From: Verrucomicrobiota bacterium
Lineage (GTDB): Bacteria; Verrucomicrobiota; Verrucomicrobiia; Chthoniobacterales; JAFAMB01
Direction: 5' to 3'
Assembly (NCBI GenBank): GCA_019247695.1
Contig: JAFBAP010000031.1
Location: 1 to 64,000 of the forward strand
Length of the DNA: 64,000 nucleotides
The first letter of the stretch is position 1; each line of letters opens with the position of its first letter. Below the pieces are notes generated by a model. The model did not search any database. It had not been told where the DNA came from and saw only the letters and a list, made by a program, of their open reading frames with translations. The position numbers and the translations under genes were made by a program. Of this stretch, positions 1 to 64,000 are shown piece after piece.

Positions 1-52
1 CGTCGTCTCTTTGGCGCCACCGGAATCGCCTCGTGACGAAATCCGGTAGAAC

Positions 53-300
53 ACACGGTCACACCACGGGCACAGCGAAAAGGCGGGCACGGCGCAAGAG
101 TTCACACGGCGAACACGGCGAACACGGCGGGAAGAGGAATTACAAGCTTGACAGGGGCAGCGTTCTACCACGATTGCCCCGACACCCGACACCCGACACC
201 CGACACCCGACACCCGACACCCGACACCCGACACCCGACACCCGACACCCGACACCCGTTACTCGCTACCCGCCACCCTCTTCATTTATGGCATTCTCCC
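53..300. repeat. Intergenic repeat mosaic downstream of ppk (modules C, B, A)
   Basis: This stretch holds no convincing gene. It contains a CCACGGCGA-like module (about 53-150, including TTCACACGGCGAACACGGCG), then eleven perfect tandem copies of the heptamer GACACCC (181-257), then a tail (258-296) with TCATTTATGGCATTC ending directly before the ppk stop codon. The same words recur near 6.2, 49.6 and, in part, 46.7 and 60.0 kb. Small reading frames through the heptamers only translate the repeat (period-7 Thr/Pro/Asp/Arg/His) and are not genes. Function unknown; position at the 3' end of a gene matches the other copies. Confidence 0.85.
181..257. repeat. Heptanucleotide tandem array, GACACCC x 11
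   Basis: Seventy-seven bases are eleven uninterrupted, identical copies of GACACCC (GGGTGTC on the other strand). It is the most regular block of the repeat family in this window. Heptameric tandem repeats are known as STRRs in filamentous cyanobacteria, but the other genes here do not suggest a cyanobacterium. Perfect identity of the copies suggests recent slippage expansion. Confidence 0.97.
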
Positions 301-2499
301 TCAGGCCGGCTGGCTGACTGCGTCTTCGAGTTCACGCGGTTTGGAGGCGGCCTTGATCACGATTGGTTTGGCCTCAAGGTCCGGCCGCTTGCGCCGGGCG
401 ATCTGGTCGAGAAAATAGGCCTGCGCGTCAAACCGTTCCCCATGCGGATCGACAATGCGTTCATAGGTGAGACCTTTGCCTTGCTGCCGGGCCTTCACGT
501 TATCCCGCCAATAGACCTCCAGGATGTGCTCGAGCTGTTCCTTAAGCGCCGGTTCGTCAACCGGGAAACACGTCTCGACGCGTCTGAAGAAGTTCCGCGG
601 CATCCAATCGGCGCTCGCCAGATAGGTCTCGGACTGACCCCCGTTTTCGAAGCGGAACACCCGGCTGTGCTCCAGGAACCGGCCCACGATGCTGCGCACC
701 GTAATCCGTTCGCTTACTCCCGGGAGGCGGCTTCGCAGGCCGCACATGCCGCGGACCAGCAGCCTGATGTTCACTCCTGCCTGCGAAGCAGCGTATAACG
801 CCTGGATCACGTCCGGATCCACCAGGGCATTAAATTTTGCATAGATGCCCGCCGGTCTGCCGGCTTTGGCGTGTTCAGCTTCGCGTTCGATCATCGCGAT
901 CACAAAATCATGAAGGGCGTTGGGAGCGGCCTTGATCTTGGTGAGCTCCGGAAACACTGAGACGCCCGTCAGCCAGTTGAACAATTCCGCGCAGTCATTG
1001 GTCAGGACGGGGTCGCACGTCAGCACGCCGAGGTCAGTGTAGAGGTTGGCCGTCGATGGATGGTAATTGCCGGTACCAAGGTGGAGGTAGCGCCGGATAC
1101 CGTCTTCTTCCTTGCGTACCACCAGCGCCAGCTTCGCATGCGTTTTCAGGCCGACGATGCCGAACACGACGTGGACCCCGGCTTCCTGGAGCGTGCGTGC
1201 CCATTTGATGTTGGCCGCCTCATCAAACCGGGCCTTGAGTTCGATGACGACGGTAACCTGCTTACCGCTCTGCGCCGCCTCCGCCAGGGCGGTTACGATC
1301 GGCGAATCACCACTGGTCCGGTAAAGGGTTTGCTTGATGGCGAGTACGTTCGCGTCCTCGGCGGCCTGCTCGACGAAATCAAGAACGTTGTAAAAACTAT
1401 CGAACGGGTGATGCAACAAAATCGAGTGCCGGCGGATTTGGGCGAAAATATCTTCGTGGTCGCCGGTTCCGGTGACGATCCGAGGCACAAACGGCTTATA
1501 CTTAAGTTCAGGCCGGTCGACCGTGCTGATGATGGGCATTAGCCGCAGGAAATTGATCGGACCATCGGCCTTATAGAGGTCAGCGTTAGCCAGGCCGAAG
1601 GTTTGCAGCAACTGGCCGGCGATATGCTCGGGACAATCGCTTTGAACTTCCAGGCGGACCGCATCGCCGCGGCTGCGCTTGCGCAACTCGGTCTCGATCG
1701 CCTTCAGGAGGTTGGCGACTTCTTCCTCATCCAGGTACAGATCGCTGTTGCGCGTCACCCGGAACGGGTAAGCGCCTCGCACGGTGACGCCGTGGAAAAG
1801 CGAGTGCACGTGGGCCTGGATGAGGTTGCCGATAAAGATGTAACGATAGATGCCGCTCTCTCCGGCGCGGTACGGAAGCAGCCGTGGCAGGATGCGCGGG
1901 ACCTGGACCACGGCGAGATTGGTACTAAGCTCCTTGCCCTCCAGTTCGACGGCAACGTTCAGGCTTTTGTTGAGCAACTGCGGGAATGGGTGCACCGGAT
2001 CGACTGCCAACGGCGTCAGCACCGGGTAAACCGACGTTTGGAAGTAGCGGGTGTAATACTGTTTTTCTTCGCTGGTCAGTTCGTCCCAATGCAGAAATAA
2101 GACGTTTTGGTTTTCCAGCGCCGGCGCCAGATCCTCGTTCCAGAGCCGGTATTGGTCCGCAACCATTTTTCGAACCCGCCGCGCGATGGCGCTGAGCACC
2201 TCGCTGGGGCCCATGCAGTCCGGTCCGGTCTGGCTGACGTTGCTCAGCTGTTGTTGCCGGATCCCGGCAACCCGGATTTCGAAGAATTCGTCCAGGTTGG
2301 AGCTGACGATGCAAAGGAACTTCAAGCGCTCCAGGAGAGGGTTCGAGGTGTCCTGGGCTTCCTCAAGCACGCGTTGGTTGAACTCAAGCCAGCTCAGGTC
2401 GCGGTTGACGAAACGCTGAGGGTCACACACGGAAGGAGCGGGGTCCTGCGGGCTGGTTTTCTTTTTCGAGTGGTGAAGTTTGCGTCGTTGCGGTGACAT
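301..2499 (-). CDS. ppk: Polyphosphate kinase 1
   Basis: PPK1 reversibly transfers the terminal phosphate of ATP onto inorganic polyphosphate. The 732-aa protein has the family's normal length and order: an N-terminal helical domain (NRDLSWLEFNQRVL, residues 32-45), a head domain, and two phospholipase-D-like catalytic domains. The autophosphorylated histidine is H454 (KTHAK) and the second active-site histidine is H611 (EHSRVFRF). The first 28 residues are a basic extension of no evident function. It starts at an ATG; its stop codon abuts the intergenic repeat mosaic. No ppx or pho gene is adjacent, and the next gene upstream on this strand is a membrane peptidase separated by a terminator-like hairpin, so ppk is probably transcribed alone. 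Confidence 0.97.
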   Translation of the reverse strand: MSPQRRKLHHSKKKTSPQDPAPSVCDPQRFVNRDLSWLEFNQRVLEEAQDTSNPLLERLKFLCIVSSNLDEFFEIRVAGIRQQQLSNVSQTGPDCMGPSEVLSAIARRVRKMVADQYRLWNEDLAPALENQNVLFLHWDELTSEEKQYYTRYFQTSVYPVLTPLAVDPVHPFPQLLNKSLNVAVELEGKELSTNLAVVQVPRILPRLLPYRAGESGIYRYIFIGNLIQAHVHSLFHGVTVRGAYPFRVTRNSDLYLDEEEVANLLKAIETELRKRSRGDAVRLEVQSDCPEHIAGQLLQTFGLANADLYKADGPINFLRLMPIISTVDRPELKYKPFVPRIVTGTGDHEDIFAQIRRHSILLHHPFDSFYNVLDFVEQAAEDANVLAIKQTLYRTSGDSPIVTALAEAAQSGKQVTVVIELKARFDEAANIKWARTLQEAGVHVVFGIVGLKTHAKLALVVRKEEDGIRRYLHLGTGNYHPSTANLYTDLGVLTCDPVLTNDCAELFNWLTGVSVFPELTKIKAAPNALHDFVIAMIEREAEHAKAGRPAGIYAKFNALVDPDVIQALYAASQAGVNIRLLVRGMCGLRSRLPGVSERITVRSIVGRFLEHSRVFRFENGGQSETYLASADWMPRNFFRRVETCFPVDEPALKEQLEHILEVYWRDNVKARQQGKGLTYERIVDPHGERFDAQAYFLDQIARRKRPDLEAKPIVIKAASKPRELEDAVSQPA

Positions 2500-2615
2500 G
2501 ATGCTTCGATATCCTCCAGCGGGGTCCCGTAATGACCATGCCCTCGCTGCAGGTTCAGCACAACATATACCCCTTGCCGGCGAGTCTGCAGCCGTAATCG
2601 GTTTCCGTAAGCGAA

Positions 2616-2644
2616 AACGCCCGGGAAAATCATTCCCGGGCGTT
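2616..2644 (-). terminator. Strong GC-rich hairpin, probable terminator of the zinc peptidase gene
   Basis: AACGCCCGGGAA (2616-2627) and TTCCCGGGCGTT (2633-2644) are perfect inverted repeats, a 12-bp stem with a 5-base loop. Read on the minus strand the stem ends in GTTTTCGC, a short T run, so it fits an intrinsic terminator for the peptidase gene at 2710-3399. It also insulates ppk from upstream transcription. Confidence 0.6.
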
Positions 2645-2709
2645 CGCTAAAATGCACGCTGTCCGCCGCAGTCCTCAGCGACGTGGCTGGTGATGCTGCC
2701 GAGGCCGCG

Positions 2710-3399
2710 TCAGTCGCGCCGTCCGCCGCCGATAAGCGGCAGCAGGTAATACATCAGGTAAGCAAGCGACGTGATAAACGCGGCCACGTAGGTCAAGGCC
2801 GCCGCATCGAGCACACGGCTGACCGCCGCCGCTTCCCCGCTCCCGCGGATGAACCCCATGTCGCGCAGCACCCGCTTGGCGCGGGCCGACGCGTCGAACT
2901 CCACCGGCAGGGTGATCAGGTTGAACAGCATGATCACTCCCCACCCGAGACAGAGGATCAGAAGCATCGGCCGGATCAGACCCGTCAGGTACCCGAGGAT
3001 CGGCAGAATCATCACCGCGTTGCTGGCGAAACCGACCGTGCTGACCGAAGCCATGCGCCAATTTAACGGCGCGTAAGCCGCCTGGTGCTGCAAAGCGTGG
3101 CCGCACTCGTGCGCCGCGACGCCGACCGCCGCGGCGGAGGCCCCGCGAAAATTCTGACTCGAGAGCACCAGCCGCCGGTTGATGGGGTCGTAATGATCGC
3201 CCATGGGCTGGTTGCCTTCATAAATTTGAACGTTGGAAATACCGGCCGCCGCCAGGATGCGGTAAGCGACTTCCGCCCCCGTCAGACCGGAGGAAGCGGG
3301 CACCTGGCTGTATTTGGCGTATGCAGCCCGCACCCTCCAGGTCGCCCACAAGGAGATGGCGAGCGTCCCGAAGAAGATGAGATAGCTAAGACCTATCAT
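2710..3399 (-). CDS. Membrane-bound neutral zinc metallopeptidase (YugP-like)
   Basis: The 229-aa product belongs to the YugP/Zn_peptidase_2 family of membrane zinc peptidases, whose substrates are largely unknown. An N-terminal transmembrane helix (about residues 2-20) is followed by the zinc-binding motif AHECGHALQH (HExxH, H97-E98-H101) and three further hydrophobic segments (roughly 115-160 and 200-222). The length is typical. The gene stands alone between ppk (same strand, downstream) and the divergently oriented ATP-grasp gene, so context does not indicate its substrate. Confidence 0.9.
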   Translation of the reverse strand: MIGLSYLIFFGTLAISLWATWRVRAAYAKYSQVPASSGLTGAEVAYRILAAAGISNVQIYEGNQPMGDHYDPINRRLVLSSQNFRGASAAAVGVAAHECGHALQHQAAYAPLNWRMASVSTVGFASNAVMILPILGYLTGLIRPMLLILCLGWGVIMLFNLITLPVEFDASARAKRVLRDMGFIRGSGEAAAVSRVLDAAALTYVAAFITSLAYLMYYLLPLIGGGRRD

Positions 3400-3666
3400 T
3401 TGACGGGATTATAGCCCAGACGGGCAACAAGATCAAAGGGGGTGCCCGATCAGAATTGAGTATCATATTTGATAAACGGCTCGGCGGGCGCCGGGGTTCA
3501 ACGCCTCGCAGGCCGCGAAGGGTCTCCCCCCGGCACGGGTCCCGGCCCCGGCGGCCCGGGGGAATGCGGCTCGGAATCGTCCGGAGCAGGCCCGCCGAGC
3601 GCCGCGGCCGGGACGCCCCTGAAAATTCACTTTCGCCTGGGCGACGCGGGCGTTAACAATGTCGGC

Positions 3667-5106
3667 ATGGTCGGTCTGTTTGCCCAGTACGAGGAAGGTC
3701 CGTTTTTTGACGAGATGTTTGCTCCGGGGGGCCGCGTTCGCAGTCATTACCAGCGTCTCTACAACCGTTTTACCGAAATGAGCGCCGAAGACGTCACGCG
3801 CAAACACCTGGTCGCGGAGCGGGCGTTCATGACGCAGGGCGTTACGTTCACGGTCTACAACAACGAGCAGGGGACGGAGCGAATCTTCCCTTTCGACCTG
3901 ATTCCGAGAATCATTCCGGCTGCCGAATGGGACTTGATCGAGCGCGGCCTGACCCAAAGGATCACGGCGCTCAACTTGTTTCTGCGCGACATCTATCACG
4001 AGCAGAAAATCATTGCCGACAAGGTGATCCCGGAGGGAATCATACGGAGCGCGGTCCATTTCCGGCCGGAGATGGTGGGGCTTTCGGTTCCGAAAGACGC
4101 CTATATCCACATTTGCGGAACGGACCTCATCCGTGATGACCAGGGCCGCTACATGGTGCTGGAGGACAACGGGCGCTGTCCGTCCGGCGTTTCTTACCTT
4201 TTACAAAACCGGCAGGCGATGAAGCGGGTGTTCCCGAACCTTTTTGCCCGGTACCTGGTCCGCCCCGTCGATGCTTACGGCTCGGACCTGCTCAACCTTC
4301 TTCGCCACGTGGCCCCGGCCGGGACGGACGATCCGACGGTCGTGCTGCTCACGCCGGGAATTTACAATTCCGCTTACTTTGAACATTCATTTCTGGCCCG
4401 CAGCATGGGGATCGAGATCGTGGTCGGCGCCGACCTGCTCGTCCGGGACGACCGGGTCTGGATGAAAACGACTTCCGGCCTGAAGAAAGTGGACGTGATC
4501 TATCGACGGATCGATGACGACTTCCTGGATCCTAAGGTGTTCCGCAAGGAGTCCGTTCTGGGGGTGCCGGGGATCGTCGAGGCCTACCGCAAAGGCAATG
4601 TCAGCCTGGCGAACGCGATCGGCACGGGCGTGGCGGACGACAAGGTGGTGTACTATTTCGTGCCGGCCATGATCCGGTACTACCTGGACCAGGATCCGAT
4701 TCTGCCTAACGTCGAGACCTACCTTTCGTACTTTGACCAAGATCGGGCTTACATCCTCGAACACCTTGACCGGTTAGTCGTCAAGTCGGCTAACGAGAGC
4801 GGCGGGTACGGGATGCTGATGGGACCGCAGGCATCGGCCGAAGAGCGGGAGCGTTTTGCGCAGGCGATCCGGCAGAACCCGCGTAACTACGTCGCCCAGC
4901 CCATGGTGAGCCTGTCGCGGGTACCCGCCGTGTGTGAAGGCCGGGTGGAAGGCCGCCACATCGACCTGCGGCCATTCATCCTGTACGGGGACAAAATCAG
5001 CATCGTCCCGGGCGGGCTTACCCGCGTTGCCCTCAGGAAAGGATCCCTGGTGGTGAATTCCTCACAGGGTGGAGGCAGCAAAGATACCTGGGTGCTCCAC
5101 GAATAG
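3667..5106 (+). CDS. Circularly permuted ATP-grasp protein (DUF404/DUF407)
   Basis: This is a circularly permuted ATP-grasp enzyme of the COG2308 type. The family is predicted to form amide or peptide bonds using ATP; no substrate is established. From the ATG at 3667 the product is 479 aa and begins [18 protein letters not shown], close to the usual family N-terminus; the open frame continues upstream to 3469 but those 66 residues are low-complexity and GC-driven, so I reject them. Conserved segments visible are [33 protein letters not shown] and [14 protein letters not shown]. The next gene encodes the alpha-E partner, 93 bp downstream, so the two are probably one operon. The usual third and fourth partners (transglutaminase-like protease, proteasome-like hydrolase) are absent. 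Confidence 0.9.
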
Positions 5107-5137
5107 GCACAACGCCGCGCCGGACTCCCTAACCCGG

Positions 5138-5172
5138 CTGACTGATTAACTGACTGACTGACCGACTGACTG
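5138..5172. repeat. Tetranucleotide (CTGA/GACT) repeat tract between ATP-grasp and alpha-E genes
   Basis: A 35-base tract, slightly imperfect, of CTGA units (CTGACTGATTAACTGACTGA and on) followed by seven Ts (5173-5179) fills the short gap before the alpha-E start codon at 5200. Simple tetranucleotide tracts are rare in bacterial genomes and prone to slippage. Here it lies outside the coding frames, so any effect would be on spacing or mRNA structure. Confidence 0.9.
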
Positions 5173-5199
5173 TTTTTTTCCGAAACCCACTGACAAACC

Positions 5200-6180
5200 A
5201 TGCTTTGCCGAGTAGCCGACGCACTTTACTGGCTCAGCCGCTATGTCGAACGAGCCGAAAACAATGCGCGCATGCTGGACGTCAACCTCCAACTCATGCC
5301 TGACGCGCAGATGGTCAACAACGTAAACGTCGATCAGCTTTGGGAATCGATCATTTATTCTCTGGAAGATACGAAGCTGTTCCAGGGGCTCTACGCCGGG
5401 ATCACCGGGGATGCGGTGGTGGATTTTGTCATTTTCGAGCGACGCAATCCCAACTCGATTTATTCGTGTTTTACGCACGCCCGTGAGAATGCCCGCACCG
5501 TGCGCGAGCAGATTTCGACCGAGATGTGGGAACAACTGAACCGGATGTTTCTCCGCTTCCGTTCGGGAGATGCAGAACGGCTCTTTCGTTCCAGCAGCTT
5601 CGAATTTTTCACGTGGGTGGTCGAAGGCTGCCAACTGTTTAACGGCACGACCGATGCCACGATGTCGCACGACGAAGGCTGGGACTTCATTCAGGCGGGC
5701 AAATTCCTGGAGCGGGCCGACCGCACTTCACGCATTCTGGACATCAAGTACCACATCCTGTTGCCGAGCGGGGAACGGGTGGGCGGAAACGTAGATATGA
5801 CCCAGTGGATGGCGGTCCTGAAATCGTGCAGCGCGCTGGAACCGTACCGCAGGCATTACCGCGATCTCATCGCGCCGTGGAAAGTGGCGGAATTCCTCAT
5901 CAAGGACCAGAACTTCCCGCGCTCGATCCGGTTCTGCGCTGACCGTCTTGACCAGTCAATGCACGAAATCACCGGCATTGATCGCGCAGATCACCTTTAC
6001 AAGGTCGAAGCGGAACGGCTCTCGGGTAAACTGCTGGCCGACCTGTCGTTCATCAGCATAGGCGACATCCTGCGTACCGGGCTGCACGAATACCTTGACA
6101 CCGTCCAGTTGCGGCTCAGCGAGATCAACAATGGGATCCACAAGGCCTTTTGCGAATGGCTGGAAACGCCGGCGGCGTAA
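5200..6180 (+). CDS. Alpha-E domain protein (DUF403)
   Basis: The 326-aa product is an all-helical alpha-E (COG2307) protein, recognisable from its start MLCRVADALYWLSRYVERAE and from ERADRTSRILDIKYHILLPS. The family's biochemical role is not established; it nearly always accompanies the circularly permuted ATP-grasp enzyme encoded immediately upstream here, and the pair is predicted to make or attach a peptide-like product. Length is typical of the stand-alone form. No clear Shine-Dalgarno precedes the ATG, and an unusual tetranucleotide repeat lies in the gap. The stop codon is followed at once by the 6.2-kb repeat mosaic. Confidence 0.9.
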   Translation: MLCRVADALYWLSRYVERAENNARMLDVNLQLMPDAQMVNNVNVDQLWESIIYSLEDTKLFQGLYAGITGDAVVDFVIFERRNPNSIYSCFTHARENARTVREQISTEMWEQLNRMFLRFRSGDAERLFRSSSFEFFTWVVEGCQLFNGTTDATMSHDEGWDFIQAGKFLERADRTSRILDIKYHILLPSGERVGGNVDMTQWMAVLKSCSALEPYRRHYRDLIAPWKVAEFLIKDQNFPRSIRFCADRLDQSMHEITGIDRADHLYKVEAERLSGKLLADLSFISIGDILRTGLHEYLDTVQLRLSEINNGIHKAFCEWLETPAA

Positions 6181-6562
6181 AGGAATGCCACAAATGAGGA
6201 GTGGCGGGTAACGGGTAACGGGTAACGGGTAACGAGTGTCGGGTGTCGGGTCACAGGGCGGGCGCGGCGGGGTTGGCGGGCACAACGACTGAGTTCACAC
6301 GGCGACCACGGCGAGCCACGGCGACCACGGCGGAAAGAGGAAAGGGTTCGGAGTTCGCAGCGGCAGCATGGGGGATGCGAGTGCCAACCTTAGAGTTGCC
6401 GCCCGGTCCTCCTAATCTGTGTCAATCTGTGTAATCTGTGGATGTTTTCTCTTTTCTGCGTTCTCTGCGTGTTCTGCGGATGATTCTACCTTACCGCCGT
6501 GACCCGACGCCCGACACTCGACACCCGACACCCGCCACTCCTCCTCATTTGTGGCATTGTTC
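6181..6562. repeat. Composite intergenic repeat with inverted ends between convergent genes
   Basis: This 382-bp gap runs exactly from the stop of the alpha-E gene to the stop of the WD40 gene and has no gene. Left end: GGAATGCCACAAATGAGGAG, then seven heptamers (GGGTAAC x4, GAGTGTC, GGGTGTC, GGGTCAC; 6206-6254). Middle: CCACGGCGA words (6290-6344) and AATCTGTG/TTCTGCG words (6413-6487). Right end: heptamers GACGCCC, GACACTC, GACACCC x2 (6506-6533), then CTCCTCATTTGTGGCATTG, the inverse of the left end. The element thus has inverted terminal modules of roughly 25 bp plus inverted heptamer blocks. It could be a MITE-like insertion or a bidirectional 3'-end structure. Confidence 0.85.
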
Positions 6563-7774
6563 TTACCAGAACCACCAGTGCCGCTTAGGTTCGGTCCGGC
6601 GATGGGCGATCCGGGGTGGTTTGGGGCTCGGGCTGGGGCTGGGGCGGTGACGGCGCAAAGCGGCGGTTGGCGCCCGCTCGGCCGGACTTGATGGAGGCGT
6701 GGGTGCGTCGACCAAATGCTCGTCCGAGTGGGTGTTTTCCACGGCCGGCACCGCCCAGACCCAGATTTCCCCGGTATCACCCACGGCGGCAAGGTACCTG
6801 CCGTCCGGCGAGAAACGCACGGACCAGACCGGGCGACTGCTGTCCAGCAACGGGATCCGGTAGTCCATCTTAGGGTAAGGCACGAGGTTGACGTCGCCGT
6901 CCTCACCGCACGTGCACAACCAGTTCTGGTCAGGCGACCACGCCACGCGGCGCGCGCCGGAAACGCCCGATCCATGAACCTGGACCGAAGTGAGTTTGCG
7001 CCCTGAATCGGCCTGCCACACCAGGAGACGGCCGTCCTGGTGGGTGGTGGCGATCAGGCGCCCGTCCGGAGAGTAAACCGCTCCATTTACCTCATCCTGG
7101 CCATACCCGAACGGGGCCTTGTACCCGGACGGTATGTCTTTCTCTCGCCAGCGGATCTGGGATTGGGATACGTCAATGGCAGCCAGGTTAGAGCCGTCCT
7201 GCCCGGTTGAAACCGCGACGAAACCGCCCTTGGGAGACCAATCGAGGGCCAGCCCATTTCCGTCCAACTGAATTGAGGCCAACTGGGTACCGGCACGATC
7301 CCACAGCTTTACGAGGCCCGACTCGTCGACCGCCGCGAGAACGCTGCCCATCCGGGGTTCCCACGCGAGGTCCAGGACCCACGCGCCCTGGTTGAGGCGC
7401 CGCACGATTTTGCCGTCGGCCCACAATCGGATCACGCCGTCCCTGCCTCCGGAGGCGAGCGTACGGCCGTCGGGCGACCAGGCCAGGCCGGAAACCTCAC
7501 CCTGGTCGGCATGCAACTGCGCCTGTTCGAAGAAATCGGGACAGCGGTAGAGCCAGATGGTGTTACGGCCGCCGGCAGCCAGCGTACCTCCGTCCGGAGC
7601 CCAGGCGATGCTGTACAAAGCCACATCGAGTTTGCGCGTCCAGACTGGAACAATCGGTTCCTGGTGTTCAGGAAGGAGCGAGTCGTCCTCGCCACAAAAA
7701 CCGGGCTCGCAACCGGCACAAAACAACAAAAACCCTACCCAGCAACGAAGCAGTTTACCTGGCGGGGTCATCAT
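6563..7774 (-). CDS. Exported WD40-repeat protein
   Basis: The 403-aa product is a WD40 beta-propeller, a scaffold for protein interactions. Repeated blocks of the form (S/A)xDGRxLAxGGxDxxIxLW are seen, for example SPDGRTLASGGRDGVIRLW, SPDGRLIATTHQDGRLLVW and SPDGRYLAAVGDTGEIWVW, about seven blades in all. The N-terminus is a signal peptide (GKLLRCWVGFLLFCAGC); C22 could be lipidated, but Cys at the -3 position makes the lipobox weak. The last 50 residues are Pro/Ser/Arg-rich and probably disordered. It is a single gene between two convergent neighbours. Its binding partner cannot be inferred. Confidence 0.88.
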   Translation of the reverse strand: MMTPPGKLLRCWVGFLLFCAGCEPGFCGEDDSLLPEHQEPIVPVWTRKLDVALYSIAWAPDGGTLAAGGRNTIWLYRCPDFFEQAQLHADQGEVSGLAWSPDGRTLASGGRDGVIRLWADGKIVRRLNQGAWVLDLAWEPRMGSVLAAVDESGLVKLWDRAGTQLASIQLDGNGLALDWSPKGGFVAVSTGQDGSNLAAIDVSQSQIRWREKDIPSGYKAPFGYGQDEVNGAVYSPDGRLIATTHQDGRLLVWQADSGRKLTSVQVHGSGVSGARRVAWSPDQNWLCTCGEDGDVNLVPYPKMDYRIPLLDSSRPVWSVRFSPDGRYLAAVGDTGEIWVWAVPAVENTHSDEHLVDAPTPPSSPAERAPTAALRRHRPSPSPSPKPPRIAHRRTEPKRHWWFW

Positions 7775-7989
7775 CGAGTAAAATTATCGTAAAAGGGCTT
7801 CCAGGTTGCAACCTGACTGCACGTCCCGCGGGCTGGCGGTTCTCTGCGGGGCACACTCAGAGTCGGCCCTGATTTTCGCGCTGCATCCCGGCGTTTGAAG
7901 GGCGTTCAAACCGGTAAACACGGCCCTTGCGATGCGAGTCAGACCCAGGGGTTTCGGGTAAATCCTCCGCGAGCGGCCTCACCTGCCTT

Positions 7990-10020
7990 CTAGATTTCGT
8001 ACTCGGCGGCGTCCAGGCGAAGCCGAGGCAAGAGGACATCGAGCAGACGTTCAACGCAGGCCTCGGCGGATAGTTCTTCCGTGGGCAACACCAGGTCCGG
8101 TCGTAGCGGCGCCTCGTAAGGAGCGTCAATGCCGGTAAAACCTTTGATTTCCCCGGCCCGAGCCTTGCGGTAAAGGTGTTTCGGGTCCCGCTCTTCGCAC
8201 GCGGCGAGCGAGGCGGCGACGTATACTTCCATAAACCGGATTTTGCCGGCTTCGACGATCTGGCGGGCCCGCCGCCGGTCTTCGCGGTAGGGAGAAATGA
8301 ACGAGGTGATCACCACCATCCCGGCTTCGGCCATCAGCTTGGCAACTTCCGCCACCCGCCGGATGTTTTCGACGCGGTCTTCGGGGGAAAAACCGAGGTC
8401 GGAATTCAGACCGTGCCGCACATTGTCCCCGTCGAGCACGTAAACCTGCATCAAGCGATCGAACAACTCGCGTTCCAGGGAGCGGGCCAGCGTCGACTTA
8501 CCCGAACCGGAGAGCCCGGTCAGCCAGACCACCAGCGGCACGTGGCCGTTTCGCTCCCGGCGTGACCGGGGCGTGGTGGACGCTTCCGACCAATAAATAT
8601 TTTCACTGCGCACGGCGGCCCGGTTAACGTACCGGCCGCCAAAAACGATTCCGCCACCCGCGACATCCTTGTCATCGACCAGCACAAACCGGCCGGTCAC
8701 GGGATTGACGTCGTAGTTGTCCATGGCCACCACGCCGCGGGTTTGCAGGGTAAGCTCAGCCACTTCGTTCCTGGCCACCGCACGGCGGATGCTCGAGGAT
8801 GCATCCAGGGTGCTGGCATCGATGACGCGGTCGATGGAGGCTACCGAGCACTCCGCTTCCTGCGTCAGCAGCTTGAGGCGGTACGTCCGTCCAAGCGCAA
8901 GGGGCCGTTGTCCCATCCAGAAAACGCGGGCCCGGAACCGATTGGTCTCGATGAGGGGGGCATGCTCGTGCACCGCCACCTGGCCTCGTTCGACGAAAAT
9001 CTGCTCGGTCAGGGTGATACCGATCGATTCACCGGCCACTGCCGACGCTTGCGGAGGCGCGTTCCAACGTTCGATGGTGGCGACGGATGACTCCTTGTCC
9101 TGCGGGGCGAAGAACAACCGGTCGCCCACGGAAACCGCGCCGGACTCGACGCGCCCGGCAATGATCCGGCGCTCGTCAAAACGATAGACATCCTGGACGA
9201 CAAAGCGCAGCGGTTTGTCGGCGGGAACGGCGGCAGGCTCGAGGCGATCCAAGGCTTGCAGGAGCGTGCTGCCCCGGTACCAGGGCATCTGCTCCGGCGC
9301 CGGCTGCACCAGATTCAAGCCGTCCCGAGCGGCAATGGGCACGAAGGTCAACGGATAAACCCCGAGCTTTTCCAGGAATGCACGGTATTGAGCCTCGATT
9401 TCGCGGAACACAGCGTCGGAGTAGCCGACCAGGTCCATCTTGTTGACCAGCACAATTACCTGGCCAACGCCGAGCATGCTGAGCAGATAGGCGTGCCGGC
9501 GGCTTTGCTCCTGGACTCCCTCGTTGGCGGCAATCAGCAGCACCGCGGCGTCAGCCGTCGCCGCGCCCGTCACCATGTTTTTGAGGAATTCCTTATGTCC
9601 CGGCGCATCGATGATCACGTAGGGACGGGTCTCGGAATGGAACCAGATCTGGGATACGTCGATGGTGATGTTTTGGTCGCGCTCAGCCTGCAATGCATCC
9701 ATCAGGAATGCCCATTCGAACGGCATGCCGCGGCGGCTGCAAACCGCCTGGATCTGTTCGAATTTACCCTCGGGCAGCGATTGCGTCTCATAGAGCAGGC
9801 GGCCGACTAGCGTCGACTTGCCGTGGTCTACGTGCCCCACGATGACCACACGCAAAGCGCGACGGTCGTTCGCAGGTGCAGGCTGGTCAAGGATACGGGG
9901 TTGGCTGGGTAACGAAACGGCACTCAAGGCGTTCTTTTCGGATCGGGTGAAAATCGGGAAGGTGGCACCGGCACCGGCGAAAATCGTTCCAGGCCGGTCG
10001 TCGGGCTCGACAAGAGGCAA
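7990..10020 (-). CDS. cysNC: Bifunctional sulfate adenylyltransferase subunit 1 / APS kinase (CysNC)
   Basis: This fusion supplies the GTPase subunit of ATP sulfurylase, which with CysD makes APS from sulfate and ATP, and an APS kinase that makes PAPS. Residues about 55-480 are an EF-Tu-like GTPase (P-loop GHVDHGKS 62-69, [12 protein letters not shown]); residues about 494-676 are CysC (P-loop GLSGSGKS 502-509, FISPYREDR). The 676-aa total is normal for CysNC. The assigned start is TTG at 10020, 11 bp after the cysD stop; the first 50 residues are not conserved, so a later start (TTG near 9927) is possible. It is the last gene of the cysH-cysD-cysNC operon. Confidence 0.95.
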
Positions 10021-10031
10021 GGCGGGATGGA

Positions 10032-10859
10032 TTACATGTAACCGCTGGCCCGCAGGCGCTCAAAGGCGTCCTCCGACTCCTGGTCCTGGGCGCGCGTGCT
10101 GCGCTCGGACGTTCTGGTCGTTTGCAACTCGGCAATGATTTCGCGAACCGACCGCGCCGTTGACGGAACGGGTCTCGTGCACGGCGCGCAGCCGAGGCTG
10201 CGGTAGCGCATCCCGTTGCGAGCCAGGTACAGGTCGACGATGGGAATGCCCTCACGATCGATGTATTCCCAAACGTTCAACTCCGTCCAGTGCAACAGCG
10301 GGTGCACCCGGATGTGGGTGCCGGGTTCGTAATCGGTCTTAAACTGATCCCAGAGCTCCGGCGGCTGCTCTTTGAAGTCCCATTCAAAGTTGCGGTTGCG
10401 GGGTGAGAAATAGCGTTCTTTGGCGCGAGTGCCTTCCTCATCGCGACGGATGCCGACGATAACGGCATCGTATCCTTTTTCCTCGATGATGGCCTGGAGC
10501 GCGTCTTTCTTAAGCGCCCCGCAGCACTCCACGCGGGTCAACCGCCCATTCGGGAAGGTGCGCCCTTCGGCCAGCACCGCGCGATTCTGCCCGACGACCA
10601 GGTCGAGGCCCCACTCAGCGGCCAAACGGTCACGAAACTCAATCATCTCGCGCAGCTTGTAGCCGGTATCGACGTGAACGCACGGAACCGGGGTATGCCC
10701 GAAAAACGCTTTTCGAAGCAGCCAAAGCAGCACGGAAGAGTCTTTCCCGATGCTCCAGAGCAAGCCGAGATTGCCGAATTTCTGATACGCCTCGCGAATG
10801 ATGTAAACGCTTTGGTTCTCGAGGGCGTCCAGGTGCGAATAGCGCTGACGATTAGACAT
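10032..10859 (-). CDS. cysD: Sulfate adenylyltransferase subunit 2 (CysD)
   Basis: CysD is the catalytic ATP pyrophosphatase-type subunit of ATP sulfurylase and works with CysN encoded just downstream. The 275-aa product carries the PP-loop-like [19 protein letters not shown] near residues 34-52, [34 protein letters not shown] and the family C-terminus [13 protein letters not shown]. The ATG overlaps the end of cysH by 8 bp, which implies translational coupling. Confidence 0.96.
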
Positions 10860-11586
10860 GTGTTCCCATGAAGGTGTGCAGCCCGCATTCAGTCTTTTGG
10901 AAACCGGTCCAGCGGCCGGCGCGTTCGTCCTCTTGCGCCCCGACGGGCCGAGTGCACGGCCGGCACCCGATGCTGCGGAACCCCTGCTCGACGAGCGGGT
11001 TATAGGGGATCTGGTGTTCGTGCACGTAATCCCAGACCTGCTCAGCGGACCAACCGGCGAGCGGATTGACTTTTAACACGAACTTGTCCCGGAGCGGGTC
11101 AAAACAGTAAAGCTCAAACCGGTCGATGCCGCGCCTGGTCCCGCTTTGGTCGCGGCGCAACCCGGTGATCCATGCATCAAGCGCAGCCAACCGCTTCTGG
11201 AGCGGCATCACCTTGCGAAGGGTACAACACGTGTCGGGCTGGCGCGTCCACAACTCCGGGCCGAAGTCGTTGGCTTGCTGCTCCAGAGAGAGCTCCGGGC
11301 GTAGAACCTCGATCTGGATTCCGAAAAACTTTTCGACCTCCTGCCGGAGCGCGACCGTCTCAGGGAAGAGCAGGCCGGTATCAATGGTAAAACACGGCAG
11401 ATGGATCCCGGCCGAAACGGCCTGGTGCAGCAAGACCAGGCCTGCAGCCTGGAAGCTGGTACCGATGGCGGCCCGGTCACCGAAACGCGAGTAGGCCCAT
11501 CGCAGCAGATCCACCGGGGCGGCCTCCTCAAAGCCGGCATTCAAACGGCGGACGTCATCGACATCAGGGACGAGCTCAGCGGGCAT
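10852..11586 (-). CDS. cysH: APS-type phosphoadenylyl/adenylyl-sulfate reductase (CysH)
   Basis: CysH reduces activated sulfate to sulfite with thioredoxin or glutaredoxin. From the ATG at 11586 the product is 244 aa, a normal length. It shows the PP-loop region [11 protein letters not shown], the catalytic ECGLH near the C-terminus (C234) and both cysteine pairs C120-C121 and C208-x2-C211. These pairs bind a [4Fe-4S] cluster in the APS-using subgroup and are missing in cluster-free PAPS reductases, so APS is the likely substrate. The frame stays open to 11661, but that extension would read through an inverted repeat. It is the first gene of the operon; no sulfite reductase gene is in the window. 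Confidence 0.93.
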
Positions 11587-11591
11587 TAGCC

Positions 11592-11617
11592 AATTCTCTA
11601 TATGAAGATAGAGAATT
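11592..11617 (-). promoter_or_regulatory. Perfect 10-bp inverted repeat immediately upstream of cysH
   Basis: AATTCTCTAT (11592-11601) and ATAGAGAATT (11608-11617) form a perfect 10-bp dyad around the 6-base spacer ATGAAG, ending 5 bases before the cysH ATG. It is an AT-rich island in GC-rich DNA at the head of the sulfate-assimilation operon. An operator for a dimeric regulator is the simplest reading. An mRNA hairpin hiding the ribosome binding site is the alternative, since no clear Shine-Dalgarno is seen. Confidence 0.6.
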
Positions 11618-11724
11618 CGCAACCCCTTTATCGGACTTTGTGCAAAGGTGCCGCCCCGCAACGGCCAGCCACACTCAGGGAGCCGGCCTTGCGGAGCGAA
11701 AATCTGCAGGACGGAGCCGCAGCT

Positions 11725-13713
11725 TTACAGCAGCGTTTTGGCCACCTCGAGGACGTGCTCGGGAGTGATGCCCAACTCCTTCATCACGGTACCGCCCGGC
11801 GCGCTTAAACCGAACCGGTCAATCCCGATCACCTTGCCTTCCAGGCCGACGTATTTGTACCAGATGTCCGTTACGCCGGCTTCGATCGCGACCCGTTTGC
11901 GGCAGCCGGGCGGCAGCACCTCGTTTCGGTACGCCTCGTCCTGGCGATTGAAGCGTTCGAAAGACGGCAGCGAAACGACCCGAACGCCCTCGCCCAATTG
12001 CTTGGCGGCGTTCAGCGCGTGTTGAACTTCGCTTCCCGTGGCGAGCAGAATCAGCTTGAGTTCACCTTGTTCCTTACGGATCACGTAAGCGCCGCGCAGG
12101 GTTCCTTGCCGGCGTTCATCCGGAGACGCTTCGGACAGGTTCGGCAAGGCTTGCCGCGAAAGCGCGAGCAGGGTCGGCCCATCGATCCGTTGGACGGCGG
12201 CGACGAAAGCTCCGGCCGTTTCTTCCGCGTCGGCCGGGCGGATCACGTCCAGGTGCGGGATCAGCCGCAGCCCGCTCACTGTTTCGACCGGTTCGTGGGT
12301 GGGGCCGTCCTCGCCGACGCCGACGGAATCGTGAGTGAAGATGTAAATGATCGGGCTTCCCGTAAGGGCGGCAAGGCGGATCGACGCACGACAGTAATCG
12401 GCAAAGACCAGGAAGGTGGCTCCTGAGGCCCGAAAGATGCCGTGATAGCCGATCCCGTTAAGGACCGCGCACATCCCGTGTTCGCGGATGCCGAAATGGA
12501 TGTTACGGCCTGAGCGGTCCTTGGCGGAGAAATCCCCTCCGTCCTTGATATAGTTCAGGGTCGAGCCGTGGAGATCGGCGCTGCCGCTGATCAAAACGGG
12601 CAGGGCCTTCGCGATCGGTTGAAGCACGTCGCTGCCGGCTTTGCGCGTGGCGACCTTATCTTCCGGTTTACTGACGGGAATCTGGCTCAGCAGGTCGGCC
12701 GGGATCTCGCGAGTTACCCCCTGGTGAAGGATTTTAGCCAGTTCCGGGTTTGCCTTTTTCCAGGCCGCAAACCTCTCCTGCCAATCGTCGTAGGCCCGCT
12801 TGAGTTCGGCTTTCCGGCGCTGAAAATACTCCCGGACCTCGTTTGAGACGTAGAACTTTTCGTCAGGCAATCCCAGGGCCTTGCGGGCGGCATTGACAAA
12901 CTTAACGCCGGCTTCGCCGTGGGCTTTATTCGTGCCGGCGACTTCGGGGATCCCCTTCCCGATAACGGTTTTCGCGACGATAAACTGGGCTCGCCCGGAG
13001 GTGGAACTGCGCGCCCGCTCAAACACGGTGAGGAACTCCTCCATGTTGTTGCCGTCGGCGTGGTGCACCTCGAACCCGTAAGCCTCAAAGCGTTTGGCCG
13101 TATCCTCGCTCTGGCTGACGGCCGCCATGGCGTCGAGGGTTACGTCGTTGGAATCGTAAATGAGGATCAGGTTGTCCAGGCGGAGATGAGCGCCCAGGGA
13201 AGCCGCTTCCGCCGCGACCCCTTCCTGCAGGCACCCGTCACCGGCCAGGCAGACGATTTTGTGATCGAAGATGGTCTGATCCGGCCGGTTAAACCGGGCT
13301 TCCGTCATCTTGGCCGCGATGGCCATGCCGACCGCGTTGCCGACGCCCTGCCCGAGCGGACCGGTGGTGCACTCGACCCCGGGGGTTTCGTGAACCTCAG
13401 GGTGGCCCGGCGTCTTGCTGTGGAGCTGGCGAAAATTCTTGATTTCCTCCAGGGACAGATCGTAACCGCTCAGGTGGAGCCAGGAATACAAAAACATACT
13501 GCCGTGGCCGGCAGACAACACGAAGCGATCGCGATTGAGCCAAACCGGATCGTCAGGATAAAACCTCAAGGCGTGTCCAAACAAGACAGCACCCATTTCC
13601 GCCGCTCCCAAAGGCAGGCCAAGGTGACCTGAACTCGCGGCCTGCACCGCATCCATCGCTAATCCCCTTGCCTCCAATGCGGCCTTTGACAGTATTTGTG
13701 TATCAAGCGCCAT
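11725..13713 (-). CDS. tkt: Transketolase
   Basis: Transketolase moves two-carbon ketol units in the pentose phosphate pathway using thiamine diphosphate. The 662-aa product has the full three-domain layout: N-terminal TPP domain ([35 protein letters not shown]), the pyrimidine-binding domain with [19 protein letters not shown], and the C-terminal domain ([19 protein letters not shown]). Start is ATG. It is a single gene, divergent from hisG with a 133-bp gap. An operon with the cys genes is unlikely, as about 140 bp and the inverted repeat separate them. Confidence 0.97.
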
Positions 13714-13846
13714 AGGATTTGCCTCACCGATAAGCCTGCCAACCGCCCTCGCGCAATCGGCATCTCACCCCGCTTTCGCCCTCAGTGCAGAAATTTTGGC
13801 TCCCGCTTGAACTTGCATTTGCAGACCGGCCCTTTTTTCTTTTGGC

Positions 13847-14725
13847 ATGACCGCAACCCGCCTTCGCCTCGGCTTACCGTCCGGCAGCCTTCATGACGCG
13901 ACGATCGACTTGTTTGCGAAAGCCGGCTACCGGATTACCGGGACGAGGCGTTCGTACAAGCCGGCCATCGACGACCCTGAGCTGGAAGTCCGGCTGTTAC
14001 GCGCGCAGGAGATCAGCCGCTACGTGGAGGCCGGCTTTCTGGACGGCGGCATTACCGGAAAAGACTGGATCGAGGAGAACGATTCGGACGTCGAGGTCCT
14101 GGCGCGGCTCGAGTATAGTAAGGCGACGTCGAGCCCCACGCGTTGGGTGCTGGTCGTACCGGAAAATTCACCCGTCCAGAGCGTGCGCGACCTGGAGGGC
14201 AAGCGCATCGCCACAGAGGCGGTCGGATTAACCCGTAAGTTCTTCGAAACGCACGGGGTCTCGGCAAAAATCGAATTCAGCTGGGGCGCCACCGAGGTCA
14301 AAGTTCCCGAACTGGTTGATGCCATCGTTGAAATTACCGAAACGGGCACCTCGTTGAAAGCCAATCACCTGCGTGTGGTCGACGTGCTGACGGAGTCGTA
14401 CCCGCTGGTGATCGGTAACCGCACCGCGATGGCCGATACCTGGAAACGTTCCAAGCTGGAACGTCTCGTCCTGCTTCTGCAGGGCGCCCTCAACGCCCGC
14501 AACAAGGTCGGTTTAAAGATGAATCTGCGTCAGGAGCAACTCGGCAGATTACTCGGGCTCCTTCCATCCCTGCGGAATCCGACCGTGGCGCCGCTGACCC
14601 AGGAAGGATGGGTGGCCATCGAAACGGTGATTGACGAAATGGTGGTCCGTGAAATTATCCCCCGGCTGAAAGAGCTCGGAGCCGAGGGCATCATCGAGTA
14701 TCCGTTGAATAAAGTGGTTTATTAG
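13847..14725 (+). CDS. hisG: ATP phosphoribosyltransferase, long form (HisG)
   Basis: HisG condenses ATP and PRPP in the first step of histidine biosynthesis. The 292-aa product is the long form: a periplasmic-binding-like catalytic domain ([49 protein letters not shown]) plus a C-terminal regulatory ACT-like domain from about residue 215, so it should be inhibited by histidine and not need HisZ. No other his gene is nearby; hisS is 40 kb away. The small ribosomal-protein gene follows 60 bp downstream. Confidence 0.96.
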
Positions 14726-14785
14726 TTATCAGTTCAGACTCGTTCGTTCGGAAAGGAACCGGTGCGGGCGAGCCTTAAGTTATTT

Positions 14786-14890
14786 ATGGGTTCACTGAAG
14801 AAACGTCGAAAAGCTAAGATCGCCAAACACAAGCGCCGCAAACGCATGAAGGAGAACCGTCATAAGAAGCGTCTGCGTTATAAGTCGTAA
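14786..14890 (+). CDS. 34-aa ribosomal protein of the bS22/AURKAIP1-COX24 (mS38) type
   Basis: A 34-codon ATG-to-TAA frame encodes a highly basic peptide beginning MGSLKKRRKAKIAKHKRRKR and ending RLRYKS. More than half the residues are Lys or Arg, with the KKRRK...HKRRKR spacing of the AURKAIP1/COX24 domain. This is the domain of mitochondrial mS38 and of the small bacterial bS22 subunit protein, also started MGS in mycobacteria. It probably sits in the 30S subunit near the decoding region. Such genes are commonly missed because of size. The assignment rests on pattern recognition, not an alignment. Confidence 0.8.
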   Translation: MGSLKKRRKAKIAKHKRRKRMKENRHKKRLRYKS

Positions 14891-14904
14891 TCAGTGGTAA
14901 TTAA

Positions 14905-14910
14905 TATAAT
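14905..14910 (+). promoter_or_regulatory. Candidate -10 element (TATAAT) upstream of the TPR gene
   Basis: A perfect TATAAT sits in a short AT-rich island (TAATTAATATAATAG) 40 bases before the TPR gene's ATG. No convincing -35 hexamer is found 16-18 bases upstream, so this is only a candidate. Confidence 0.3.
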
Positions 14911-14949
14911 AGCGTTTTCGCTGTAAATCCTAGCTTTTAGACTGGCCCC

Positions 14950-16803
14950 ATGAAGGTTCTGAGGCTGGCGCGTCGGGCGCTGCGCTGCCGTGCTGTTCGT
15001 ATGCTGTTCGCAGCCGGTCTCGGCGCCATTGCGGGCGGGCCAGTAAGGGGTGACGTCCGGGAAGGCGGCAGGGTGCGCCCGCGCCTCGGCGAGGAGATTT
15101 TTTACTCCGACGTCCGCCTGGCCGGGCCTGAACAGCTGCTTCAAAAGCCGCTCGAAAAAAAGGCTGAAGCCGAGGCCGCTTTCATCCAGGGAATCATTGC
15201 CGAGGACGAAGGGGCTTTTGACGATGCCCTCCGGAATTACACTGCCGCGCTCCAGCTGGATCCCGGCGGTAATCCCGAACTTACGGTACGCATCGCCCGC
15301 GAGTACGCGAAGCGCGGCGACGTGGCGACGGGGATCGATTTGCTGAAGGACCTGGCCAAGGCGCGGCGCGACGACGTCTCGGCGCAGCTGACGCTCGCCG
15401 GATTTTACCTTAACGAGCTGAAGAAACCGGACCTCGCGCTCAGGTATGCGGAGGAAGCGGCCCGGATCGCGCCCGCGAATCTGGCGAGTTACCAGACGCT
15501 ATTCGACGTCTACTTCGCGCTGAAGCGGAGGCACGACGCTGAGCAGATGCTCCGACGAGCTGAACAACTCGACAGCGGTGACCCCGATTTCTGGCTCACC
15601 CTGGCCGAGCTGGCAATCCGGCTCTACCGGACGGACAACGGAAGTTTTCCGGCCGCCAAAATTCCCGGGGTGACGCCTTTCCTGCAGCGGGCGGCCACGC
15701 TGGCGGGAGATAACCCGGAGGCCCTCGCCCGCACGGCGGACGATTATACCACGATCAACCAGGTTCCCTCGGCCATCCCCCTCTACTTGCGGGCGCTGGA
15801 ACTTAACCGCGGGAACAGCGAAGTCCGTTACAAACTGGCGCAGAGTTTCCTGCAGACGGGGCAGCGGGATGCGGCAATCTCGGCGCTTGAGGAGATGGTC
15901 AAATCCAATCCGTTGAAGCCGGAAATCTATGAATTTCTTGGTCGGCTTTACGAAGAGAACAGTGACCGGGACCGGGCGTTGGCGAACTTCCAGCAGGCGT
16001 TACTCCTGGCGCCGAACGATCCTGAAAATTACCTGCACGCCGCTGAGGTCCAACTCCAGTTGCGGAAAGAGAATGATGCCATCGCCACTTTGACCGAAGC
16101 GCGCCGCCGGTTTGCGATCCCCCAAATCACGTATGCGCTGGCGATTGCTTTCAGCCAGGCAAAGCGGTTTAGCGACGCCCTCCCTGCGTTCGAATCGGCA
16201 TTGCAGGAAGCGGATGCCGAGGGCCAGGAACCTTTTGATGCCGGCTTTTACTTCAGCTACGCGGTGGCGTCAGAACAGGCGGGTCTGATTGACAAGGCGG
16301 CCACTTTGCTGAAAAAGGCGATCGCTCTCGACCCGTCCAAAGCCGCTCAGGCTTACAATTTTCTCGGCTACATGTGGGTGGAACGGGGCCAGCACCTTGA
16401 TGAGGCGGGCGACATGATCAAGAAAGCGCTTGAACTCGATCCGCAGAACGGCGCGTACCTCGACAGCCTGGGATGGTTCTACTACAAACGGGGCGAGTAC
16501 GGCAAAGCGCTCGTCGAGCTCTTGCGTGCCGCAGAACTGCTAAAACCCGCGGATCCGGTCGTTTTAGAGCACGTTGGCGACACTTACCAGGCATTGGGCA
16601 ATCCCGCACAGGCGATCAACCTGTGGCAGAAAGCGCTGGCCCTGGATACCCAGAACCGGGGGTTGGCCGCCAAGATAGACCGGGAAAAGGCGAAAGTCAG
16701 CGCCAACCAGGCGACGCTTGGAATCCCGGGCCCCGGTCAAGGCATGCCGCCGGCCGCGCCGGAACCGGCCGCTCCGAGCGCAACCCCGACGGCGACGCCC
16801 TGA
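14950..16803 (+). CDS. Secreted tetratricopeptide-repeat protein
   Basis: The 617-aa product is built almost wholly of TPR helical hairpins from about residue 70 to 585 (for example GAFDDALRNYTAALQLDPGG, DRALANFQQALLLAPNDPE and AQAINLWQKALALDTQNRG), a protein-interaction solenoid. An N-terminal hydrophobic segment (about 16-34) after a basic stretch looks like a signal peptide. The C-terminus is a Pro/Ala-rich tail (ATPTATP). The family resembles periplasmic or outer-membrane TPR scaffolds; a specific role cannot be assigned. It is monocistronic and convergent with hflX. Confidence 0.88.
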   Translation: MKVLRLARRALRCRAVRMLFAAGLGAIAGGPVRGDVREGGRVRPRLGEEIFYSDVRLAGPEQLLQKPLEKKAEAEAAFIQGIIAEDEGAFDDALRNYTAALQLDPGGNPELTVRIAREYAKRGDVATGIDLLKDLAKARRDDVSAQLTLAGFYLNELKKPDLALRYAEEAARIAPANLASYQTLFDVYFALKRRHDAEQMLRRAEQLDSGDPDFWLTLAELAIRLYRTDNGSFPAAKIPGVTPFLQRAATLAGDNPEALARTADDYTTINQVPSAIPLYLRALELNRGNSEVRYKLAQSFLQTGQRDAAISALEEMVKSNPLKPEIYEFLGRLYEENSDRDRALANFQQALLLAPNDPENYLHAAEVQLQLRKENDAIATLTEARRRFAIPQITYALAIAFSQAKRFSDALPAFESALQEADAEGQEPFDAGFYFSYAVASEQAGLIDKAATLLKKAIALDPSKAAQAYNFLGYMWVERGQHLDEAGDMIKKALELDPQNGAYLDSLGWFYYKRGEYGKALVELLRAAELLKPADPVVLEHVGDTYQALGNPAQAINLWQKALALDTQNRGLAAKIDREKAKVSANQATLGIPGPGQGMPPAAPEPAAPSATPTATP

Positions 16804-16928
16804 CAGGTTCGGCTCTTGAACTTCGCGCCGCGGCGCTTTGGCCCGGGGTGGCTCGCGGCCGGCGTTGAACCGCCGCGCCGGGGTGACATGTCAGCAACCT
16901 CCCCGGCCGCAACGAAGAGACGACCGGA

Positions 16929-18251
16929 TCAGTCTGCCTGAGAGTCGAGGCAGCCCGCGGGTTGCAGCTCGGGCGGCCCCGGCAATACAAAGGGTGCGAC
17001 CCGGGCCAACACCTTGGGCGACACGGAAGCGACGACCTTGGCGATGGACGGCTGGTACTCCAGGCTCAGGACTTTGCTGGTCCGGTGCAGGAGCGAAAGG
17101 AGGTCGGCGCGTTCCAACGGCAACGCCAATTCCACCCGTTGGACCCGGCCCGTCAACAGGTCAGCCATGCGGTGCAGCAATTCATCCAGACCTTCCCCGT
17201 GCTCGGCTGAAACAAAGACGGCGTCGGGGAAATGCACCCGCAATACGTGCAGCGTGCTCTGGTCGGGCACCAGATCGACCTTGTTCAGGACCGTGACGAC
17301 CCGCTTTTTGTCAGCCCCGAGCTCTTCGAGTACGCGCATGGTCGTCTCGTAAAAGTCGTAGACCTGCGGATGGCTGGCATCAAGAACGTGCACCAGGAAA
17401 TCGGCGAGCACGGCCTCTTCCAGGGTCGCTTTGAAAGCCTCCACCAACCGGTGCGGCAGGTTGCGGACGAAACCGACGGTATCGGTCAGCAACAGGCTTT
17501 GGCCGGTGGGCAACACGACTTTGCGGGTGGTCGGATCCAACGTTGCGAACAGCTTGTCTTCCACCCGCACATCCGCCCCGGTCAGCGTTTTCAGCAGGGA
17601 CGACTTGCCGGCATTGGTGTAGCCGACGATCGCGGCGTGGGGCAAGGGCAGCCGGTCACGCAATTTACGCTGGGTGGCGCGGCGTGCGCGGACCAGCTCA
17701 AGGTCTTCCTTGAGACGGTCGATCTGCCGCCGGATCAGCCGGCGATCGGCTTCCAACTGGGTTTCGCCTTCACCTTTACCGCCAACGCCGCCGGCTTGGC
17801 GGCCCAGGTGGCCCCAGGCACGCGTCAGCCGCGGGAGCGAATACTCCAGCCGGGCCAGATCAACCTGCAATCGGGCTTCCTTGGTCTGAGCGCGACCCGC
17901 AAAAATATCAAGAATGACTTCCTGGCGGTCGATCACCGCCAATTTGGCGAGGGCTTCCCAATTGCGCTGTTGCGCGGGGTGTAACTCGTTGTCAAATACG
18001 ATCACATCGGCACCCAGCGCCTGAGCGCGTGCCGCGATTTCTTCCGCTTTGCCGGACCCGACAAACCAACGGGCCGAAGGCACGGGGACCCGGACGAGTA
18101 ACCGGTCGAGCACCTCAAGTCCCAACGTTTCTACGAGCGAGGCAAGTTCATCCAGCAAACTCCGGGCATCGTGCTGCCGGGCGGGTTCAGAATAAACACC
18201 GACGAGAAGGGCTTTCTCGACTTGGCGAGGTTTTTCTTTAATTTCAAACAT
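16929..18251 (-). CDS. hflX: Ribosome-associated GTPase HflX
   Basis: HflX is a GTPase that binds the 50S subunit and splits stalled or stressed ribosomes. The 440-aa product has the N-terminal HflX domain with the glycine-rich linker GGVGGKGEGETQLEADRR (about 154-171) and a G domain with GYTNAGKS (210-217), DTVGF (257-261) and NKVD. Length is normal. The ATG directly abuts the stop codon of the upstream aminotransferase gene (TGA-ATG), so the two are translationally coupled. Confidence 0.96.
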   Translation of the reverse strand: MFEIKEKPRQVEKALLVGVYSEPARQHDARSLLDELASLVETLGLEVLDRLLVRVPVPSARWFVGSGKAEEIAARAQALGADVIVFDNELHPAQQRNWEALAKLAVIDRQEVILDIFAGRAQTKEARLQVDLARLEYSLPRLTRAWGHLGRQAGGVGGKGEGETQLEADRRLIRRQIDRLKEDLELVRARRATQRKLRDRLPLPHAAIVGYTNAGKSSLLKTLTGADVRVEDKLFATLDPTTRKVVLPTGQSLLLTDTVGFVRNLPHRLVEAFKATLEEAVLADFLVHVLDASHPQVYDFYETTMRVLEELGADKKRVVTVLNKVDLVPDQSTLHVLRVHFPDAVFVSAEHGEGLDELLHRMADLLTGRVQRVELALPLERADLLSLLHRTSKVLSLEYQPSIAKVVASVSPKVLARVAPFVLPGPPELQPAGCLDSQAD

Positions 18252-19460
18252 TCAGAGATCGGAAAAGAAACTGCAGACTGTCTGCGCGACGCATTCGACT
18301 TCTTCCTCCGTCAACTCAGGGAAGATCGGAAGCGCCAGTACCTCTCCCGCTGCTTGTTCGGCCACGGGAAGGTCGCCGGACTGGTAGCCGAGGCTGGCGA
18401 AACAAGGCTGCCGATGCAAGGCAACCGGGTAATAGACCTCCGTACCAATCCCGCGTTCGGTCAGAAAAGCACGTAATGCATCGCGTTTCGGGCTACGGAC
18501 AACAAACTGGTGATAAATATGTCCGCAGGCTCCCAAGATACCCCGGTAAGGCTCGGCTGGCAACTGCAAAAACCGGCCCTCGATCGGGGCCAGAACCTCC
18601 CGGTACCGCTGGGCAATCTGCCACCGGCGCGTCGACCAGCGTTCGAGGTCGCGCAATTTCCGGCTCAGCACGGCAGCCTGGAGGGCGTCCATTCGAAAGT
18701 TGCCGCCGATCGTGTGATGGTAATAGCGGGGATCCATCCCGTGATTGCGCCCGATGCGGAGTTTGTCGGCCATCTCATCATCGGAGGTTACCGCCAGGCC
18801 GGCATCCCCGAACGCACCCAGATTCTTGGTCGGATAAAAGCTGAAGAATCCCGCATCGCCAACCGATCCGGCCAGGCGCCGTCCGGACCGGCCGGGATAA
18901 ACGGCCCCAATAGCCTGGGCGGCATCCTCAACCAGAGCGATCCCGTAGCGGTCACAAAGGTTTCGCAGCCGGTCCAGATCCGCGCATAAGCCGAACAGGT
19001 GGACCGGGATGACGGCGCGAACGCGCATGCCGCCATCGGTCATCAATCCGCGCGAGGTCAGGATACAGCGGCAGGTAAGAAAATCCTCCAAGGCGTCGGC
19101 CGACAAATTCAGCGTCTGGGGATCGATATCCACGAAGATGGGCCGCGCTCCGACCCGCGCGATGCAACCGGCGGTGGAGAAGAAGCTGAGGGGCGTGGTG
19201 ATGACGGCCTCCCCGGGGCCGAGGCCCAGGCTCATCAGGATGAGCAACTCCGCATCGGTACCGGAAGAGACGCCGAATGCGTGTAACGTGCCCGTCACGG
19301 CTTTCACCTGATTTTCGAAAGCTTGAACCCAGGGTCCCAGCACAAAGCTTTGTTCATCGCAGACGGCAGCGAGTTCAGCCATCAGGTCAGAACGCAACCG
19401 GGCGAACTGACGTCGCAGGTCGAAGAAGGGAATTTGCGTCACGTCCGAATCCAATCTCAT
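18252..19460 (-). CDS. DegT/DnrJ/EryC1-family sugar aminotransferase
   Basis: This is a PLP-dependent aminotransferase of the DegT/DnrJ/EryC1/StrS family, which aminates nucleotide-linked keto sugars. From the ATG at 19460 the product is 402 aa, starting before IPFFDLRRQF; an 18-residue upstream extension is arginine-rich and rejected. The lysine that binds PLP is in FYPTKNLGAFGDAG, and VEDAAQAIGA holds the cofactor-stacking aspartate. The substrate cannot be read from context: it is coupled to hflX, not to a sugar cluster. Confidence 0.92.
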   Translation of the reverse strand: MRLDSDVTQIPFFDLRRQFARLRSDLMAELAAVCDEQSFVLGPWVQAFENQVKAVTGTLHAFGVSSGTDAELLILMSLGLGPGEAVITTPLSFFSTAGCIARVGARPIFVDIDPQTLNLSADALEDFLTCRCILTSRGLMTDGGMRVRAVIPVHLFGLCADLDRLRNLCDRYGIALVEDAAQAIGAVYPGRSGRRLAGSVGDAGFFSFYPTKNLGAFGDAGLAVTSDDEMADKLRIGRNHGMDPRYYHHTIGGNFRMDALQAAVLSRKLRDLERWSTRRWQIAQRYREVLAPIEGRFLQLPAEPYRGILGACGHIYHQFVVRSPKRDALRAFLTERGIGTEVYYPVALHRQPCFASLGYQSGDLPVAEQAAGEVLALPIFPELTEEEVECVAQTVCSFFSDL

Positions 19461-19578
19461 GTCTTTCCCTTTGCGCGCGCGGCGCAAACGCGGAGGCGCA
19501 GGGCAGCGGAGCAAACAATCGCGCCAATGCGTCCGAATAGTCTTTATTTGCCGATGCGTCTACTGCAAAAGGACCGTT

Positions 19579-20058
19579 ATGAAACGCTCCGCACTCACGA
19601 TCGCTTTCGCACTTCTGGTCTCCCTGGCGGCTTACGGGCAAAATCCGGTTGAGAACACGGGTCGCACTTTGGAAAAAGGTGCCAAGGCTACAGGTAGAAC
19701 CATTGAGCACGGTGCGCAGGCGACCGGCCGAACCCTCAAGCACGGCGCGCAAAGCACTGAGCGTACGATAAAGAAGGAGACCGGCGGCACCAGCAAATCC
19801 CGGCGAACGGCAAGCCACCACCGCCACCGCGCCACGACGAATACCGCGGCGAAAGCGAAAGCCAGCCCTTCGCCGGAAGCGAGCCCTTCGCCGGCCGCGA
19901 CGCCGGAAGCGACGCCTGCAACCACTCCGCTGACGACGCCCGCACCGGCGCCGGTGGCAACCCCCATGGCCACTCCTGTGGCAACCCCCATGGCCACTCC
20001 CGCGATCACGCCTGCAACGACTCCGGTTACGGAGCCAACCGCCACGCCGGGCACTTAA
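19579..20058 (+). CDS. Small secreted low-complexity repeat protein
   Basis: The 159-aa product starts with a clear signal peptide (MKRSALTIAFALLVSLAAYG). Then come four 11-residue repeats of the form GRTLEKGAKAT / GRTIEHGAQAT / GRTLKHGAQST / ERTIKKETGGT (about residues 27-70), a basic His/Arg patch, and a long Ala/Thr/Pro tail with ATPMATPVATPMATP repeats. The 11-residue period suggests an amphipathic helix of a LEA-like or membrane-binding kind; the tail is probably a disordered spacer. I do not recognise a family. It is divergent from the aminotransferase gene and convergent with rimO. Confidence 0.75.
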   Translation: MKRSALTIAFALLVSLAAYGQNPVENTGRTLEKGAKATGRTIEHGAQATGRTLKHGAQSTERTIKKETGGTSKSRRTASHHRHRATTNTAAKAKASPSPEASPSPAATPEATPATTPLTTPAPAPVATPMATPVATPMATPAITPATTPVTEPTATPGT

Positions 20059-20147
20059 GCGCTCCGCGAATACGCATCCGGCGGACCTTACGCTGCGCCG
20101 TTACGGGCGCGGCTCGTCCGGTTGAACGGCCATAGCCTGTTCAGGGC

Positions 20148-21566
20148 TCAGGCCAGGCGAGCCCGGAGATCATAAACCTGCGTCCCGGTTACGACGACGC
20201 TGGCAAAGCCACCGACCGGGGCGGGCCGATCCAGCAAGACCTTGGCGTCAACCTCGGGAGCATCGCCCATGGTGCGCGCCACGAGCGGTTGGTCCACCAG
20301 CACCCGCAGGTTTGACCCTACCCTCGCGGCCGCCGTTTCCGCCGCGATCCTCTGCTGCAGCGCCATCGCACGGCGGTAACGCGCTTTCTTGATCGGCGGA
20401 GGAACCTGGTCGGGCATCCGCGCCGCGCGCGACCCTTCCTCCTGCGAATACAGGAAAACGCCGAGCCGTTCGAAGCGAACCCGGCTGATGAATTCCAGCA
20501 GGGTCTCAAATTGCTGATCCGTCTCTCCGGGAAAACCGACGATAAATGTGGTTCGCAGGGTAAGCCCGGGAATTCCCTCGCGCAGCCTCGCGATCAGGTC
20601 TTCAATGTGCTCCCGGGACGTTTCCCGGCGCATCGACGCGAGCATCGCCCCGTCGATATGCTGCAGAGGCATGTCGATGTAGGGTATCACGCGGCGGCTC
20701 TGCGCGATCGTGCTGATCAACTCATCGCTCCAGTGGGCCGGATGCGTGTAGAGCAAGCGGACCCAGAAATCACCGGGAATCGTATCGAGCCGTTCGATAA
20801 GCCGGCTGAGGGTCGGACCCCGCCGCGAATCGACGGGCTGCCGGGGCCCGGCCTTTTCAGTCCAGCGATCCATCCCGAAATAGGTCGTGTCCTGGCTGAT
20901 CAAGTTAAATTCCTTCACCCCCTCCGCCGTCAACCGCCGAACCTCCGCTTCAATGGAATCGATCGAGCGGCTCCGGTGACGGCCGCGCATCTGGGGAATG
21001 ACGCAGAAACTGCAGGGATGATTGCAGCCCTCCGCAATCTTCACGAAAGCGTAGTGGGACGGCGTCAGACGAAACCGGGGCGTGTCATAATCGGGAAGGT
21101 ATCGGGATTTCGGCGTAACGAAATTCAGGGGCGGTTGCGGGCGCGGTTTGTCGGTTCGGAGGACCCGCTCGATGATCTCGCCGGCCTGAGCGACCTGGTC
21201 CAGGCCCAGGAAGGCGTCGACCTCGGGCAATTCGGCGGCGAGTTCCCTGGAAAAACGCTGCGCCATGCAACCGCTGACGATCAGCTTCTGTCCTCCTCCT
21301 TTGGCCAACCCTCGCTCCTGGTGCGCCTCGAGGATCGCCTCAATCGATTCCTCCTTCGCTGAGTCGATGAAGGCGCAGGTGTTCACGATCACCACATCCG
21401 CGTCGGCCGCGTCTGAGGTGATTTCCATGCCGCGGGAGCGAATGCCGCCGAGCATGATCTCCGCATCCACGAGGTTTTTGGCACAACCAAGGCTGATCAT
21501 GCCAACTTTTACGGGGGCGGCAACGGGACCGGCGCCAGGGCCGCCGGGCTTAGAAAGTGTATCCAT
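20148..21566 (-). CDS. rimO: Ribosomal protein S12 methylthiotransferase (RimO)
   Basis: RimO is a radical-SAM enzyme that methylthiolates an aspartate of ribosomal protein S12. From the ATG at 21566 the product is 472 aa. It has the N-terminal cluster cysteines C28 (SLGCAKN), C64 (NTCAF) and C100 (SGCMAQ), the radical-SAM motif C181-x3-C185-x2-C188 (GCNHPCSFC), and a C-terminal TRAM domain. The SLGCAKN start and the TRAM end distinguish RimO from MiaB. It starts 12 bp after the rodZ stop and is the last gene of ftsK-rodZ-rimO. Confidence 0.96.
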   Translation of the reverse strand: MDTLSKPGGPGAGPVAAPVKVGMISLGCAKNLVDAEIMLGGIRSRGMEITSDAADADVVIVNTCAFIDSAKEESIEAILEAHQERGLAKGGGQKLIVSGCMAQRFSRELAAELPEVDAFLGLDQVAQAGEIIERVLRTDKPRPQPPLNFVTPKSRYLPDYDTPRFRLTPSHYAFVKIAEGCNHPCSFCVIPQMRGRHRSRSIDSIEAEVRRLTAEGVKEFNLISQDTTYFGMDRWTEKAGPRQPVDSRRGPTLSRLIERLDTIPGDFWVRLLYTHPAHWSDELISTIAQSRRVIPYIDMPLQHIDGAMLASMRRETSREHIEDLIARLREGIPGLTLRTTFIVGFPGETDQQFETLLEFISRVRFERLGVFLYSQEEGSRAARMPDQVPPPIKKARYRRAMALQQRIAAETAAARVGSNLRVLVDQPLVARTMGDAPEVDAKVLLDRPAPVGGFASVVVTGTQVYDLRARLA

Positions 21567-21578
21567 CAATCGTCGTAA

Positions 21579-22613
21579 TCAGTCGATTACGATATTCGCG
21601 GAACGCACATGCACAACCTGCCCGTCTTCAAGAATTTCCACCGCCCGCCGGTCTGACACTTTGAGCCAGAAGCGTTTTCCCTCCACGACGATGGGCTCAG
21701 CCTTCGGCGAAGCGTAGCCCGAGAAAACCGGCTGGGAGCCGCGATGGTCGCGGACCACCCTGATGTAGGTACGCCGGAGGGCCCGAACTTCCAGGCGTTT
21801 ACCCTCCGCGGGCGCCGGACTGGCCTCCGGGCCCGGCGCAGTGGCGGCGGCGGGGCTCCCCGCGGCCACGACCTGCGACCGGCCAGAATCCGGGCTGTTT
21901 TCCGGGTTCGAACCCTGCCCAGCCAGCGCTGCAACCGGCGAAAAATCCGGCCCCGGAGACGTCGCGGTTACCGGTGAAGGGCTGGGGATGGTCGCCGCCG
22001 CCGCGACGGCATCCGCGGTCGTCGGCGGTGAAGTTCGCAGCGGCCTGGCGGGCGCCGTTGCGCTCGCGATTCCAGCCGGGGACGGGGCGTCCTTAACGAG
22101 GGATTGTAGAGTGTCAGCCGGCGAAGGCTGCACCGGCACCGGAACGACCGCTCCGGTGACCGCCTCAGCCGGCACCGTCAACTCGCCCGCATAACGCGGC
22201 TGCAGACGAGCCAGGCCGATCGCGAGGTACGCGAAAACCGGCAGGCCGACCAGCACCGTCAACGCCAGGAAGGCCACCAGCAGAGGCGGCACCCGGAAGG
22301 CACGCGGCTCGATCGGTCGCGAGGCAGGCGCGTCCTTAAGAGGCGTGGAGCGCAGGTATTGGTAGTCAACCAGCGAGATTGACTGGCTGACCCGCAAATT
22401 GTCCAACTCGCTTCGAATATCGACCCCGAGAAGGCCGGCGTATTTTGCCAGAAAGCTCCTGGCATAGACCAGGCTCGGAAATTCCGAGTAATCATCGGCC
22501 TCAAGGTCCAGAACACGTTCCGGCCGGATTTTCGTGATTTCCGCCACTTGGTCGACTTCCCACCCGCGTTGTAAGCGGGCGTTCTGCAACCTCGTTCCAA
22601 CTGTCTCAACCAT
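21579..22613 (-). CDS. rodZ: RodZ-like cytoskeletal/HTH membrane protein
   Basis: RodZ links the MreB cytoskeleton to the elongation machinery. The 344-aa product has a cytoplasmic Xre-type HTH domain (about 3-75, with LQNARLQRGWEVDQVAEITK), one transmembrane helix (about 113-138), a 120-residue Pro/Ala/Ser linker and a C-terminal DUF4115 beta domain (last 75 residues). That is the complete RodZ architecture. An ATG eight codons upstream (22637) is an alternative start. It lies 91 bp downstream of ftsK and 12 bp upstream of rimO. Confidence 0.9.
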   Translation of the reverse strand: MVETVGTRLQNARLQRGWEVDQVAEITKIRPERVLDLEADDYSEFPSLVYARSFLAKYAGLLGVDIRSELDNLRVSQSISLVDYQYLRSTPLKDAPASRPIEPRAFRVPPLLVAFLALTVLVGLPVFAYLAIGLARLQPRYAGELTVPAEAVTGAVVPVPVQPSPADTLQSLVKDAPSPAGIASATAPARPLRTSPPTTADAVAAAATIPSPSPVTATSPGPDFSPVAALAGQGSNPENSPDSGRSQVVAAGSPAAATAPGPEASPAPAEGKRLEVRALRRTYIRVVRDHRGSQPVFSGYASPKAEPIVVEGKRFWLKVSDRRAVEILEDGQVVHVRSANIVID

Positions 22614-22704
22614 GGCAACAGACTGTAATAAAGACATAAAAGGGCCCGGCGCCTATCCTTGGGTGCGGGCGACCGTGATTGGGTACGGGGGTTATATATA
22701 CCAG

Positions 22705-25122
22705 CTAAACTAGCGCGTCTAAATCTATTAGAATTTCTCGGGGTTTCGCGCCTTCTCCGGGACCCAAAATGCCGCGCCGTTCCAAGATGTCAACCACCCG
22801 GGCTGCGCGGGTGTAACCCAGGCGCAGCCGGCGTTGCAGCATCGAAGTGGAAGCCCGTTTTTCCTGACGGATAATGTCGAGGCACTTTTCGACGAGGGCC
22901 TCGTCTTCCTCGGTGACGTCGTCTTCCTCGGAGCTGCCGCCCGAGGCGAGCTGATTCTGGATGTCGGGATCGAACATCGGCAGGGCCTGGGCGCCCACAA
23001 AATCGACCAGCTCACGGATTTCCTCGTCGGTGACCAGTACGCCCTGGGATCGGACGAGGCGCGACGTGCCCGGCGGCCGGTAGAACATGTCTCCCTGCCC
23101 GAGGAGACGCTCGGCGCCGTTCTCATCGAGGATGACCCGGCTATCGAGGGCAGACGCAACCTGGAAGGCGATTCTGGTCGGGATATTGGCTTTGATCACG
23201 CCGGTGACCACGTCAGCCCGGGGCGTCTGGGTGGCGACGATCATGTGAATGCCGGCTGCCCGCGCCATCTGGGTGATCCGGGCAATGGCCGCCTCGACGT
23301 CAGCCGGAGCCGTCTGCATCAGATCGGCCAACTCATCGATGATAACCACCACGAAAGGCATCTTGTCGGGAACAATCAGGTCGTCATCGCGCGGCACGCG
23401 CACGGGAGCCGGCTCCGCCGTTCCTCGGAGCGCCCCATCGTCGCGGGCGACTTCATCCGGGTCCATGGAGACCGCCTTTTCGGCGTCAAGCTCCTTCTGG
23501 GATTTGGGTTTCGGCCGGGAATTGAACCCCGTGATGTTACGCACGTTGACCTTGGCGAAAATTTTATAGCGGTTCTCCATCTCATTGATGACCCACCGCA
23601 AGGCCAGCAGCACTTTCTTCGGGTCGGTCACGACGGGCATCACCAGGTGCGGCAGGGTGTTGTAGACCTGCATCTCGACGACCTTGGGGTCAATCATCAC
23701 AAAACGCAGTTCATCCGGCCTGAAGCGATAAAGCATGCTGGCGATGATCGCGTTTACGCAGACGCTCTTGCCGCTGCCGGTAGTCCCGGCGACGAGGCAA
23801 TGCGGCATCTGGGCGAGGTCGCCCAGGATGATCTTGCCGTACACGTCCTTTCCCAGCACGATCGGGATGCGGTAGCTGGTGTGCACCCATTCTTCGGACT
23901 CAAGGATCTCACGGAGGACCACCTTGATTTTTTTCGTATTGGCGATCTCGATGCCGACGGTGTCTTTACCGGGAATCGGGGCCAGGATGTTGATGCGCTC
24001 CGCCCGGGTGGCACGCGCCAGATCGCGCTCCAGGCTGGAGATCTTATCCACGCGCACGCCGCGGGCCGGGTACACCTCGTACCGAGTGATGGTCGGACCC
24101 CGGGTAATGTCACCCGGGCTGGCTTCAATGTTAAACTGCTTGAGGGTATCGATCAGGGTACTTTGGGTTTGTTTGAGTTCGGCCGGGTCGGCCGCCTTGC
24201 GAACCTCGACGTCGATCCGGGCCAGCAAGTCGACGGACGGCAGTTCGTAGTGTTCGATATTCTGGCTGGGCAACGGCAGGGAAGGCTCCTTGGGTTTGCC
24301 GTTTTTCGCGTCGGCCAAAGACAATCCAGCCTTCGCCGGCGTTACGGCCGACGTGTCAATGATCTTGGGTTCAGGGTAGGCGCCTTCGTCGGCCGGATCA
24401 CCCACGGGCACGCCTTTGCGCTTGAGCTCTTTTTCCTGCCTGCGGATCTCGCGCCGGATACGCTTCTGATCCGCTTCCAGGCGGCCCCGCTCATCTGCGG
24501 CGGCCAGGCGCCGGCGCTCCCGGGCCTGCTTCAGGCGCAGGAGGCAGTCACGCGCTCCGTGAAGCAGTTGTTTGACCACGAGGACCGGCCGGATCCCGGT
24601 AAGCCAGATCAGGCTGACCAGGTAAACGATCGCGAGCGCAATGACGGAACCGATCTGGCCGAGCGCATACTGGAACAGCTTGCCGCCGAGGTTGGAACCC
24701 ACCCAGCCCCCCGGCCCCAGATCGACAAACTCGTGTTTCCAGGTCAACGAATGCAGGAACCAAGGCTGCAGGTGCGCCATTGAGGCCCCGCTGGCCACGA
24801 AAACCAGCGCCCATAACAGGCGTTTGCTGATCTGAAACCCGGGGAAAAAAAGTTTCGCCCCTCCAAACCCGAGCAAAATCGACACTACCAGGTAGGAAGC
24901 CACCCCGACCGTCATGTACAAAAACCCGGCGATCACCGCCCCGGTCGGGCCGATCAAATTCTGGGCGGGATTGTTGGCGGGACTCTCGTTACTGAACCAA
25001 ATCCAGGACGGAATATCCTTGGGCGTGTATGAGATCAGGGCAAGAAACAGGACGGTACCGAAGCCGAGGAAGATGAGCCCCAAAACCTCGTTCCACCCAT
25101 TGTGTTTCCACGGCTGCGCCAT
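22705..25122 (-). CDS. ftsK: DNA translocase FtsK/SpoIIIE
   Basis: FtsK pumps chromosomal DNA at the division septum and activates dimer resolution. The 805-aa product has four or so N-terminal transmembrane helices (within 12-178), a charged coiled linker (195-240), the translocase core with Walker A GTTGSGKS (446-453) and Walker B VVIIDELADLM, and the C-terminal winged-helix gamma domain (about 740-800) that reads KOPS-like sites. The linker is short, as in SpoIIIE. It is first in a same-strand run with rodZ and rimO and is divergent from manA. Confidence 0.97.
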   Translation of the reverse strand: MAQPWKHNGWNEVLGLIFLGFGTVLFLALISYTPKDIPSWIWFSNESPANNPAQNLIGPTGAVIAGFLYMTVGVASYLVVSILLGFGGAKLFFPGFQISKRLLWALVFVASGASMAHLQPWFLHSLTWKHEFVDLGPGGWVGSNLGGKLFQYALGQIGSVIALAIVYLVSLIWLTGIRPVLVVKQLLHGARDCLLRLKQARERRRLAAADERGRLEADQKRIRREIRRQEKELKRKGVPVGDPADEGAYPEPKIIDTSAVTPAKAGLSLADAKNGKPKEPSLPLPSQNIEHYELPSVDLLARIDVEVRKAADPAELKQTQSTLIDTLKQFNIEASPGDITRGPTITRYEVYPARGVRVDKISSLERDLARATRAERINILAPIPGKDTVGIEIANTKKIKVVLREILESEEWVHTSYRIPIVLGKDVYGKIILGDLAQMPHCLVAGTTGSGKSVCVNAIIASMLYRFRPDELRFVMIDPKVVEMQVYNTLPHLVMPVVTDPKKVLLALRWVINEMENRYKIFAKVNVRNITGFNSRPKPKSQKELDAEKAVSMDPDEVARDDGALRGTAEPAPVRVPRDDDLIVPDKMPFVVVIIDELADLMQTAPADVEAAIARITQMARAAGIHMIVATQTPRADVVTGVIKANIPTRIAFQVASALDSRVILDENGAERLLGQGDMFYRPPGTSRLVRSQGVLVTDEEIRELVDFVGAQALPMFDPDIQNQLASGGSSEEDDVTEEDEALVEKCLDIIRQEKRASTSMLQRRLRLGYTRAARVVDILERRGILGPGEGAKPREILIDLDALV

Positions 25123-25239
25123 TTGCGGTTCAGTGTTAAATTTTTGGGCTCGCCTTTCAATCCAGATTCGGTGGATTCACATTTTGATTTAAATGATGAT
25201 TCAACCGCGCTCTTGTTCGTCCGTTCTTTAGGAGTTTTT

Positions 25240-26169
25240 ATGGAATCGTGCCTAACGTTCGCGCCGGTTTACATGCCTCGAGTATGGGGCGGACGCGCTC
25301 TGAGAACGATTTTCAATCGCAAGTTGCCGGTCGAAAAGCCGATTGGGGAGTCATGGGAGCTGGTGGATCGTGCCGACGCGCAGAGCGTTGTGAACCACGG
25401 CGATCTGGCCGGCACCACGCTGCATGAATTATGGCAGGAGCGCCGCTCGGAGGTTTTCGGAGCCGGCCTGGCCGGAGAGCGCTTCCCCCTGCTGGTCAAG
25501 ATCCTTGATGCGGCTACGGTGCTGTCGGTCCAGGTGCATCCCCCGGCCGCCGTAGCCCAAAAGCTCGCAGGTGAGCCTAAATGTGAAATCTGGTATTTCG
25601 TTCAGGCCAGCCCCGGAGCGGCCATCTACTCCGGCCTGAAAGGCGGAACCACCCGGGAAGGGTTTGAACGGGCCCTGGCCGACGGCTCGGTGGTGGACTG
25701 CCTGCACCGGCTGGCGACGCGAGCCGGCGAATTTATTTTCATCCCGAGTGGCCGGCTGCACGCCATTGACGCCGGAAACGTGATTTTCGAAATCCAACAG
25801 AACAGCGATACCACTTACCGCGTTTTCGATTGGAACCGGCTCGGCCTTGATGGGAAGCCGCGCCGGCTGCACGTGGACGAGTCGCTTGCGGCGATCGATT
25901 TTGACGACCACGAACCCGGGCTCGGCCAGGCGGAAGGCGAACAGCTGGTCCATTGCCGGCATTTCCGCGTGGAACGATGGCAGCTGCAAACGGAGCGGCG
26001 GGCACATGAGCCGGGTCATTTTGCCGTCTTTCAGGTCGCGCAGGGTGTCGTGCGTTGTGGCGGGCGACTTTTCAATGCGGGCGACCTTTTCCTGGTTCCG
26101 GCAGTTTCCGCCGCGACCGTTGCGCCGGTTCGGGGGCCGGTCGTGTTGCTTCGGACCGTCGCGGGCTGA
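25240..26169 (+). CDS. manA: Mannose-6-phosphate isomerase, class I
   Basis: ManA interconverts fructose-6-phosphate and mannose-6-phosphate, feeding GDP-sugar synthesis. From the ATG at 25240, preceded by an AGGAG five bases upstream (25230-25234), the product is 309 aa, the short bacterial class. The cupin zinc site is visible as LSVQVHPP, KCEIWYF and PSGRLHAIDAGN, and NSDTTYRVFDW is a family signature. The frame is open upstream to 25102, overlapping ftsK's start, but the ribosome binding site decides for 25240. Confidence 0.94.
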   Translation: MESCLTFAPVYMPRVWGGRALRTIFNRKLPVEKPIGESWELVDRADAQSVVNHGDLAGTTLHELWQERRSEVFGAGLAGERFPLLVKILDAATVLSVQVHPPAAVAQKLAGEPKCEIWYFVQASPGAAIYSGLKGGTTREGFERALADGSVVDCLHRLATRAGEFIFIPSGRLHAIDAGNVIFEIQQNSDTTYRVFDWNRLGLDGKPRRLHVDESLAAIDFDDHEPGLGQAEGEQLVHCRHFRVERWQLQTERRAHEPGHFAVFQVAQGVVRCGGRLFNAGDLFLVPAVSAATVAPVRGPVVLLRTVAG

Positions 26170-26224
26170 GAGTTTGCACCCCGCGATAAATTGACTCGCG
26201 AGGGTTTATTGTTAGGCTGGCCTT

Positions 26225-27256
26225 GTGATACTTTTCACAAGGTCGGCTCTCCGCGCTTCCGCTGCGGCGAAGCTTCAGAATGCGGTTGAGCTGATTCGAC
26301 CTCAGCTTGCTACCGTCGAAGAGCGCATCCGCGAGCAGGCCCGTGCTTTTGACCCGGCCATCGAAGACTACGTCGCCTATGCCTGCGGCACAAACGGAAA
26401 ACGGCTGCGGCCGGTTCTGGTTCTTCTGGCCGGGGCGGCAACGGGGCCCCTCGAGTCCGGGCACGTGGACCTGGCGGTTATCCTTGAACTTATCCACCTG
26501 GCCACCCTGGTCCATGACGACATCATGGACGGGGCGGAGATCCGGCGCTCGAAACCGACCACCAATGCCAAATGGGGCAACACGCTGGCCGTTCTACTCG
26601 GGGACTGCCTTTTTGCCCATGCGTTAAAGCTTGCCGCCTCTTTCCCGGATAACGAAATCTGCCGCCGGATCGCGGAGGCGGCCAGCAACGTTTGCTCAGG
26701 GGAAATCATTCAGACGCGGCACCGGTTTGATCTTAAGCTGACCATTCCCGATTATTTTCGCATCATTGAAATGAAGACCGCTGCACTGTTTGCGGCGGCG
26801 GGGGAACTCGGCGCCTACGTCAGCGACGCGGATCCGGGCCTGGTCCTGGCCTTGAAAACGTATGGGCTCAAGCTGGGCACAGCCTACCAGGTGTACGATG
26901 ACTGCCTTGACCTCGCCGGAAGTGAGGACAGCGTCGGCAAGACCCTCGGCCTTGACCTCCGGCGAGGCAAGCTGACCCTGCCCGTTCTTTACCTTCTGCA
27001 GGAGGCCAGCCGTGAGGAACACCGGCAGTTCAGCGAAATCTTGCTCCGCGCCACGCCGGAAAACGCCTTGGCGGACCTCGTGAAAGAGGTGGTGCGGCGG
27101 GGTTGTCTCCGGCGCGCCGTGGAAACGGCCAAAAAGATGGTGATCGAGGCGCAGACGGAAATTCAGCCCCTCGCGCGCAACCGTTATGCGGTGGCCCTGC
27201 AGGACGTGGCCGCGTTTTTGTCGAATACGGTTGATCAGCTAGCCGCCGTGGCCTAA
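26225..27256 (+). CDS. Trans-polyprenyl diphosphate synthase (octaprenyl/heptaprenyl type)
   Basis: This prenyltransferase elongates allylic diphosphates with IPP, probably to make the quinone side chain. The 343-aa product has the first aspartate-rich motif DDIMD (98-102) and the second DDCLD (225-229), with KRLRP at the IPP site (59-63). The residues before the first motif are bulky-poor (ATLVHDDIMD), as in long-chain synthases, but the exact chain length cannot be told. It starts at GTG (26225), 55 bp after manA, and radC follows closely. Confidence 0.93.
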   Translation: MILFTRSALRASAAAKLQNAVELIRPQLATVEERIREQARAFDPAIEDYVAYACGTNGKRLRPVLVLLAGAATGPLESGHVDLAVILELIHLATLVHDDIMDGAEIRRSKPTTNAKWGNTLAVLLGDCLFAHALKLAASFPDNEICRRIAEAASNVCSGEIIQTRHRFDLKLTIPDYFRIIEMKTAALFAAAGELGAYVSDADPGLVLALKTYGLKLGTAYQVYDDCLDLAGSEDSVGKTLGLDLRRGKLTLPVLYLLQEASREEHRQFSEILLRATPENALADLVKEVVRRGCLRRAVETAKKMVIEAQTEIQPLARNRYAVALQDVAAFLSNTVDQLAAVA

Positions 27257-27281
27257 CATCGTTTGCGCGTGTTCTGAGTGC

Positions 27282-27980
27282 ATGCGCCACGTCACGATCC
27301 AGGAATTGCCGTCGCAGGAGAGGCCGCGGGAGAAACTTTTGACCCGTGGAATCGACAGCCTCACGGATGCTGAAATCCTGGCGATCCTCTTGCGCACAGG
27401 CGTTTCCGGCAAGAACGCGGTGACCCTCGCGCAGGACCTGCTCGCGCATTACGGGTCCCTCGCCCAGCTGGCCCGCGCTCCCGCCCTTGAACTCGCCGGG
27501 CACCACGGCGTCGGCCAAGCAAAAGCGGTTCAGTTGAGCGCCGCATTCGGGCTGGGTTCACGTCTGGCCACAGAGAAGGCGTTCGGCGGAGCCCTGGACA
27601 CGCCCGAACTCATCTATCAGCTCCTCTGGCAGGAGTTTCGTCTGCTCGACCGGGAATCGCTGCGGGTGGTCCTGCTCGACACCCGTTACCGGCTGATCGC
27701 CGTGCGCGAGGTCTCCCGCGGAACGGTCAACGAGAGCCTCGCCCACCCGCGCGAGATTTTTAAGCCCGCGATTACGCATTCCGCTTACGCCTTTGTCCTG
27801 GCCCATAACCACCCGTCCGGCGACCCCTCGCCCAGCGATGCCGATTTACGGCTCACCCGCAAAGTTCGCGAAGCCGCGGGTCTCCTGCAGATCCAGATGC
27901 TCGATCACCTGATCTGCGGGGTGGCCGGCAACGGTAAGCCGGGCTATTTCAGCTTTAAAGAGGCCGGCCTGCTCGGGTGA
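27282..27980 (+). CDS. radC: RadC/MPN-domain (JAMM) protein
   Basis: The 232-aa product is of the RadC family: an N-terminal helix-hairpin-helix region (about 1-100) and a JAMM/MPN metalloprotease-like domain with H175-x-H177-x7-S185-x2-D188 (HNHPSGDPSPSDAD). Despite its name, a repair role for RadC has not held up; the function is unsettled. All metal ligands are present. It starts 25 bp after the prenyl synthase stop, so it is probably co-transcribed. Confidence 0.94.
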   Translation: MRHVTIQELPSQERPREKLLTRGIDSLTDAEILAILLRTGVSGKNAVTLAQDLLAHYGSLAQLARAPALELAGHHGVGQAKAVQLSAAFGLGSRLATEKAFGGALDTPELIYQLLWQEFRLLDRESLRVVLLDTRYRLIAVREVSRGTVNESLAHPREIFKPAITHSAYAFVLAHNHPSGDPSPSDADLRLTRKVREAAGLLQIQMLDHLICGVAGNGKPGYFSFKEAGLLG

Positions 27981-28283
27981 GGGATCTCCGCCAGGGGCTC
28001 GTGCTTTTCGAGGCGAAAGGGGGTCGCAGGGCCGATCCCGCGCGGGCCTTTGATTGACCGTCAGCGCTGAGGGGCCGACGGCCCGTTTTCCGGCTTGCTG
28101 CCCTTCCGGGGCAAAGACCGGCTCAACCTTCCTGAGAATGGTATAATACCATCCAGACAGTTATCCCGGTAGAAGGTCGGCTCAGGGGGTCCCGGCGCCT
28201 GCGCCTCGACAACACCCGCCGGGGCTGAGCCGGCGTCGCGCGAGCGGCATGGCCCGTAGCGGCTGGGCAGACCGGCCCCAAAC
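27981..28283. other. Intergenic stretch downstream of radC with hairpins, no gene
   Basis: No credible gene is seen in this stretch. It holds a weak terminator-like hairpin GGGCC-GAC-GGCCC followed by GTTTT (28072-28089), which would suit radC. It also holds a perfect 15-base palindrome ATGGTATAATACCAT (28138-28152) and a 6-bp stem CGCCGG/CCGGCG (28217-28235). It leads straight into the structured segment beginning near 28284. Confidence 0.5.
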
Positions 28284-28488
28284 GTGACCTGCCAGGGGTG
28301 CCATAACTACTCTAAAGAATTGAACGGTTAGAAATTCGACGGCAAAGCAGGCTGGAAGGCGGCAGCCCGTCGTATAGGCTACGACCCTGACGGAAGGGTA
28401 GGGCGTGTTCCGAATCCGCACCCCTGAAGTTCTGAGGAAGCAAAGGTTGCATATACGGCCACCGCGGGTGCGGGGGCCGTTTTGCAAC
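28284..28488 (+). ncRNA. Structured RNA candidate; possible 5' fragment of a group II intron
   Basis: Several nested perfect helices are visible. CAGGGGTGC (28293-28301) pairs with GCACCCCTG (28418-28426). Inside it, CGACGG (28337-28342) pairs with CCGTCG (28367-28372), GGCTG (28350-28354) with CAGCC (28363-28367), and ACCCT (28384-28388) with AGGGT (28395-28399). Downstream, GTTGCA-ACGGCC-CCGC pairs with GCGG-GGCCGT-TGCAAC (28446-28488). GTGACCTGCCAGGGGTGCC at 28284 resembles a bacterial class C group II intron 5' end (GTGCG...), and CTGAAGTTCTGAGGAAGC resembles the intron's domain I. No reverse transcriptase or domain V follows, so it is either a truncated intron or an independent RNA ending in the last hairpin. 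Confidence 0.45.
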
Positions 28489-28693
28489 GTCGGAAGCAGG
28501 CGCCCGGCTCAGCTCGCACCGCCCCCAGGTAATTTATTTTATAGATGTGCTATCCCGGCGCGGTGCGACGTGGCGCCGCCACCCTGCCCCATCGCCGCCG
28601 GAACGCGCCCGGAAACCCGGCCAGGGTCACCGTCTCGGCCGGGATTCGTCTTGCTTGCCAAACGCGACGTCATCGTCTTTCATGGAAAGCGCC

Positions 28694-28915
28694 ATGAGGT
28701 TGACCATCGTTCTAGCGCTGCTGATGGGTGTTTCGGGCGTCCGGGCGGATCAAACAAGTGATCAGGACGTTGAACGCGCCCGGGCAGCCGCGGGGCTTGA
28801 TTGCGGCTGGCAATTCGTCAGCGTGCAGTACGAGTTGGGTGAAGCCCGCATCACCTTTCAGCGGGCCGATAAACGCCTCACGCTGTATTTCACGCCGGGA
28901 ACGTTCAGGTTTTGA
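28694..28915 (+). CDS. Small secreted protein of unknown function
   Basis: The 73-aa product begins with a convincing signal peptide (MRLTIVLALLMGVSGVRA) and continues as a short soluble segment that reads like a real folded protein (DCGWQFVSVQYELGEARITF). I do not recognise the family. An ATG four codons upstream (28682) is an alternative start. It lies alone between the structured RNA segment and a transposase relic, in what appears to be an accessory region. Confidence 0.5.
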   Translation: MRLTIVLALLMGVSGVRADQTSDQDVERARAAAGLDCGWQFVSVQYELGEARITFQRADKRLTLYFTPGTFRF

Positions 28916-28974
28916 AGGACGAACGCCGATCCCGACTGCCGGCGCCGGACCGCAAAAAGGATGGTTGAGCCTCT

Positions 28975-29150
28975 GGCATCAATGGCCGCCTCCAGCGCTT
29001 TGCGCGTGCGCGCCTGTAGCCGGCGTAAAAACGTCTTGAGCTTCGAAAAGGCGCCCTCGATCGGGTTGTAAATCCGGGCTCTAGCGCGGCAAGAACGCCA
29101 ACTGGCAGCCGCCGGCTTCGATGCGCTGGCGCACCGCTGCGGCTTTACAC
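28975..29150 (-). pseudogene. IS630-type transposase remnant (C-terminal fragment, frameshifted)
   Basis: Minus-strand translation recovers the end of an IS630/Tc1-mariner DDE transposase in two frames: VRQRIEAGGCQLAFLPR, then a TAG stop and SPDL in one frame, and NPIEGAFSKLKTFLRRLQAR followed by KALEAAID in another. The intact family reads LPxYSPDLNPIEQAFSKLK here; the E of NPIE is the last catalytic acidic residue. The N-terminal two thirds and the inverted repeats are missing. An old insertion that decayed is the likely explanation. Confidence 0.8.
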
Positions 29151-29254
29151 CAGTTTTCACGTTTTTTTCAGCCGTCTTTGCCCCTCCGAGGACCGTTCCA
29201 TCACACATTTTCCATGTCGCTTGTCCTATCTGTGTTGGAATCTAACCAAATACG

Positions 29255-29710
29255 TTACCCCCTGTTTTCGCACCGATGAGGGCTTTGGGCCGTTTGGATC
29301 CCCTCGGCCGCTTCGCGCAACACCGTCGCCAAGACTTGCGGCGGCGCCGGCTTTACCAGGTGCGCACGAAAGCCGGCGGCCTGACTTCTGGCTTTGGCCT
29401 GGTGGCTGCCCCAGCCGCTTATGGCGATGGCCCACGCCGGCGCGCGGTTTGCCTCCCGCAGACGCAGCAGCAGCTCCCAGCCGTCGCCGTCGGGCAACTG
29501 CAGGTCGCTTAAGAGCAGGTCAAACGGCTCCTCGACCGCGGCAAGGGCCAGGGCCTCCTGCAGGCCCTGGGCGAAACGCGCCTGGTGGCCGAGCACCCCC
29601 AAAAACAGGGCGAGGCTTTGACGGGTGTCGGCGTGGTCCTCGACGACCAGGATGCGCAGGGGCCGCTTGGGCGTTGGGCATCGCGCGTCGTCACTGGGAG
29701 AACTCTTCAT
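29255..29710 (-). CDS. Single-domain response regulator
   Basis: The 151-aa product is a lone CheY-like receiver domain with no output domain. It has the acidic pair E24-D25, phospho-acceptor D69 (LLLSDLQLPDGDG), S98 (AISGWG) and K120 (LVKPAPP). It lies 56 bp downstream of the giant histidine kinase and is almost surely its phosphotransfer partner. What it acts on next cannot be told from the sequence. Confidence 0.93.
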   Translation of the reverse strand: MKSSPSDDARCPTPKRPLRILVVEDHADTRQSLALFLGVLGHQARFAQGLQEALALAAVEEPFDLLLSDLQLPDGDGWELLLRLREANRAPAWAIAISGWGSHQAKARSQAAGFRAHLVKPAPPQVLATVLREAAEGIQTAQSPHRCENRG

Positions 29711-29766
29711 CCCGTAGTGGCTACTCGCGGCTCGCGGCCCAGGCGGTTTCCCTGCCCGCGCCGTTT

Positions 29767-32700
29767 TCAGGCGGGCGCAGGCAACTCCACCGTGAAGGTG
29801 GCCCCTTGACCCTCCCCGGCGCTGGCGGCCAAAAGCCGGCCGCCGTGGGCCTGAACGATGGCTTGCGCGATCGCCAGTCCCAACCCCAGGCCACCGAGGG
29901 CCAGCGGCACATTGGAGGCTCCCCGTTCGAACGCGTCAAAGATTCTTGGCAGCAGCTCCGGGCTGATCCCGGCGCCGGTATCGGCCACCTCGACGGCCAC
30001 GCCCCCGCCTGCCAAGTCGCGGCTGCGCACGGTGACCGCGCCGCCTTCCGGCGTGAATTTGGCCGCGTTCTGCAGGAGATTCCAAAACACCTGTCGCAGG
30101 CGTGCCGGGTCGCCCGTGAGCCGGGGCCGGCTCGCCTCCAGATTCACCGTGACTTGCAAGCCCTTGGCGGCCAGGTCGCCCCGGCAGATCTCCAGGCCTT
30201 CGCGCACGCAGGCGTGCAGGTCCAGGGGCACGGGCCTCAACTCGAGTTTGCCGTGCACCACCCGGGAGACGTCCAGCAGATCGTCGATGAGCTGGGCTTC
30301 CACCTCCACGTTGCGGCCGATCAGCGCAAGGGCGTCCCGGGCGGCGGCTGAGAACTGGGCGTCCTGCTCCAAGGCGAACAGGGTCAGCTGAATGGGGGTC
30401 AAGGGTGTGCGCAATTCGTGAGAGAGCGCCGCCAAAAACCGGTCCTTGGCCCGGTTCGCTTCCTCGGCCTCCTTGCGAGCGGCCTGCTCGGCGGCCAGCA
30501 GTCGCGCCCGCTCATCTTCGGCGGCTTTGCGCTCGGTCAGGTCGCGGCAGATCTTGGCAAAGCCCAGCAAGGTCCCGGTTTCCTCATCTCGTAGCGATAC
30601 GATGAGCTCGTCGCCCCAGAAGCGCTCGCCGCCTTTGCGTACCCGCCAGTCTTCCTCGTGCGAACGGCCGTGGGCGGCCGCTTCTTGCAACTGGCGCTGC
30701 GGCCGGCCGGCGGCCACCTGCTCGGGCGGGTAAAACATCGAGACGTGCCGGCCCAGCACCTCCGATTCCGCGTAGCCCTTGAGCCGCGCGGCTCCCTCGT
30801 TCCAGTGAGTGACGCGGCCTCCGGGGTTCAGCAGGATAATGGCGTAGTCCTGGACCGAATGGACCAAGAGCCGGAAGCGTTCCTCAGCTTGCCGGCGGGC
30901 CAGTTGGGCTTGGTGCATCGCGGTCAGGTCGCGCAGGATCTTGAGAAAACCGGGCGCCCGGCCGCCATTGGGCAGCGGCGCCATGGTGCCGCTGCCCCAG
31001 AAACGGCTGCCGTCCTTGCGCAGGTACCAACGTTCGTCTTCGGCGTGCCCCGCGCGCCGGGCCGTCTCGCGTTCGTTTTGCGGCGTGCCCCCGGCGCGGT
31101 CTTCCGGGGTGAAAATCACGTCGCCGCTGTGGCCGACGATCTCGGCGCTGGCGTAGCCCAGGATAGCTTCCGCACCGGAATTCCAGGAGGTAACGAGTCC
31201 CTGGATGTCCACGGTGAAAATGGCGTGGTCGCGCGCGCCCTCCACGATGAGCCGCAGGCGCGCTTCGCTGGCGCGAAGCGCCTCTTCGGCCGCTTTGCGC
31301 TCGGTGATGTCCACGAACGTGAGCACCACCCCGGCGACGTGGTCCTCGGCGTTGCGGTAAGGCAAGAGTCGCGCCAAGTACCAGCGGCTCCCGGCACTGG
31401 CCACCTCGCGCTCCAGGGGCGCAAGCTGTTCCAATGCCTGTGCGGCATCGGCATCCAGCGACGCGTAGTCCAGCCGGTGACGCTGGTCGGCCAACGGCCG
31501 GCCCACGTCGGTCTGGATGAGGCTAAACAGCTTGACCGCCGCCGGCGTGTAGCGCTGAATCCGTAACTGGTGGTCCAAAAAGATGGTGGCGATGTCGGTC
31601 GCAGCCATCAGGTTCTGCAGGTCGTTGTTGGCACGGGCTACCTCCTCAACCCGCGCTTTGAGTTCCTGGTTGACGGTGCCCAGCTCCTCGTTGATGGCCT
31701 GCAGTTCTTCGTTGGAGGACTTCAACTCCTCCAGGGAGGCCTCGTATTCCTCCACCGTCGCGCGTTGCTGGGCCTTGAGCTGCTCGAGCTCCGCCTCGAG
31801 GTGACGGCTGACGGGCTCGGCCGGCGGCGCCGGAGCGGCCTCGAGCTGTTCAAGCTCCGTGACCATCTGCTCTTCAAAGATCACCAGCAGCAAGCCAGGC
31901 ACGAGCCTCTCGGCAGGTTGCACCCGCAGGGTGACGCGCCGGAGCGCGCCGTCCAGCTCCACCGGGACGCCGCCAACTTCCGCCGGCTTGCCGGTTTGAA
32001 CCGCGCGGAACAAGGCCGTGCGCAGCTCCAGGCGCAGCATCGGGTGCACGACGCGCAGCAGCTCCAAGCTGGGTTGGCCGCGGCTAAACTGCAGGTAGCG
32101 ATCGGCCCGCGCAGACAGGTGGACGATGCGGTGTTCCGAATCGATGAGGAGCGAGGCGGGCGCAAAGCGTTCCACGGCCCGAAAATGCAACGCCTCCCAC
32201 ATAAAGGGGGACGGTTCGTCCAAGCCCCCAGGCTCGGGCGACGCGGGCGTAAGGGCCGTCGGGACCGGGCGCCTGCCCTTGACGAGCGAGGGGTGAAGGC
32301 GCGGTTCAAGCGCCCCAGGCCGGGTAGGCGCACCCGGCAACGGCGGCGGCAACACCGGCCGCTCCACGGCTTGGCGCGCGTAGAGCCGGTGCTTTTTGTC
32401 GCGCGCCGCGAATAACGCGCTAGCCTCGTCGACCGATTCGGCTGAGCCCAGGAACAGCACCCCCTTCGGCCGCAGCGCAAAGTGAAACAGGCTGAGCGCG
32501 CGCCCCTGGGCCTCGCGGTTCAGGTAAATGAGCAAGTTGCGGCACGACACCAGGTCCAGGTGCGAAAAGGGTGAGTCGCGCAGCACGTCGTGCACAGCAA
32601 AGAGCACCGTCTCGCGCAACGCGCGGTTGACCCGGTAACCGTCGGGGCTGGGGGTGAAAAAACGCCGCAGCCGCTCCTCGGACACGTCCGCGGCGATCGT

Positions 32701-33948
32701 GTCGGGGTAGAGGCCCGCGCGCGCCGCCCGCAGCGACGCCTCGTCCAAATCGGTGGCAAAGACCTGGATCGAGGGAGGTGACGTCTGCGCGGCGGCGTGC
32801 TCGGCCAGGAGCATGGCAATTGAATAGGCCTCCTCGCCCGTGGCGCAGCCCGCCACCCAGACGCGCACGTGATCGCCGCCCTTCTTCTCGTGGAAAAAGC
32901 GCGGCACCTCGGCGTCCAAGGCCTGAAAGGCCGCGGGGTCGCGGAAGAAGTTGGTCACGCTGATCAAGAGGTCTTGCAGCAGCGCACCCGCCTCGCCCGG
33001 ATGGGTGCGCAGGAACTGAACGTAACTCGGCAAATCGGCCAGCCCGTTGACCTGCAGCCGGCGCGCCAGCCGGCGCAAGACCGTGGCGCGCTTGTAAGCG
33101 TTGAAGTCGTGGCCGGTGCGCACCCGAAGGAAAGCCAGCACCTCGCGCAAGGCTGCCTCGGCGTCGGAGCCCTCTGCAGGCGACGCTTCGGAGGGCAGCC
33201 GCAGCCGCTCCGCCTGGCGGTAGAAGCCCAGCAGCCGCTCGGGCATCTCGGCCGCCGGCAGCACCCAATCGACCATGCCGGTGGCGATCGCCGCGCGCGG
33301 CATACCGTCGTGCTCAGCCTCACCCGGCTCTTGCGCGATGGTCAGCCCGCCGCGCTCCTTGACCCGCTTGAGGCCGATCGCCCCGTCGCCGTTGGCCCCC
33401 GACAAGACAATGGCGCTAGCCCGCAGCCCCTGGGCATCGGCCAGGGCACGGAAAAACAGGTCGACGGTCCCCCGTTTGGCCCGTTCGGGCCACGGCTCCG
33501 AAAGCCGCAACCGCCCGTGCGCCAACGACAGCTCCTTGGCCGACGGGATGACGTACACGCAGTTGGGTTCCACCCGGACTGCCTCGCGCACCTGCCGGAC
33601 CGGCATGGGCGTCGCGCGCTGCAGGATCTCGGCCAGCGCGCTTTCGTGCTCCGGCGCCAAATGCACGACGACCACAAAAGCTAAGCCGCTATCGGCTGGC
33701 GTCGCTTGAAAAAAGGTCTGCAAGGCCCCTAAGCTGCCGGCCGAACCGCCCAACCCCACCACCGGCACGCCGTCCTCTTGGGGGCCCGGGATGACCTCGT
33801 CCAGCCGTTCGTCGAGCGCCTCGCCGGACCCTGGCGCGGCTTCGGCCGATGCCGCTGGATGCGGGGTGGGCATGGCCTCCGGCGCGTCGCCGGCTTGCGG
33901 GCGAGCCACGCTCGACTCCGAAGAGGAACCAGAGAAGTCCTCAGGCAT
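29767..33948 (-). CDS. CheB-CheR-PAS hybrid sensor histidine kinase
   Basis: The 1393-aa protein fuses chemotaxis-type enzymes to a sensor kinase. It has a CheB methylesterase domain (about 60-245; catalytic S69, H96, D188) without its usual receiver. A CheR methyltransferase follows (265-530; SAM motif VAGCATGEEAYSIAM 365-379). Next come a PAS-like segment (about 590-690), a coiled coil (695-775) and three PAS domains (about 785-885, 897-1010, 1023-1140). It ends in HisKA with H1177 (ALSHELRTP) and an HATPase (about 1285-1390). All key residues are present and no transmembrane segment is seen, so it is cytoplasmic. It forms an operon with the response regulator downstream. Such CheB/CheR-PAS kinases occur widely, but substrates of their methylation domains are unknown. 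Confidence 0.95.
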   Translation of the reverse strand: MPEDFSGSSSESSVARPQAGDAPEAMPTPHPAASAEAAPGSGEALDERLDEVIPGPQEDGVPVVGLGGSAGSLGALQTFFQATPADSGLAFVVVVHLAPEHESALAEILQRATPMPVRQVREAVRVEPNCVYVIPSAKELSLAHGRLRLSEPWPERAKRGTVDLFFRALADAQGLRASAIVLSGANGDGAIGLKRVKERGGLTIAQEPGEAEHDGMPRAAIATGMVDWVLPAAEMPERLLGFYRQAERLRLPSEASPAEGSDAEAALREVLAFLRVRTGHDFNAYKRATVLRRLARRLQVNGLADLPSYVQFLRTHPGEAGALLQDLLISVTNFFRDPAAFQALDAEVPRFFHEKKGGDHVRVWVAGCATGEEAYSIAMLLAEHAAAQTSPPSIQVFATDLDEASLRAARAGLYPDTIAADVSEERLRRFFTPSPDGYRVNRALRETVLFAVHDVLRDSPFSHLDLVSCRNLLIYLNREAQGRALSLFHFALRPKGVLFLGSAESVDEASALFAARDKKHRLYARQAVERPVLPPPLPGAPTRPGALEPRLHPSLVKGRRPVPTALTPASPEPGGLDEPSPFMWEALHFRAVERFAPASLLIDSEHRIVHLSARADRYLQFSRGQPSLELLRVVHPMLRLELRTALFRAVQTGKPAEVGGVPVELDGALRRVTLRVQPAERLVPGLLLVIFEEQMVTELEQLEAAPAPPAEPVSRHLEAELEQLKAQQRATVEEYEASLEELKSSNEELQAINEELGTVNQELKARVEEVARANNDLQNLMAATDIATIFLDHQLRIQRYTPAAVKLFSLIQTDVGRPLADQRHRLDYASLDADAAQALEQLAPLEREVASAGSRWYLARLLPYRNAEDHVAGVVLTFVDITERKAAEEALRASEARLRLIVEGARDHAIFTVDIQGLVTSWNSGAEAILGYASAEIVGHSGDVIFTPEDRAGGTPQNERETARRAGHAEDERWYLRKDGSRFWGSGTMAPLPNGGRAPGFLKILRDLTAMHQAQLARRQAEERFRLLVHSVQDYAIILLNPGGRVTHWNEGAARLKGYAESEVLGRHVSMFYPPEQVAAGRPQRQLQEAAAHGRSHEEDWRVRKGGERFWGDELIVSLRDEETGTLLGFAKICRDLTERKAAEDERARLLAAEQAARKEAEEANRAKDRFLAALSHELRTPLTPIQLTLFALEQDAQFSAAARDALALIGRNVEVEAQLIDDLLDVSRVVHGKLELRPVPLDLHACVREGLEICRGDLAAKGLQVTVNLEASRPRLTGDPARLRQVFWNLLQNAAKFTPEGGAVTVRSRDLAGGGVAVEVADTGAGISPELLPRIFDAFERGASNVPLALGGLGLGLAIAQAIVQAHGGRLLAASAGEGQGATFTVELPAPA

Positions 33949-34298
33949 ATGCGACAGGACGTTTGCCGGGCGCCTCGCGCCCGTCGCCTGAATGTAAAAT
34001 TTCTAGGGAGTGATTGCAACTGTGGTCAGCCCGTCGCGTGCTGCACTTCACTTAATACCGATTGCGGATCAACCGGATAGTTTACCCGTGCTTGGCCCGT
34101 GAGGTGCTGTGTGAAGAAAATCTGGCAAATTCCCAGCCGGTCATTGGATAAGGTGATCATCCAAGTTGCACCCGCTCTTGAAGCGGATCTCATAAAACAG
34201 GAGGCTGCTCACGGTTGAACCTCGGTCCGGCAAGGGTTGGGCTCGGGTTGCTCCGCGAACCGGCTAGGAAAGGGCGGCGAGGGCCAACGCGAACCGAT
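33949..34298. other. Intergenic stretch, nothing recognised
   Basis: This 350-bp gap separates the start of the large kinase gene from the end of the LysR gene. It must contain the kinase promoter, but I see no clear -10/-35 pair, strong terminator or repeat-family word. A 35-codon GTG frame (34111-34218) is too short to call. Confidence 0.5.
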
Positions 34299-35192
34299 TC
34301 ACCCCTCACCCGCCAGTTCCCGGGCGTACGCGACGAACCGCTCGACGGTTTCGTCTTCCGGGCCTTTCCGCCACGCCAGCCCGTACCGGATTTTCATCCG
34401 CGTTCCCAGCAGCGGCAAAAAAATCACCCCCGGGGCCGGCAACCGGCTGATGTGCTCGGGAAAAATGGACAACCCAAAACCGGCCGCCACGTATTGGACG
34501 CCCGTCCGGACGCGGTCAACCTCCTGAACGATTCGGGGCGCAAAACCGCCGGCTTGAAAGAAACGGGCAAGCCACGCTCGGAAACTGGGCGAGTTCTGGC
34601 GTGAAGTCAGAATGAAGCCCTCATCGCGCAGTGCGCTGAGTTTCACGGCGGCGCGGCACGCCAAGGGGTGATCGCTCGGTATGCCGAGAAGCGGCCGTTC
34701 CTCCGCAATGCACTCGACGTGCAGGCCGGGCGGCGGCCGTGCTTCGACGGCTCCGATGAAGCCGACGTCGAGTTTGCGTGCCAGCAGAGCTTCGATCTGC
34801 ACCGCCGGCACCATCTCCGATAAGGTCACTTCCGTTGCCGGGTAGGCCTGCCGGAAACGCCGGAGGATCCGCGGCATCCATTCGTGGCTTTGCGCCCCGC
34901 TGAATCCGACCGCCAACGTGCCGTAGCCCGCCTGGCCAACCCGGCGGGCGTGGCGCACGGCGTCATCCGCCGCCCGCAGAATGCCAAGCGCGCTTTCCTG
35001 AAACGCCCGGCCGGCCGGCGTCAGCCTTACCCGCCGGCTATTCCGGTCGAAGAGCGCGACGCCGATCTGCTGCTCCAGATCGTGCACCTGAGCGCTCACG
35101 GCCGATTGCGCCACGTGCAGCGTCTGAGCCGCCCGCGTGAAGCTGAGTTCATCCGCAACGGCGACAAAATATCGCAAATGACGCAGCTCCAC
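34299..35192 (-). CDS. LysR-family transcriptional regulator
   Basis: The 297-aa product has the LysR winged HTH (FTRAAQTLHVAQSAVSAQV, about residues 18-36) and a periplasmic-binding-like effector domain (about 90-290). It starts at GTG. It is divergent from an MFS exporter with a 95-bp gap that holds a small dyad, the classic layout in which a LysR protein controls its neighbour and itself. The effector is unknown. Confidence 0.93.
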   Translation of the reverse strand: MELRHLRYFVAVADELSFTRAAQTLHVAQSAVSAQVHDLEQQIGVALFDRNSRRVRLTPAGRAFQESALGILRAADDAVRHARRVGQAGYGTLAVGFSGAQSHEWMPRILRRFRQAYPATEVTLSEMVPAVQIEALLARKLDVGFIGAVEARPPPGLHVECIAEERPLLGIPSDHPLACRAAVKLSALRDEGFILTSRQNSPSFRAWLARFFQAGGFAPRIVQEVDRVRTGVQYVAAGFGLSIFPEHISRLPAPGVIFLPLLGTRMKIRYGLAWRKGPEDETVERFVAYARELAGEG

Positions 35193-35234
35193 GTGGTCCT
35201 CCGGGACGGGTTGATCTCTTTTAAAGATAACAGC

Positions 35235-35249
35235 TAGCGAAACAAGCTA
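35235..35249. promoter_or_regulatory. Candidate LysR operator dyad between divergent LysR and MFS genes
   Basis: TAGC-GAAACAA-GCTA (35235-35249) is a dyad in the AT-richest part of the LysR/MFS intergenic gap. The spacing T-N13-A differs from the classical T-N11-A LysR box, so the call is tentative. Confidence 0.35.
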
Positions 35250-35287
35250 TTTTTCTGATCGTGCCACCGCCCCGATATTTACGGCCT

Positions 35288-36835
35288 ATGGAGATGGGGG
35301 TTGAGTTGATGAATCGGGTGAACCGTTCAGGTTGCGGTACGTTCCCCAAACCGGCCGGCCGGGCGGCATACGGGCAGCCGGCATCGTCCGGTGCGGCCAA
35401 GCCGCGCCGAAAGACGGCATGGTTGGGGCTGTGGATCATTCTGGTCGGACCTTTTCTGGGCACGATCGACTTTTTCATCGCGAACCTCGCCGTTCCCGTG
35501 ATTCGACGCGAACTTCACGCGACGTTCAGCCAGGTCGAATTGATCATCGCCGGCTACGGATTGAGCTACGCCGTCTGCCTGATCACCGGTGGCCGGTTGG
35601 GGGACATTTTCGGGCGGCGCCGGACGTTCCTGCTCGGCATGGCGGGTTTCACCCTTGCCTCGGCGCTGTGCGGGTTCGCCCCGAATGCCTATGTGCTGGT
35701 TGCCTGGCGAATGCTCCAGGGGTGTAGCGCCGCGATGATGTTTCCGCAGGCGCTTTCGTACATCCACGTCACTTTTTCAGGGGCCCAAAAGCGGCTGGCT
35801 TTTTCACTTTACGGCGCCATGCTCGGATTTGGCTCCATCACCGGCCAGATCCTTGGCGGGCTGCTCATCCAGGCTAACCTGTGGGGACTGAGTTGGCGGC
35901 CGATTTTCCTGATCAATCTGCCTCTGGGATTGATTACGATCGTCGCGGCCAAGGCGTTGTTGACCGAATCCAAGGCGGATGATGCGCCCACCCTGGATCC
36001 GATCGGCATGTTGATCGTTACGCTGGGGCTCGGCCTGTTTTCCCTCCCCTTCCTGGAAGGGCGGGAAGCTGGCTGGCCATGGTGGGCGTGGGCCTGCCTG
36101 CTGGCTTCGATACCGGTCCTGGCGCTTTTCTACCGATTCGAAAAGTACGAAGTCGGCCGCGGGCGGACGCCCTTGCTCCAACCGCGCCTCTTCCGCGACC
36201 GGGGTTTCGTGGTGGGGATGGCGGTAACGTGCATCTACTTTTCCGGCCATACCTCGATGGTGCTGGTGCTGAGCCTTTATCTGCAGTTGAGCCTGGGACT
36301 GGCCCCGATGTATGCCGGGTTGGCCCTGGTGCCCTTTTCCTTCGGTTTTCTGGTGGGATCCGCCGTGTCGGGGAAAATCAATGGTTTGCTCGGGCGGAAC
36401 GCGTTGCACCTGGGCGCGCTGGTCCTGGCCGCGTCGCTCGTTGCCTTGCTGCTGGAAGTGCGGGCAGCGCCCGGGCATGAGACGTTTGTTTTCGCCTTTA
36501 CCTGCTTCTGTTACGGCATCGGCCGGGGCTTCGTGACCGCGCCCCTTTACAACACGGTTTTGAGCGGCGTGCCGGCGGCAGACGCCGGGGCGGCATCCGG
36601 CTTGGTTTCAACCATGCAGCAAGTGGCGAATTCGATCGGCATCGCCCTGATTGGCGCAGTGGTGTTCAGCGTCATGCCCAGGCACCCTGCCCCGGCTGAT
36701 TACGCCCATGGGTTCCTGGTTTCCACCCTCATCAACCTGGGGATGCTGGCGATCGCCTCACTCCTGATTTTTCGTATCCCGAAGGGGCGCGGAAAAGACC
36801 CCGGGCAGCAAACTGAATCGGTTATGGAAGCCTGA
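35288..36835 (+). CDS. MFS multidrug transporter, DHA2 (14-TM) type
   Basis: The product (515 aa from ATG 35288; ATG 35309 or GTG 35261 are alternatives) is a proton-driven exporter of the EmrB/QacA type. It has about 14 hydrophobic helices, the loop 2-3 motif GGRLGDIFGRRRTFLLG, and motif C-like residues in helix 5. Divergent placement with a LysR regulator suggests inducible efflux. There is no EmrA-type adaptor next to it, so it may act alone in the inner membrane. Drug range unknown. Confidence 0.92.
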   Translation: MEMGVELMNRVNRSGCGTFPKPAGRAAYGQPASSGAAKPRRKTAWLGLWIILVGPFLGTIDFFIANLAVPVIRRELHATFSQVELIIAGYGLSYAVCLITGGRLGDIFGRRRTFLLGMAGFTLASALCGFAPNAYVLVAWRMLQGCSAAMMFPQALSYIHVTFSGAQKRLAFSLYGAMLGFGSITGQILGGLLIQANLWGLSWRPIFLINLPLGLITIVAAKALLTESKADDAPTLDPIGMLIVTLGLGLFSLPFLEGREAGWPWWAWACLLASIPVLALFYRFEKYEVGRGRTPLLQPRLFRDRGFVVGMAVTCIYFSGHTSMVLVLSLYLQLSLGLAPMYAGLALVPFSFGFLVGSAVSGKINGLLGRNALHLGALVLAASLVALLLEVRAAPGHETFVFAFTCFCYGIGRGFVTAPLYNTVLSGVPAADAGAASGLVSTMQQVANSIGIALIGAVVFSVMPRHPAPADYAHGFLVSTLINLGMLAIASLLIFRIPKGRGKDPGQQTESVMEA

Positions 36836-36991
36836 GGCGGCGGCCGTTCAGGGCTTTTGCGGACGCGGCAAGGTTGGCAAGGGGGGCGGCTCCCGGTTTT
36901 AGAACCTGGGGGCAGGCATGCGAGAACCTTGGGCGTTCGCGCGTGAAACCGCGGGTTTCCCGCATATTTTCCTTCGCAAGGAAACGCACCC

Positions 36992-37807
36992 ATGATTCAC
37001 CCGTCCGCCTTCGTCCACCCCGACGCGCAGATCGATCCGACCGCGGTCATCGAACCTTACGCAGTGATTGACGGTCCGGCCGTGATCGGCGCACGCACCC
37101 GGGTCCAGAGTCACGCGGTGATAACCGGCCCGGTGACGGCCGGCACCGACAACGTGATCGGGTACGGGGCCGTGGTCGGCGGCTTCCCGCAGGACCTCAG
37201 CTTCGACCCGGGCAGCACGTCATTCGTTCAGATTGGTGACCATAACGTTATCCGGGAGCACTGCACCATTCATCGCGGCACCAAGCCGGACTCGGCGACC
37301 GTGCTGGGCTCGCATAACTTCCTGATGGCAGGCGCTCACGCCGGCCACAACGTCGAGATCGGCAACCAGGTGATTCTCGCCAACAACGTTCTGTTGGGAG
37401 GGTACGTGACCGTGGGTGACCGCGCGTTTCTGGGGGGCGGCTCTGTGGTCCATCAGTTCACCAGGATCGGCCCGATCGCACTCCTGCAAGGGATGACGGG
37501 CGTCAGCAGGGACATTCCCCCGTTTGCGATCGCGGCGGGACGGAACAGCGTGGTGGCGCTCAACGTGGTCGGCCTGAAACGGGCCGGGTTCAACCTGGCG
37601 TTACGCAACGAAGCGAAGCGCGCTTTTGACTTGCTTTACCGGGCCGGGCTGAACACGGCGCAGGCGCGGGCCGCAGCCGCTGAGCAAGCGTGGGCACTGG
37701 AGGTTGCGCCCTTCTGGGCATTCGTGGGCACCTCCAAACGCGGCATTTGCGGGCTCGCAGCCTGGAGCCGGGTCAAGGGCGGCCTGGTCGAGGGCAGTGA
37801 GGATTGA
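36992..37807 (+). CDS. lpxA: UDP-N-acetylglucosamine acyltransferase (LpxA)
   Basis: LpxA adds a 3-hydroxyacyl chain to UDP-GlcNAc, the first step of lipid A synthesis. The 271-aa product shows the left-handed beta-helix hexapeptide repeats from residue 2 onward (IHPSAFVHPDAQIDPTAVIE), the catalytic His in AGAHAGHNVEIG (H119) and a C-terminal helical region. ATG follows an AAGGAAA. It stands alone; lpxD, lpxB and fabZ are not adjacent, unlike in proteobacteria. Confidence 0.96.
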   Translation: MIHPSAFVHPDAQIDPTAVIEPYAVIDGPAVIGARTRVQSHAVITGPVTAGTDNVIGYGAVVGGFPQDLSFDPGSTSFVQIGDHNVIREHCTIHRGTKPDSATVLGSHNFLMAGAHAGHNVEIGNQVILANNVLLGGYVTVGDRAFLGGGSVVHQFTRIGPIALLQGMTGVSRDIPPFAIAAGRNSVVALNVVGLKRAGFNLALRNEAKRAFDLLYRAGLNTAQARAAAAEQAWALEVAPFWAFVGTSKRGICGLAAWSRVKGGLVEGSED

Positions 37808-37950
37808 ATGGTGCGCGGCGGCCCGGGATTGGCAGGCGCGCCGCCCCGTTCTCCGGCCCTCCCCTTCAAGCGCGGCAATGCAGTTGGACGAGTGGCGCCC
37901 CGAAAATTTCGGGTTGCTGAACCCTGATTCCTCACCTAGTAAGGGCGCCC

Positions 37951-38424
37951 ATGATTAGAAGAGCACCACTATACGGAATATTTGGTGCGGCCTTGACGGT
38001 CGTAACATCAACCATCCCGAACGCAGCCAGTGCGGCGACTTCCGGCGACGTCCGTCACGTCCGGTTGACCGCCTACACCCATTCGGAGGGGGGTCGGGGA
38101 GGACGCCTCAATGCGCATGGTGCTCGACTCCACGTCGGGAGCGCGGCTGCTGACTGGTCGCGTTTTCCTTACGGCACCCGTTTCCGGCTACGAGGGCGAG
38201 GCGAGGTTTTTATGGTTGATGATTACGGGTCCGCCCTCGTCGGCACGAACACGATCGACCTGTACATGCCATCCCACCGGTCGATGAATCACTGGGGCGT
38301 CCGCCACGCCGACATCGAACTGCTGGAAATGGGCGATTTCGAGAAGAGCCGCCAGATCCTGAAGGGCCGCGCGCGCCACTCGGGTTACGTCCGCCGGATG
38401 CTGCACGCGCTGGAGAGGCGGTAA
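37951..38424 (+). CDS. Secreted 3D-domain protein
   Basis: The 157-aa product has a signal peptide (about 1-28) followed by a 3D domain, the double-psi beta-barrel of MltA and related peptidoglycan lytic enzymes. It shows LTAYTHSEGG, FPYGTRFRL, VDDYGSAL and NTIDLYMPS, where the aspartates of VDDYG and IDLY give the fold its name. It may cleave or bind peptidoglycan; stand-alone 3D proteins are poorly studied. It precedes lptD by about 180 bp on the same strand. Confidence 0.85.
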   Translation: MIRRAPLYGIFGAALTVVTSTIPNAASAATSGDVRHVRLTAYTHSEGGRGGRLNAHGARLHVGSAAADWSRFPYGTRFRLRGRGEVFMVDDYGSALVGTNTIDLYMPSHRSMNHWGVRHADIELLEMGDFEKSRQILKGRARHSGYVRRMLHALERR

Positions 38425-38602
38425 GGGCGCCGTCATCCCTCGATTGCCGCCCGCCACCGGCAATCCGGACGACAAGATTCTCACGCCGCGCCGGAGGCGG
38501 CGCGGCGTGGCCTGGGGTGAGCGCAACCTTGCGATCCCTGCTCTTTGCGATTGTCCCTGCGCTGCATTTCACGCTACATGTGGAAGCTCTTTCAGCTTTC
38601 CC

Positions 38603-40864
38603 ATGAGGTTACTGCTGCTTGCGTTCGCTTTAACTTTTGCCGTTAGCGCGCCACTCTTCGGGCAGGCGGCCCAAAAGAATCAAGGCCCGGTCGAGATCAC
38701 TTCGGACGGCGGAACGCGCTTCGAGGGCGGGGTCGCGATCGCGGATAACAACGTGCAGGTTATCTACGGCGACGCGGCCATCTACTGTGACCACGCCGAG
38801 TACAACCCCGACACCCACGAAGTGATGGCGCGCGGGCACGTACGGATCTACCGCGAAGGCAGTGCCTTCACCTGCGATCGGGCGTTTTACAATTTGCAAA
38901 CCAAAGAGTTCAAAGCGGCTGATTTCGGGGGGCAGAGGCTCCCATTTCAAGTCCTCGGCGAGAACGTGGTCAATACGGCTGACAATCGGACCACCATTTG
39001 GCATGCATCTCTGACGACCAGCGACTCGTCGATCCCGGACTATGAAATCCGGGCGCGCCGGGTACGCATCTATTCTAATGACCGCGTCATTTTCTCCAAC
39101 GTCACCCTGTACGTGCACGACATCCCGGTCTTCTGGTTCCCGTACCTGTACCAGTCGCTGAACGAGCAGTTTTCTTACAACCTTTCTCCGGGCTACACCA
39201 GCACCTGGGGCGCCTACCTGCTCACGATCGTCACCTTTCCGATCACGGACGACATCGACGCGACGGCTCACATCGACCTGCGCAGCAACCGCGGGCCGGC
39301 GCTCGGCTTCGACGTGAATTACTCGTTCGGTGACCAGGACCAGATCACCGGCAGGCTGCGCACCTACGCGCTTTACGACACGAACCCCAACGTCAACGAA
39401 ACCTCGCTGGACCGGGCGCCGATTTCTCCGGGCCGGTATCGGATCAGTTACCAGTCGCGCGCGTACATCACCACCGATCTGGTTGCCCAGGTCAACATCA
39501 ACAAGCTCAGCGACCCCTACATTCTGCAGGACTATTTCGCCGCCGAGTTCCAGGTCGACCCGGAGCCGGATAACTTCGCCGAATTGCAAAAACGTGGGGA
39601 GGCTTACACGCTGACGGCCTTGACCCGGTTTCAGGCCAACCGGTTTTTCGAGACCACGGAACGGCTGCCGGAACTCCTTGGGGAGGTGGCTCGGGTACCG
39701 CTCTTTAACGGGCCCGTTTTCTACGAAGGCCAAACCGGTCTGGCCAACCTGTACCGGAGCTTTAACGGCGGCAGCCCGAACCCGAGTTACGGCTCGTACC
39801 GGATCGATACGTTCCACCAACTTACCGCGCCCGAGACCTTATTCGGCTTTTTGTCGGTCGTACCGCGGGCCGGCCTCCGGGCCACCTACTACAACCCGAC
39901 CGGCACCTTCATCCCGAGTCCCGACAGCGGCACCGTGTTCACGCCGCCGCCCACCGGCGCCCCTCCCGGCACGATCGAGCGCAGAAGTCCCGGAATCCGG
40001 TTTCTCTACAACCTCGGGGTGGAGGCTTCCTTCAAGCTGTCGCGCGCCTTCGAGGACGTGCAGTCGCGCTGGCTCGGCCTGGACGGGCTCCGGCACGTGA
40101 TCCAGCCCTACACCGATTTTTCGTACGTCAACACTCCCACCCTTAAACCTCAGAGCCCGATCAACCCGATCGCGCAACCCGGGGACATCCTGCCATTCGA
40201 CCGCTACATCCCGGGCACCCAGGAGCCGCCGATCGAATTCCCGCAATTCAATTCCATCGACTCGATCGATCACTGGACCATCTGGCGGATCGGGGTGCGC
40301 AACCGGTTGCAGACCCGGCGTGACAACTCGACCCTGAACTGGATCGACATCGACTCGTTTATCGACGTGAATTTCAAGAACCCGTATGAACTGGGCTCCT
40401 ATTCCGACCTCGTCACACGAGTACGCTTTAACCCGGTGCCGTGGCTCAGCCTCACCCTCAACAGCCAACTGCCGGTTCTCTACCGCAACGGATTCACCGA
40501 GGTCGATACTTACTTGACCTGGACGGTCAACCCGAGCGTGTTTGTCTCGCTCGGGGACGCCTACCTGACCCACAATCCGAGCCTGCCGGACAGCCACCAG
40601 ATCAGCGTGCAGACGTACCTTCGGCTGAATGAGAACTGGGGCTTGAGCGTCTACGAGCAATACGAGACGTTTTCGGGCCAATGGCAGCTGCAACGTTACC
40701 AGATTCACCGGGACCTGAGCAGCTGGGTCGGAACGCTCAGCCTGCAGGTGCAGGACAACGGGGGCGGCAAACGCAGCGTAACCCTGTCGCTTGCCCTCAC
40801 GCTGAAGGCGCTGCCGCAATTTGGCCTGCCGGTCAACCTTCTGCCGAGCAGCGCCCTTCAATAG
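38603..40864 (+). CDS. lptD: LPS-assembly protein LptD (OstA)
   Basis: LptD is the outer-membrane barrel that inserts LPS into the outer leaflet. From ATG 38603 the product is 753 aa with a signal peptide (MRLLLLAFALTFAVSAPLFG). An N-terminal OstA/LptA-like beta-jellyroll follows (about 28-145, e.g. VIYGDAAIYCDHAEYNP). The rest is a beta-barrel rich in alternating aromatic strands. Only one clear Cys pair region lies in the jellyroll, so disulfide pairing as in E. coli LptD cannot be assumed. The frame extends upstream to 38444 but the signal peptide fixes the start. Confidence 0.9.
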   Translation: MRLLLLAFALTFAVSAPLFGQAAQKNQGPVEITSDGGTRFEGGVAIADNNVQVIYGDAAIYCDHAEYNPDTHEVMARGHVRIYREGSAFTCDRAFYNLQTKEFKAADFGGQRLPFQVLGENVVNTADNRTTIWHASLTTSDSSIPDYEIRARRVRIYSNDRVIFSNVTLYVHDIPVFWFPYLYQSLNEQFSYNLSPGYTSTWGAYLLTIVTFPITDDIDATAHIDLRSNRGPALGFDVNYSFGDQDQITGRLRTYALYDTNPNVNETSLDRAPISPGRYRISYQSRAYITTDLVAQVNINKLSDPYILQDYFAAEFQVDPEPDNFAELQKRGEAYTLTALTRFQANRFFETTERLPELLGEVARVPLFNGPVFYEGQTGLANLYRSFNGGSPNPSYGSYRIDTFHQLTAPETLFGFLSVVPRAGLRATYYNPTGTFIPSPDSGTVFTPPPTGAPPGTIERRSPGIRFLYNLGVEASFKLSRAFEDVQSRWLGLDGLRHVIQPYTDFSYVNTPTLKPQSPINPIAQPGDILPFDRYIPGTQEPPIEFPQFNSIDSIDHWTIWRIGVRNRLQTRRDNSTLNWIDIDSFIDVNFKNPYELGSYSDLVTRVRFNPVPWLSLTLNSQLPVLYRNGFTEVDTYLTWTVNPSVFVSLGDAYLTHNPSLPDSHQISVQTYLRLNENWGLSVYEQYETFSGQWQLQRYQIHRDLSSWVGTLSLQVQDNGGGKRSVTLSLALTLKALPQFGLPVNLLPSSALQ

Positions 40865-40892
40865 GTAAAGCGAATAGGTAGGTAAAGCGAAT
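40862..40892. repeat. Direct repeat at the lptD stop / ugd upstream region
   Basis: TAGGTAAAGCGAAT occurs twice (40862-40875 and 40879-40892), a 14-bp perfect direct repeat at a 17-bp period. The first copy includes the lptD TAG stop. It may be a micro-duplication or a tandem binding site in front of ugd. Confidence 0.8.
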
Positions 40893-40947
40893 CGCGTCTG
40901 GACAAAAGCTGGTTTAGCCGTATTAAAACTGTTCTCTTATTTCTTCT

Positions 40948-42255
40948 ATGGATATAGCAATTATAGGGTCCGGGTACGTCGGGCTGGTTACCGGAGCCTG
41001 TTTCGCCGATGTCGGCCACAACGTTATCTGCGTCGACAACGACGAGCGGAAGGTCAAAACGCTGCTGGCCGGTCACATTCCGATTTTCGAACCGGGCCTC
41101 GAAGAACTCGTGCATCGGAACGTTTCGGCGCACCGGCTGCATTTTACGAGCAGCATCGAAGATGGCGTCGACCGGTCGCAGGTGGTCTTCATAGCCGTAC
41201 CCACGCCGCCCCAGGCGGACGGCAGCGTTGACATGACGTACATCGAACAGGTGGCGCGCGAGATCGCCGCGGTGATGAAAGATTACCGGGTCATCGTTGA
41301 TAAGAGCACCGTTCCGGTCAAGACGGGCGAAAAGGTGGCCAACACGATCCGGCGCTACAACAAGGCAGGGGTCGATTTCGACGTGGTCAGCAACCCTGAA
41401 TTTCTCCGTGAAGGTTGTGCGGTTCATGACCTGATGTGCCCCGATCGCATCGTGATCGGTTCCAGCAACGACCGGGCGCTGGCGTTGATGAAGAAGGTAT
41501 ACGAGCCGTTTATGGCGCCGATCATGGTCACCGACATCAACAGTGCGGAGCTTATCAAACACGCTGCAAACTCGTTCCTGGCCCTCAAGATTTCTTACAT
41601 CAACGCGATCTCGGCGATCTGCGAAGCCAGCGGCGCCGACGTGGAGAAAGTGGCCGACGGCATCGGGGCCGACAAACGGATCGGACGCGCCTTCCTGAAT
41701 GCGGGTCTCGGCTACGGCGGCTCGTGTTTTCCGAAGGACCTGGCCGCATTTATCGCCATCAGCGACGAACTGGGCGTTCCGTTCAATCTGCTCAAAGAGG
41801 TTCAAAGAATCAACCGGACGCAGCGCGAGCGTTTCGTGAAGAGGGTTCGGGAGACCCTGTGGGTGTTGAAAGGCAAGCGGATCGCGGTTTGGGGGCTCAC
41901 GTTCAAACCGGATACGGACGACGTGCGCAGTTCCGTGGCGATTGATGTCGTCAACGACTTGCTGCGGGAAGGCGCCGACGTGGTTGCCTATGATCCCAAG
42001 GGCATGGACAAAGTTCGTGAATGGAACCTGTGCAAGGGTGCCATGCTGGCCGATTCGGCCCTGGACGCCGTGCGCGACGCCGAAGCGCTGGTGATCGCCA
42101 CGGAATGGAACGAGTTTGAGGCGATCAACCTCGAGCACGTCCGCAAGATCATGCATACCCCGATCGTGTTCGATGGCCGTAATCAGTTCGATCCGGCGAC
42201 GATGAAAGACCTCGGATTCCGGTATTACGCGATTGGACGCGGCGACGTCGCGTAG
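40948..42255 (+). CDS. ugd: UDP-glucose 6-dehydrogenase
   Basis: Ugd oxidises UDP-glucose to UDP-glucuronate with NAD+, supplying acidic sugars for exopolysaccharide or LPS. The 435-aa product has the N-terminal Rossmann motif GSGYVG (7-12), catalytic C260 in GLGYGGSCFPKDL, and the C-terminal UDP-binding domain (FKPDTDDVRSS). Length and residues are typical. It is between lptD and rsmB, with another sugar-transfer gene 3 kb away, consistent with an envelope polysaccharide role. Confidence 0.97.
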   Translation: MDIAIIGSGYVGLVTGACFADVGHNVICVDNDERKVKTLLAGHIPIFEPGLEELVHRNVSAHRLHFTSSIEDGVDRSQVVFIAVPTPPQADGSVDMTYIEQVAREIAAVMKDYRVIVDKSTVPVKTGEKVANTIRRYNKAGVDFDVVSNPEFLREGCAVHDLMCPDRIVIGSSNDRALALMKKVYEPFMAPIMVTDINSAELIKHAANSFLALKISYINAISAICEASGADVEKVADGIGADKRIGRAFLNAGLGYGGSCFPKDLAAFIAISDELGVPFNLLKEVQRINRTQRERFVKRVRETLWVLKGKRIAVWGLTFKPDTDDVRSSVAIDVVNDLLREGADVVAYDPKGMDKVREWNLCKGAMLADSALDAVRDAEALVIATEWNEFEAINLEHVRKIMHTPIVFDGRNQFDPATMKDLGFRYYAIGRGDVA

Positions 42256-42518
42256 GCGAGACGTCGCGCACGTCAGTCAGGTCCTTGTTGTCGTCACCGT
42301 TGCGCTTCATCCGGCTGCACCCCGGCCGTCGTGGCGCACGTTGAATTCCGTCGCGCGTGAAGGCACCGGACGAGCTTGCTTGCGGGCACGCGAAGTTGCG
42401 CGGCCCGCGCATGAGAATCCGGTGACAACGGACGAGTCTTGTGGAATTTTAAGCCATCCGTCCTGCCCCCGATGTTTCCCCCTAGGGCATTGTTTTTCGG
42501 CAGGGTGGAGAGAGGCTT

Positions 42519-43760
42519 ATGCTAGGAAAGAACCCGCGCTTATGTTGTCTAAAAGCGCTGCAGCGCTGGGAAGCGGGGCGCGAATTTGCCGACGACGTGC
42601 TGCACGACACCCTGCAGCATTCCGGGTTGAACGGGGTGAACCGCTCGTTCGTCACGGAGACGTTCTACGGGGTGATCCGGAACCGTTCGTACCTTGACTT
42701 TATCATCCAGCACTTTCGCAGCAGCGGTCTGGATCTCCCGACGCGTCAGGTTTTGCGGCTGGGGGTGTATCAGCTTTACAAGATGCGAATCCCGGACCAC
42801 GCGGCGGTCTACGAGACGGTGAACATCGCCGGACCGGCGCGGACCCTGGTCAACGCCATCCTGCGCCGTTCGATCGTCCAGAAAAACGAAGTGCTGGGTG
42901 AACTCGAGCAGGCGCCGGTCTACATCCGGTACTCGCACCCGGAATTTCTCTTTCGTCGCTGGGAGAATCAGCATGGACCGGTGAACGCCGAACGTTTGTG
43001 CGTCTGGAACAACCAGCCGGCCCGCATTTTCGTGCGGGCAAATCGTCTGCGCGTTACGCCGGGTGAATTGCTGGAAAGCCTGCCCGAGGCCAAGCCGCTT
43101 CCCGAACACCCCGACTGCCTCCAGGTGCCGCACCTCCCGATGTCATGGATCAATTCGGGGGTGGCGTACGTACAGGACCCGAGCACGCTGATGGCGTGCG
43201 ACCTCCTCGCCGCTCAGCCGGCCGAAACTGTGCTGGATGCATGCGCCGCGCCTGGCGGAAAAACCGGCTACCTGGCCCAGCTCATGGAAAACCGGGGCCG
43301 GCTGGTGGCGACCGATTATGAAAAGGTCCGGCTGCACCGGCTGGAGCACAACCTGGACCGGCTCGGCGTCGCAAATGCGACCGTGCTGCAGCTGGACTGG
43401 CTGCACGCGACCCCGCCTTTTCCGCCGCAGACGTTCGACGCGATTCTGATCGACGCCCCTTGCACCAACACCGGCGTCATACGGCGCCGGACCGACGTGC
43501 GCTGGCGTCTGACGCCGCAGGATTTTGGCCGGATGCAGCGCTTGCAAATCCGCATCCTGGAATCGGTGCTGCCCTACCTGAAGGTGGGCGGACGCGTTGT
43601 CTACAGCACCTGCAGCATCGAAGCGGACGAAAATGACGAAGTTGTGCACCAGGTACTGGCGCATTCTCCCGAAGTCGAACTGGTCACCACCCGCCAGGTC
43701 GTGCCGACTCGCGACGAACTGGACGGTGCATACGCCGCCCTGCTGCGCCGGACCCAATAG
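42519..43760 (+). CDS. rsmB: 16S rRNA m5C967 methyltransferase (RsmB/Sun)
   Basis: RsmB methylates C967 of 16S rRNA using SAM. The 413-aa product has an N-terminal NusB-like RNA-binding domain (about 5-130) and a C-terminal methyltransferase with the SAM motif DACAAPGGKTGYLAQ and the two catalytic cysteines in DAPCTNTG and VYSTCSIEADEND. The ATG follows a purine-rich GGAGAGAGG. It is convergent with panD. Confidence 0.94.
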   Translation: MLGKNPRLCCLKALQRWEAGREFADDVLHDTLQHSGLNGVNRSFVTETFYGVIRNRSYLDFIIQHFRSSGLDLPTRQVLRLGVYQLYKMRIPDHAAVYETVNIAGPARTLVNAILRRSIVQKNEVLGELEQAPVYIRYSHPEFLFRRWENQHGPVNAERLCVWNNQPARIFVRANRLRVTPGELLESLPEAKPLPEHPDCLQVPHLPMSWINSGVAYVQDPSTLMACDLLAAQPAETVLDACAAPGGKTGYLAQLMENRGRLVATDYEKVRLHRLEHNLDRLGVANATVLQLDWLHATPPFPPQTFDAILIDAPCTNTGVIRRRTDVRWRLTPQDFGRMQRLQIRILESVLPYLKVGGRVVYSTCSIEADENDEVVHQVLAHSPEVELVTTRQVVPTRDELDGAYAALLRRTQ

Positions 43761-43768
43761 CCTCTGCG

Positions 43769-43819
43769 TGCATCCCTCGCGAATCCCTCGGTGACCGGCA
43801 CGGCCGGGTAAGGGATGCA
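43769..43819. terminator. Inverted repeat between convergent rsmB and panD
   Basis: TGCATCCCT (43769-43777) and AGGGATGCA (43811-43819) form a perfect 9-bp dyad enclosing a smaller CCGG/CCGG hairpin in the 62-bp gap between the two stop codons. A shared terminator is plausible, though no T run follows. Confidence 0.4.
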
Positions 43820-43822
43820 GGC

Positions 43823-44179
43823 TCAGTGCTGGCCCACCACCTGATTGCGCTCGTTGACGATGATAATCTGAGGCTGGTGGGTCCTCGCCTCTTCCGTCGT
43901 GAAAAGACCGAAGCTCATGATCGTGAGCCGGTCACCCGGCTTTCCCAGGTAAGCGGTCGCGCCGTTTAACTCGATGAGGCCTTGTTCACGAACGCCGTAG
44001 ATGACGTAAGTCTCGAAGCGCTCCCCGTTACCCATGTTGCCGACCAAAATTCGCTCGTACTCCTCCAGGCCTACCCGCTCGGCCAAGTCAGCCGAAATCG
44101 TCAGGCTGCCCTCGTAATTCACGTTGGCAGCGGTGACGCAAGCGCGGTGGATCTTTGATTTCAGGAGCGTAAATTGCAC
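43823..44179 (-). CDS. panD: Aspartate 1-decarboxylase (PanD)
   Basis: PanD makes beta-alanine for pantothenate and coenzyme A. The 118-aa proenzyme self-cleaves between G24 and S25 (YEGSLTI) to form the pyruvoyl group; the active-site K9 is present. It starts at GTG. The SanA-like gene lies 66 bp upstream on the same strand, and no other pan gene is nearby. Confidence 0.96.
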   Translation of the reverse strand: MQFTLLKSKIHRACVTAANVNYEGSLTISADLAERVGLEEYERILVGNMGNGERFETYVIYGVREQGLIELNGATAYLGKPGDRLTIMSFGLFTTEEARTHQPQIIIVNERNQVVGQH

Positions 44180-44245
44180 AGCGTTGATTGTAGCGCGGAT
44201 CGACGCATTGAAAAGTCGATGGCGGTGCGAAACCGAAACGGCCGG

Positions 44246-44899
44246 TCATTGCGCATGGCCATCCCGGCGCACGATGCACGCCTCCCAAACGGCCACCAAC
44301 CGTGCGAGCACCTCGCGTAATTCGGCGCGGTGCCCGGATACTTTCCTCACGGCATCGGCGTCGAACGCGATCGCGTCAATTCCATAGGCGCGGCACAGGA
44401 AGAGGGCTCGTTCATTATGAAACCTTTGCGAAATGACGGTTAACTCGCGGGCTGAAAACACGGTCCGGGCGCGCAGAATCGAGTCAATGGTGCGCACCCC
44501 CGCGGGGTCGAGGAGCAGCACCTCGGCGGGAATCCCGCGATTCATCAGCGCACGCCGCATGTCTTCGGGCTCATTGCAGTCCGGCTCGGTACCGTTGCCG
44601 CTTAGGATCAACTTGCGAACCTTCCCGCCGTGGTAAAGGGCAGCGGCCGCCTCCACGCGTGCCCGGAAATATTGGTTGGGCCGCCCGGAAGGGGCTAACC
44701 GGGATGTCCCCAGGACGAGGCCGATCTCGCGCGTGGGCACCGCGTCGAGGTCATCATAGAGACGGCCCCGGCCGGCGCTGCCCACCAGGTACTGGGCCCA
44801 GACTGCCGTTCCGGCAAAGATAACACCCGAAACGACCAATCCCGCCGGCACCCACGGGAGAACTCCGTTGATCCAGGACTGAAAACTCCGTAAGCTCAT
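44246..44899 (-). CDS. SanA/YdcF-like DUF218 membrane protein
   Basis: From ATG 44899 the 217-aa product has one N-terminal transmembrane helix (about 15-37) and a periplasmic DUF218 domain: GLVLGTSRLAPSGRPNQYF, KLILSGNG, EDMRRALMNRGIPAE and VISQRFHNERALFLCR. It matches the SanA subgroup, linked in E. coli to envelope barrier function (vancomycin exclusion at high temperature); the enzymatic activity is not known. It is upstream of panD and may share its transcript. Confidence 0.9.
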   Translation of the reverse strand: MSLRSFQSWINGVLPWVPAGLVVSGVIFAGTAVWAQYLVGSAGRGRLYDDLDAVPTREIGLVLGTSRLAPSGRPNQYFRARVEAAAALYHGGKVRKLILSGNGTEPDCNEPEDMRRALMNRGIPAEVLLLDPAGVRTIDSILRARTVFSARELTVISQRFHNERALFLCRAYGIDAIAFDADAVRKVSGHRAELREVLARLVAVWEACIVRRDGHAQ

Positions 44900-45042
44900 G
44901 GCGTTCTCGTTCTTCCGGGCATGGCCGGCAACGTTAGGGGAAAGATGCACAGGATTCCAGGCTTCAAAACCGGACGGCATCGATTTTAAGGTATGCGACC
45001 GTTCGGGGTTCTGCTAAACGTTCCGGTTGATTCGCTGCCGAT

Positions 45043-46626
45043 ATGTCGATGCGCAGTTCCCGGAGTTCCCAGCAGGGCGTCAAAGCACAGGCCGCGCCTG
45101 CACATCCGAAAAAAATGCCCGCTCCCGTAAACTCACAGTTGCCCGGCCCGGGGCGTGTCGACGGATCATCGGGCGTACGCTCACCGCTGCTCGTCCCGCC
45201 GGGCAGGGCACGCCCTGACGGGCGGCAACCGGCGATGCTCGGCCGGCGCCAGGAGATCAATCTGCAGCTTAACCAGCTCATCGACGCCGCCATCCTGGTC
45301 GCATGCCTTTACCTTGCGTACGCGTTCCGGAAGTTCCTAAGTACCCAGATCCCGAGCCTCGACCCGCTGGAGTCCACCACCGCATACCTCTGGCTGGTCG
45401 TGCTGATCATCCCGTTCGGGCCGTTGCTCCTGGACCTTCAGGGTTTTTATAACGTTTCCCTCCGGAAAACGGCCGTACGAACCTTTTCCCAAGCCATGCA
45501 GGCCCTGTTATGGCTTTGCGTCCTTATCGGGGCGTGCGCGATTCTTTTCAAACTCAGGATCAGCAGCCGCTCCGTGTTGATCCTGTTCACCGGCATCAGC
45601 GCCGTGGCCCTGCTTCTGAAGGAGCGAATCCGGATCGCTTACCTGCGCAACCGCGCCCGGCGAGGCCAGTATCGGGAACGGGTGGTGCTGGCGGGATCAA
45701 CGGAAGAAATTGAACAATTTACCCGCCGGGCCGGCACAGACATGATGGCGGAAGTGGATATTGTCGAGACCATCGACATCTCGCGCGAACCCATTCCCAA
45801 CCTGGTGCGGGCCTTGCATCAACATTCCGTCGGCCGGGTGATCTTTTCCGCTTCCCGCGCCGAACTCAGCAGGGTCGAAGAAGCGATTGCCGCCTGCGAG
45901 GTTGAAGGGGTCGAAGCATGGCTGGTGGCGGATTTTATCAGGACGTCGATTGCTCGACCGGCCTTCGACGCGTTCGGCGCCCAACCGATGCTGGTCTTTC
46001 GTTCGACCCCCGATGTCTCGTGGACGCTCCTGGTCAAGCGCACGATTGACCTGCTCGGAGCGCTCGCGGGTCTGGTGCTGCTGGCTCCCCTCCTGCTTGT
46101 CGCCGCCCTGGCGATAAAACTGACCAGCCCGGGCCCGGCCATCTTCTCGCAGGAACGCTGCGGCAAACACGGGCGGCCGTTCCGCATGTACAAATTCCGG
46201 TCCATGTACTCGGATGCCGAGCAGCGACGGCACGAACTGGAAGCGTACAACCAGATGAGCGGCCCGGTCTTCAAGCTCGATGACGACCCGCGCATCACCC
46301 CGCTCGGGCGCATCCTGCGGAAGTACAGCATCGACGAACTCCCGCAATTGGTGAACGTGTTGCTCGGGCACATGAGCCTCGTGGGGCCGCGCCCGCTGCC
46401 GACTTATGAGGTTGAAAACTTCGCCAACACGGCGCAGCGCCGGCGCTTGAGCGTGAAACCCGGGTTGACCTGCCTCTGGCAGATCAGCGGGCGCAACAAA
46501 GTCCGGGACTTTGAAACCTGGGTGAAGCTCGACCTTGAGTACATCGATAACTGGTCGATCTGGCTGGATGTTCGCATCCTCCTGCACACCGTGCCGGCGG
46601 TCTTGTTCGCCGACGGAGCCACGTAG
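45043..46626 (+). CDS. Polyprenyl glycosylphosphotransferase (undecaprenyl sugar-phosphate transferase)
   Basis: The product transfers a sugar-1-phosphate to undecaprenyl phosphate, the first step of an exopolysaccharide or O-antigen unit. After four N-terminal transmembrane helices and a CoA-binding-like domain comes a fifth helix (about 330-352). The catalytic Bac_transf domain follows, with KFRSMY, KYSIDELPQLVNVL, SLVGPRPL and KPGLTCLWQISGRN. The first 65 residues are Pro/Ser-rich; ATG 45238 (MLGRRQEINLQL) may be the true start. No other glycosyltransferase is near, so it is probably an orphan initiator. Confidence 0.93.
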   Translation: MSMRSSRSSQQGVKAQAAPAHPKKMPAPVNSQLPGPGRVDGSSGVRSPLLVPPGRARPDGRQPAMLGRRQEINLQLNQLIDAAILVACLYLAYAFRKFLSTQIPSLDPLESTTAYLWLVVLIIPFGPLLLDLQGFYNVSLRKTAVRTFSQAMQALLWLCVLIGACAILFKLRISSRSVLILFTGISAVALLLKERIRIAYLRNRARRGQYRERVVLAGSTEEIEQFTRRAGTDMMAEVDIVETIDISREPIPNLVRALHQHSVGRVIFSASRAELSRVEEAIAACEVEGVEAWLVADFIRTSIARPAFDAFGAQPMLVFRSTPDVSWTLLVKRTIDLLGALAGLVLLAPLLLVAALAIKLTSPGPAIFSQERCGKHGRPFRMYKFRSMYSDAEQRRHELEAYNQMSGPVFKLDDDPRITPLGRILRKYSIDELPQLVNVLLGHMSLVGPRPLPTYEVENFANTAQRRRLSVKPGLTCLWQISGRNKVRDFETWVKLDLEYIDNWSIWLDVRILLHTVPAVLFADGAT

Positions 46627-46944
46627 GGCGGCCAGTGAAACGCCACAAATGCCACAAGCGGAAAAATGCCACGCATGACCGATTTCGGTTTGTAGATTGC
46701 CTGGCGTTCTTCGGCTCGTGGCATTGGTTCGCCTGCAACGATGAGGATGCCACAAGCGGTAAAACGGCATGGACGCCATGGATGACCGGCGCCCCAGCTG
46801 TGGCATCCTGCTTTACCACGCCGGTGGAATCTTTTGATTCCTCAGCCGTGTGGTGTCAGGGAGGGAGGTCCCGAATCAGGTACGCTTCCGCTTCTATTTG
46901 TGGCATTTTTCCGCTTGTGGCATTTGTAGCATTCCATCCACTCC
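46627..46944. repeat. Composite repeat with perfect 28-bp inverted repeat between convergent genes
   Basis: The gap runs from the stop of the sugar transferase to the stop of the C39-like peptidase and has no gene. A 28-bp sequence at 46645-46672 (starting ACAAATGCCACAAGCGG) is repeated perfectly in inverted form at 46900-46927 (starting GTGGCATTTTTCCGC), enclosing 227 bp. A shortened third copy (ATGCCACAAGCGG) lies near 46747. These are module A words of the dispersed family. The layout resembles a MITE with terminal inverted repeats, although no target duplication is evident. Confidence 0.88.
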
Positions 46945-47595
46945 TCATCGGGCGCCGATCGGCTCGTAGAACCGCAACGCGTCGACCTCGGACACCAGTT
47001 CCTTCAAAGGGTAAGCCGTCCGTTCATCCGGCTGGGCGGGATCCTGAATCAGGTAATCGAACCCTTGCTTGCCGGAGATCACGACAAAGTGGGTAACCCC
47101 GCTGGCCAGACGCACCCGGACAATCACCGGATTTCTCCGCAACAAGTTCTCGTCGATAAGGTGGTAAGAAGGCAGGTCTTCATAGTGAGCGACCGGCTTC
47201 GGCTGGACGGCAGCCGCCTTTTCCCAGTACAGCCAGCCCTGCGGTGTATAGCCTTCGTGCGCGGTCAAAAACTGATTGAGCCGATCGGGATCAACCTCCA
47301 CCCCATAATAAGCCAGGACCATGGCGGCGCTGGTCACGGCGCAGCCCTCAGCGCCCAGAGAGGATGAGGTCGGCCCGAGCGGTTCCTCCGCCCAGCGCGG
47401 GTCGGCTTGGCAGAAATGACGCACGGGCAACTCATACCGATTGATGAAGTAAAGGCCCCCTGAAGCCGAGACCCGCCGCAACCCGAAGTAATACCAGGAT
47501 CCGATCGCTCCCAGGGCAGACAGGAACAGCGCGATCAGCGTTAACCCCGCGATGATTCGAAACCAAAACCTCCGTCGTGCGCCGGCCACCGCCAA
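46945..47595 (-). CDS. Membrane-anchored C39-like cysteine peptidase
   Basis: The 216-aa product has one N-terminal transmembrane helix (about 14-37) and a papain-fold C39_2 peptidase domain facing the periplasm. The likely triad is C85 (GAEGCAVTSAAMVLAYYG), H169 (GVTHFVVISG) and D185 (QDPAQ). Substrate unknown; this family is not tied to an ABC exporter here. The assigned start is TTG 47595; a GTG two codons on is possible. Confidence 0.87.
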   Translation of the reverse strand: MAVAGARRRFWFRIIAGLTLIALFLSALGAIGSWYYFGLRRVSASGGLYFINRYELPVRHFCQADPRWAEEPLGPTSSSLGAEGCAVTSAAMVLAYYGVEVDPDRLNQFLTAHEGYTPQGWLYWEKAAAVQPKPVAHYEDLPSYHLIDENLLRRNPVIVRVRLASGVTHFVVISGKQGFDYLIQDPAQPDERTAYPLKELVSEVDALRFYEPIGAR

Positions 47596-47681
47596 TTCTA
47601 TAACAGCGGAGTTGCTGTGTAAAATTTTGGTGTTACTCTCGGACTTACGGTGGATCTTACCACTTTCACCGATACGGATTC

Positions 47682-48566
47682 ATGAGCCTTAGCGCCTCCT
47701 ATTACAATCGCAAGGTTCTACTTGCCGTAGTGATCATCGTACCGTTGGTGGTCGCAGGGGTCTTTTACCTTGTGTCGTTGGAGCTGAGCGCCGATCAGGA
47801 GCGGGCGATGCAGGCACTCCGCCGTACGAACGAAGTGATTGCACGCGTCAACGACCTGAGCCGCTCGCTGCACGAAGCGGAAAGCGGTGCACGCGGATAC
47901 CTGCTGACCGGTGATCCCCTTTACCTCACGCATGTCCGATACGCGCGTCTGCAGTCCCTCATCCTGCTGCCTTACCTGGAGCGATTGATGCAGGATGACC
48001 TCCTGCAGTCACAACGGCTGGTGGAGCTGCGAACCGCCATCCACGACAAGTTTGCGGACGTGGAACAGCTCATTGGCTTGGTGGAGACGCGCCGCCGGGA
48101 CGACGCGGTCCGGCTTTTCAACGAGCACGCCGGGCTGAAAAAAATGCGCTCCATCCGCGCAACCCTGGACGTGATCGGCGACGAGGAACAAAAGGTGCTC
48201 GCAGCGGGCCGAAAGGCCGTTCGCACCAAGATGACGGTCCGCGAAAACCTGTTTACCGCATTACTGTTTCTGGCTGCGAGCGTGGTGGTGGGGGCCGGCA
48301 TCCTGGCGCTTCGCGTCCAGCAGTTGCAGGGCATCATTACGATTTGCGCGTGGACCCAGCGCGTGAATTATAAGGGACGATGGATGCGCATGGAAGAATT
48401 CCTCTGGGAACGGTTTCGCGTCAGAGTTTCGCATGGAATTTCCGAGGAGGCGTTTGACGGGGTGATGGGTATCGTTGGCAAGAACCTCACGGTTTCCGAC
48501 CATCGCGGCGACCGGGCGGCAGAGGTGAAGCACGACGATGGGCGGCAGACGACGCGTTGGGGTTAG
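47682..48566 (+). CDS. CHASE3 sensor protein with degenerate Cys-module C-terminus
   Basis: The 294-aa product has two transmembrane helices (12-33 and about 192-210) flanking a periplasmic CHASE3 sensory domain (36-185, with ESGARGYLLTGDPLYL). Its short cytoplasmic tail, ITICAWTQRVNYKGRW (219-234) ... VSHGISEE (249-256), matches the C-terminal module found after many bacterial receiver and PAS domains, normally (L)PICxxCKKIRxxxGxW...SHGICxxC. Here C222 remains but the other three cysteines are replaced. No kinase domain is present. The TraB/GumN gene overlaps its 3' end. Confidence 0.85.
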   Translation: MSLSASYYNRKVLLAVVIIVPLVVAGVFYLVSLELSADQERAMQALRRTNEVIARVNDLSRSLHEAESGARGYLLTGDPLYLTHVRYARLQSLILLPYLERLMQDDLLQSQRLVELRTAIHDKFADVEQLIGLVETRRRDDAVRLFNEHAGLKKMRSIRATLDVIGDEEQKVLAAGRKAVRTKMTVRENLFTALLFLAASVVVGAGILALRVQQLQGIITICAWTQRVNYKGRWMRMEEFLWERFRVRVSHGISEEAFDGVMGIVGKNLTVSDHRGDRAAEVKHDDGRQTTRWG

Positions 48567-49462
48567 CCTTGCCCGTTTCACGCCTCGTCCTTACGGCGTT
48601 CGTCAGCCTGCTGTTGCTTGGTCTGGCCGGCTGCGCTGACATTGGGAGTTCATCGGGCAGCCGCAGCACGCTTTGGCGTATTCAAGGCGAGCACAACGTC
48701 GTTTACCTCCTTGGGTCGGTTCACACGCTGCCCAGGAGCGCTTACCCGCTGAAACCCGCCTTGCAACGGGCCTTCGATGAGTCGCAGCGAGTCGTTTTCG
48801 AGATCAATCTCGGGAACGTTACGTCCCGGAACGTCACCCAGGAATTCAAGCGCACCGGGTTCTATCCTCCCGGCGAGACCCTCGCCGAACACGTATCCCC
48901 GGGTACGGCCGCCATCCTGCGGCGTACACTGCCTCAGCTGGGCATTTCGTGGGAAAGCGTGCAGCGTTTCCGGCCGTGGTTCCTTGCTGAGCTGTTAAGC
49001 TCGCGGTACATCGAAGCGGTCGGTTTCCATGCGGACCTCGGCATCGACGAATACTTTTACCGGCAGGCGCGTGCCAGACGCAAGGCGGTCCAGGGACTCG
49101 AAACCCTCCGCGATCAGGCTGAGATTCTGAGCCGCTTTACCGACCGTCAGAGTGAGGAGTATTTACGGTCGACCCTGACCGGGTTGCCGGCCTATTCTGC
49201 CGTGCTGCGCGTGGTGGTCACGGCATGGCAGAACGGCCAGATTGACCTGCTTGATCAATTATTGAACCAGAACGAGCGCAATGATCCGCGGGAGTTTCGC
49301 CTCTTGTTCGCCGATCGCAACGCCAAATGGCTGCCGGAGATCGAAGGCTTTACCCACCGCCGGGAAAACGTGCTCGTCGTCGTCGGCACCGGGCACCTGG
49401 TCGGCAGCGACGGCGTGATCGAGACCTTGCGCCGCCGCGGCTTCCACGTGCAGCAGATGTGA
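48557..49462 (+). CDS. TraB/GumN-family lipoprotein
   Basis: The 301-aa product has a signal peptide with a perfect lipobox (LLGLAGC, Cys26) and the TraB/GumN domain with GSVHTLP (53-59, the GxxH motif), VVFEINLGN and the C-terminal VVVGTGHLVG. The fold resembles a metal-dependent erythromycin-esterase-like hydrolase; the bacterial family's role is unclear. The assigned start is TTG 48557, overlapping the CHASE3 gene by 10 bp, which suggests one operon. Confidence 0.9.
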   Translation: MGLALPVSRLVLTAFVSLLLLGLAGCADIGSSSGSRSTLWRIQGEHNVVYLLGSVHTLPRSAYPLKPALQRAFDESQRVVFEINLGNVTSRNVTQEFKRTGFYPPGETLAEHVSPGTAAILRRTLPQLGISWESVQRFRPWFLAELLSSRYIEAVGFHADLGIDEYFYRQARARRKAVQGLETLRDQAEILSRFTDRQSEEYLRSTLTGLPAYSAVLRVVVTAWQNGQIDLLDQLLNQNERNDPREFRLLFADRNAKWLPEIEGFTHRRENVLVVVGTGHLVGSDGVIETLRRRGFHVQQM

Positions 49463-49872
49463 CCGGTGCCGGGTTCGGAGTTCGGAGTTCGGAGCTCGGA
49501 GTTCGGAGGCGTCGTAGAACCGGGTCCGATCACCGCCGAGGGTCACGCTCACCGGGCGGGAAGACGGAATCATCCGCAGAACACGCAGCAAAGAAAAGAG
49601 CATCCACAGATTACACAGATTGACACAGATTAAGGTCACACGGCGGCCGTAGCGGGTGTAGCGGGCACGACGTAAGAGTTCACACGGCGAGCCACGGCGA
49701 CCACGGCGGGGAGAAGAGATACAGACTTGACGTCGGCGACTCTTCCCCAAGCTCGTGGCCGACACCCGTTAGTCGTTAGGCGCCACTTCTTCATTTATGG
49801 CATTTTTCCGCTTGTGGCATTTGTGGCATTCTCTGCCGCTCCGAACCCCGAACCCCGCACTCCGAACTTTCC
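49463..49872. repeat. Composite repeat with inverted heptamer blocks between convergent genes
   Basis: This 410-bp gap between the TraB stop and the pyk stop carries all four module types. Five GTTCGGA heptamers (one GCTCGGA; 49473-49507) open it and four inverted ones (TCCGAAC, CCCGAAC, CCCGCAC, TCCGAAC; 49840-49867) close it. Between them lie module D inverted (49567-49633, CATCCGCAGAACACGCAG...), module C (about 49634-49725), GACACCC-GTTAGTC heptamers (about 49760) and module A (49782-49832, TTATGGCATTTTTCCGCTTG). No gene is present. Confidence 0.85.
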
Positions 49873-51339
49873 CTATTCGTCCCGGCTCGCCGGCTCTGCC
49901 CGGAGCGCTTCGGACACCTTCTCGATCTTGATCAGGTTGGTTCTTCCCGGGGCGTTGTAAGGCGTTCCGGCGGCGATCGCCAGAACATCATCGCCTTTGG
50001 CGTGCAAGACCGTGGTGGCGGCTTCGGCGCTCTTCCTGACCAGGTCTGACGTAGAGGTCAGGGGCGGCATCAGCACCGGGTGCACCCCCCAGGTCAACGA
50101 CATACGCCGGCAGGCCTCCTCACTCGAGCAGAGGGCCAGGACCGGTATCCTGGGCCGATGGCACGCCACCCGGCGGGCGGTTGTGCCCGAGGTGGTGGCC
50201 GCAACGATGGCGCGCGCCGAGACCGAGCGCGCGATAAATTGCGTCGCCTGCCCGACCGCGGCATCCAGGTCCGGGCTCTCGCCCAGGCCGGCGGGTCCGG
50301 GCAACTCGCCGTTGATCCAGGCCTGTTCGGTACGAAGGGCGATCGTGGCCATCGTCGACACCGCTTCAATCGGGAATTTTCCGACCGCCGATTCGGCCGA
50401 CAGCATCACAGCGTCAGTCCCGTCCAGGATCGCATTTGCCACGTCCGCAGCCTCAGCCCGAGTCGGCTTATGGTAAGTGATCATCGATTCCAGCATCTGC
50501 GTGGCGGTGATCACCGGCACACCCACGCGCCGGCAAGAGGCGATGATGCGTTTCTGCGCAATCGGCACGTCTTCAAAACTCATTTCCAGCGCCAGATCGC
50601 CTCGCGCCACCATCACGCCGTACGACTCTTTTACGACATTTTCGATGTCTTCCAGCGCGTTTTGCCGCTCGATTTTCGCCACCACCGGGACTTCGACTCC
50701 CCGCTCAGCCAGCGCCTGCTTGAGGAGGCGCACGTCCGAAGCGGACTGAACAAACGAGAGCGCCAGAAAATCGAACCCCTCGGTCACCGCGAAGTCGAGG
50801 TCGATGTAGTCTTTGGTGGTCAGTGAGGGAAGCGAGACGAGTCGGTTCTTCAGATTCACGCCCTTGTTGCTCTTGAGTTCTCCGCCACGGGCGACCTCAC
50901 AGAGCACATCGTGGTTAGGGCGAATTTCAAGCACGTGCAATTCTATGTTGCCGTCATCCAGCAGGATCACCGCCCCGGGAATAACGTCGTGCGACAATCC
51001 TTTGAAGCTGACGGCCACTTTCTCCGGCGTACCAAGGACGGGTTCGGACGTCAGAACCAGCTGGCCGCCGACCGTCAACTCGATCGCGCCATTCTGCATC
51101 TCGCCTACTCGGATCCGCGGACCGCGCAGGTCACCCAGGATACCAACAAACACGCCCATCTCTCGAGACACCTTACGAATTCTTTCTACGAGGGGTCTCG
51201 TCTGTTCAGCCGGGCCGTGGGAGAAGTTTAACCGCGCCACGTCCATCCCGGCCTCAATCAGGCGTCGCAACATCTCCTCGGTGTTGCTGGCGGGCCCGAT
51301 TGTCGCTACAATTTTCGTTCGTTTCGCAGGTCGTGCCAT
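49873..51339 (-). CDS. pyk: Pyruvate kinase
   Basis: Pyruvate kinase makes ATP and pyruvate from phosphoenolpyruvate. From ATG 51339 the product is 488 aa and complete: KIVATIGPASNT, the substrate-site ARLNFSHG, MVARGDLALEM, ATQMLESMI and VMLSAESAVGKFP, plus the C-terminal regulatory domain. The usual MLSGETAxGxYP is slightly altered to SAESAVGKFP. Single gene; its stop abuts the repeat mosaic. Confidence 0.97.
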   Translation of the reverse strand: MARPAKRTKIVATIGPASNTEEMLRRLIEAGMDVARLNFSHGPAEQTRPLVERIRKVSREMGVFVGILGDLRGPRIRVGEMQNGAIELTVGGQLVLTSEPVLGTPEKVAVSFKGLSHDVIPGAVILLDDGNIELHVLEIRPNHDVLCEVARGGELKSNKGVNLKNRLVSLPSLTTKDYIDLDFAVTEGFDFLALSFVQSASDVRLLKQALAERGVEVPVVAKIERQNALEDIENVVKESYGVMVARGDLALEMSFEDVPIAQKRIIASCRRVGVPVITATQMLESMITYHKPTRAEAADVANAILDGTDAVMLSAESAVGKFPIEAVSTMATIALRTEQAWINGELPGPAGLGESPDLDAAVGQATQFIARSVSARAIVAATTSGTTARRVACHRPRIPVLALCSSEEACRRMSLTWGVHPVLMPPLTSTSDLVRKSAEAATTVLHAKGDDVLAIAAGTPYNAPGRTNLIKIEKVSEALRAEPASRDE

Positions 51340-51608
51340 CGGCGGCACAGTGGCTCATGCTGAAAACCTCCACAAGAGCGAACCGACACCTTCTTTGAAG
51401 AATGAGGTTAACGCCTGGCAGGTGCGTGGTGACTCGTGGCCTGCAACCGGCAGCGGGTGTTCGGCGGGGAACAGCGAGGCACCGTTGCCGAAACGCGGAA
51501 TTGACGCGATACGGCGCAGGGCCCGCTTCCGGTGCCGGATTGTCGCTGGGCGTACCGGCTACGAATCTCCCGTCACCCGTTACAGCCGGCGGGGCAGGCC
51601 GTTGCCGG

Positions 51609-52004
51609 TCAGACCGCGTCCTGAACCTCAATCCCGATGAATCTCAGGGCCCGTATCGCCGCATCCAGCTGCGTCTGGCGCACAAGGACGTAATCGGTAT
51701 CGTAGGTGCCGATGGGCAAAATGCCGACGCCTGCCTGGGCGAGCGGCGCAGCCACCGACACCAGGAGACCGACCAGGTTCAGGTCAAAGGGTCCCTGCAG
51801 CCGGAAAGCACGCCAATCGCGGCTGGCCTCGATCTCCGGCGCGATACATTCCTCGGGGCAGATTACGGTAAGGTCCTCACGGGTACGGGTAATCGAAACG
51901 AACGTTCCTTTTTCGGCCCATACCGGGACAGAAGCGCCGGCGTCAAGGCGGCAGATGGCGAGGTGTTCAGGTAAAATCGAAACCGTAAGCTTGGAGCGCG
52001 ACAT
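51609..52004 (-). CDS. ACT-domain protein (CASTOR-like)
   Basis: From ATG 52004 the 131-aa product has two ACT-like halves. The second is clear (FDLNLVGLLVSVAAPLAQAGVGILPIGTYDTDYVLV), the type seen in CASTOR/DUF-like amino-acid-binding ACT proteins. It probably binds an amino acid; no enzyme domain is attached, so it may be a sensor. The upstream open frame to 52199 has unconserved Arg/Pro-rich sequence and is rejected. Confidence 0.82.
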   Translation of the reverse strand: MSRSKLTVSILPEHLAICRLDAGASVPVWAEKGTFVSITRTREDLTVICPEECIAPEIEASRDWRAFRLQGPFDLNLVGLLVSVAAPLAQAGVGILPIGTYDTDYVLVRQTQLDAAIRALRFIGIEVQDAV

Positions 52005-52122
52005 AACGGAGTAATCGACCGTATTAGCGTGGGATGTAAAACCTCGCGCAAATTTGCGAAACCGCAAACAGGAATTTAGGCGCGGAGCCGGCGGGCGATC
52101 GGCCGGGACCGGTGCCGGAGCC

Positions 52123-53373
52123 TCAAGCCCGCGCCTCCGCGGTTTCGACCAGACGATCACGGCGGCGCAATTCCGGGAACCAGAGCATCCATAACCCAAC
52201 CACCAAGAGGGTGCCGAGCCCGCCGGCCACCACGGAGGGTACCGTCCCGATCAAGGCAGCGACGGTACCCGACTCAAACTCTCCAAGTTCATTTGAGGCG
52301 CCGATAAACACCGAATTCACGGCGGCAACCCGGCCGCGCATGGCGTCGGGCGTGTCGGCCTGGACCAGCGTTTGGCGGATGACCACGCTCACCATATCGG
52401 AGGCTCCGAGGACAAAGAGGAAGGGCAGCGCAAACGCCAGCGAAGGTGAAAGGCCGAATCCGATCGTGGCAAGCCCAAAGACGGCCACGGCTTGAAACAT
52501 GCGCAGGCCGGTCCGGCGTCCGAGCGGGCGGTGGGCGATGATGCCGGCCATCAAGAGTGCGCCCAGGGCGGGCATGCTCCGCAAGAGGCCCAGCCCCCAC
52601 GGGCCGGCATGATAAAGGTCACGCGCATAGATCGGCAAAAGAGCGGTTGCCCCGCCGAACAGCACGGCGAAAAGGTCAAGGCTGATCGCTCCGAAGATGA
52701 CCGGGCGCGCCCAGATGTAATGGATCCCGGCGACGAGCGTCTTCCAGGTGGTCTGGGACCGGGGCACCTGCTGGCGCGGCGTCCTGAGGAACACGAGGAG
52801 CAGCAGGCACACCAGAAAGAGTGCGGCCACGGCGCCGAAAACCATCGTACCGCCGAAGGCATAGAGCAGACCGCCCAACGCCGGGCCGGCCACGCTGGCC
52901 AGTTGCCAGGCGCTGGAACTTAACGCGATCGCATTCCCGAGGCGGCCGGGCTGCACAAGGTTCGCGAGGAGAGCTTGAGAAGCAGGGTTTGCGAAGGCCC
53001 TGGCTGAACCGATCAGCAAGGCCAGAACATAAAGCGGCCAGATTATGGCGATTCCCAGTGCAGTGAAACTGATCAACGCAAGTGCGCAGCCCGTCATCAC
53101 CCCGTAAGAGGCAAGGAGGATCTTCCGCCGGTCGATGACGTCAGCCAGGTGGCCGGTCACCAGGGCCAAGGCGACGCTGGGCAGAAAACCCATCAGGCCG
53201 ATGATGCCAAGCGCAAACGGGCGGTGGGACAACGAATAGACGAGCCAGCCCATGGCAACCGTTTGCATCTGCCAACCCAGGCCGCCCAGGAAACGCGCGC
53301 TCCAGAAAAGCGCAAAGTTGCGGTCCGCGAAGGCAGCCCAACCGCCGGTACCGGGGCGGGGGCCGGCCTTCAT
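52123..53373 (-). CDS. MFS transporter (MFS_3/EntS-like)
   Basis: From ATG 53373 the 416-aa product has 12 hydrophobic helices and the loop signature GHLADVIDRRKILLASYG. The start FADRNFALFWSARFLGGLGWQ is typical of the MFS_3 group that includes the enterobactin exporter EntS and putative macrolide exporters. Substrate not inferable. It lies upstream of the ACT gene with a 118-bp gap on the same strand. Confidence 0.9.
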   Translation of the reverse strand: MKAGPRPGTGGWAAFADRNFALFWSARFLGGLGWQMQTVAMGWLVYSLSHRPFALGIIGLMGFLPSVALALVTGHLADVIDRRKILLASYGVMTGCALALISFTALGIAIIWPLYVLALLIGSARAFANPASQALLANLVQPGRLGNAIALSSSAWQLASVAGPALGGLLYAFGGTMVFGAVAALFLVCLLLLVFLRTPRQQVPRSQTTWKTLVAGIHYIWARPVIFGAISLDLFAVLFGGATALLPIYARDLYHAGPWGLGLLRSMPALGALLMAGIIAHRPLGRRTGLRMFQAVAVFGLATIGFGLSPSLAFALPFLFVLGASDMVSVVIRQTLVQADTPDAMRGRVAAVNSVFIGASNELGEFESGTVAALIGTVPSVVAGGLGTLLVVGLWMLWFPELRRRDRLVETAEARA

Positions 53374-53679
53374 AAGGACGGCCAGGCGCACCTGAACGCG
53401 GCACCCCAGGCCGGCCCGACGGCCGGAAGGTGGCTTGCGCAGCCTGCCTTACCGGCAGGAAGCGGTGAGCGCAACGAAAAAATCTGCCGCATAGATCGGG
53501 AGTGCCGGACTGCCGGGCACCCGCCAACTAAACCCGGGAATCCCGCCGCTGGCAAACGCGGGACGGTAATTCCCGGCAGCCGGATCCGGGTACTCCCAAA
53601 ATGCTTGCCCCGGGCACCGGCCCACCCTGGCTTCGAGTTGCAAATCCTTCGTCGCAGTGCATGGTGAGCCCTCTTTGGC

Positions 53680-54951
53680 ATGCAGAAGCTTCCAGGGTTC
53701 CGTGACTTTTACCCGAATGAATGCACGTTCCGAAACTACGTTTTCGAAACGTGGCGCCGCGTTGCGCGCAATTACGGGTTCCAGGAATATGACGGTCCCA
53801 CGCTTGAGCCGACTGACCTTTACCGGAAAAAAAGCGGCGAGGAACTGAAGACGCAGCTCTTCCGCTTTGATGACCCGGGTGAGCGTGATGTCTGCATGCG
53901 GCCGGAAATGACGCCCACCCTGGCCCGGCTGGTGGCGGCCCGGGAACGCGACTTCCGGAAACCGATCAAATGGTTCAGCATCGCGCCGTTCTTCCGGTTC
54001 GAGAAGGCGCAGCGGGGCCGGCTGCGCGAATTTTACCAGCTCAATTGCGACCTGATCGGCGACGCCTCGCCGGCCGCGGATGCTGAACTCCTCGCCCTTA
54101 CGGTGGCGCTGTTCCGTTCTTTCGGTCTGACCCAAAATGATTTCTACGTTCGCCTCAACAACCGCGAACTCTGGGCCCGCTTTCTCGCCGATCGCGGCAT
54201 GCCGGCGGAGCGGCTGCCGGAATTTCTGGCCGTCATCGACAAGCTCGAACGGGATGAAGAAGGCACGACGTCAAAGAAACTGGGCGCGTTCGGGCTGAAC
54301 CTGGAGGAGGTGAAACGGTTCGTGGCCACCCCGACGGACCAACTGCCCGGCTTCGAAGAGTTATTCCGGGAACTGCAGCTCCGGGAGTTGGAACCGTTCA
54401 TTGAGGTTGACCTTACCATCGTGCGCGGCCTCGATTACTACACCGGTCTCGTTTTCGAGGTGTTTGACCGCAGCCGGCAAAACCGGGCCCTGGCCGGGGG
54501 AGGCCGGTACGACGGCCTTATCAAAACCATCAGCGACGGCGACGTCGATCTCCCGGCGGCCGGTTTTGCCATCGGCGACGTGGTTCTCGGCAATCTGATC
54601 GAGGAGGTTGAGCACGCCCGGACCCGCGCCGAGGCCTACCGGCGGGCGGCGCGGCTTCAGGCGTTCGTGATCGTGGCCGCCGAAGAACGGCGCGCCGAGG
54701 CCCTGAAGCTGGTCGAGCAACTGCGAAGCCAGGGCTGCGCCACCGATTACAGCCTGCACCCGATGAAAGTGGGCAAACAATTTCAGCTGGCCGAAGCTGC
54801 CGGCGCACAATACGCGCTGGTCGTCGGCCAGGAATGGCCGTCGCTCAAAATCAAACGCCTCGCCGACCGCGTCGAGGAAACCGTGTCGCTGCCGGAACTT
54901 TCTCAAAAGCTTGGCCTGACGCCCCCATATGTACCGCACCCATACCTGTAA
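53680..54951 (+). CDS. hisS: Histidyl-tRNA synthetase
   Basis: HisRS charges tRNA-His. The 423-aa class II enzyme has motif 1 ([20 protein letters not shown]), motif 2 ([20 protein letters not shown]), the HisRS signature [14 protein letters not shown], motif 3 with AGGGRYDGL, and an anticodon-binding C-terminal domain. ATG 53680. The downstream aspS starts 23 bp before the hisS stop, so the two are co-translated. Confidence 0.97.
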
Positions 54952-56695
54952 CGAACTCCGATCGCCTGATATCGGCCGGCAAGTGACGCTGGCCGGCTGG
55001 GTGGCCTCGCGCCGGGACCATGGCGGCGTGATCTTTATCGATCTCCGGGACAGGGAAGGACTGACCCAGGTCGTTTTCCGCCCGGAATTAAACGCGAGCG
55101 TGGCGGAAGCGGCCCACACGGTGCACGATGAGGACGTCGTCCAGGTTCACGGCAAGGTGGTGGAACGAATCCCGGGGACCGTTAACCCGAAACTCGATAC
55201 GGGCGAAATCGAAGTGGTTGCGTCCGAACTCGTCGTCCTCAACCGCGCCGCCCCCCTGCCCTTCCCCCTGGACGCGCACGTCAGCAACGAGGATCTGCGG
55301 CTGGCCTACCGCTACCTGGACCTGCGGCGTCCCGCCATGCTCCAAAACCTGCGCACGCGGCATACCCTCAACCGGGTCACGCGGGAGTACCTTGACCGGC
55401 ACGGCTTCATCGAGGTGGAAACGCCCATTTTGTCGAAAAGCACCCCCGAGGGCGCCCGGGAATTCCTGGTGCCGAGCCGCGTTTACCCCGGCCGGTTCTA
55501 CGCTTTATCGCAATCACCTCAGCAGTTTAAACAGCTCCTGATGGTAGGCGGCATTGAGCGTTATTATCAGATCGCCAAATGCTTCCGTGACGAGGACCCG
55601 CGTGCGGATCGCATCACCGAACTGACCCAGATTGACCTGGAAGCTTCGTTCATCGAGCGTGAGGACGTTATCCGGCTCGTCGAAGGGCTTCTGGCCGAGA
55701 TTTTCCGGGCAACCCGCGGCATTAACGTGCCGGTCCCATTCCTCCGGCTCACCTATCGGGAGGCCATGGACCGCTTCGGAAGCGACAAGCCCGATATGCG
55801 CTTCGGCGTCGACCTGGTCGATTTCAGCGACACATTCCGGGATTCCCAGTTCAAGGTTTTCCGGGGCGCACTCGACCAGGGAGGCGTGGTGAAGGCCATC
55901 AACGCCAAAGGGTTCGCCGGCGTCACCACGGGCCAGATTGACGAACTCACCGAACTGGCCAAGTCCAGCGGCGCCAGGGGCCTTGCCTTCATCAAGGTCG
56001 AAAACGGCGAGTGGAAGTCGCCGATCACCAAGTTCCTGAGCGATTTCGAAAAGGCAGCCTTGCAGGAGAAACTGGCGATCGAGGAAGGCGATCTGATTCT
56101 GTTCGGCGCCGGCCAATGGGAAACGGTCTGCACGGTTCTCGGGCGCATTCGCTTGCGCATCGCCGAACTCTGCGCGCTGGAGCGCGATCCGGCTGACCTC
56201 AAATTCCTTTGGGTACTCGATTTTCCGCTGATGGCCTATGATGCCGCGGACAACAAATGGAACGCGATGCACCACCCGTTTACGCGGCCCAAAGCCGAGG
56301 ACATTCCGCTCCTGGAACGCGGTGAGTACGGCAAGGTCCGCGCGGAAGCCTACGACGTTGTGCTTAATGGCGTTGAGATCGGCGGGGGCAGCATCCGGAT
56401 CCATGAGGGGGATCTGCAGGCAAAACAGTTCGCGGCACTAGGCATTTCACCCGAGCAGCAACAAAAACTGTTCCGCCATTTGCTCGAAGCATTCCGGTAC
56501 GGCGCACCGCCGCACGGTGGCATCGCTTTGGGCATCGACCGTTTGCTGATGCTCATTACGGACACCGCCAACATCCGCGACGTGATCGCCTTTCCGAAAA
56601 ACAGCCGTGGTTTTGACCTATTAACGGAAGCGCCGAGCCCGGTCAGTGATCGCCAGCTTCGCGAACTCCATCTCCAGGCCCGCAAACCACAGTAG
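54929..56695 (+). CDS. aspS: Aspartyl-tRNA synthetase, bacterial type
   Basis: AspRS charges tRNA-Asp. The 588-aa product has the N-terminal OB-fold, class II catalytic core ([37 protein letters not shown]), the bacterial GAD insertion (about 290-410) and motif 3 [12 protein letters not shown]. It overlaps hisS by 23 bp, a common pairing in bacteria. Whether it is discriminating or also charges tRNA-Asn cannot be decided by eye. Confidence 0.97.
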
Positions 56696-56722
56696 AGACA
56701 AGCAGCGGTCAATGCCGCTCAA

Positions 56723-56788
56723 TTTCGGGGTGCCGGCGGGGCGAGCGAACGGGCGTAACGATGACCCGCGCGCCCATTGACCCCGAAA
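56723..56788. terminator. Inverted repeat between convergent aspS and FKBP genes
   Basis: TTTCGGGGT (56723-56731) and ACCCCGAAA (56780-56788) are a perfect 9-bp dyad in the gap between the two stop codons. A bidirectional terminator is possible; the loop is long (48 bases), so the call is weak. Confidence 0.3.
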
Positions 56789-56862
56789 CGGTCAAAGATC
56801 AAAGAAACGAAGCCCAGGATTGTAGCCCGGGCCCCGGCCCGTTCTTGCGAGCCGCCAGCGCG

Positions 56863-57786
56863 CTACTTCTTCCCGGGGCTCGGGTTGCCGACGGCGCCCG
56901 GACCCTTGTTCGTTCCCGCGCCCTCGTTCTCGCCCGTGCTGTCGGCTTCGGGCGTCCCGCCGGCTCCCGGCTGGGCAGCAGCGGCCGCGGCACCACCAGC
57001 AGCAGCGGCACCCGCCGCCTCCTTCTTGATACCTAAAAGCTCCACGTCGAACACCAGGGTCGAACCCGGCTGGATCGTGTCGCCCGCACCCTCATCACCG
57101 TAGGCCAGGTCGGAAGGAATGTAGAGCTTCCACTTCGAACCGACCGGCATGAGCTTGAGCGCTTCCGTCCACCCCTTGATCACCCCGTTCACGGGGAAAC
57201 TCACCGGGCCCCCGTTCTTTTCAGAGCTGTCGAATTCCTGGCCGTTCGTCAACGTGCCGCGGTAATTCGTCTCAACCACGTCCGTATCCTTCGGCTTCGG
57301 GCCGTTGCCGTCTTTCTCCACCTTGTACTGCAAGCCGCTCGGCAGCGTCTTCACCCCCGCCTTCTTCGCATTCTCGTCCAGAAACTTTTTCCCTTCGGCT
57401 TTGTTTTTTTCGGCCAGATCCTTCATCTCGGTCTGCTTCTTGGCCATCGCCGCCTGCTGCTTCTGAATCAGCTGTTTCTGGAAGCCCTGCAGCGTCTGCT
57501 GGATTTCCTGATCATTCAGCGCCGGAGACCTCTTTGCCAGGATGTCCGAGAGTCCCTGAACGAGAGCCTGTTGGTTAAGGTCGACGTCAAGCCGCTGCAA
57601 CGTGCGGGCGATGTCTACACCCAGGCTGTAGCTCAGTTTGTCCTTGTCGTCCTTCAGGGTGGAGGTACCGGCGGAGGCGGACGGCGCGCTCGCTGACGAA
57701 GAAGCCTGCGGGGAACCGGACGGCTGGAGATCTTGCGCGTAGGCTGGAAGTACGCACAGCGAAGCGGCAAAAAGGAGCCATTTCAT
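56863..57786 (-). CDS. Periplasmic FKBP-type peptidyl-prolyl isomerase
   Basis: From ATG 57786 the 307-aa product has a signal peptide (MKWLLFAASLCVLPAYA). An FKBP_N dimerisation helix region follows (about 45-145, YSLGVDIARTL...), then an FKBP isomerase domain (about 150-240, VVETNYRGTLTNGQEFD, VIKGWTEAL, YGDEGAGDTIQPGSTLVF), as in Mip and FkpA. It accelerates proline isomerisation in periplasmic proteins. A 65-residue Ala/Gly-rich tail is unusual. It is 90 bp downstream of the PBP2 gene on the same strand. Confidence 0.94.
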   Translation of the reverse strand: MKWLLFAASLCVLPAYAQDLQPSGSPQASSSASAPSASAGTSTLKDDKDKLSYSLGVDIARTLQRLDVDLNQQALVQGLSDILAKRSPALNDQEIQQTLQGFQKQLIQKQQAAMAKKQTEMKDLAEKNKAEGKKFLDENAKKAGVKTLPSGLQYKVEKDGNGPKPKDTDVVETNYRGTLTNGQEFDSSEKNGGPVSFPVNGVIKGWTEALKLMPVGSKWKLYIPSDLAYGDEGAGDTIQPGSTLVFDVELLGIKKEAAGAAAAGGAAAAAAQPGAGGTPEADSTGENEGAGTNKGPGAVGNPSPGKK

Positions 57787-57876
57787 TAGCATTTGCCCAG
57801 ATTCACACAAAGCGCTAAGGCCGCAACCAGAAAATCGGCCTCACCAAGCCCGCACGGCTTCAAAGGCGTCAATCCC

Positions 57877-59778
57877 TCAGTCGCTCTCGTCCATCGTGTC
57901 GGGCGTATTCTCGTCCGGCTGCTCTTCCCGTTCCGGCTTTTTCGCTTTTTCCTTGTCCTTCCTGACGCTAGGGTCATTTTTGAAGAGCTCGCGCAGGAGC
58001 TCTCCAATCATCGGCGCCGCGGCGGTCCCGCCGTGAACACCCTCGCCTACCGCACCTTCATAGATCGCTGCATACGCGTATTTGGGCGATTCCGCCGGCG
58101 CAAACCCGGCAAACCACGCAGCGGTGCGCTCCTTACTTTTCGGCCCCCACTGGGCGGTGCCGGTCTTGCCCGCAACCTTGACGCCTTCAACGCCTGCCGA
58201 ACCCGCCGTCCCGCCCCGGCCGGATACCACCCCGATCATCCCTTGCCGGATCTGCTGCATCGTCACCGGGCTCAGGCGCAGCATATCCTTGGCCCGGGGG
58301 GCATAGCTGTAAACGACTTCATTGTCGACCGTCTGGATCTGGCGCACCATGCGCGTCTGGTACAGCGTTCCACCGTTGCCGATCGTGGCCATCGTCTGCG
58401 CCATCTGCACCGGCGAGATCAGAATGTCGCCTTGCCCGATCGAAAAGTTCGCCAGATCGCCGGGCGCGAACCGGCGATGGTAGGTGGCCTGCATGTACTC
58501 GTTCGTCGGGATCCTGCCCTCGGCCTCCCCGTTCAGAAGCAACCCCGTTCGTTTACCCAGGCCGAGCCGTTCCGCCCAGGTCACCATGACGTCGGCCCCC
58601 AGCTTCAAACCGAGCTGGTAGAACCACGTGTTGCAGGATTGCGTGAGCGCCTCCGGGAAAGTCAGGTCACCCTGGTCGCTCTTGCGCCAGTTATGAAAAA
58701 TCAGGTTGCCGATCTGCATCGCGGATGAACAATCAAACGCGTCGTCCGGATCGAGCTTATTGCTCTGAAAAGCTGCAACCCCCATAATTACTTTAAAAGT
58801 AGAACCGGCTGGGTAAGCCGACCGGTAGGCCCGCGGAAGCAGCGGCAGGGTCGGATCTTTATCCAACGCGGCGTATTTCTGTTCGGAGATCGCCGGCACA
58901 AAATCGTTGGGATTGATGGTCGGCCATGAAGCCAGGGCCAATACGTCACCATTGTTCGGGTCCAGCACCACGATGGCCCCGCCCCGCTTCGCGCGCTTTT
59001 GGAGGATCCGCTCTGCGAGTTGTTGCATCTTCAGATCCAGCGTAGTCACCACGTTGTAACCCGGCTCCGGGGCGATGGTAATCCGTTCGCCGGTTTTGCG
59101 CCCATCCCGGTCAAACGTCAGGTCGAGCTGCCCCGGTTTACCGTGCAACTGGTCATCGAACGTCTGTTCGAGCCCTTCGCGTCCCTCGCTTTCCGGCCAG
59201 AGCGGCTCGTTATTCTGAATCGTTTTAGTGCTGAGCCGGCCGGTTTTACCCGTATACCCGATCACGTGACCGGCCGTCGCCCCCTGGGGGTACGTGCGCA
59301 CGTAAATCGGACGCAGGATAAGTTCGCTCGGCAGACGACTTTTCAGCGATTCGACTTCATTTGCCGGCAGATCCGTCGCGATGTCGAACGGAATCACCCC
59401 GCGATTGCGGTAATGTTGGACCACGGCTTCATCGGAAAAGCTGATTGGCCGCCGGGTCAGGGCCCGGGCCACCTCCGCCTGCTTCCGGGCGAACTCCCGG
59501 ATCTGGGGATCGGTGAAGGTCAGGGGGGTAGGGAACGAAACGCTCAGGTTATAGCTTACCCGATTAACGGCAAAGGCTTCACCGTTCCGGTCCACGATCT
59601 GGCCGCGGGGCGCGGGGATGGTCAACACGTACGCCGCAGCCCGGCGCTGCGTTTCCCAGCTCGGGATCAGCGTGGTCGCGCCGTCTGCCTCCGGCGCATT
59701 GCCCTCAGCTGCAAGACACCCGGAATGCAAGACCAGCACGAGCGGCAACCAGGCAAAACGGGCAAGCTGACATCTCAT
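57877..59778 (-). CDS. mrdA: Penicillin-binding protein 2 (transpeptidase)
   Basis: This class B PBP cross-links peptidoglycan during elongation. The 633-aa product has the pedestal domain (RGQIVDRNG 59-67) and a transpeptidase domain with S326-x2-K329 (PAGSTFK), S381-x-N383 and K538-T-G540 (AGKTGTAQW). The N-terminus is odd: instead of a long membrane anchor there is a short hydrophobic stretch (8-17) ending in LHSGC (Cys21), like a signal peptide or weak lipobox. The C-terminus is a charged tail. MreC, MreD and RodA are not adjacent. FKBP lies downstream. Confidence 0.93.
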   Translation of the reverse strand: MRCQLARFAWLPLVLVLHSGCLAAEGNAPEADGATTLIPSWETQRRAAAYVLTIPAPRGQIVDRNGEAFAVNRVSYNLSVSFPTPLTFTDPQIREFARKQAEVARALTRRPISFSDEAVVQHYRNRGVIPFDIATDLPANEVESLKSRLPSELILRPIYVRTYPQGATAGHVIGYTGKTGRLSTKTIQNNEPLWPESEGREGLEQTFDDQLHGKPGQLDLTFDRDGRKTGERITIAPEPGYNVVTTLDLKMQQLAERILQKRAKRGGAIVVLDPNNGDVLALASWPTINPNDFVPAISEQKYAALDKDPTLPLLPRAYRSAYPAGSTFKVIMGVAAFQSNKLDPDDAFDCSSAMQIGNLIFHNWRKSDQGDLTFPEALTQSCNTWFYQLGLKLGADVMVTWAERLGLGKRTGLLLNGEAEGRIPTNEYMQATYHRRFAPGDLANFSIGQGDILISPVQMAQTMATIGNGGTLYQTRMVRQIQTVDNEVVYSYAPRAKDMLRLSPVTMQQIRQGMIGVVSGRGGTAGSAGVEGVKVAGKTGTAQWGPKSKERTAAWFAGFAPAESPKYAYAAIYEGAVGEGVHGGTAAAPMIGELLRELFKNDPSVRKDKEKAKKPEREEQPDENTPDTMDESD

Positions 59779-59921
59779 GGAGCGCTTAAATCATCACCGG
59801 TTTCGAATCGACGCAACCACTTTGTCACACGGGGGATTTGAGATGCCGGAAATTCCCCGACATGAAAAATCCCGCCACTGGCGGAAACCGAAGACCGGTA
59901 TCAATCCATGGCTTCTCCATT

Positions 59922-60024
59922 CGCGGCATTTTTCGGCTTGCGGCATTTGCGGTGTCCTGCCCGGAGCCTTGAATGCGGCTCAGTCATTTGTGGCATTTTT
60001 CCGCTTGTAGCATTTGTGGCATTG
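59922..60024. repeat. Two tandem module A repeats downstream of uvrC
   Basis: The 257-bp gap between the PBP2 start and the uvrC stop holds two same-direction module A copies. One is diverged (59922-59951, CGCGGCATTTTTCGGCTTG) and one is close to consensus (59985-60024, TTGTGGCATTTTTCCGCTTG). The second ends about 11 bases from the uvrC stop codon. Unlike the 6.2, 46.7 and 49.6 kb copies, the modules are not inverted here. Confidence 0.8.
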
Positions 60025-60035
60025 TCAAGCCGCTC

Positions 60036-61601
60036 TCACGACCGGCTTAGGAAGTGCACGACCGTTTCCGCGAGCCTCTCGTTGAGGCCGGCCGCCGCGG
60101 CAATTTCAGCCGCCGAGGCTTTCCGGAGCCGCTCCACGGACCCGAAGTGCTGAAGTAGTTTCTGTTTCCGGGTGGTGGAAATGCCCGGGCAATCATCCAG
60201 GATGCTCTCGCTGATCCGCCGTTTCATCAGCAACTGGTGAAAGCCGTTGGCAAAACGGTGCGCCTCATCCCGAATCCGCTGGAGCAGCTGCAACGCACCG
60301 GAATCGTCGGGGAGCTGCAACGGAACCGGACGGCCCGGCCGATAAATCTCTTCAAACTCTTTCGCCAGACCGATGATGGGCACATTTTCCAACCCGAGCC
60401 GTTCCATCTCGCGGCAGGCGGAGCTCAGCTGTCCTTTGCCGCCATCGACGATAACCAGATCAGGCAACCGCACTTGATGGTCGCTCCGCCCGACCCGGGC
60501 GAGCGCCTCGTCCACCGGTTCCTGGTCATATTCGGCAAGGTCCGGCCGGGCGGCGCGTCCCTCCATTAGGACCCGGGAGTAACGCCGTCGGATGACCTCG
60601 GCCATGCTGGCAAAGTCGTTCTGGCCCTCGACGGTCCGGATCCTGTACCGGCGGTAATTGGGTTTGTCGGGGACCCCGTTCCGGAAGCAGACCATGGAGG
60701 CCACGATGTGGGTCGTCGAGATGTTCGAGATGTCGAAGCACTCCATGAGCGCCGGCGGCGCCGGCAGTTGCAGGGCATCGGCCAGCGCCTTCAGGTCGGC
60801 CGCCGGATCCACCGTGCTTGGAAGCGTTTTGCGGGTAAAACGGCGCATCGGCTTCGTGGTCCGCCGCAGGTCCTCAAGCATGTTGCGGAGTTCGGCCGCC
60901 TTCTCGAACTCGAGCTTGGCCGCGGCGCTCCTCATCTCCTCCTCGAGTTCCTTGAGCAATTCGGCGGTGCGACCGTCAAGAAACTCACAGGCGCGCAGGA
61001 CTCGTTCCTTGTATTCTTCGAGGCTTACCTTGCGGATACAAGGCGCTGAACAATTTTTGATGATGTGGTCCAGGCAGCGCCGGTAGTCAGTTTCCCCCGG
61101 CTCAGCCACCCGGCAGGAGCGCAGCCCGAACTCCTTGCGCATCCAGTTAAGGGTACTCCGGAGCGACCCCGAATGCGCGAAGGGACCAAAGTAGCGGCAC
61201 CCGTCATCCTGGCGGAAGCGGGTAAGCTGGAACCGGGGGATGGGATCGTTCAGGTTAACCTTGACGAGCAAAAAACGCTTATCATCCCGGAAACTGATAT
61301 TGTATTTCGGCCTATATTCCTTGATCAGCTTACCTTCCAGCAGGAGCGCCTCAGGCTCGTTGCGGACCACGTGAAGTTCGAAATCCCATACCGAATCATA
61401 CAGGGCGCGATTCTTGAGATCGGCTTTCTGCTGGTTTGATGGGAGAAAGTGCTGGGCGAGGCGTTTGCGCAGGTCGCGTGCTTTGCCGACGTAGATGACG
61501 CGGTTCAGCCGGTCCTTCATGAGGTAAACGCCCGGCTTATGCGGAACTTCATGCAGCCGTTTGGTCAGGTCAGGCCTCTCATTCAGAACCACAGGCTCCA
61601 T
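60036..61601 (-). CDS. uvrC: Excinuclease ABC subunit C (UvrC)
   Basis: UvrC makes both incisions in nucleotide excision repair. The 521-aa product has the GIY-YIG nuclease domain (KPGVYLMKDRLNRVIYVGKA, about 22-41), a cysteine-bearing linker (ADLKNRALYDS), the UVR motif (about 220-255), the RNase H-like domain (DLVIVDGGKGQLSSACREM) and tandem HhH at the C-terminus. It is about 80-90 residues shorter than E. coli UvrC, mostly in linkers, with the domains all present. Confidence 0.95.
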   Translation of the reverse strand: MEPVVLNERPDLTKRLHEVPHKPGVYLMKDRLNRVIYVGKARDLRKRLAQHFLPSNQQKADLKNRALYDSVWDFELHVVRNEPEALLLEGKLIKEYRPKYNISFRDDKRFLLVKVNLNDPIPRFQLTRFRQDDGCRYFGPFAHSGSLRSTLNWMRKEFGLRSCRVAEPGETDYRRCLDHIIKNCSAPCIRKVSLEEYKERVLRACEFLDGRTAELLKELEEEMRSAAAKLEFEKAAELRNMLEDLRRTTKPMRRFTRKTLPSTVDPAADLKALADALQLPAPPALMECFDISNISTTHIVASMVCFRNGVPDKPNYRRYRIRTVEGQNDFASMAEVIRRRYSRVLMEGRAARPDLAEYDQEPVDEALARVGRSDHQVRLPDLVIVDGGKGQLSSACREMERLGLENVPIIGLAKEFEEIYRPGRPVPLQLPDDSGALQLLQRIRDEAHRFANGFHQLLMKRRISESILDDCPGISTTRKQKLLQHFGSVERLRKASAAEIAAAAGLNERLAETVVHFLSRS

Positions 61602-61784
61602 TAACCAATCTAACCGCGCCTGTCCCTACCGTCCAGCGAGGCGGGCGCACGGCGGGCGACTAAAGTTCAGCGGCGATCTGCCGCCGTCTAAGTTTGATGA
61701 TCCCGCTCTGCCGGCCGCGGCGGAGGCCTTCGTTGTTTGGTTTGCATCTCCCTGGGGAGTGGTTTTAAATATGCACGGTCCTGA

Positions 61785-62537
61785 ATGAATTTTGTTGCGT
61801 TACTGGTTTATCCGCTTTTGGCGCAGGCGGCGGAAAGTTCACCAGCGCCTGCCGCAAGCCCGCAAGCGACGCTGCTGAAGCTTATGCAGGCAGGCGGCTG
61901 GGTTATGATCCCGCTGCTGGTTGCGTCGATCATCACGCTGACGCTGGTCCTCGTCTGCATGTTCAGCCTGCGGCGCGGAACGGTCGTGTCCCGACGGTTC
62001 ATGGAGACCGCCGATGCCTTGCTGCGCAAGCGCGATTACCTTGGCCTGATCGCGATCTCGAACCGGCATTCGGAGGCGGTGGCGCGCATCACTTCGAAGA
62101 CCCTGGATTTTGCAACCAAAAACCCGTCGGCACCGCTTTCAGCGGTCCGGGAGGTGGCCGAGGCCGAAGGCGCACGGCTGGCCAGCAATCTTAACCGGCG
62201 CGTCACCTACCTGGCCGACATTGCCACCCTGGCGCCGATGCTGGGTCTGCTCGGCACGGTGGTCGGCATCATCAACTCCTTCGGCGTGCTCGCCAACAAC
62301 ACCTCCCAGCCCCGGCAGATGCTGCTCGCCGGCGGTGTCGCCCAGGCCCTGGTGACCACAGCCGCGGGCCTTATCATCGGGATTGTCGCCATGGTCTTCT
62401 ATTCACTTTACCGCGGCAGGGTTGCGTCCATGATATCCGATCTGGAGGCGGCGAGCTCCCACATCCTCAATACACTCGTCATCCAGCAGCAGCGCCGGCA
62501 AGAGCGATCCAGGGTGCTCGAGGGCGGCGAAGTCTGA
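61785..62537 (+). CDS. TolQ/ExbB/MotA-type proton channel
   Basis: The 250-aa product is the channel subunit of an ion-driven motor energising the outer membrane. Three transmembrane helices are seen (about 36-62, 145-170, 187-208), with the conserved IATLAPMLGLLGTVVGIINSF and ALVTTAAGLIIGIVAMVFY. The N-terminus resembles a signal peptide and may be cleaved. It is followed by an ExbD/TolR gene, then a TPR gene, a Tol-Pal-like arrangement. Confidence 0.93.
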   Translation: MNFVALLVYPLLAQAAESSPAPAASPQATLLKLMQAGGWVMIPLLVASIITLTLVLVCMFSLRRGTVVSRRFMETADALLRKRDYLGLIAISNRHSEAVARITSKTLDFATKNPSAPLSAVREVAEAEGARLASNLNRRVTYLADIATLAPMLGLLGTVVGIINSFGVLANNTSQPRQMLLAGGVAQALVTTAAGLIIGIVAMVFYSLYRGRVASMISDLEAASSHILNTLVIQQQRRQERSRVLEGGEV

Positions 62538-62571
62538 AAGCCGGCCGGCAGACCATGACGACCATCACGGG

Positions 62572-62988
62572 ATGAACTTTCGACGCTACGCCGAGCCCAG
62601 GATCCTCGGGTTCATGATCGCCCCGATGATCGACATCCTGCTTGTCGTGCTGGTCTTCTTTATCGTAACTTGGAATTTCGCTCTCACGGAAAACGAGCTT
62701 GACGTAAGGGTGCCGAGCGCCTCAAAGGCAAACGAGCCGCAGCCGTACGTCGGGCAGGTGGTCATCAACATCCGGGCAGATGGTACGATCGTCGTTAACC
62801 GGCAGCCGAAAACCGGGCCGCAGCTTCTCCAGCAGCTTAAAAAGCTGGCGCAGCTGTATCCGGACCAAGCCGTGATTGTGCGCGGGGATGAAAACGTCAA
62901 CTACAAACATATTGTCGAAGTGCTGGATATCTGCCGCCAGGCCGACATTTGGAATGTGGCTTTCGCCACGGGGAAACCAGAGCAATGA
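62572..62988 (+). CDS. ExbD/TolR-type biopolymer transport protein
   Basis: The 138-aa product has one transmembrane helix (about 12-35) with the essential aspartate in APMIDILLVVLVFFIVTW, and a periplasmic domain (VVINIRADGTIVVNRQP, AVIVRGDENVNYKHIVEVLD). It pairs with the TolQ-like subunit 34 bp upstream. The stop codon overlaps the next gene's ATG (ATGA), indicating translational coupling. Confidence 0.94.
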   Translation: MNFRRYAEPRILGFMIAPMIDILLVVLVFFIVTWNFALTENELDVRVPSASKANEPQPYVGQVVINIRADGTIVVNRQPKTGPQLLQQLKKLAQLYPDQAVIVRGDENVNYKHIVEVLDICRQADIWNVAFATGKPEQ

Positions 62989-64000
62989 ACTGTCGCCTTC
63001 ACCTATGGGCCGCCGTGCCCCTGATATCCCTTCTAAGCAGTGGTCCTCTGGGGGCACAGGAAGTTCGGCGCGCCCTGCCGGTGGAAACGCCGGAAGCCGT
63101 GCAATCCATGCCCCGTGCCTCGGGCATCGTACCGCGCGCTCTGCCGGTTATCCCCGACGCCGGCGCCCCTTCCATTCTCGATCAGAATATTAATCCGGCC
63201 GCCGTCAAGACGCTTAAGCCTGAACCGACGCCCGCCTCGCCCGGCACCGTCGCCGAACCTGACGTGAAGGCGAAGGAGGTTCAGAATAATAATGACGAGA
63301 TCCGTCTCGCGCCCGGTAACGGCGCCGCTGCCGATTCCGGCGATCCGGCCAAGACGCAGCTCGGAATAGCCGATGGCCTCTACCTCCGCAAGATGTACGA
63401 TCTCGCGATCCCGGAGTACGAGAAATACCTCGGAGAGTTCGAAGCCGATGCCGATCGGGCCTCAGCCATGTACCGGCTGGCGGAATGTTACGCCAAGCTG
63501 GGCCAGGAGGTTCCTGCACTGAACACCTACCGGCTCCTTATCGATGAGGTCGGGCAGGGTGAGTTTGTCGGCAGCGCCGCTTTTCGCCTTGCAACGCGCG
63601 CCTTTGACCGCAGAGATTATCTCGAAGCGGCTCCCCTCTTCGGCAAGGCCTACGACAACGCCAAGGCGCCCGAGATCAAGGTCACGGCCCGCTATTATCA
63701 AGCCAAGTGCCTCGAACTGGTGGGGCGGAAAGCCGATGCCCGCGGCGTGTACGAGGACGTCGTGCGCAGCAACAACGACAAGAATCCTTACCGCGACGCC
63801 GCCAACCTCTCCCTGGCTTACCTGGCCTTGGAGAACAACGAAAAACCTGGGGCCCTGGCCCGCTTCGACCAACTCGGGCGCGAAGCGGTCAAACCGGTGG
63901 TCCGGGCGGAGGCGCTCACGCGTGCCGGGATTCTCGCGAGTGACCTTAAACAGCGCGACAAAGCCGAACAGTATTTCAAGGACGCAGTTGCGTTGAACAC
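62985..64000 (+). CDS. Periplasmic TPR protein, partial (CpoB/YbgF-like)
   Basis: The frame opens at ATG 62985, sharing ATGA with tolR, and runs to the window end without a stop (338 codons visible). It has a signal peptide (MNCRLHLWAAVPLISLLSS), a Pro-rich linker, and TPR-like repeats from about residue 120 (DGLYLRKMYDLAIPEYEKYL, DAARGVYEDVVRSNNDKNPY-like units). Position in a tolQ-tolR operon suggests a CpoB-like coordinator of outer-membrane constriction. The C-terminus is outside the window. Confidence 0.85.
   Translation, partial: MNCRLHLWAAVPLISLLSSGPLGAQEVRRALPVETPEAVQSMPRASGIVPRALPVIPDAGAPSILDQNINPAAVKTLKPEPTPASPGTVAEPDVKAKEVQNNNDEIRLAPGNGAAADSGDPAKTQLGIADGLYLRKMYDLAIPEYEKYLGEFEADADRASAMYRLAECYAKLGQEVPALNTYRLLIDEVGQGEFVGSAAFRLATRAFDRRDYLEAAPLFGKAYDNAKAPEIKVTARYYQAKCLELVGRKADARGVYEDVVRSNNDKNPYRDAANLSLAYLALENNEKPGALARFDQLGREAVKPVVRAEALTRAGILASDLKQRDKAEQYFKDAVALN

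Follow-up and report, generated by a model that had tools for sequence, protein, structure and literature searches.

A gap of 382 bp between two convergent genes, with ends that mirror each other, raises the question of what kind of DNA fills it and by which processes its two arms were made alike. The gap lies in a stretch of 64,000 nucleotides (the window) at the start of a contig of a Verrucomicrobiota genome (G000; 5.19 Mb in 191 contigs), which was compared with a congener, G001, the MAG 'Verrucomicrobiota bacterium isolate CP_BM_RX_22' (86% complete, about 470 contigs; locus L234 is 100% identical to a G001 locus over 3978 bp). Gene borders are those of a gene caller written for this analysis. 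The 382-bp element is best read as neither a gene, nor a structured RNA under visible selection, nor a fresh transposon insertion; it is probably an inherited intergenic mosaic repeat of a genus-wide family, homogenised by template switching at hairpins and by recombination among its copies. Its parts and flanking genes are the following.

5200 to 6180, + strand: flanking gene for an Alpha-E domain protein (PF04168); upstream of it lies a circularly permuted ATP-grasp gene (3667 to 5106)
6181 to 6562, no strand: the intergenic mosaic element as a whole, identical in extent to the convergent gap; an orthologue exists in G001
6184 to 6201, + strand: end module A, left copy (AATGCCACAAATGAGGAG), 3 nt inside the left stop codon
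6205 to 6253, + strand: left heptamer array (GGGTAAC x4, GAGTGTC, GGGTGTC, GGGTCAC)
6249 to 6502, + strand: interior cassette, about 76-90% identity, common to 39 other scored places in G000
6298 to 6332, + strand: 9-mer array CACGGCGAC, module P
6346 to 6359, + strand: GTTCGGA heptamers, module Q; the unit count varies widely among copies
6360 to 6402, + strand: small inner stem-loop GCGGCA...TGCCGC, conserved among copies, with no compensatory changes
6413 to 6440, + strand: 9-mer array AATCTGTGT, module N, of a type found across the phylum
6454 to 6479, + strand: 9-mer array TTCTGCGT, module M
6499 to 6538, - strand: right heptamer array, mirror of the left (heptamers at 6499-6534: GGGTGTC x2, GAGTGTC, GGGCGTC, GGGTCAC, read on the - strand)
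6541 to 6558, - strand: right copy of end module A, matching the reverse complement of the left one at 18/18 positions, 4 nt inside the right stop codon
6563 to 7774, - strand: flanking gene, WD40 beta-propeller protein

Bounded by the stop codons TAA at 6178-6180 and TTA at 6563-6565, the element takes up the convergent gap exactly, as had been claimed in the initial annotation. The mirrored ends described there are likewise present, namely as a perfect 18-bp inverted repeat (by hand estimate, about 1e-6 would be expected by chance within 382 bp) followed inward by the heptamer arrays, and the claimed difference in heptamer type holds for the outer units, the right array containing no GGGTAAC. 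Between the left and right arrays, 86% pairing is found over 36 nt, and both arms have a common register and a common GAGTGTC variant. The further claim that the symmetry lies in architecture more than in copied sequence was only half right, because the two inverted ends are perfect copies of each other and, in both arms, the end module is followed by the spacer AGGAG..TGGCGGG; this spacer was found nowhere else among 95 end-module contexts (2/95).

The 382-bp stretch is one of many elements and not unique. Relatives of its core occur at no fewer than 40 scored places in G000, the window's own included, with 104 aligned pieces; this is a lower bound, as 40 places were scored among 540 first-look candidates in that genome. 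The end module CNCATTTGTGGCAT, searched with at most one mismatch, gave 257 matches in G000 as opposed to 1 for a reversed control, and a similar 13-base end-module pattern gave 372 matches in G001 as opposed to 3 for the control. Paired inverted ends recur as well: 66 end-paired elements were extracted from loci of the two genomes, which disposes of the possibility, raised in the initial annotation, that no other copy has such ends. Four further family elements lie in the window itself.

1 to 300, no strand: further family element, with about 12 units in its GGGTGTC-type array; it runs to the stop codon of the gene at 301 to 2499 (- strand)
46627 to 46944, no strand: further family element, filling another convergent gap
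49463 to 49872, no strand: further family element, filling a third convergent gap
59835 to 60035, no strand: further family element, located in a tandem (--) gap directly next to the stop codon of the gene at 60036 to 61601

The counterpart of the 59835-60035 gap in G001 also contains an element, which is filled differently. As position 1 of the window is also that of the contig, the latter opens either at the edge of the element at 1-300 or within it. Several other draft contig ends of G000 and G001 (e.g. L161, L174, L227, L229) lie within or near elements, so that assemblies appear to break at them. Elsewhere in the window, a perfect two-copy 24-bp tandem repeat is found at 19954-20000 inside a long intergenic gap (687 bp).

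The internal order of the elements was described with six module types annotated in intergenic gaps, the definitions, letters and orientations of which were made for this analysis: A, H (GGGTAAC/GGGTGTC), P (CACGGCGAA), Q (GTTCGGA), N (AATCTGTGT) and M (TTCTGCGT). These few modules recur across 186 gaps of G000 and G001 loci with at least three modules each, duplicate gaps having been removed solely by identity or containment. In G000, pairs pointing inward outnumber those pointing outward by 83:2 for A, 287:19 for H, 926:6 for P and 241:8 for Q; the corresponding values in G001 are 104:1, 10:5, 3:0 and 1:0. Modules N and M have the opposite sign (inward:outward 1:13 and 0:13 in G000, 0:12 and 0:6 in G001), their signs being read from the same data, i.e. 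fixed after these had been seen. Both neighbouring genes were known for 137 gaps, those with an unknown neighbour being left out of the orientation, stop/start-distance and mirror counts, and 132 of them were scorable as holding modules of both signs. The modules are mirrored about the gap centre in 127 of these 132, and they are so in every gene arrangement (+-, 40/40; -+, 24/26; ++, 27/28; --, 36/38). The layer order is partly strict in G000, where A lies outside H in 50:6 cases, P outside M in 45:7 and Q outside M in 24:3, while H outside P is mixed (35:31). Each element is built like an onion, with the genus-specific module A outside, followed by G-rich heptamers and then by 9-mer arrays and a central cassette. 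A second type of interior cassette, about 130 bp inside an inverted pair, was observed in L031, L033, L038, L039 and L053 of G000 and seems common to several gaps (L031 and L033 are 90% identical).

The mirror count also bears on simple drift, by which two unrelated arrays grown by slippage would be symmetric by chance or through their base composition. Such an origin would agree with the differing numbers and types of heptamers at the two ends, but as a whole explanation it is refuted by the exact 18-bp end repeat, the private spacer common to both arms and the mirrored order of nearly all scored gaps, and we give it next to no weight.

Module A in tandem form was found in two of 197 genomes of the order, both from this genus. 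Among 387 genomes of the phylum, 100 contain the module N type (AATCNGNGTAATCNGNGG), as opposed to 1 control match. In one distant genome (G313), module N occurs in gaps alongside other tandem phrases, and the mirror rule was not evident in the nine gaps inspected there by eye. The gaps of this distant member of the Verrucomicrobiota (loci L275-L293) are packed with short tandem phrases of other kinds, such as CGCAGATTA, CGGACGGAT and GTCCACAAT.

With respect to the neighbouring genes, the median distance of the outermost module is 7 nt on sides facing a stop codon (n=149) and 48 nt on those facing a start codon (n=119; p=5e-14). Convergent gaps are enriched among the module-bearing gaps of G000 (28/83 with modules versus 11/73 without, p=0.009), but not significantly so in G001 (12/54 versus 6/40, p=0.44). 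Taken together, the closeness to stop codons and the orientation counts make the exact fill a rule at gene ends, for which the convergent setting is favoured, yet not required. A role of module A as a marker of gene 3' ends only was considered and rejected, as 56 of the 120 scorable A modules lie off the stop side (131 modules in total, the other 11 being inside a called gene or without a neighbour).

Alternatively, the long hairpin could be a selected structure at transcript ends, one that terminates or shields the two convergent mRNAs, the GGGTAAC quadruplexes serving as a further signal. The tight fit of the elements to stop codons and the convergent enrichment in G000 are in line with this explanation, as are the folding of the whole gap (z -7.9 as RNA and -8.4 as DNA, with 0/100 shuffles as good in either case) and a putative G-quadruplex in the left heptamer array, where the pattern fits 6206-6229. 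It is at odds, however, with the missing significance of the enrichment in G001 and with several negative results: a terminator-like site was not found in 6100-6640, a promoter and terminator pattern scan of the element region yielded none, and an Rfam search of the window returned no described RNA family. Moreover, compensatory changes were found at 0/41 predicted pairs of a consensus RNA structure of 20 copies, namely that of the window and those of 19 loci, picked out of the other 29 core-relative loci as holding most of the core. Because the elements occur in all four gap types under the same mirror rule, they do not follow transcription, and a selected transcript-end structure is regarded as very unlikely.

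Comparison with G001 indicates that the sites of the elements are fixed, while their interiors are rewritten. The Alpha-E and WD40 genes are 89% and 84% identical, respectively, and the gap between them in G001 is shorter than that of G000 and lacks a P array; its contents are module A, heptamers, the 9-mer modules N and M and a mirrored A-like end. The conserved frame assumed in the initial annotation is therefore supported, as the same kind of end module encloses a different filling in the same gap. Altogether, eight orthologous gaps were paired, namely the 382-bp gap and seven more. Five of them (the 382-bp gap and four others) came from unconditioned searches, in which no element in G001 was presupposed, and all five carry an element there; the remaining three were obtained by comparing module-bearing loci of both species and are uninformative on absence. 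The latter comparison also gave two one-sided flank matches (L111/L029 and L129/L008). The remaining elements of the window, as well as others in L241 and L242, are outside the comparison, since the G001 contigs end or stop aligning there.

Within a genome, the copies are homogenised. The best other G000 element outscores the G001 orthologue in seven of the eight orthologous pairs, and 80 of 106 other G000 gaps do so in the case of the 382-bp element, although the shorter G001 gaps lower the G001 bit scores in this comparison. Two sites of the N-M block differ between the species, one with C in 46/57 cases in G000 versus 6/33 in G001, the other with T in 53/57 versus 11/33. At the Alpha-E/WD40 locus, the G001 block keeps the G000-like C at the diagnostic site, which argues against full homogenisation. 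A separate difference between the two genomes was seen at 53368-53611 of the window, where about 240 bp in and near a divergent gap, free of modules, are present in G000 and absent from G001.

The paired ends might alternatively identify the elements as non-autonomous mobile DNA of the MITE or REPIN type. In that case, the A modules would be terminal inverted repeats served by a transposase from another locus, and the inner cassettes would be further mobile elements that had entered the loops of older ones, giving rise to the onion. Apart from the A modules at both ends of the 66 elements, the P cassette has mirrored ends of its own (GGTCACACGGCGG...CCGCCGTGTGACC) and occurs in some gaps without A or H (L013), and the full cassette has multiplied in G000, where 40 gaps carry P in both orientations, but is rare in G001, with 1 such gap. 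Transposase genes of the Y1 type are present too, two of them in G000. On the other hand, target duplications were found in 0/66 elements (abutting direct repeats of at least 2 nt; 1.3 expected by shuffling), empty sites in none of the five unconditioned orthologous G001 gaps, and the interiors between the A modules vary from gap to gap. Module A is absent near both Y1 loci; the repeat that surrounds the RAYT-like one is another, CCCTGAAGGGGC. We therefore hold an origin as mobile DNA to be unlikely, and a RAYT as the mover was rejected, since neither of the two Y1_Tnp genes in G000 has A nearby. The RAYT-like gene is located at about 14742-15080 of L093 (G000:C153), amid another repeat family (CCCTGAAGGGGCGGCAGA, CCCAGGGTTTACCCTGGG); at about 62262-62624 of L092 (G000:C19) lies an IS605-like pair consisting of TnpA and an adjoining TnpB-like gene, named by eye.

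The preferred explanation, an inherited mosaic repeat, draws further on the likeness of the arms. In G000, the two arms of an element resemble each other more than they resemble the arms of other elements (27 elements, mean 54.3 versus 34.1, reached in 0/5000 permutations), whereas this likeness is weak and not significant in G001 (26 elements, 41.0 versus 38.6, 507/5000 permutations). An identical irregular heptamer array private to L048 of G000 is present in both of its arms. Together with the private spacer of the 382-bp element, these observations argue for copying from arm to arm, with slippage on top. The independent slippage proposed in the initial annotation is thus a part of the answer, fitting the variable heptamer numbers, but arm-to-arm copying and replacement from other loci are needed in addition, so that its interpretation of the inverted ends is partly supported.

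A mechanism may be envisaged in which, as the DNA is replicated, the mirrored arms form a hairpin or cruciform and the polymerase switches templates between them, copying variants from one to the other. Such quasipalindrome correction would correspond to the template-switch mutation that makes the arms of imperfect inverted repeats alike, as described in the part of the literature available to us (PMC8604942). Slippage would alter the heptamer numbers, and ectopic recombination or gene conversion among the many copies would replace the interiors; any effect on flanking transcripts would be a side effect. The comparison of two genomes gives no ancestral state for the presumed template switching and gene conversion. 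We propose that the elements reach stop codons because nothing needs to be kept there, whereas they keep a distance from start codons owing to the promoters, which have to be preserved. A bolder and quite unlikely version would be that of self-renewing mirror elements without a transposase, which share a small dictionary of 7- and 9-mers, are symmetric in gaps and are copied from one hairpin arm to the other and from locus to locus by replication and recombination enzymes alone; clades would then have their own outer modules around the phylum-wide inner type AATCNGNGTAATCNGNGG.

Intergenic DNA is usually read as a neutral spacer or as regulatory sequence. A strict mirror rule independent of gene direction, combined with fixed sites and fast rewriting within a genome, points instead to a process acting on the DNA itself. 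The elements preserve, in a natural bacterial setting, a record of template switching at hairpins and of concerted evolution. They may also explain breaks between genes in draft assemblies of such genomes.

No earlier description of this repeat family was found in the literature searched, including searches with the module sequence strings. The closest known description found is that of the inverted GGGAATC heptamers of Xanthomonas (PMC4692102). As far as the available portion of that report extends, the Xanthomonas GGGAATC and Nostoc GGGGA(C/T)T repeats are G-rich heptamer arrays, dispersed and mostly intergenic, which form inward-pointing pairs in 70 and 75 cases, lie on average 28 nt from the end of the 5' neighbour ORF and 160 nt from the next ORF, and in most cases have the same flanking genes in two species, while varying strongly in length and sequence; few stand between divergent genes, and their function was not found. 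The H heptamers of the present family resemble the Xanthomonas type in forming inward pairs in gaps; of quadruplex formation, another trait by which that type was compared, the sequence pattern at 6206-6229 is present. They differ from it in their units, GGGTAAC/GGGTGTC as opposed to GGGAATC or GGGANTN, and the accessible text describes one heptamer type in Xanthomonas and Nostoc, while the present family combines several types of heptamer and 9-mer modules with central cassettes and an end module specific to the genus. Arms that share private variants are likewise a feature of the present family, unlike the repeats as described in that portion of the report. The Xanthomonas case, with the same signs and no function given by its authors, could be re-read in the same way.

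Other known repeats were compared with the accessible parts of their descriptions. The TAACTGA repeats of Beggiatoaceae (PMC4679880) are also abundant intergenic heptamer arrays of unknown role, but they are direct repeats, which in the Guaymas genome mostly directly precede start codons, whereas the arrays here are inverted and tend to avoid start codons. Quasipalindrome template switching (PMC8604942, PMC7202029) is, in the available accounts, a mutation process and not an element family, and would have the role suggested above. Of the marks of a MITE, the terminal inverted repeats are found, whereas target-site duplications (66 elements) and empty sites (five unconditioned gaps) are not. 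The NIMEs of Neisseria (PMC3898611), which have been suggested to favour recombination, are similar as intergenic mosaics bounded by short inverted repeats in hundreds of copies. Their dRS3 is a 20-bp unit with the motif ATTCCC(N8)GGGAAT, which is absent from 6181-6562, and, unlike the NIMEs as far as described, the whole gap here is one mirror structure of tandem arrays. The REPINs and BIMEs with RAYT (PMC3116915) resemble the family as extragenic inverted doublets that fold as hairpins and have many copies, but module A is not a self-palindromic REP, has no RAYT nearby and encloses interiors that are not constant; read directly, the end module AATGCCACAAATG does not contain the GTAG or CGTC tag that the accessible part of another report ascribes to palindromic REPs (PMC3733652). 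NIMEs and REPINs therefore share parts with the family, yet fail their defining tests here, and the family belongs to the previously known kind of intergenic repeat mosaics, in the form of a new variant.
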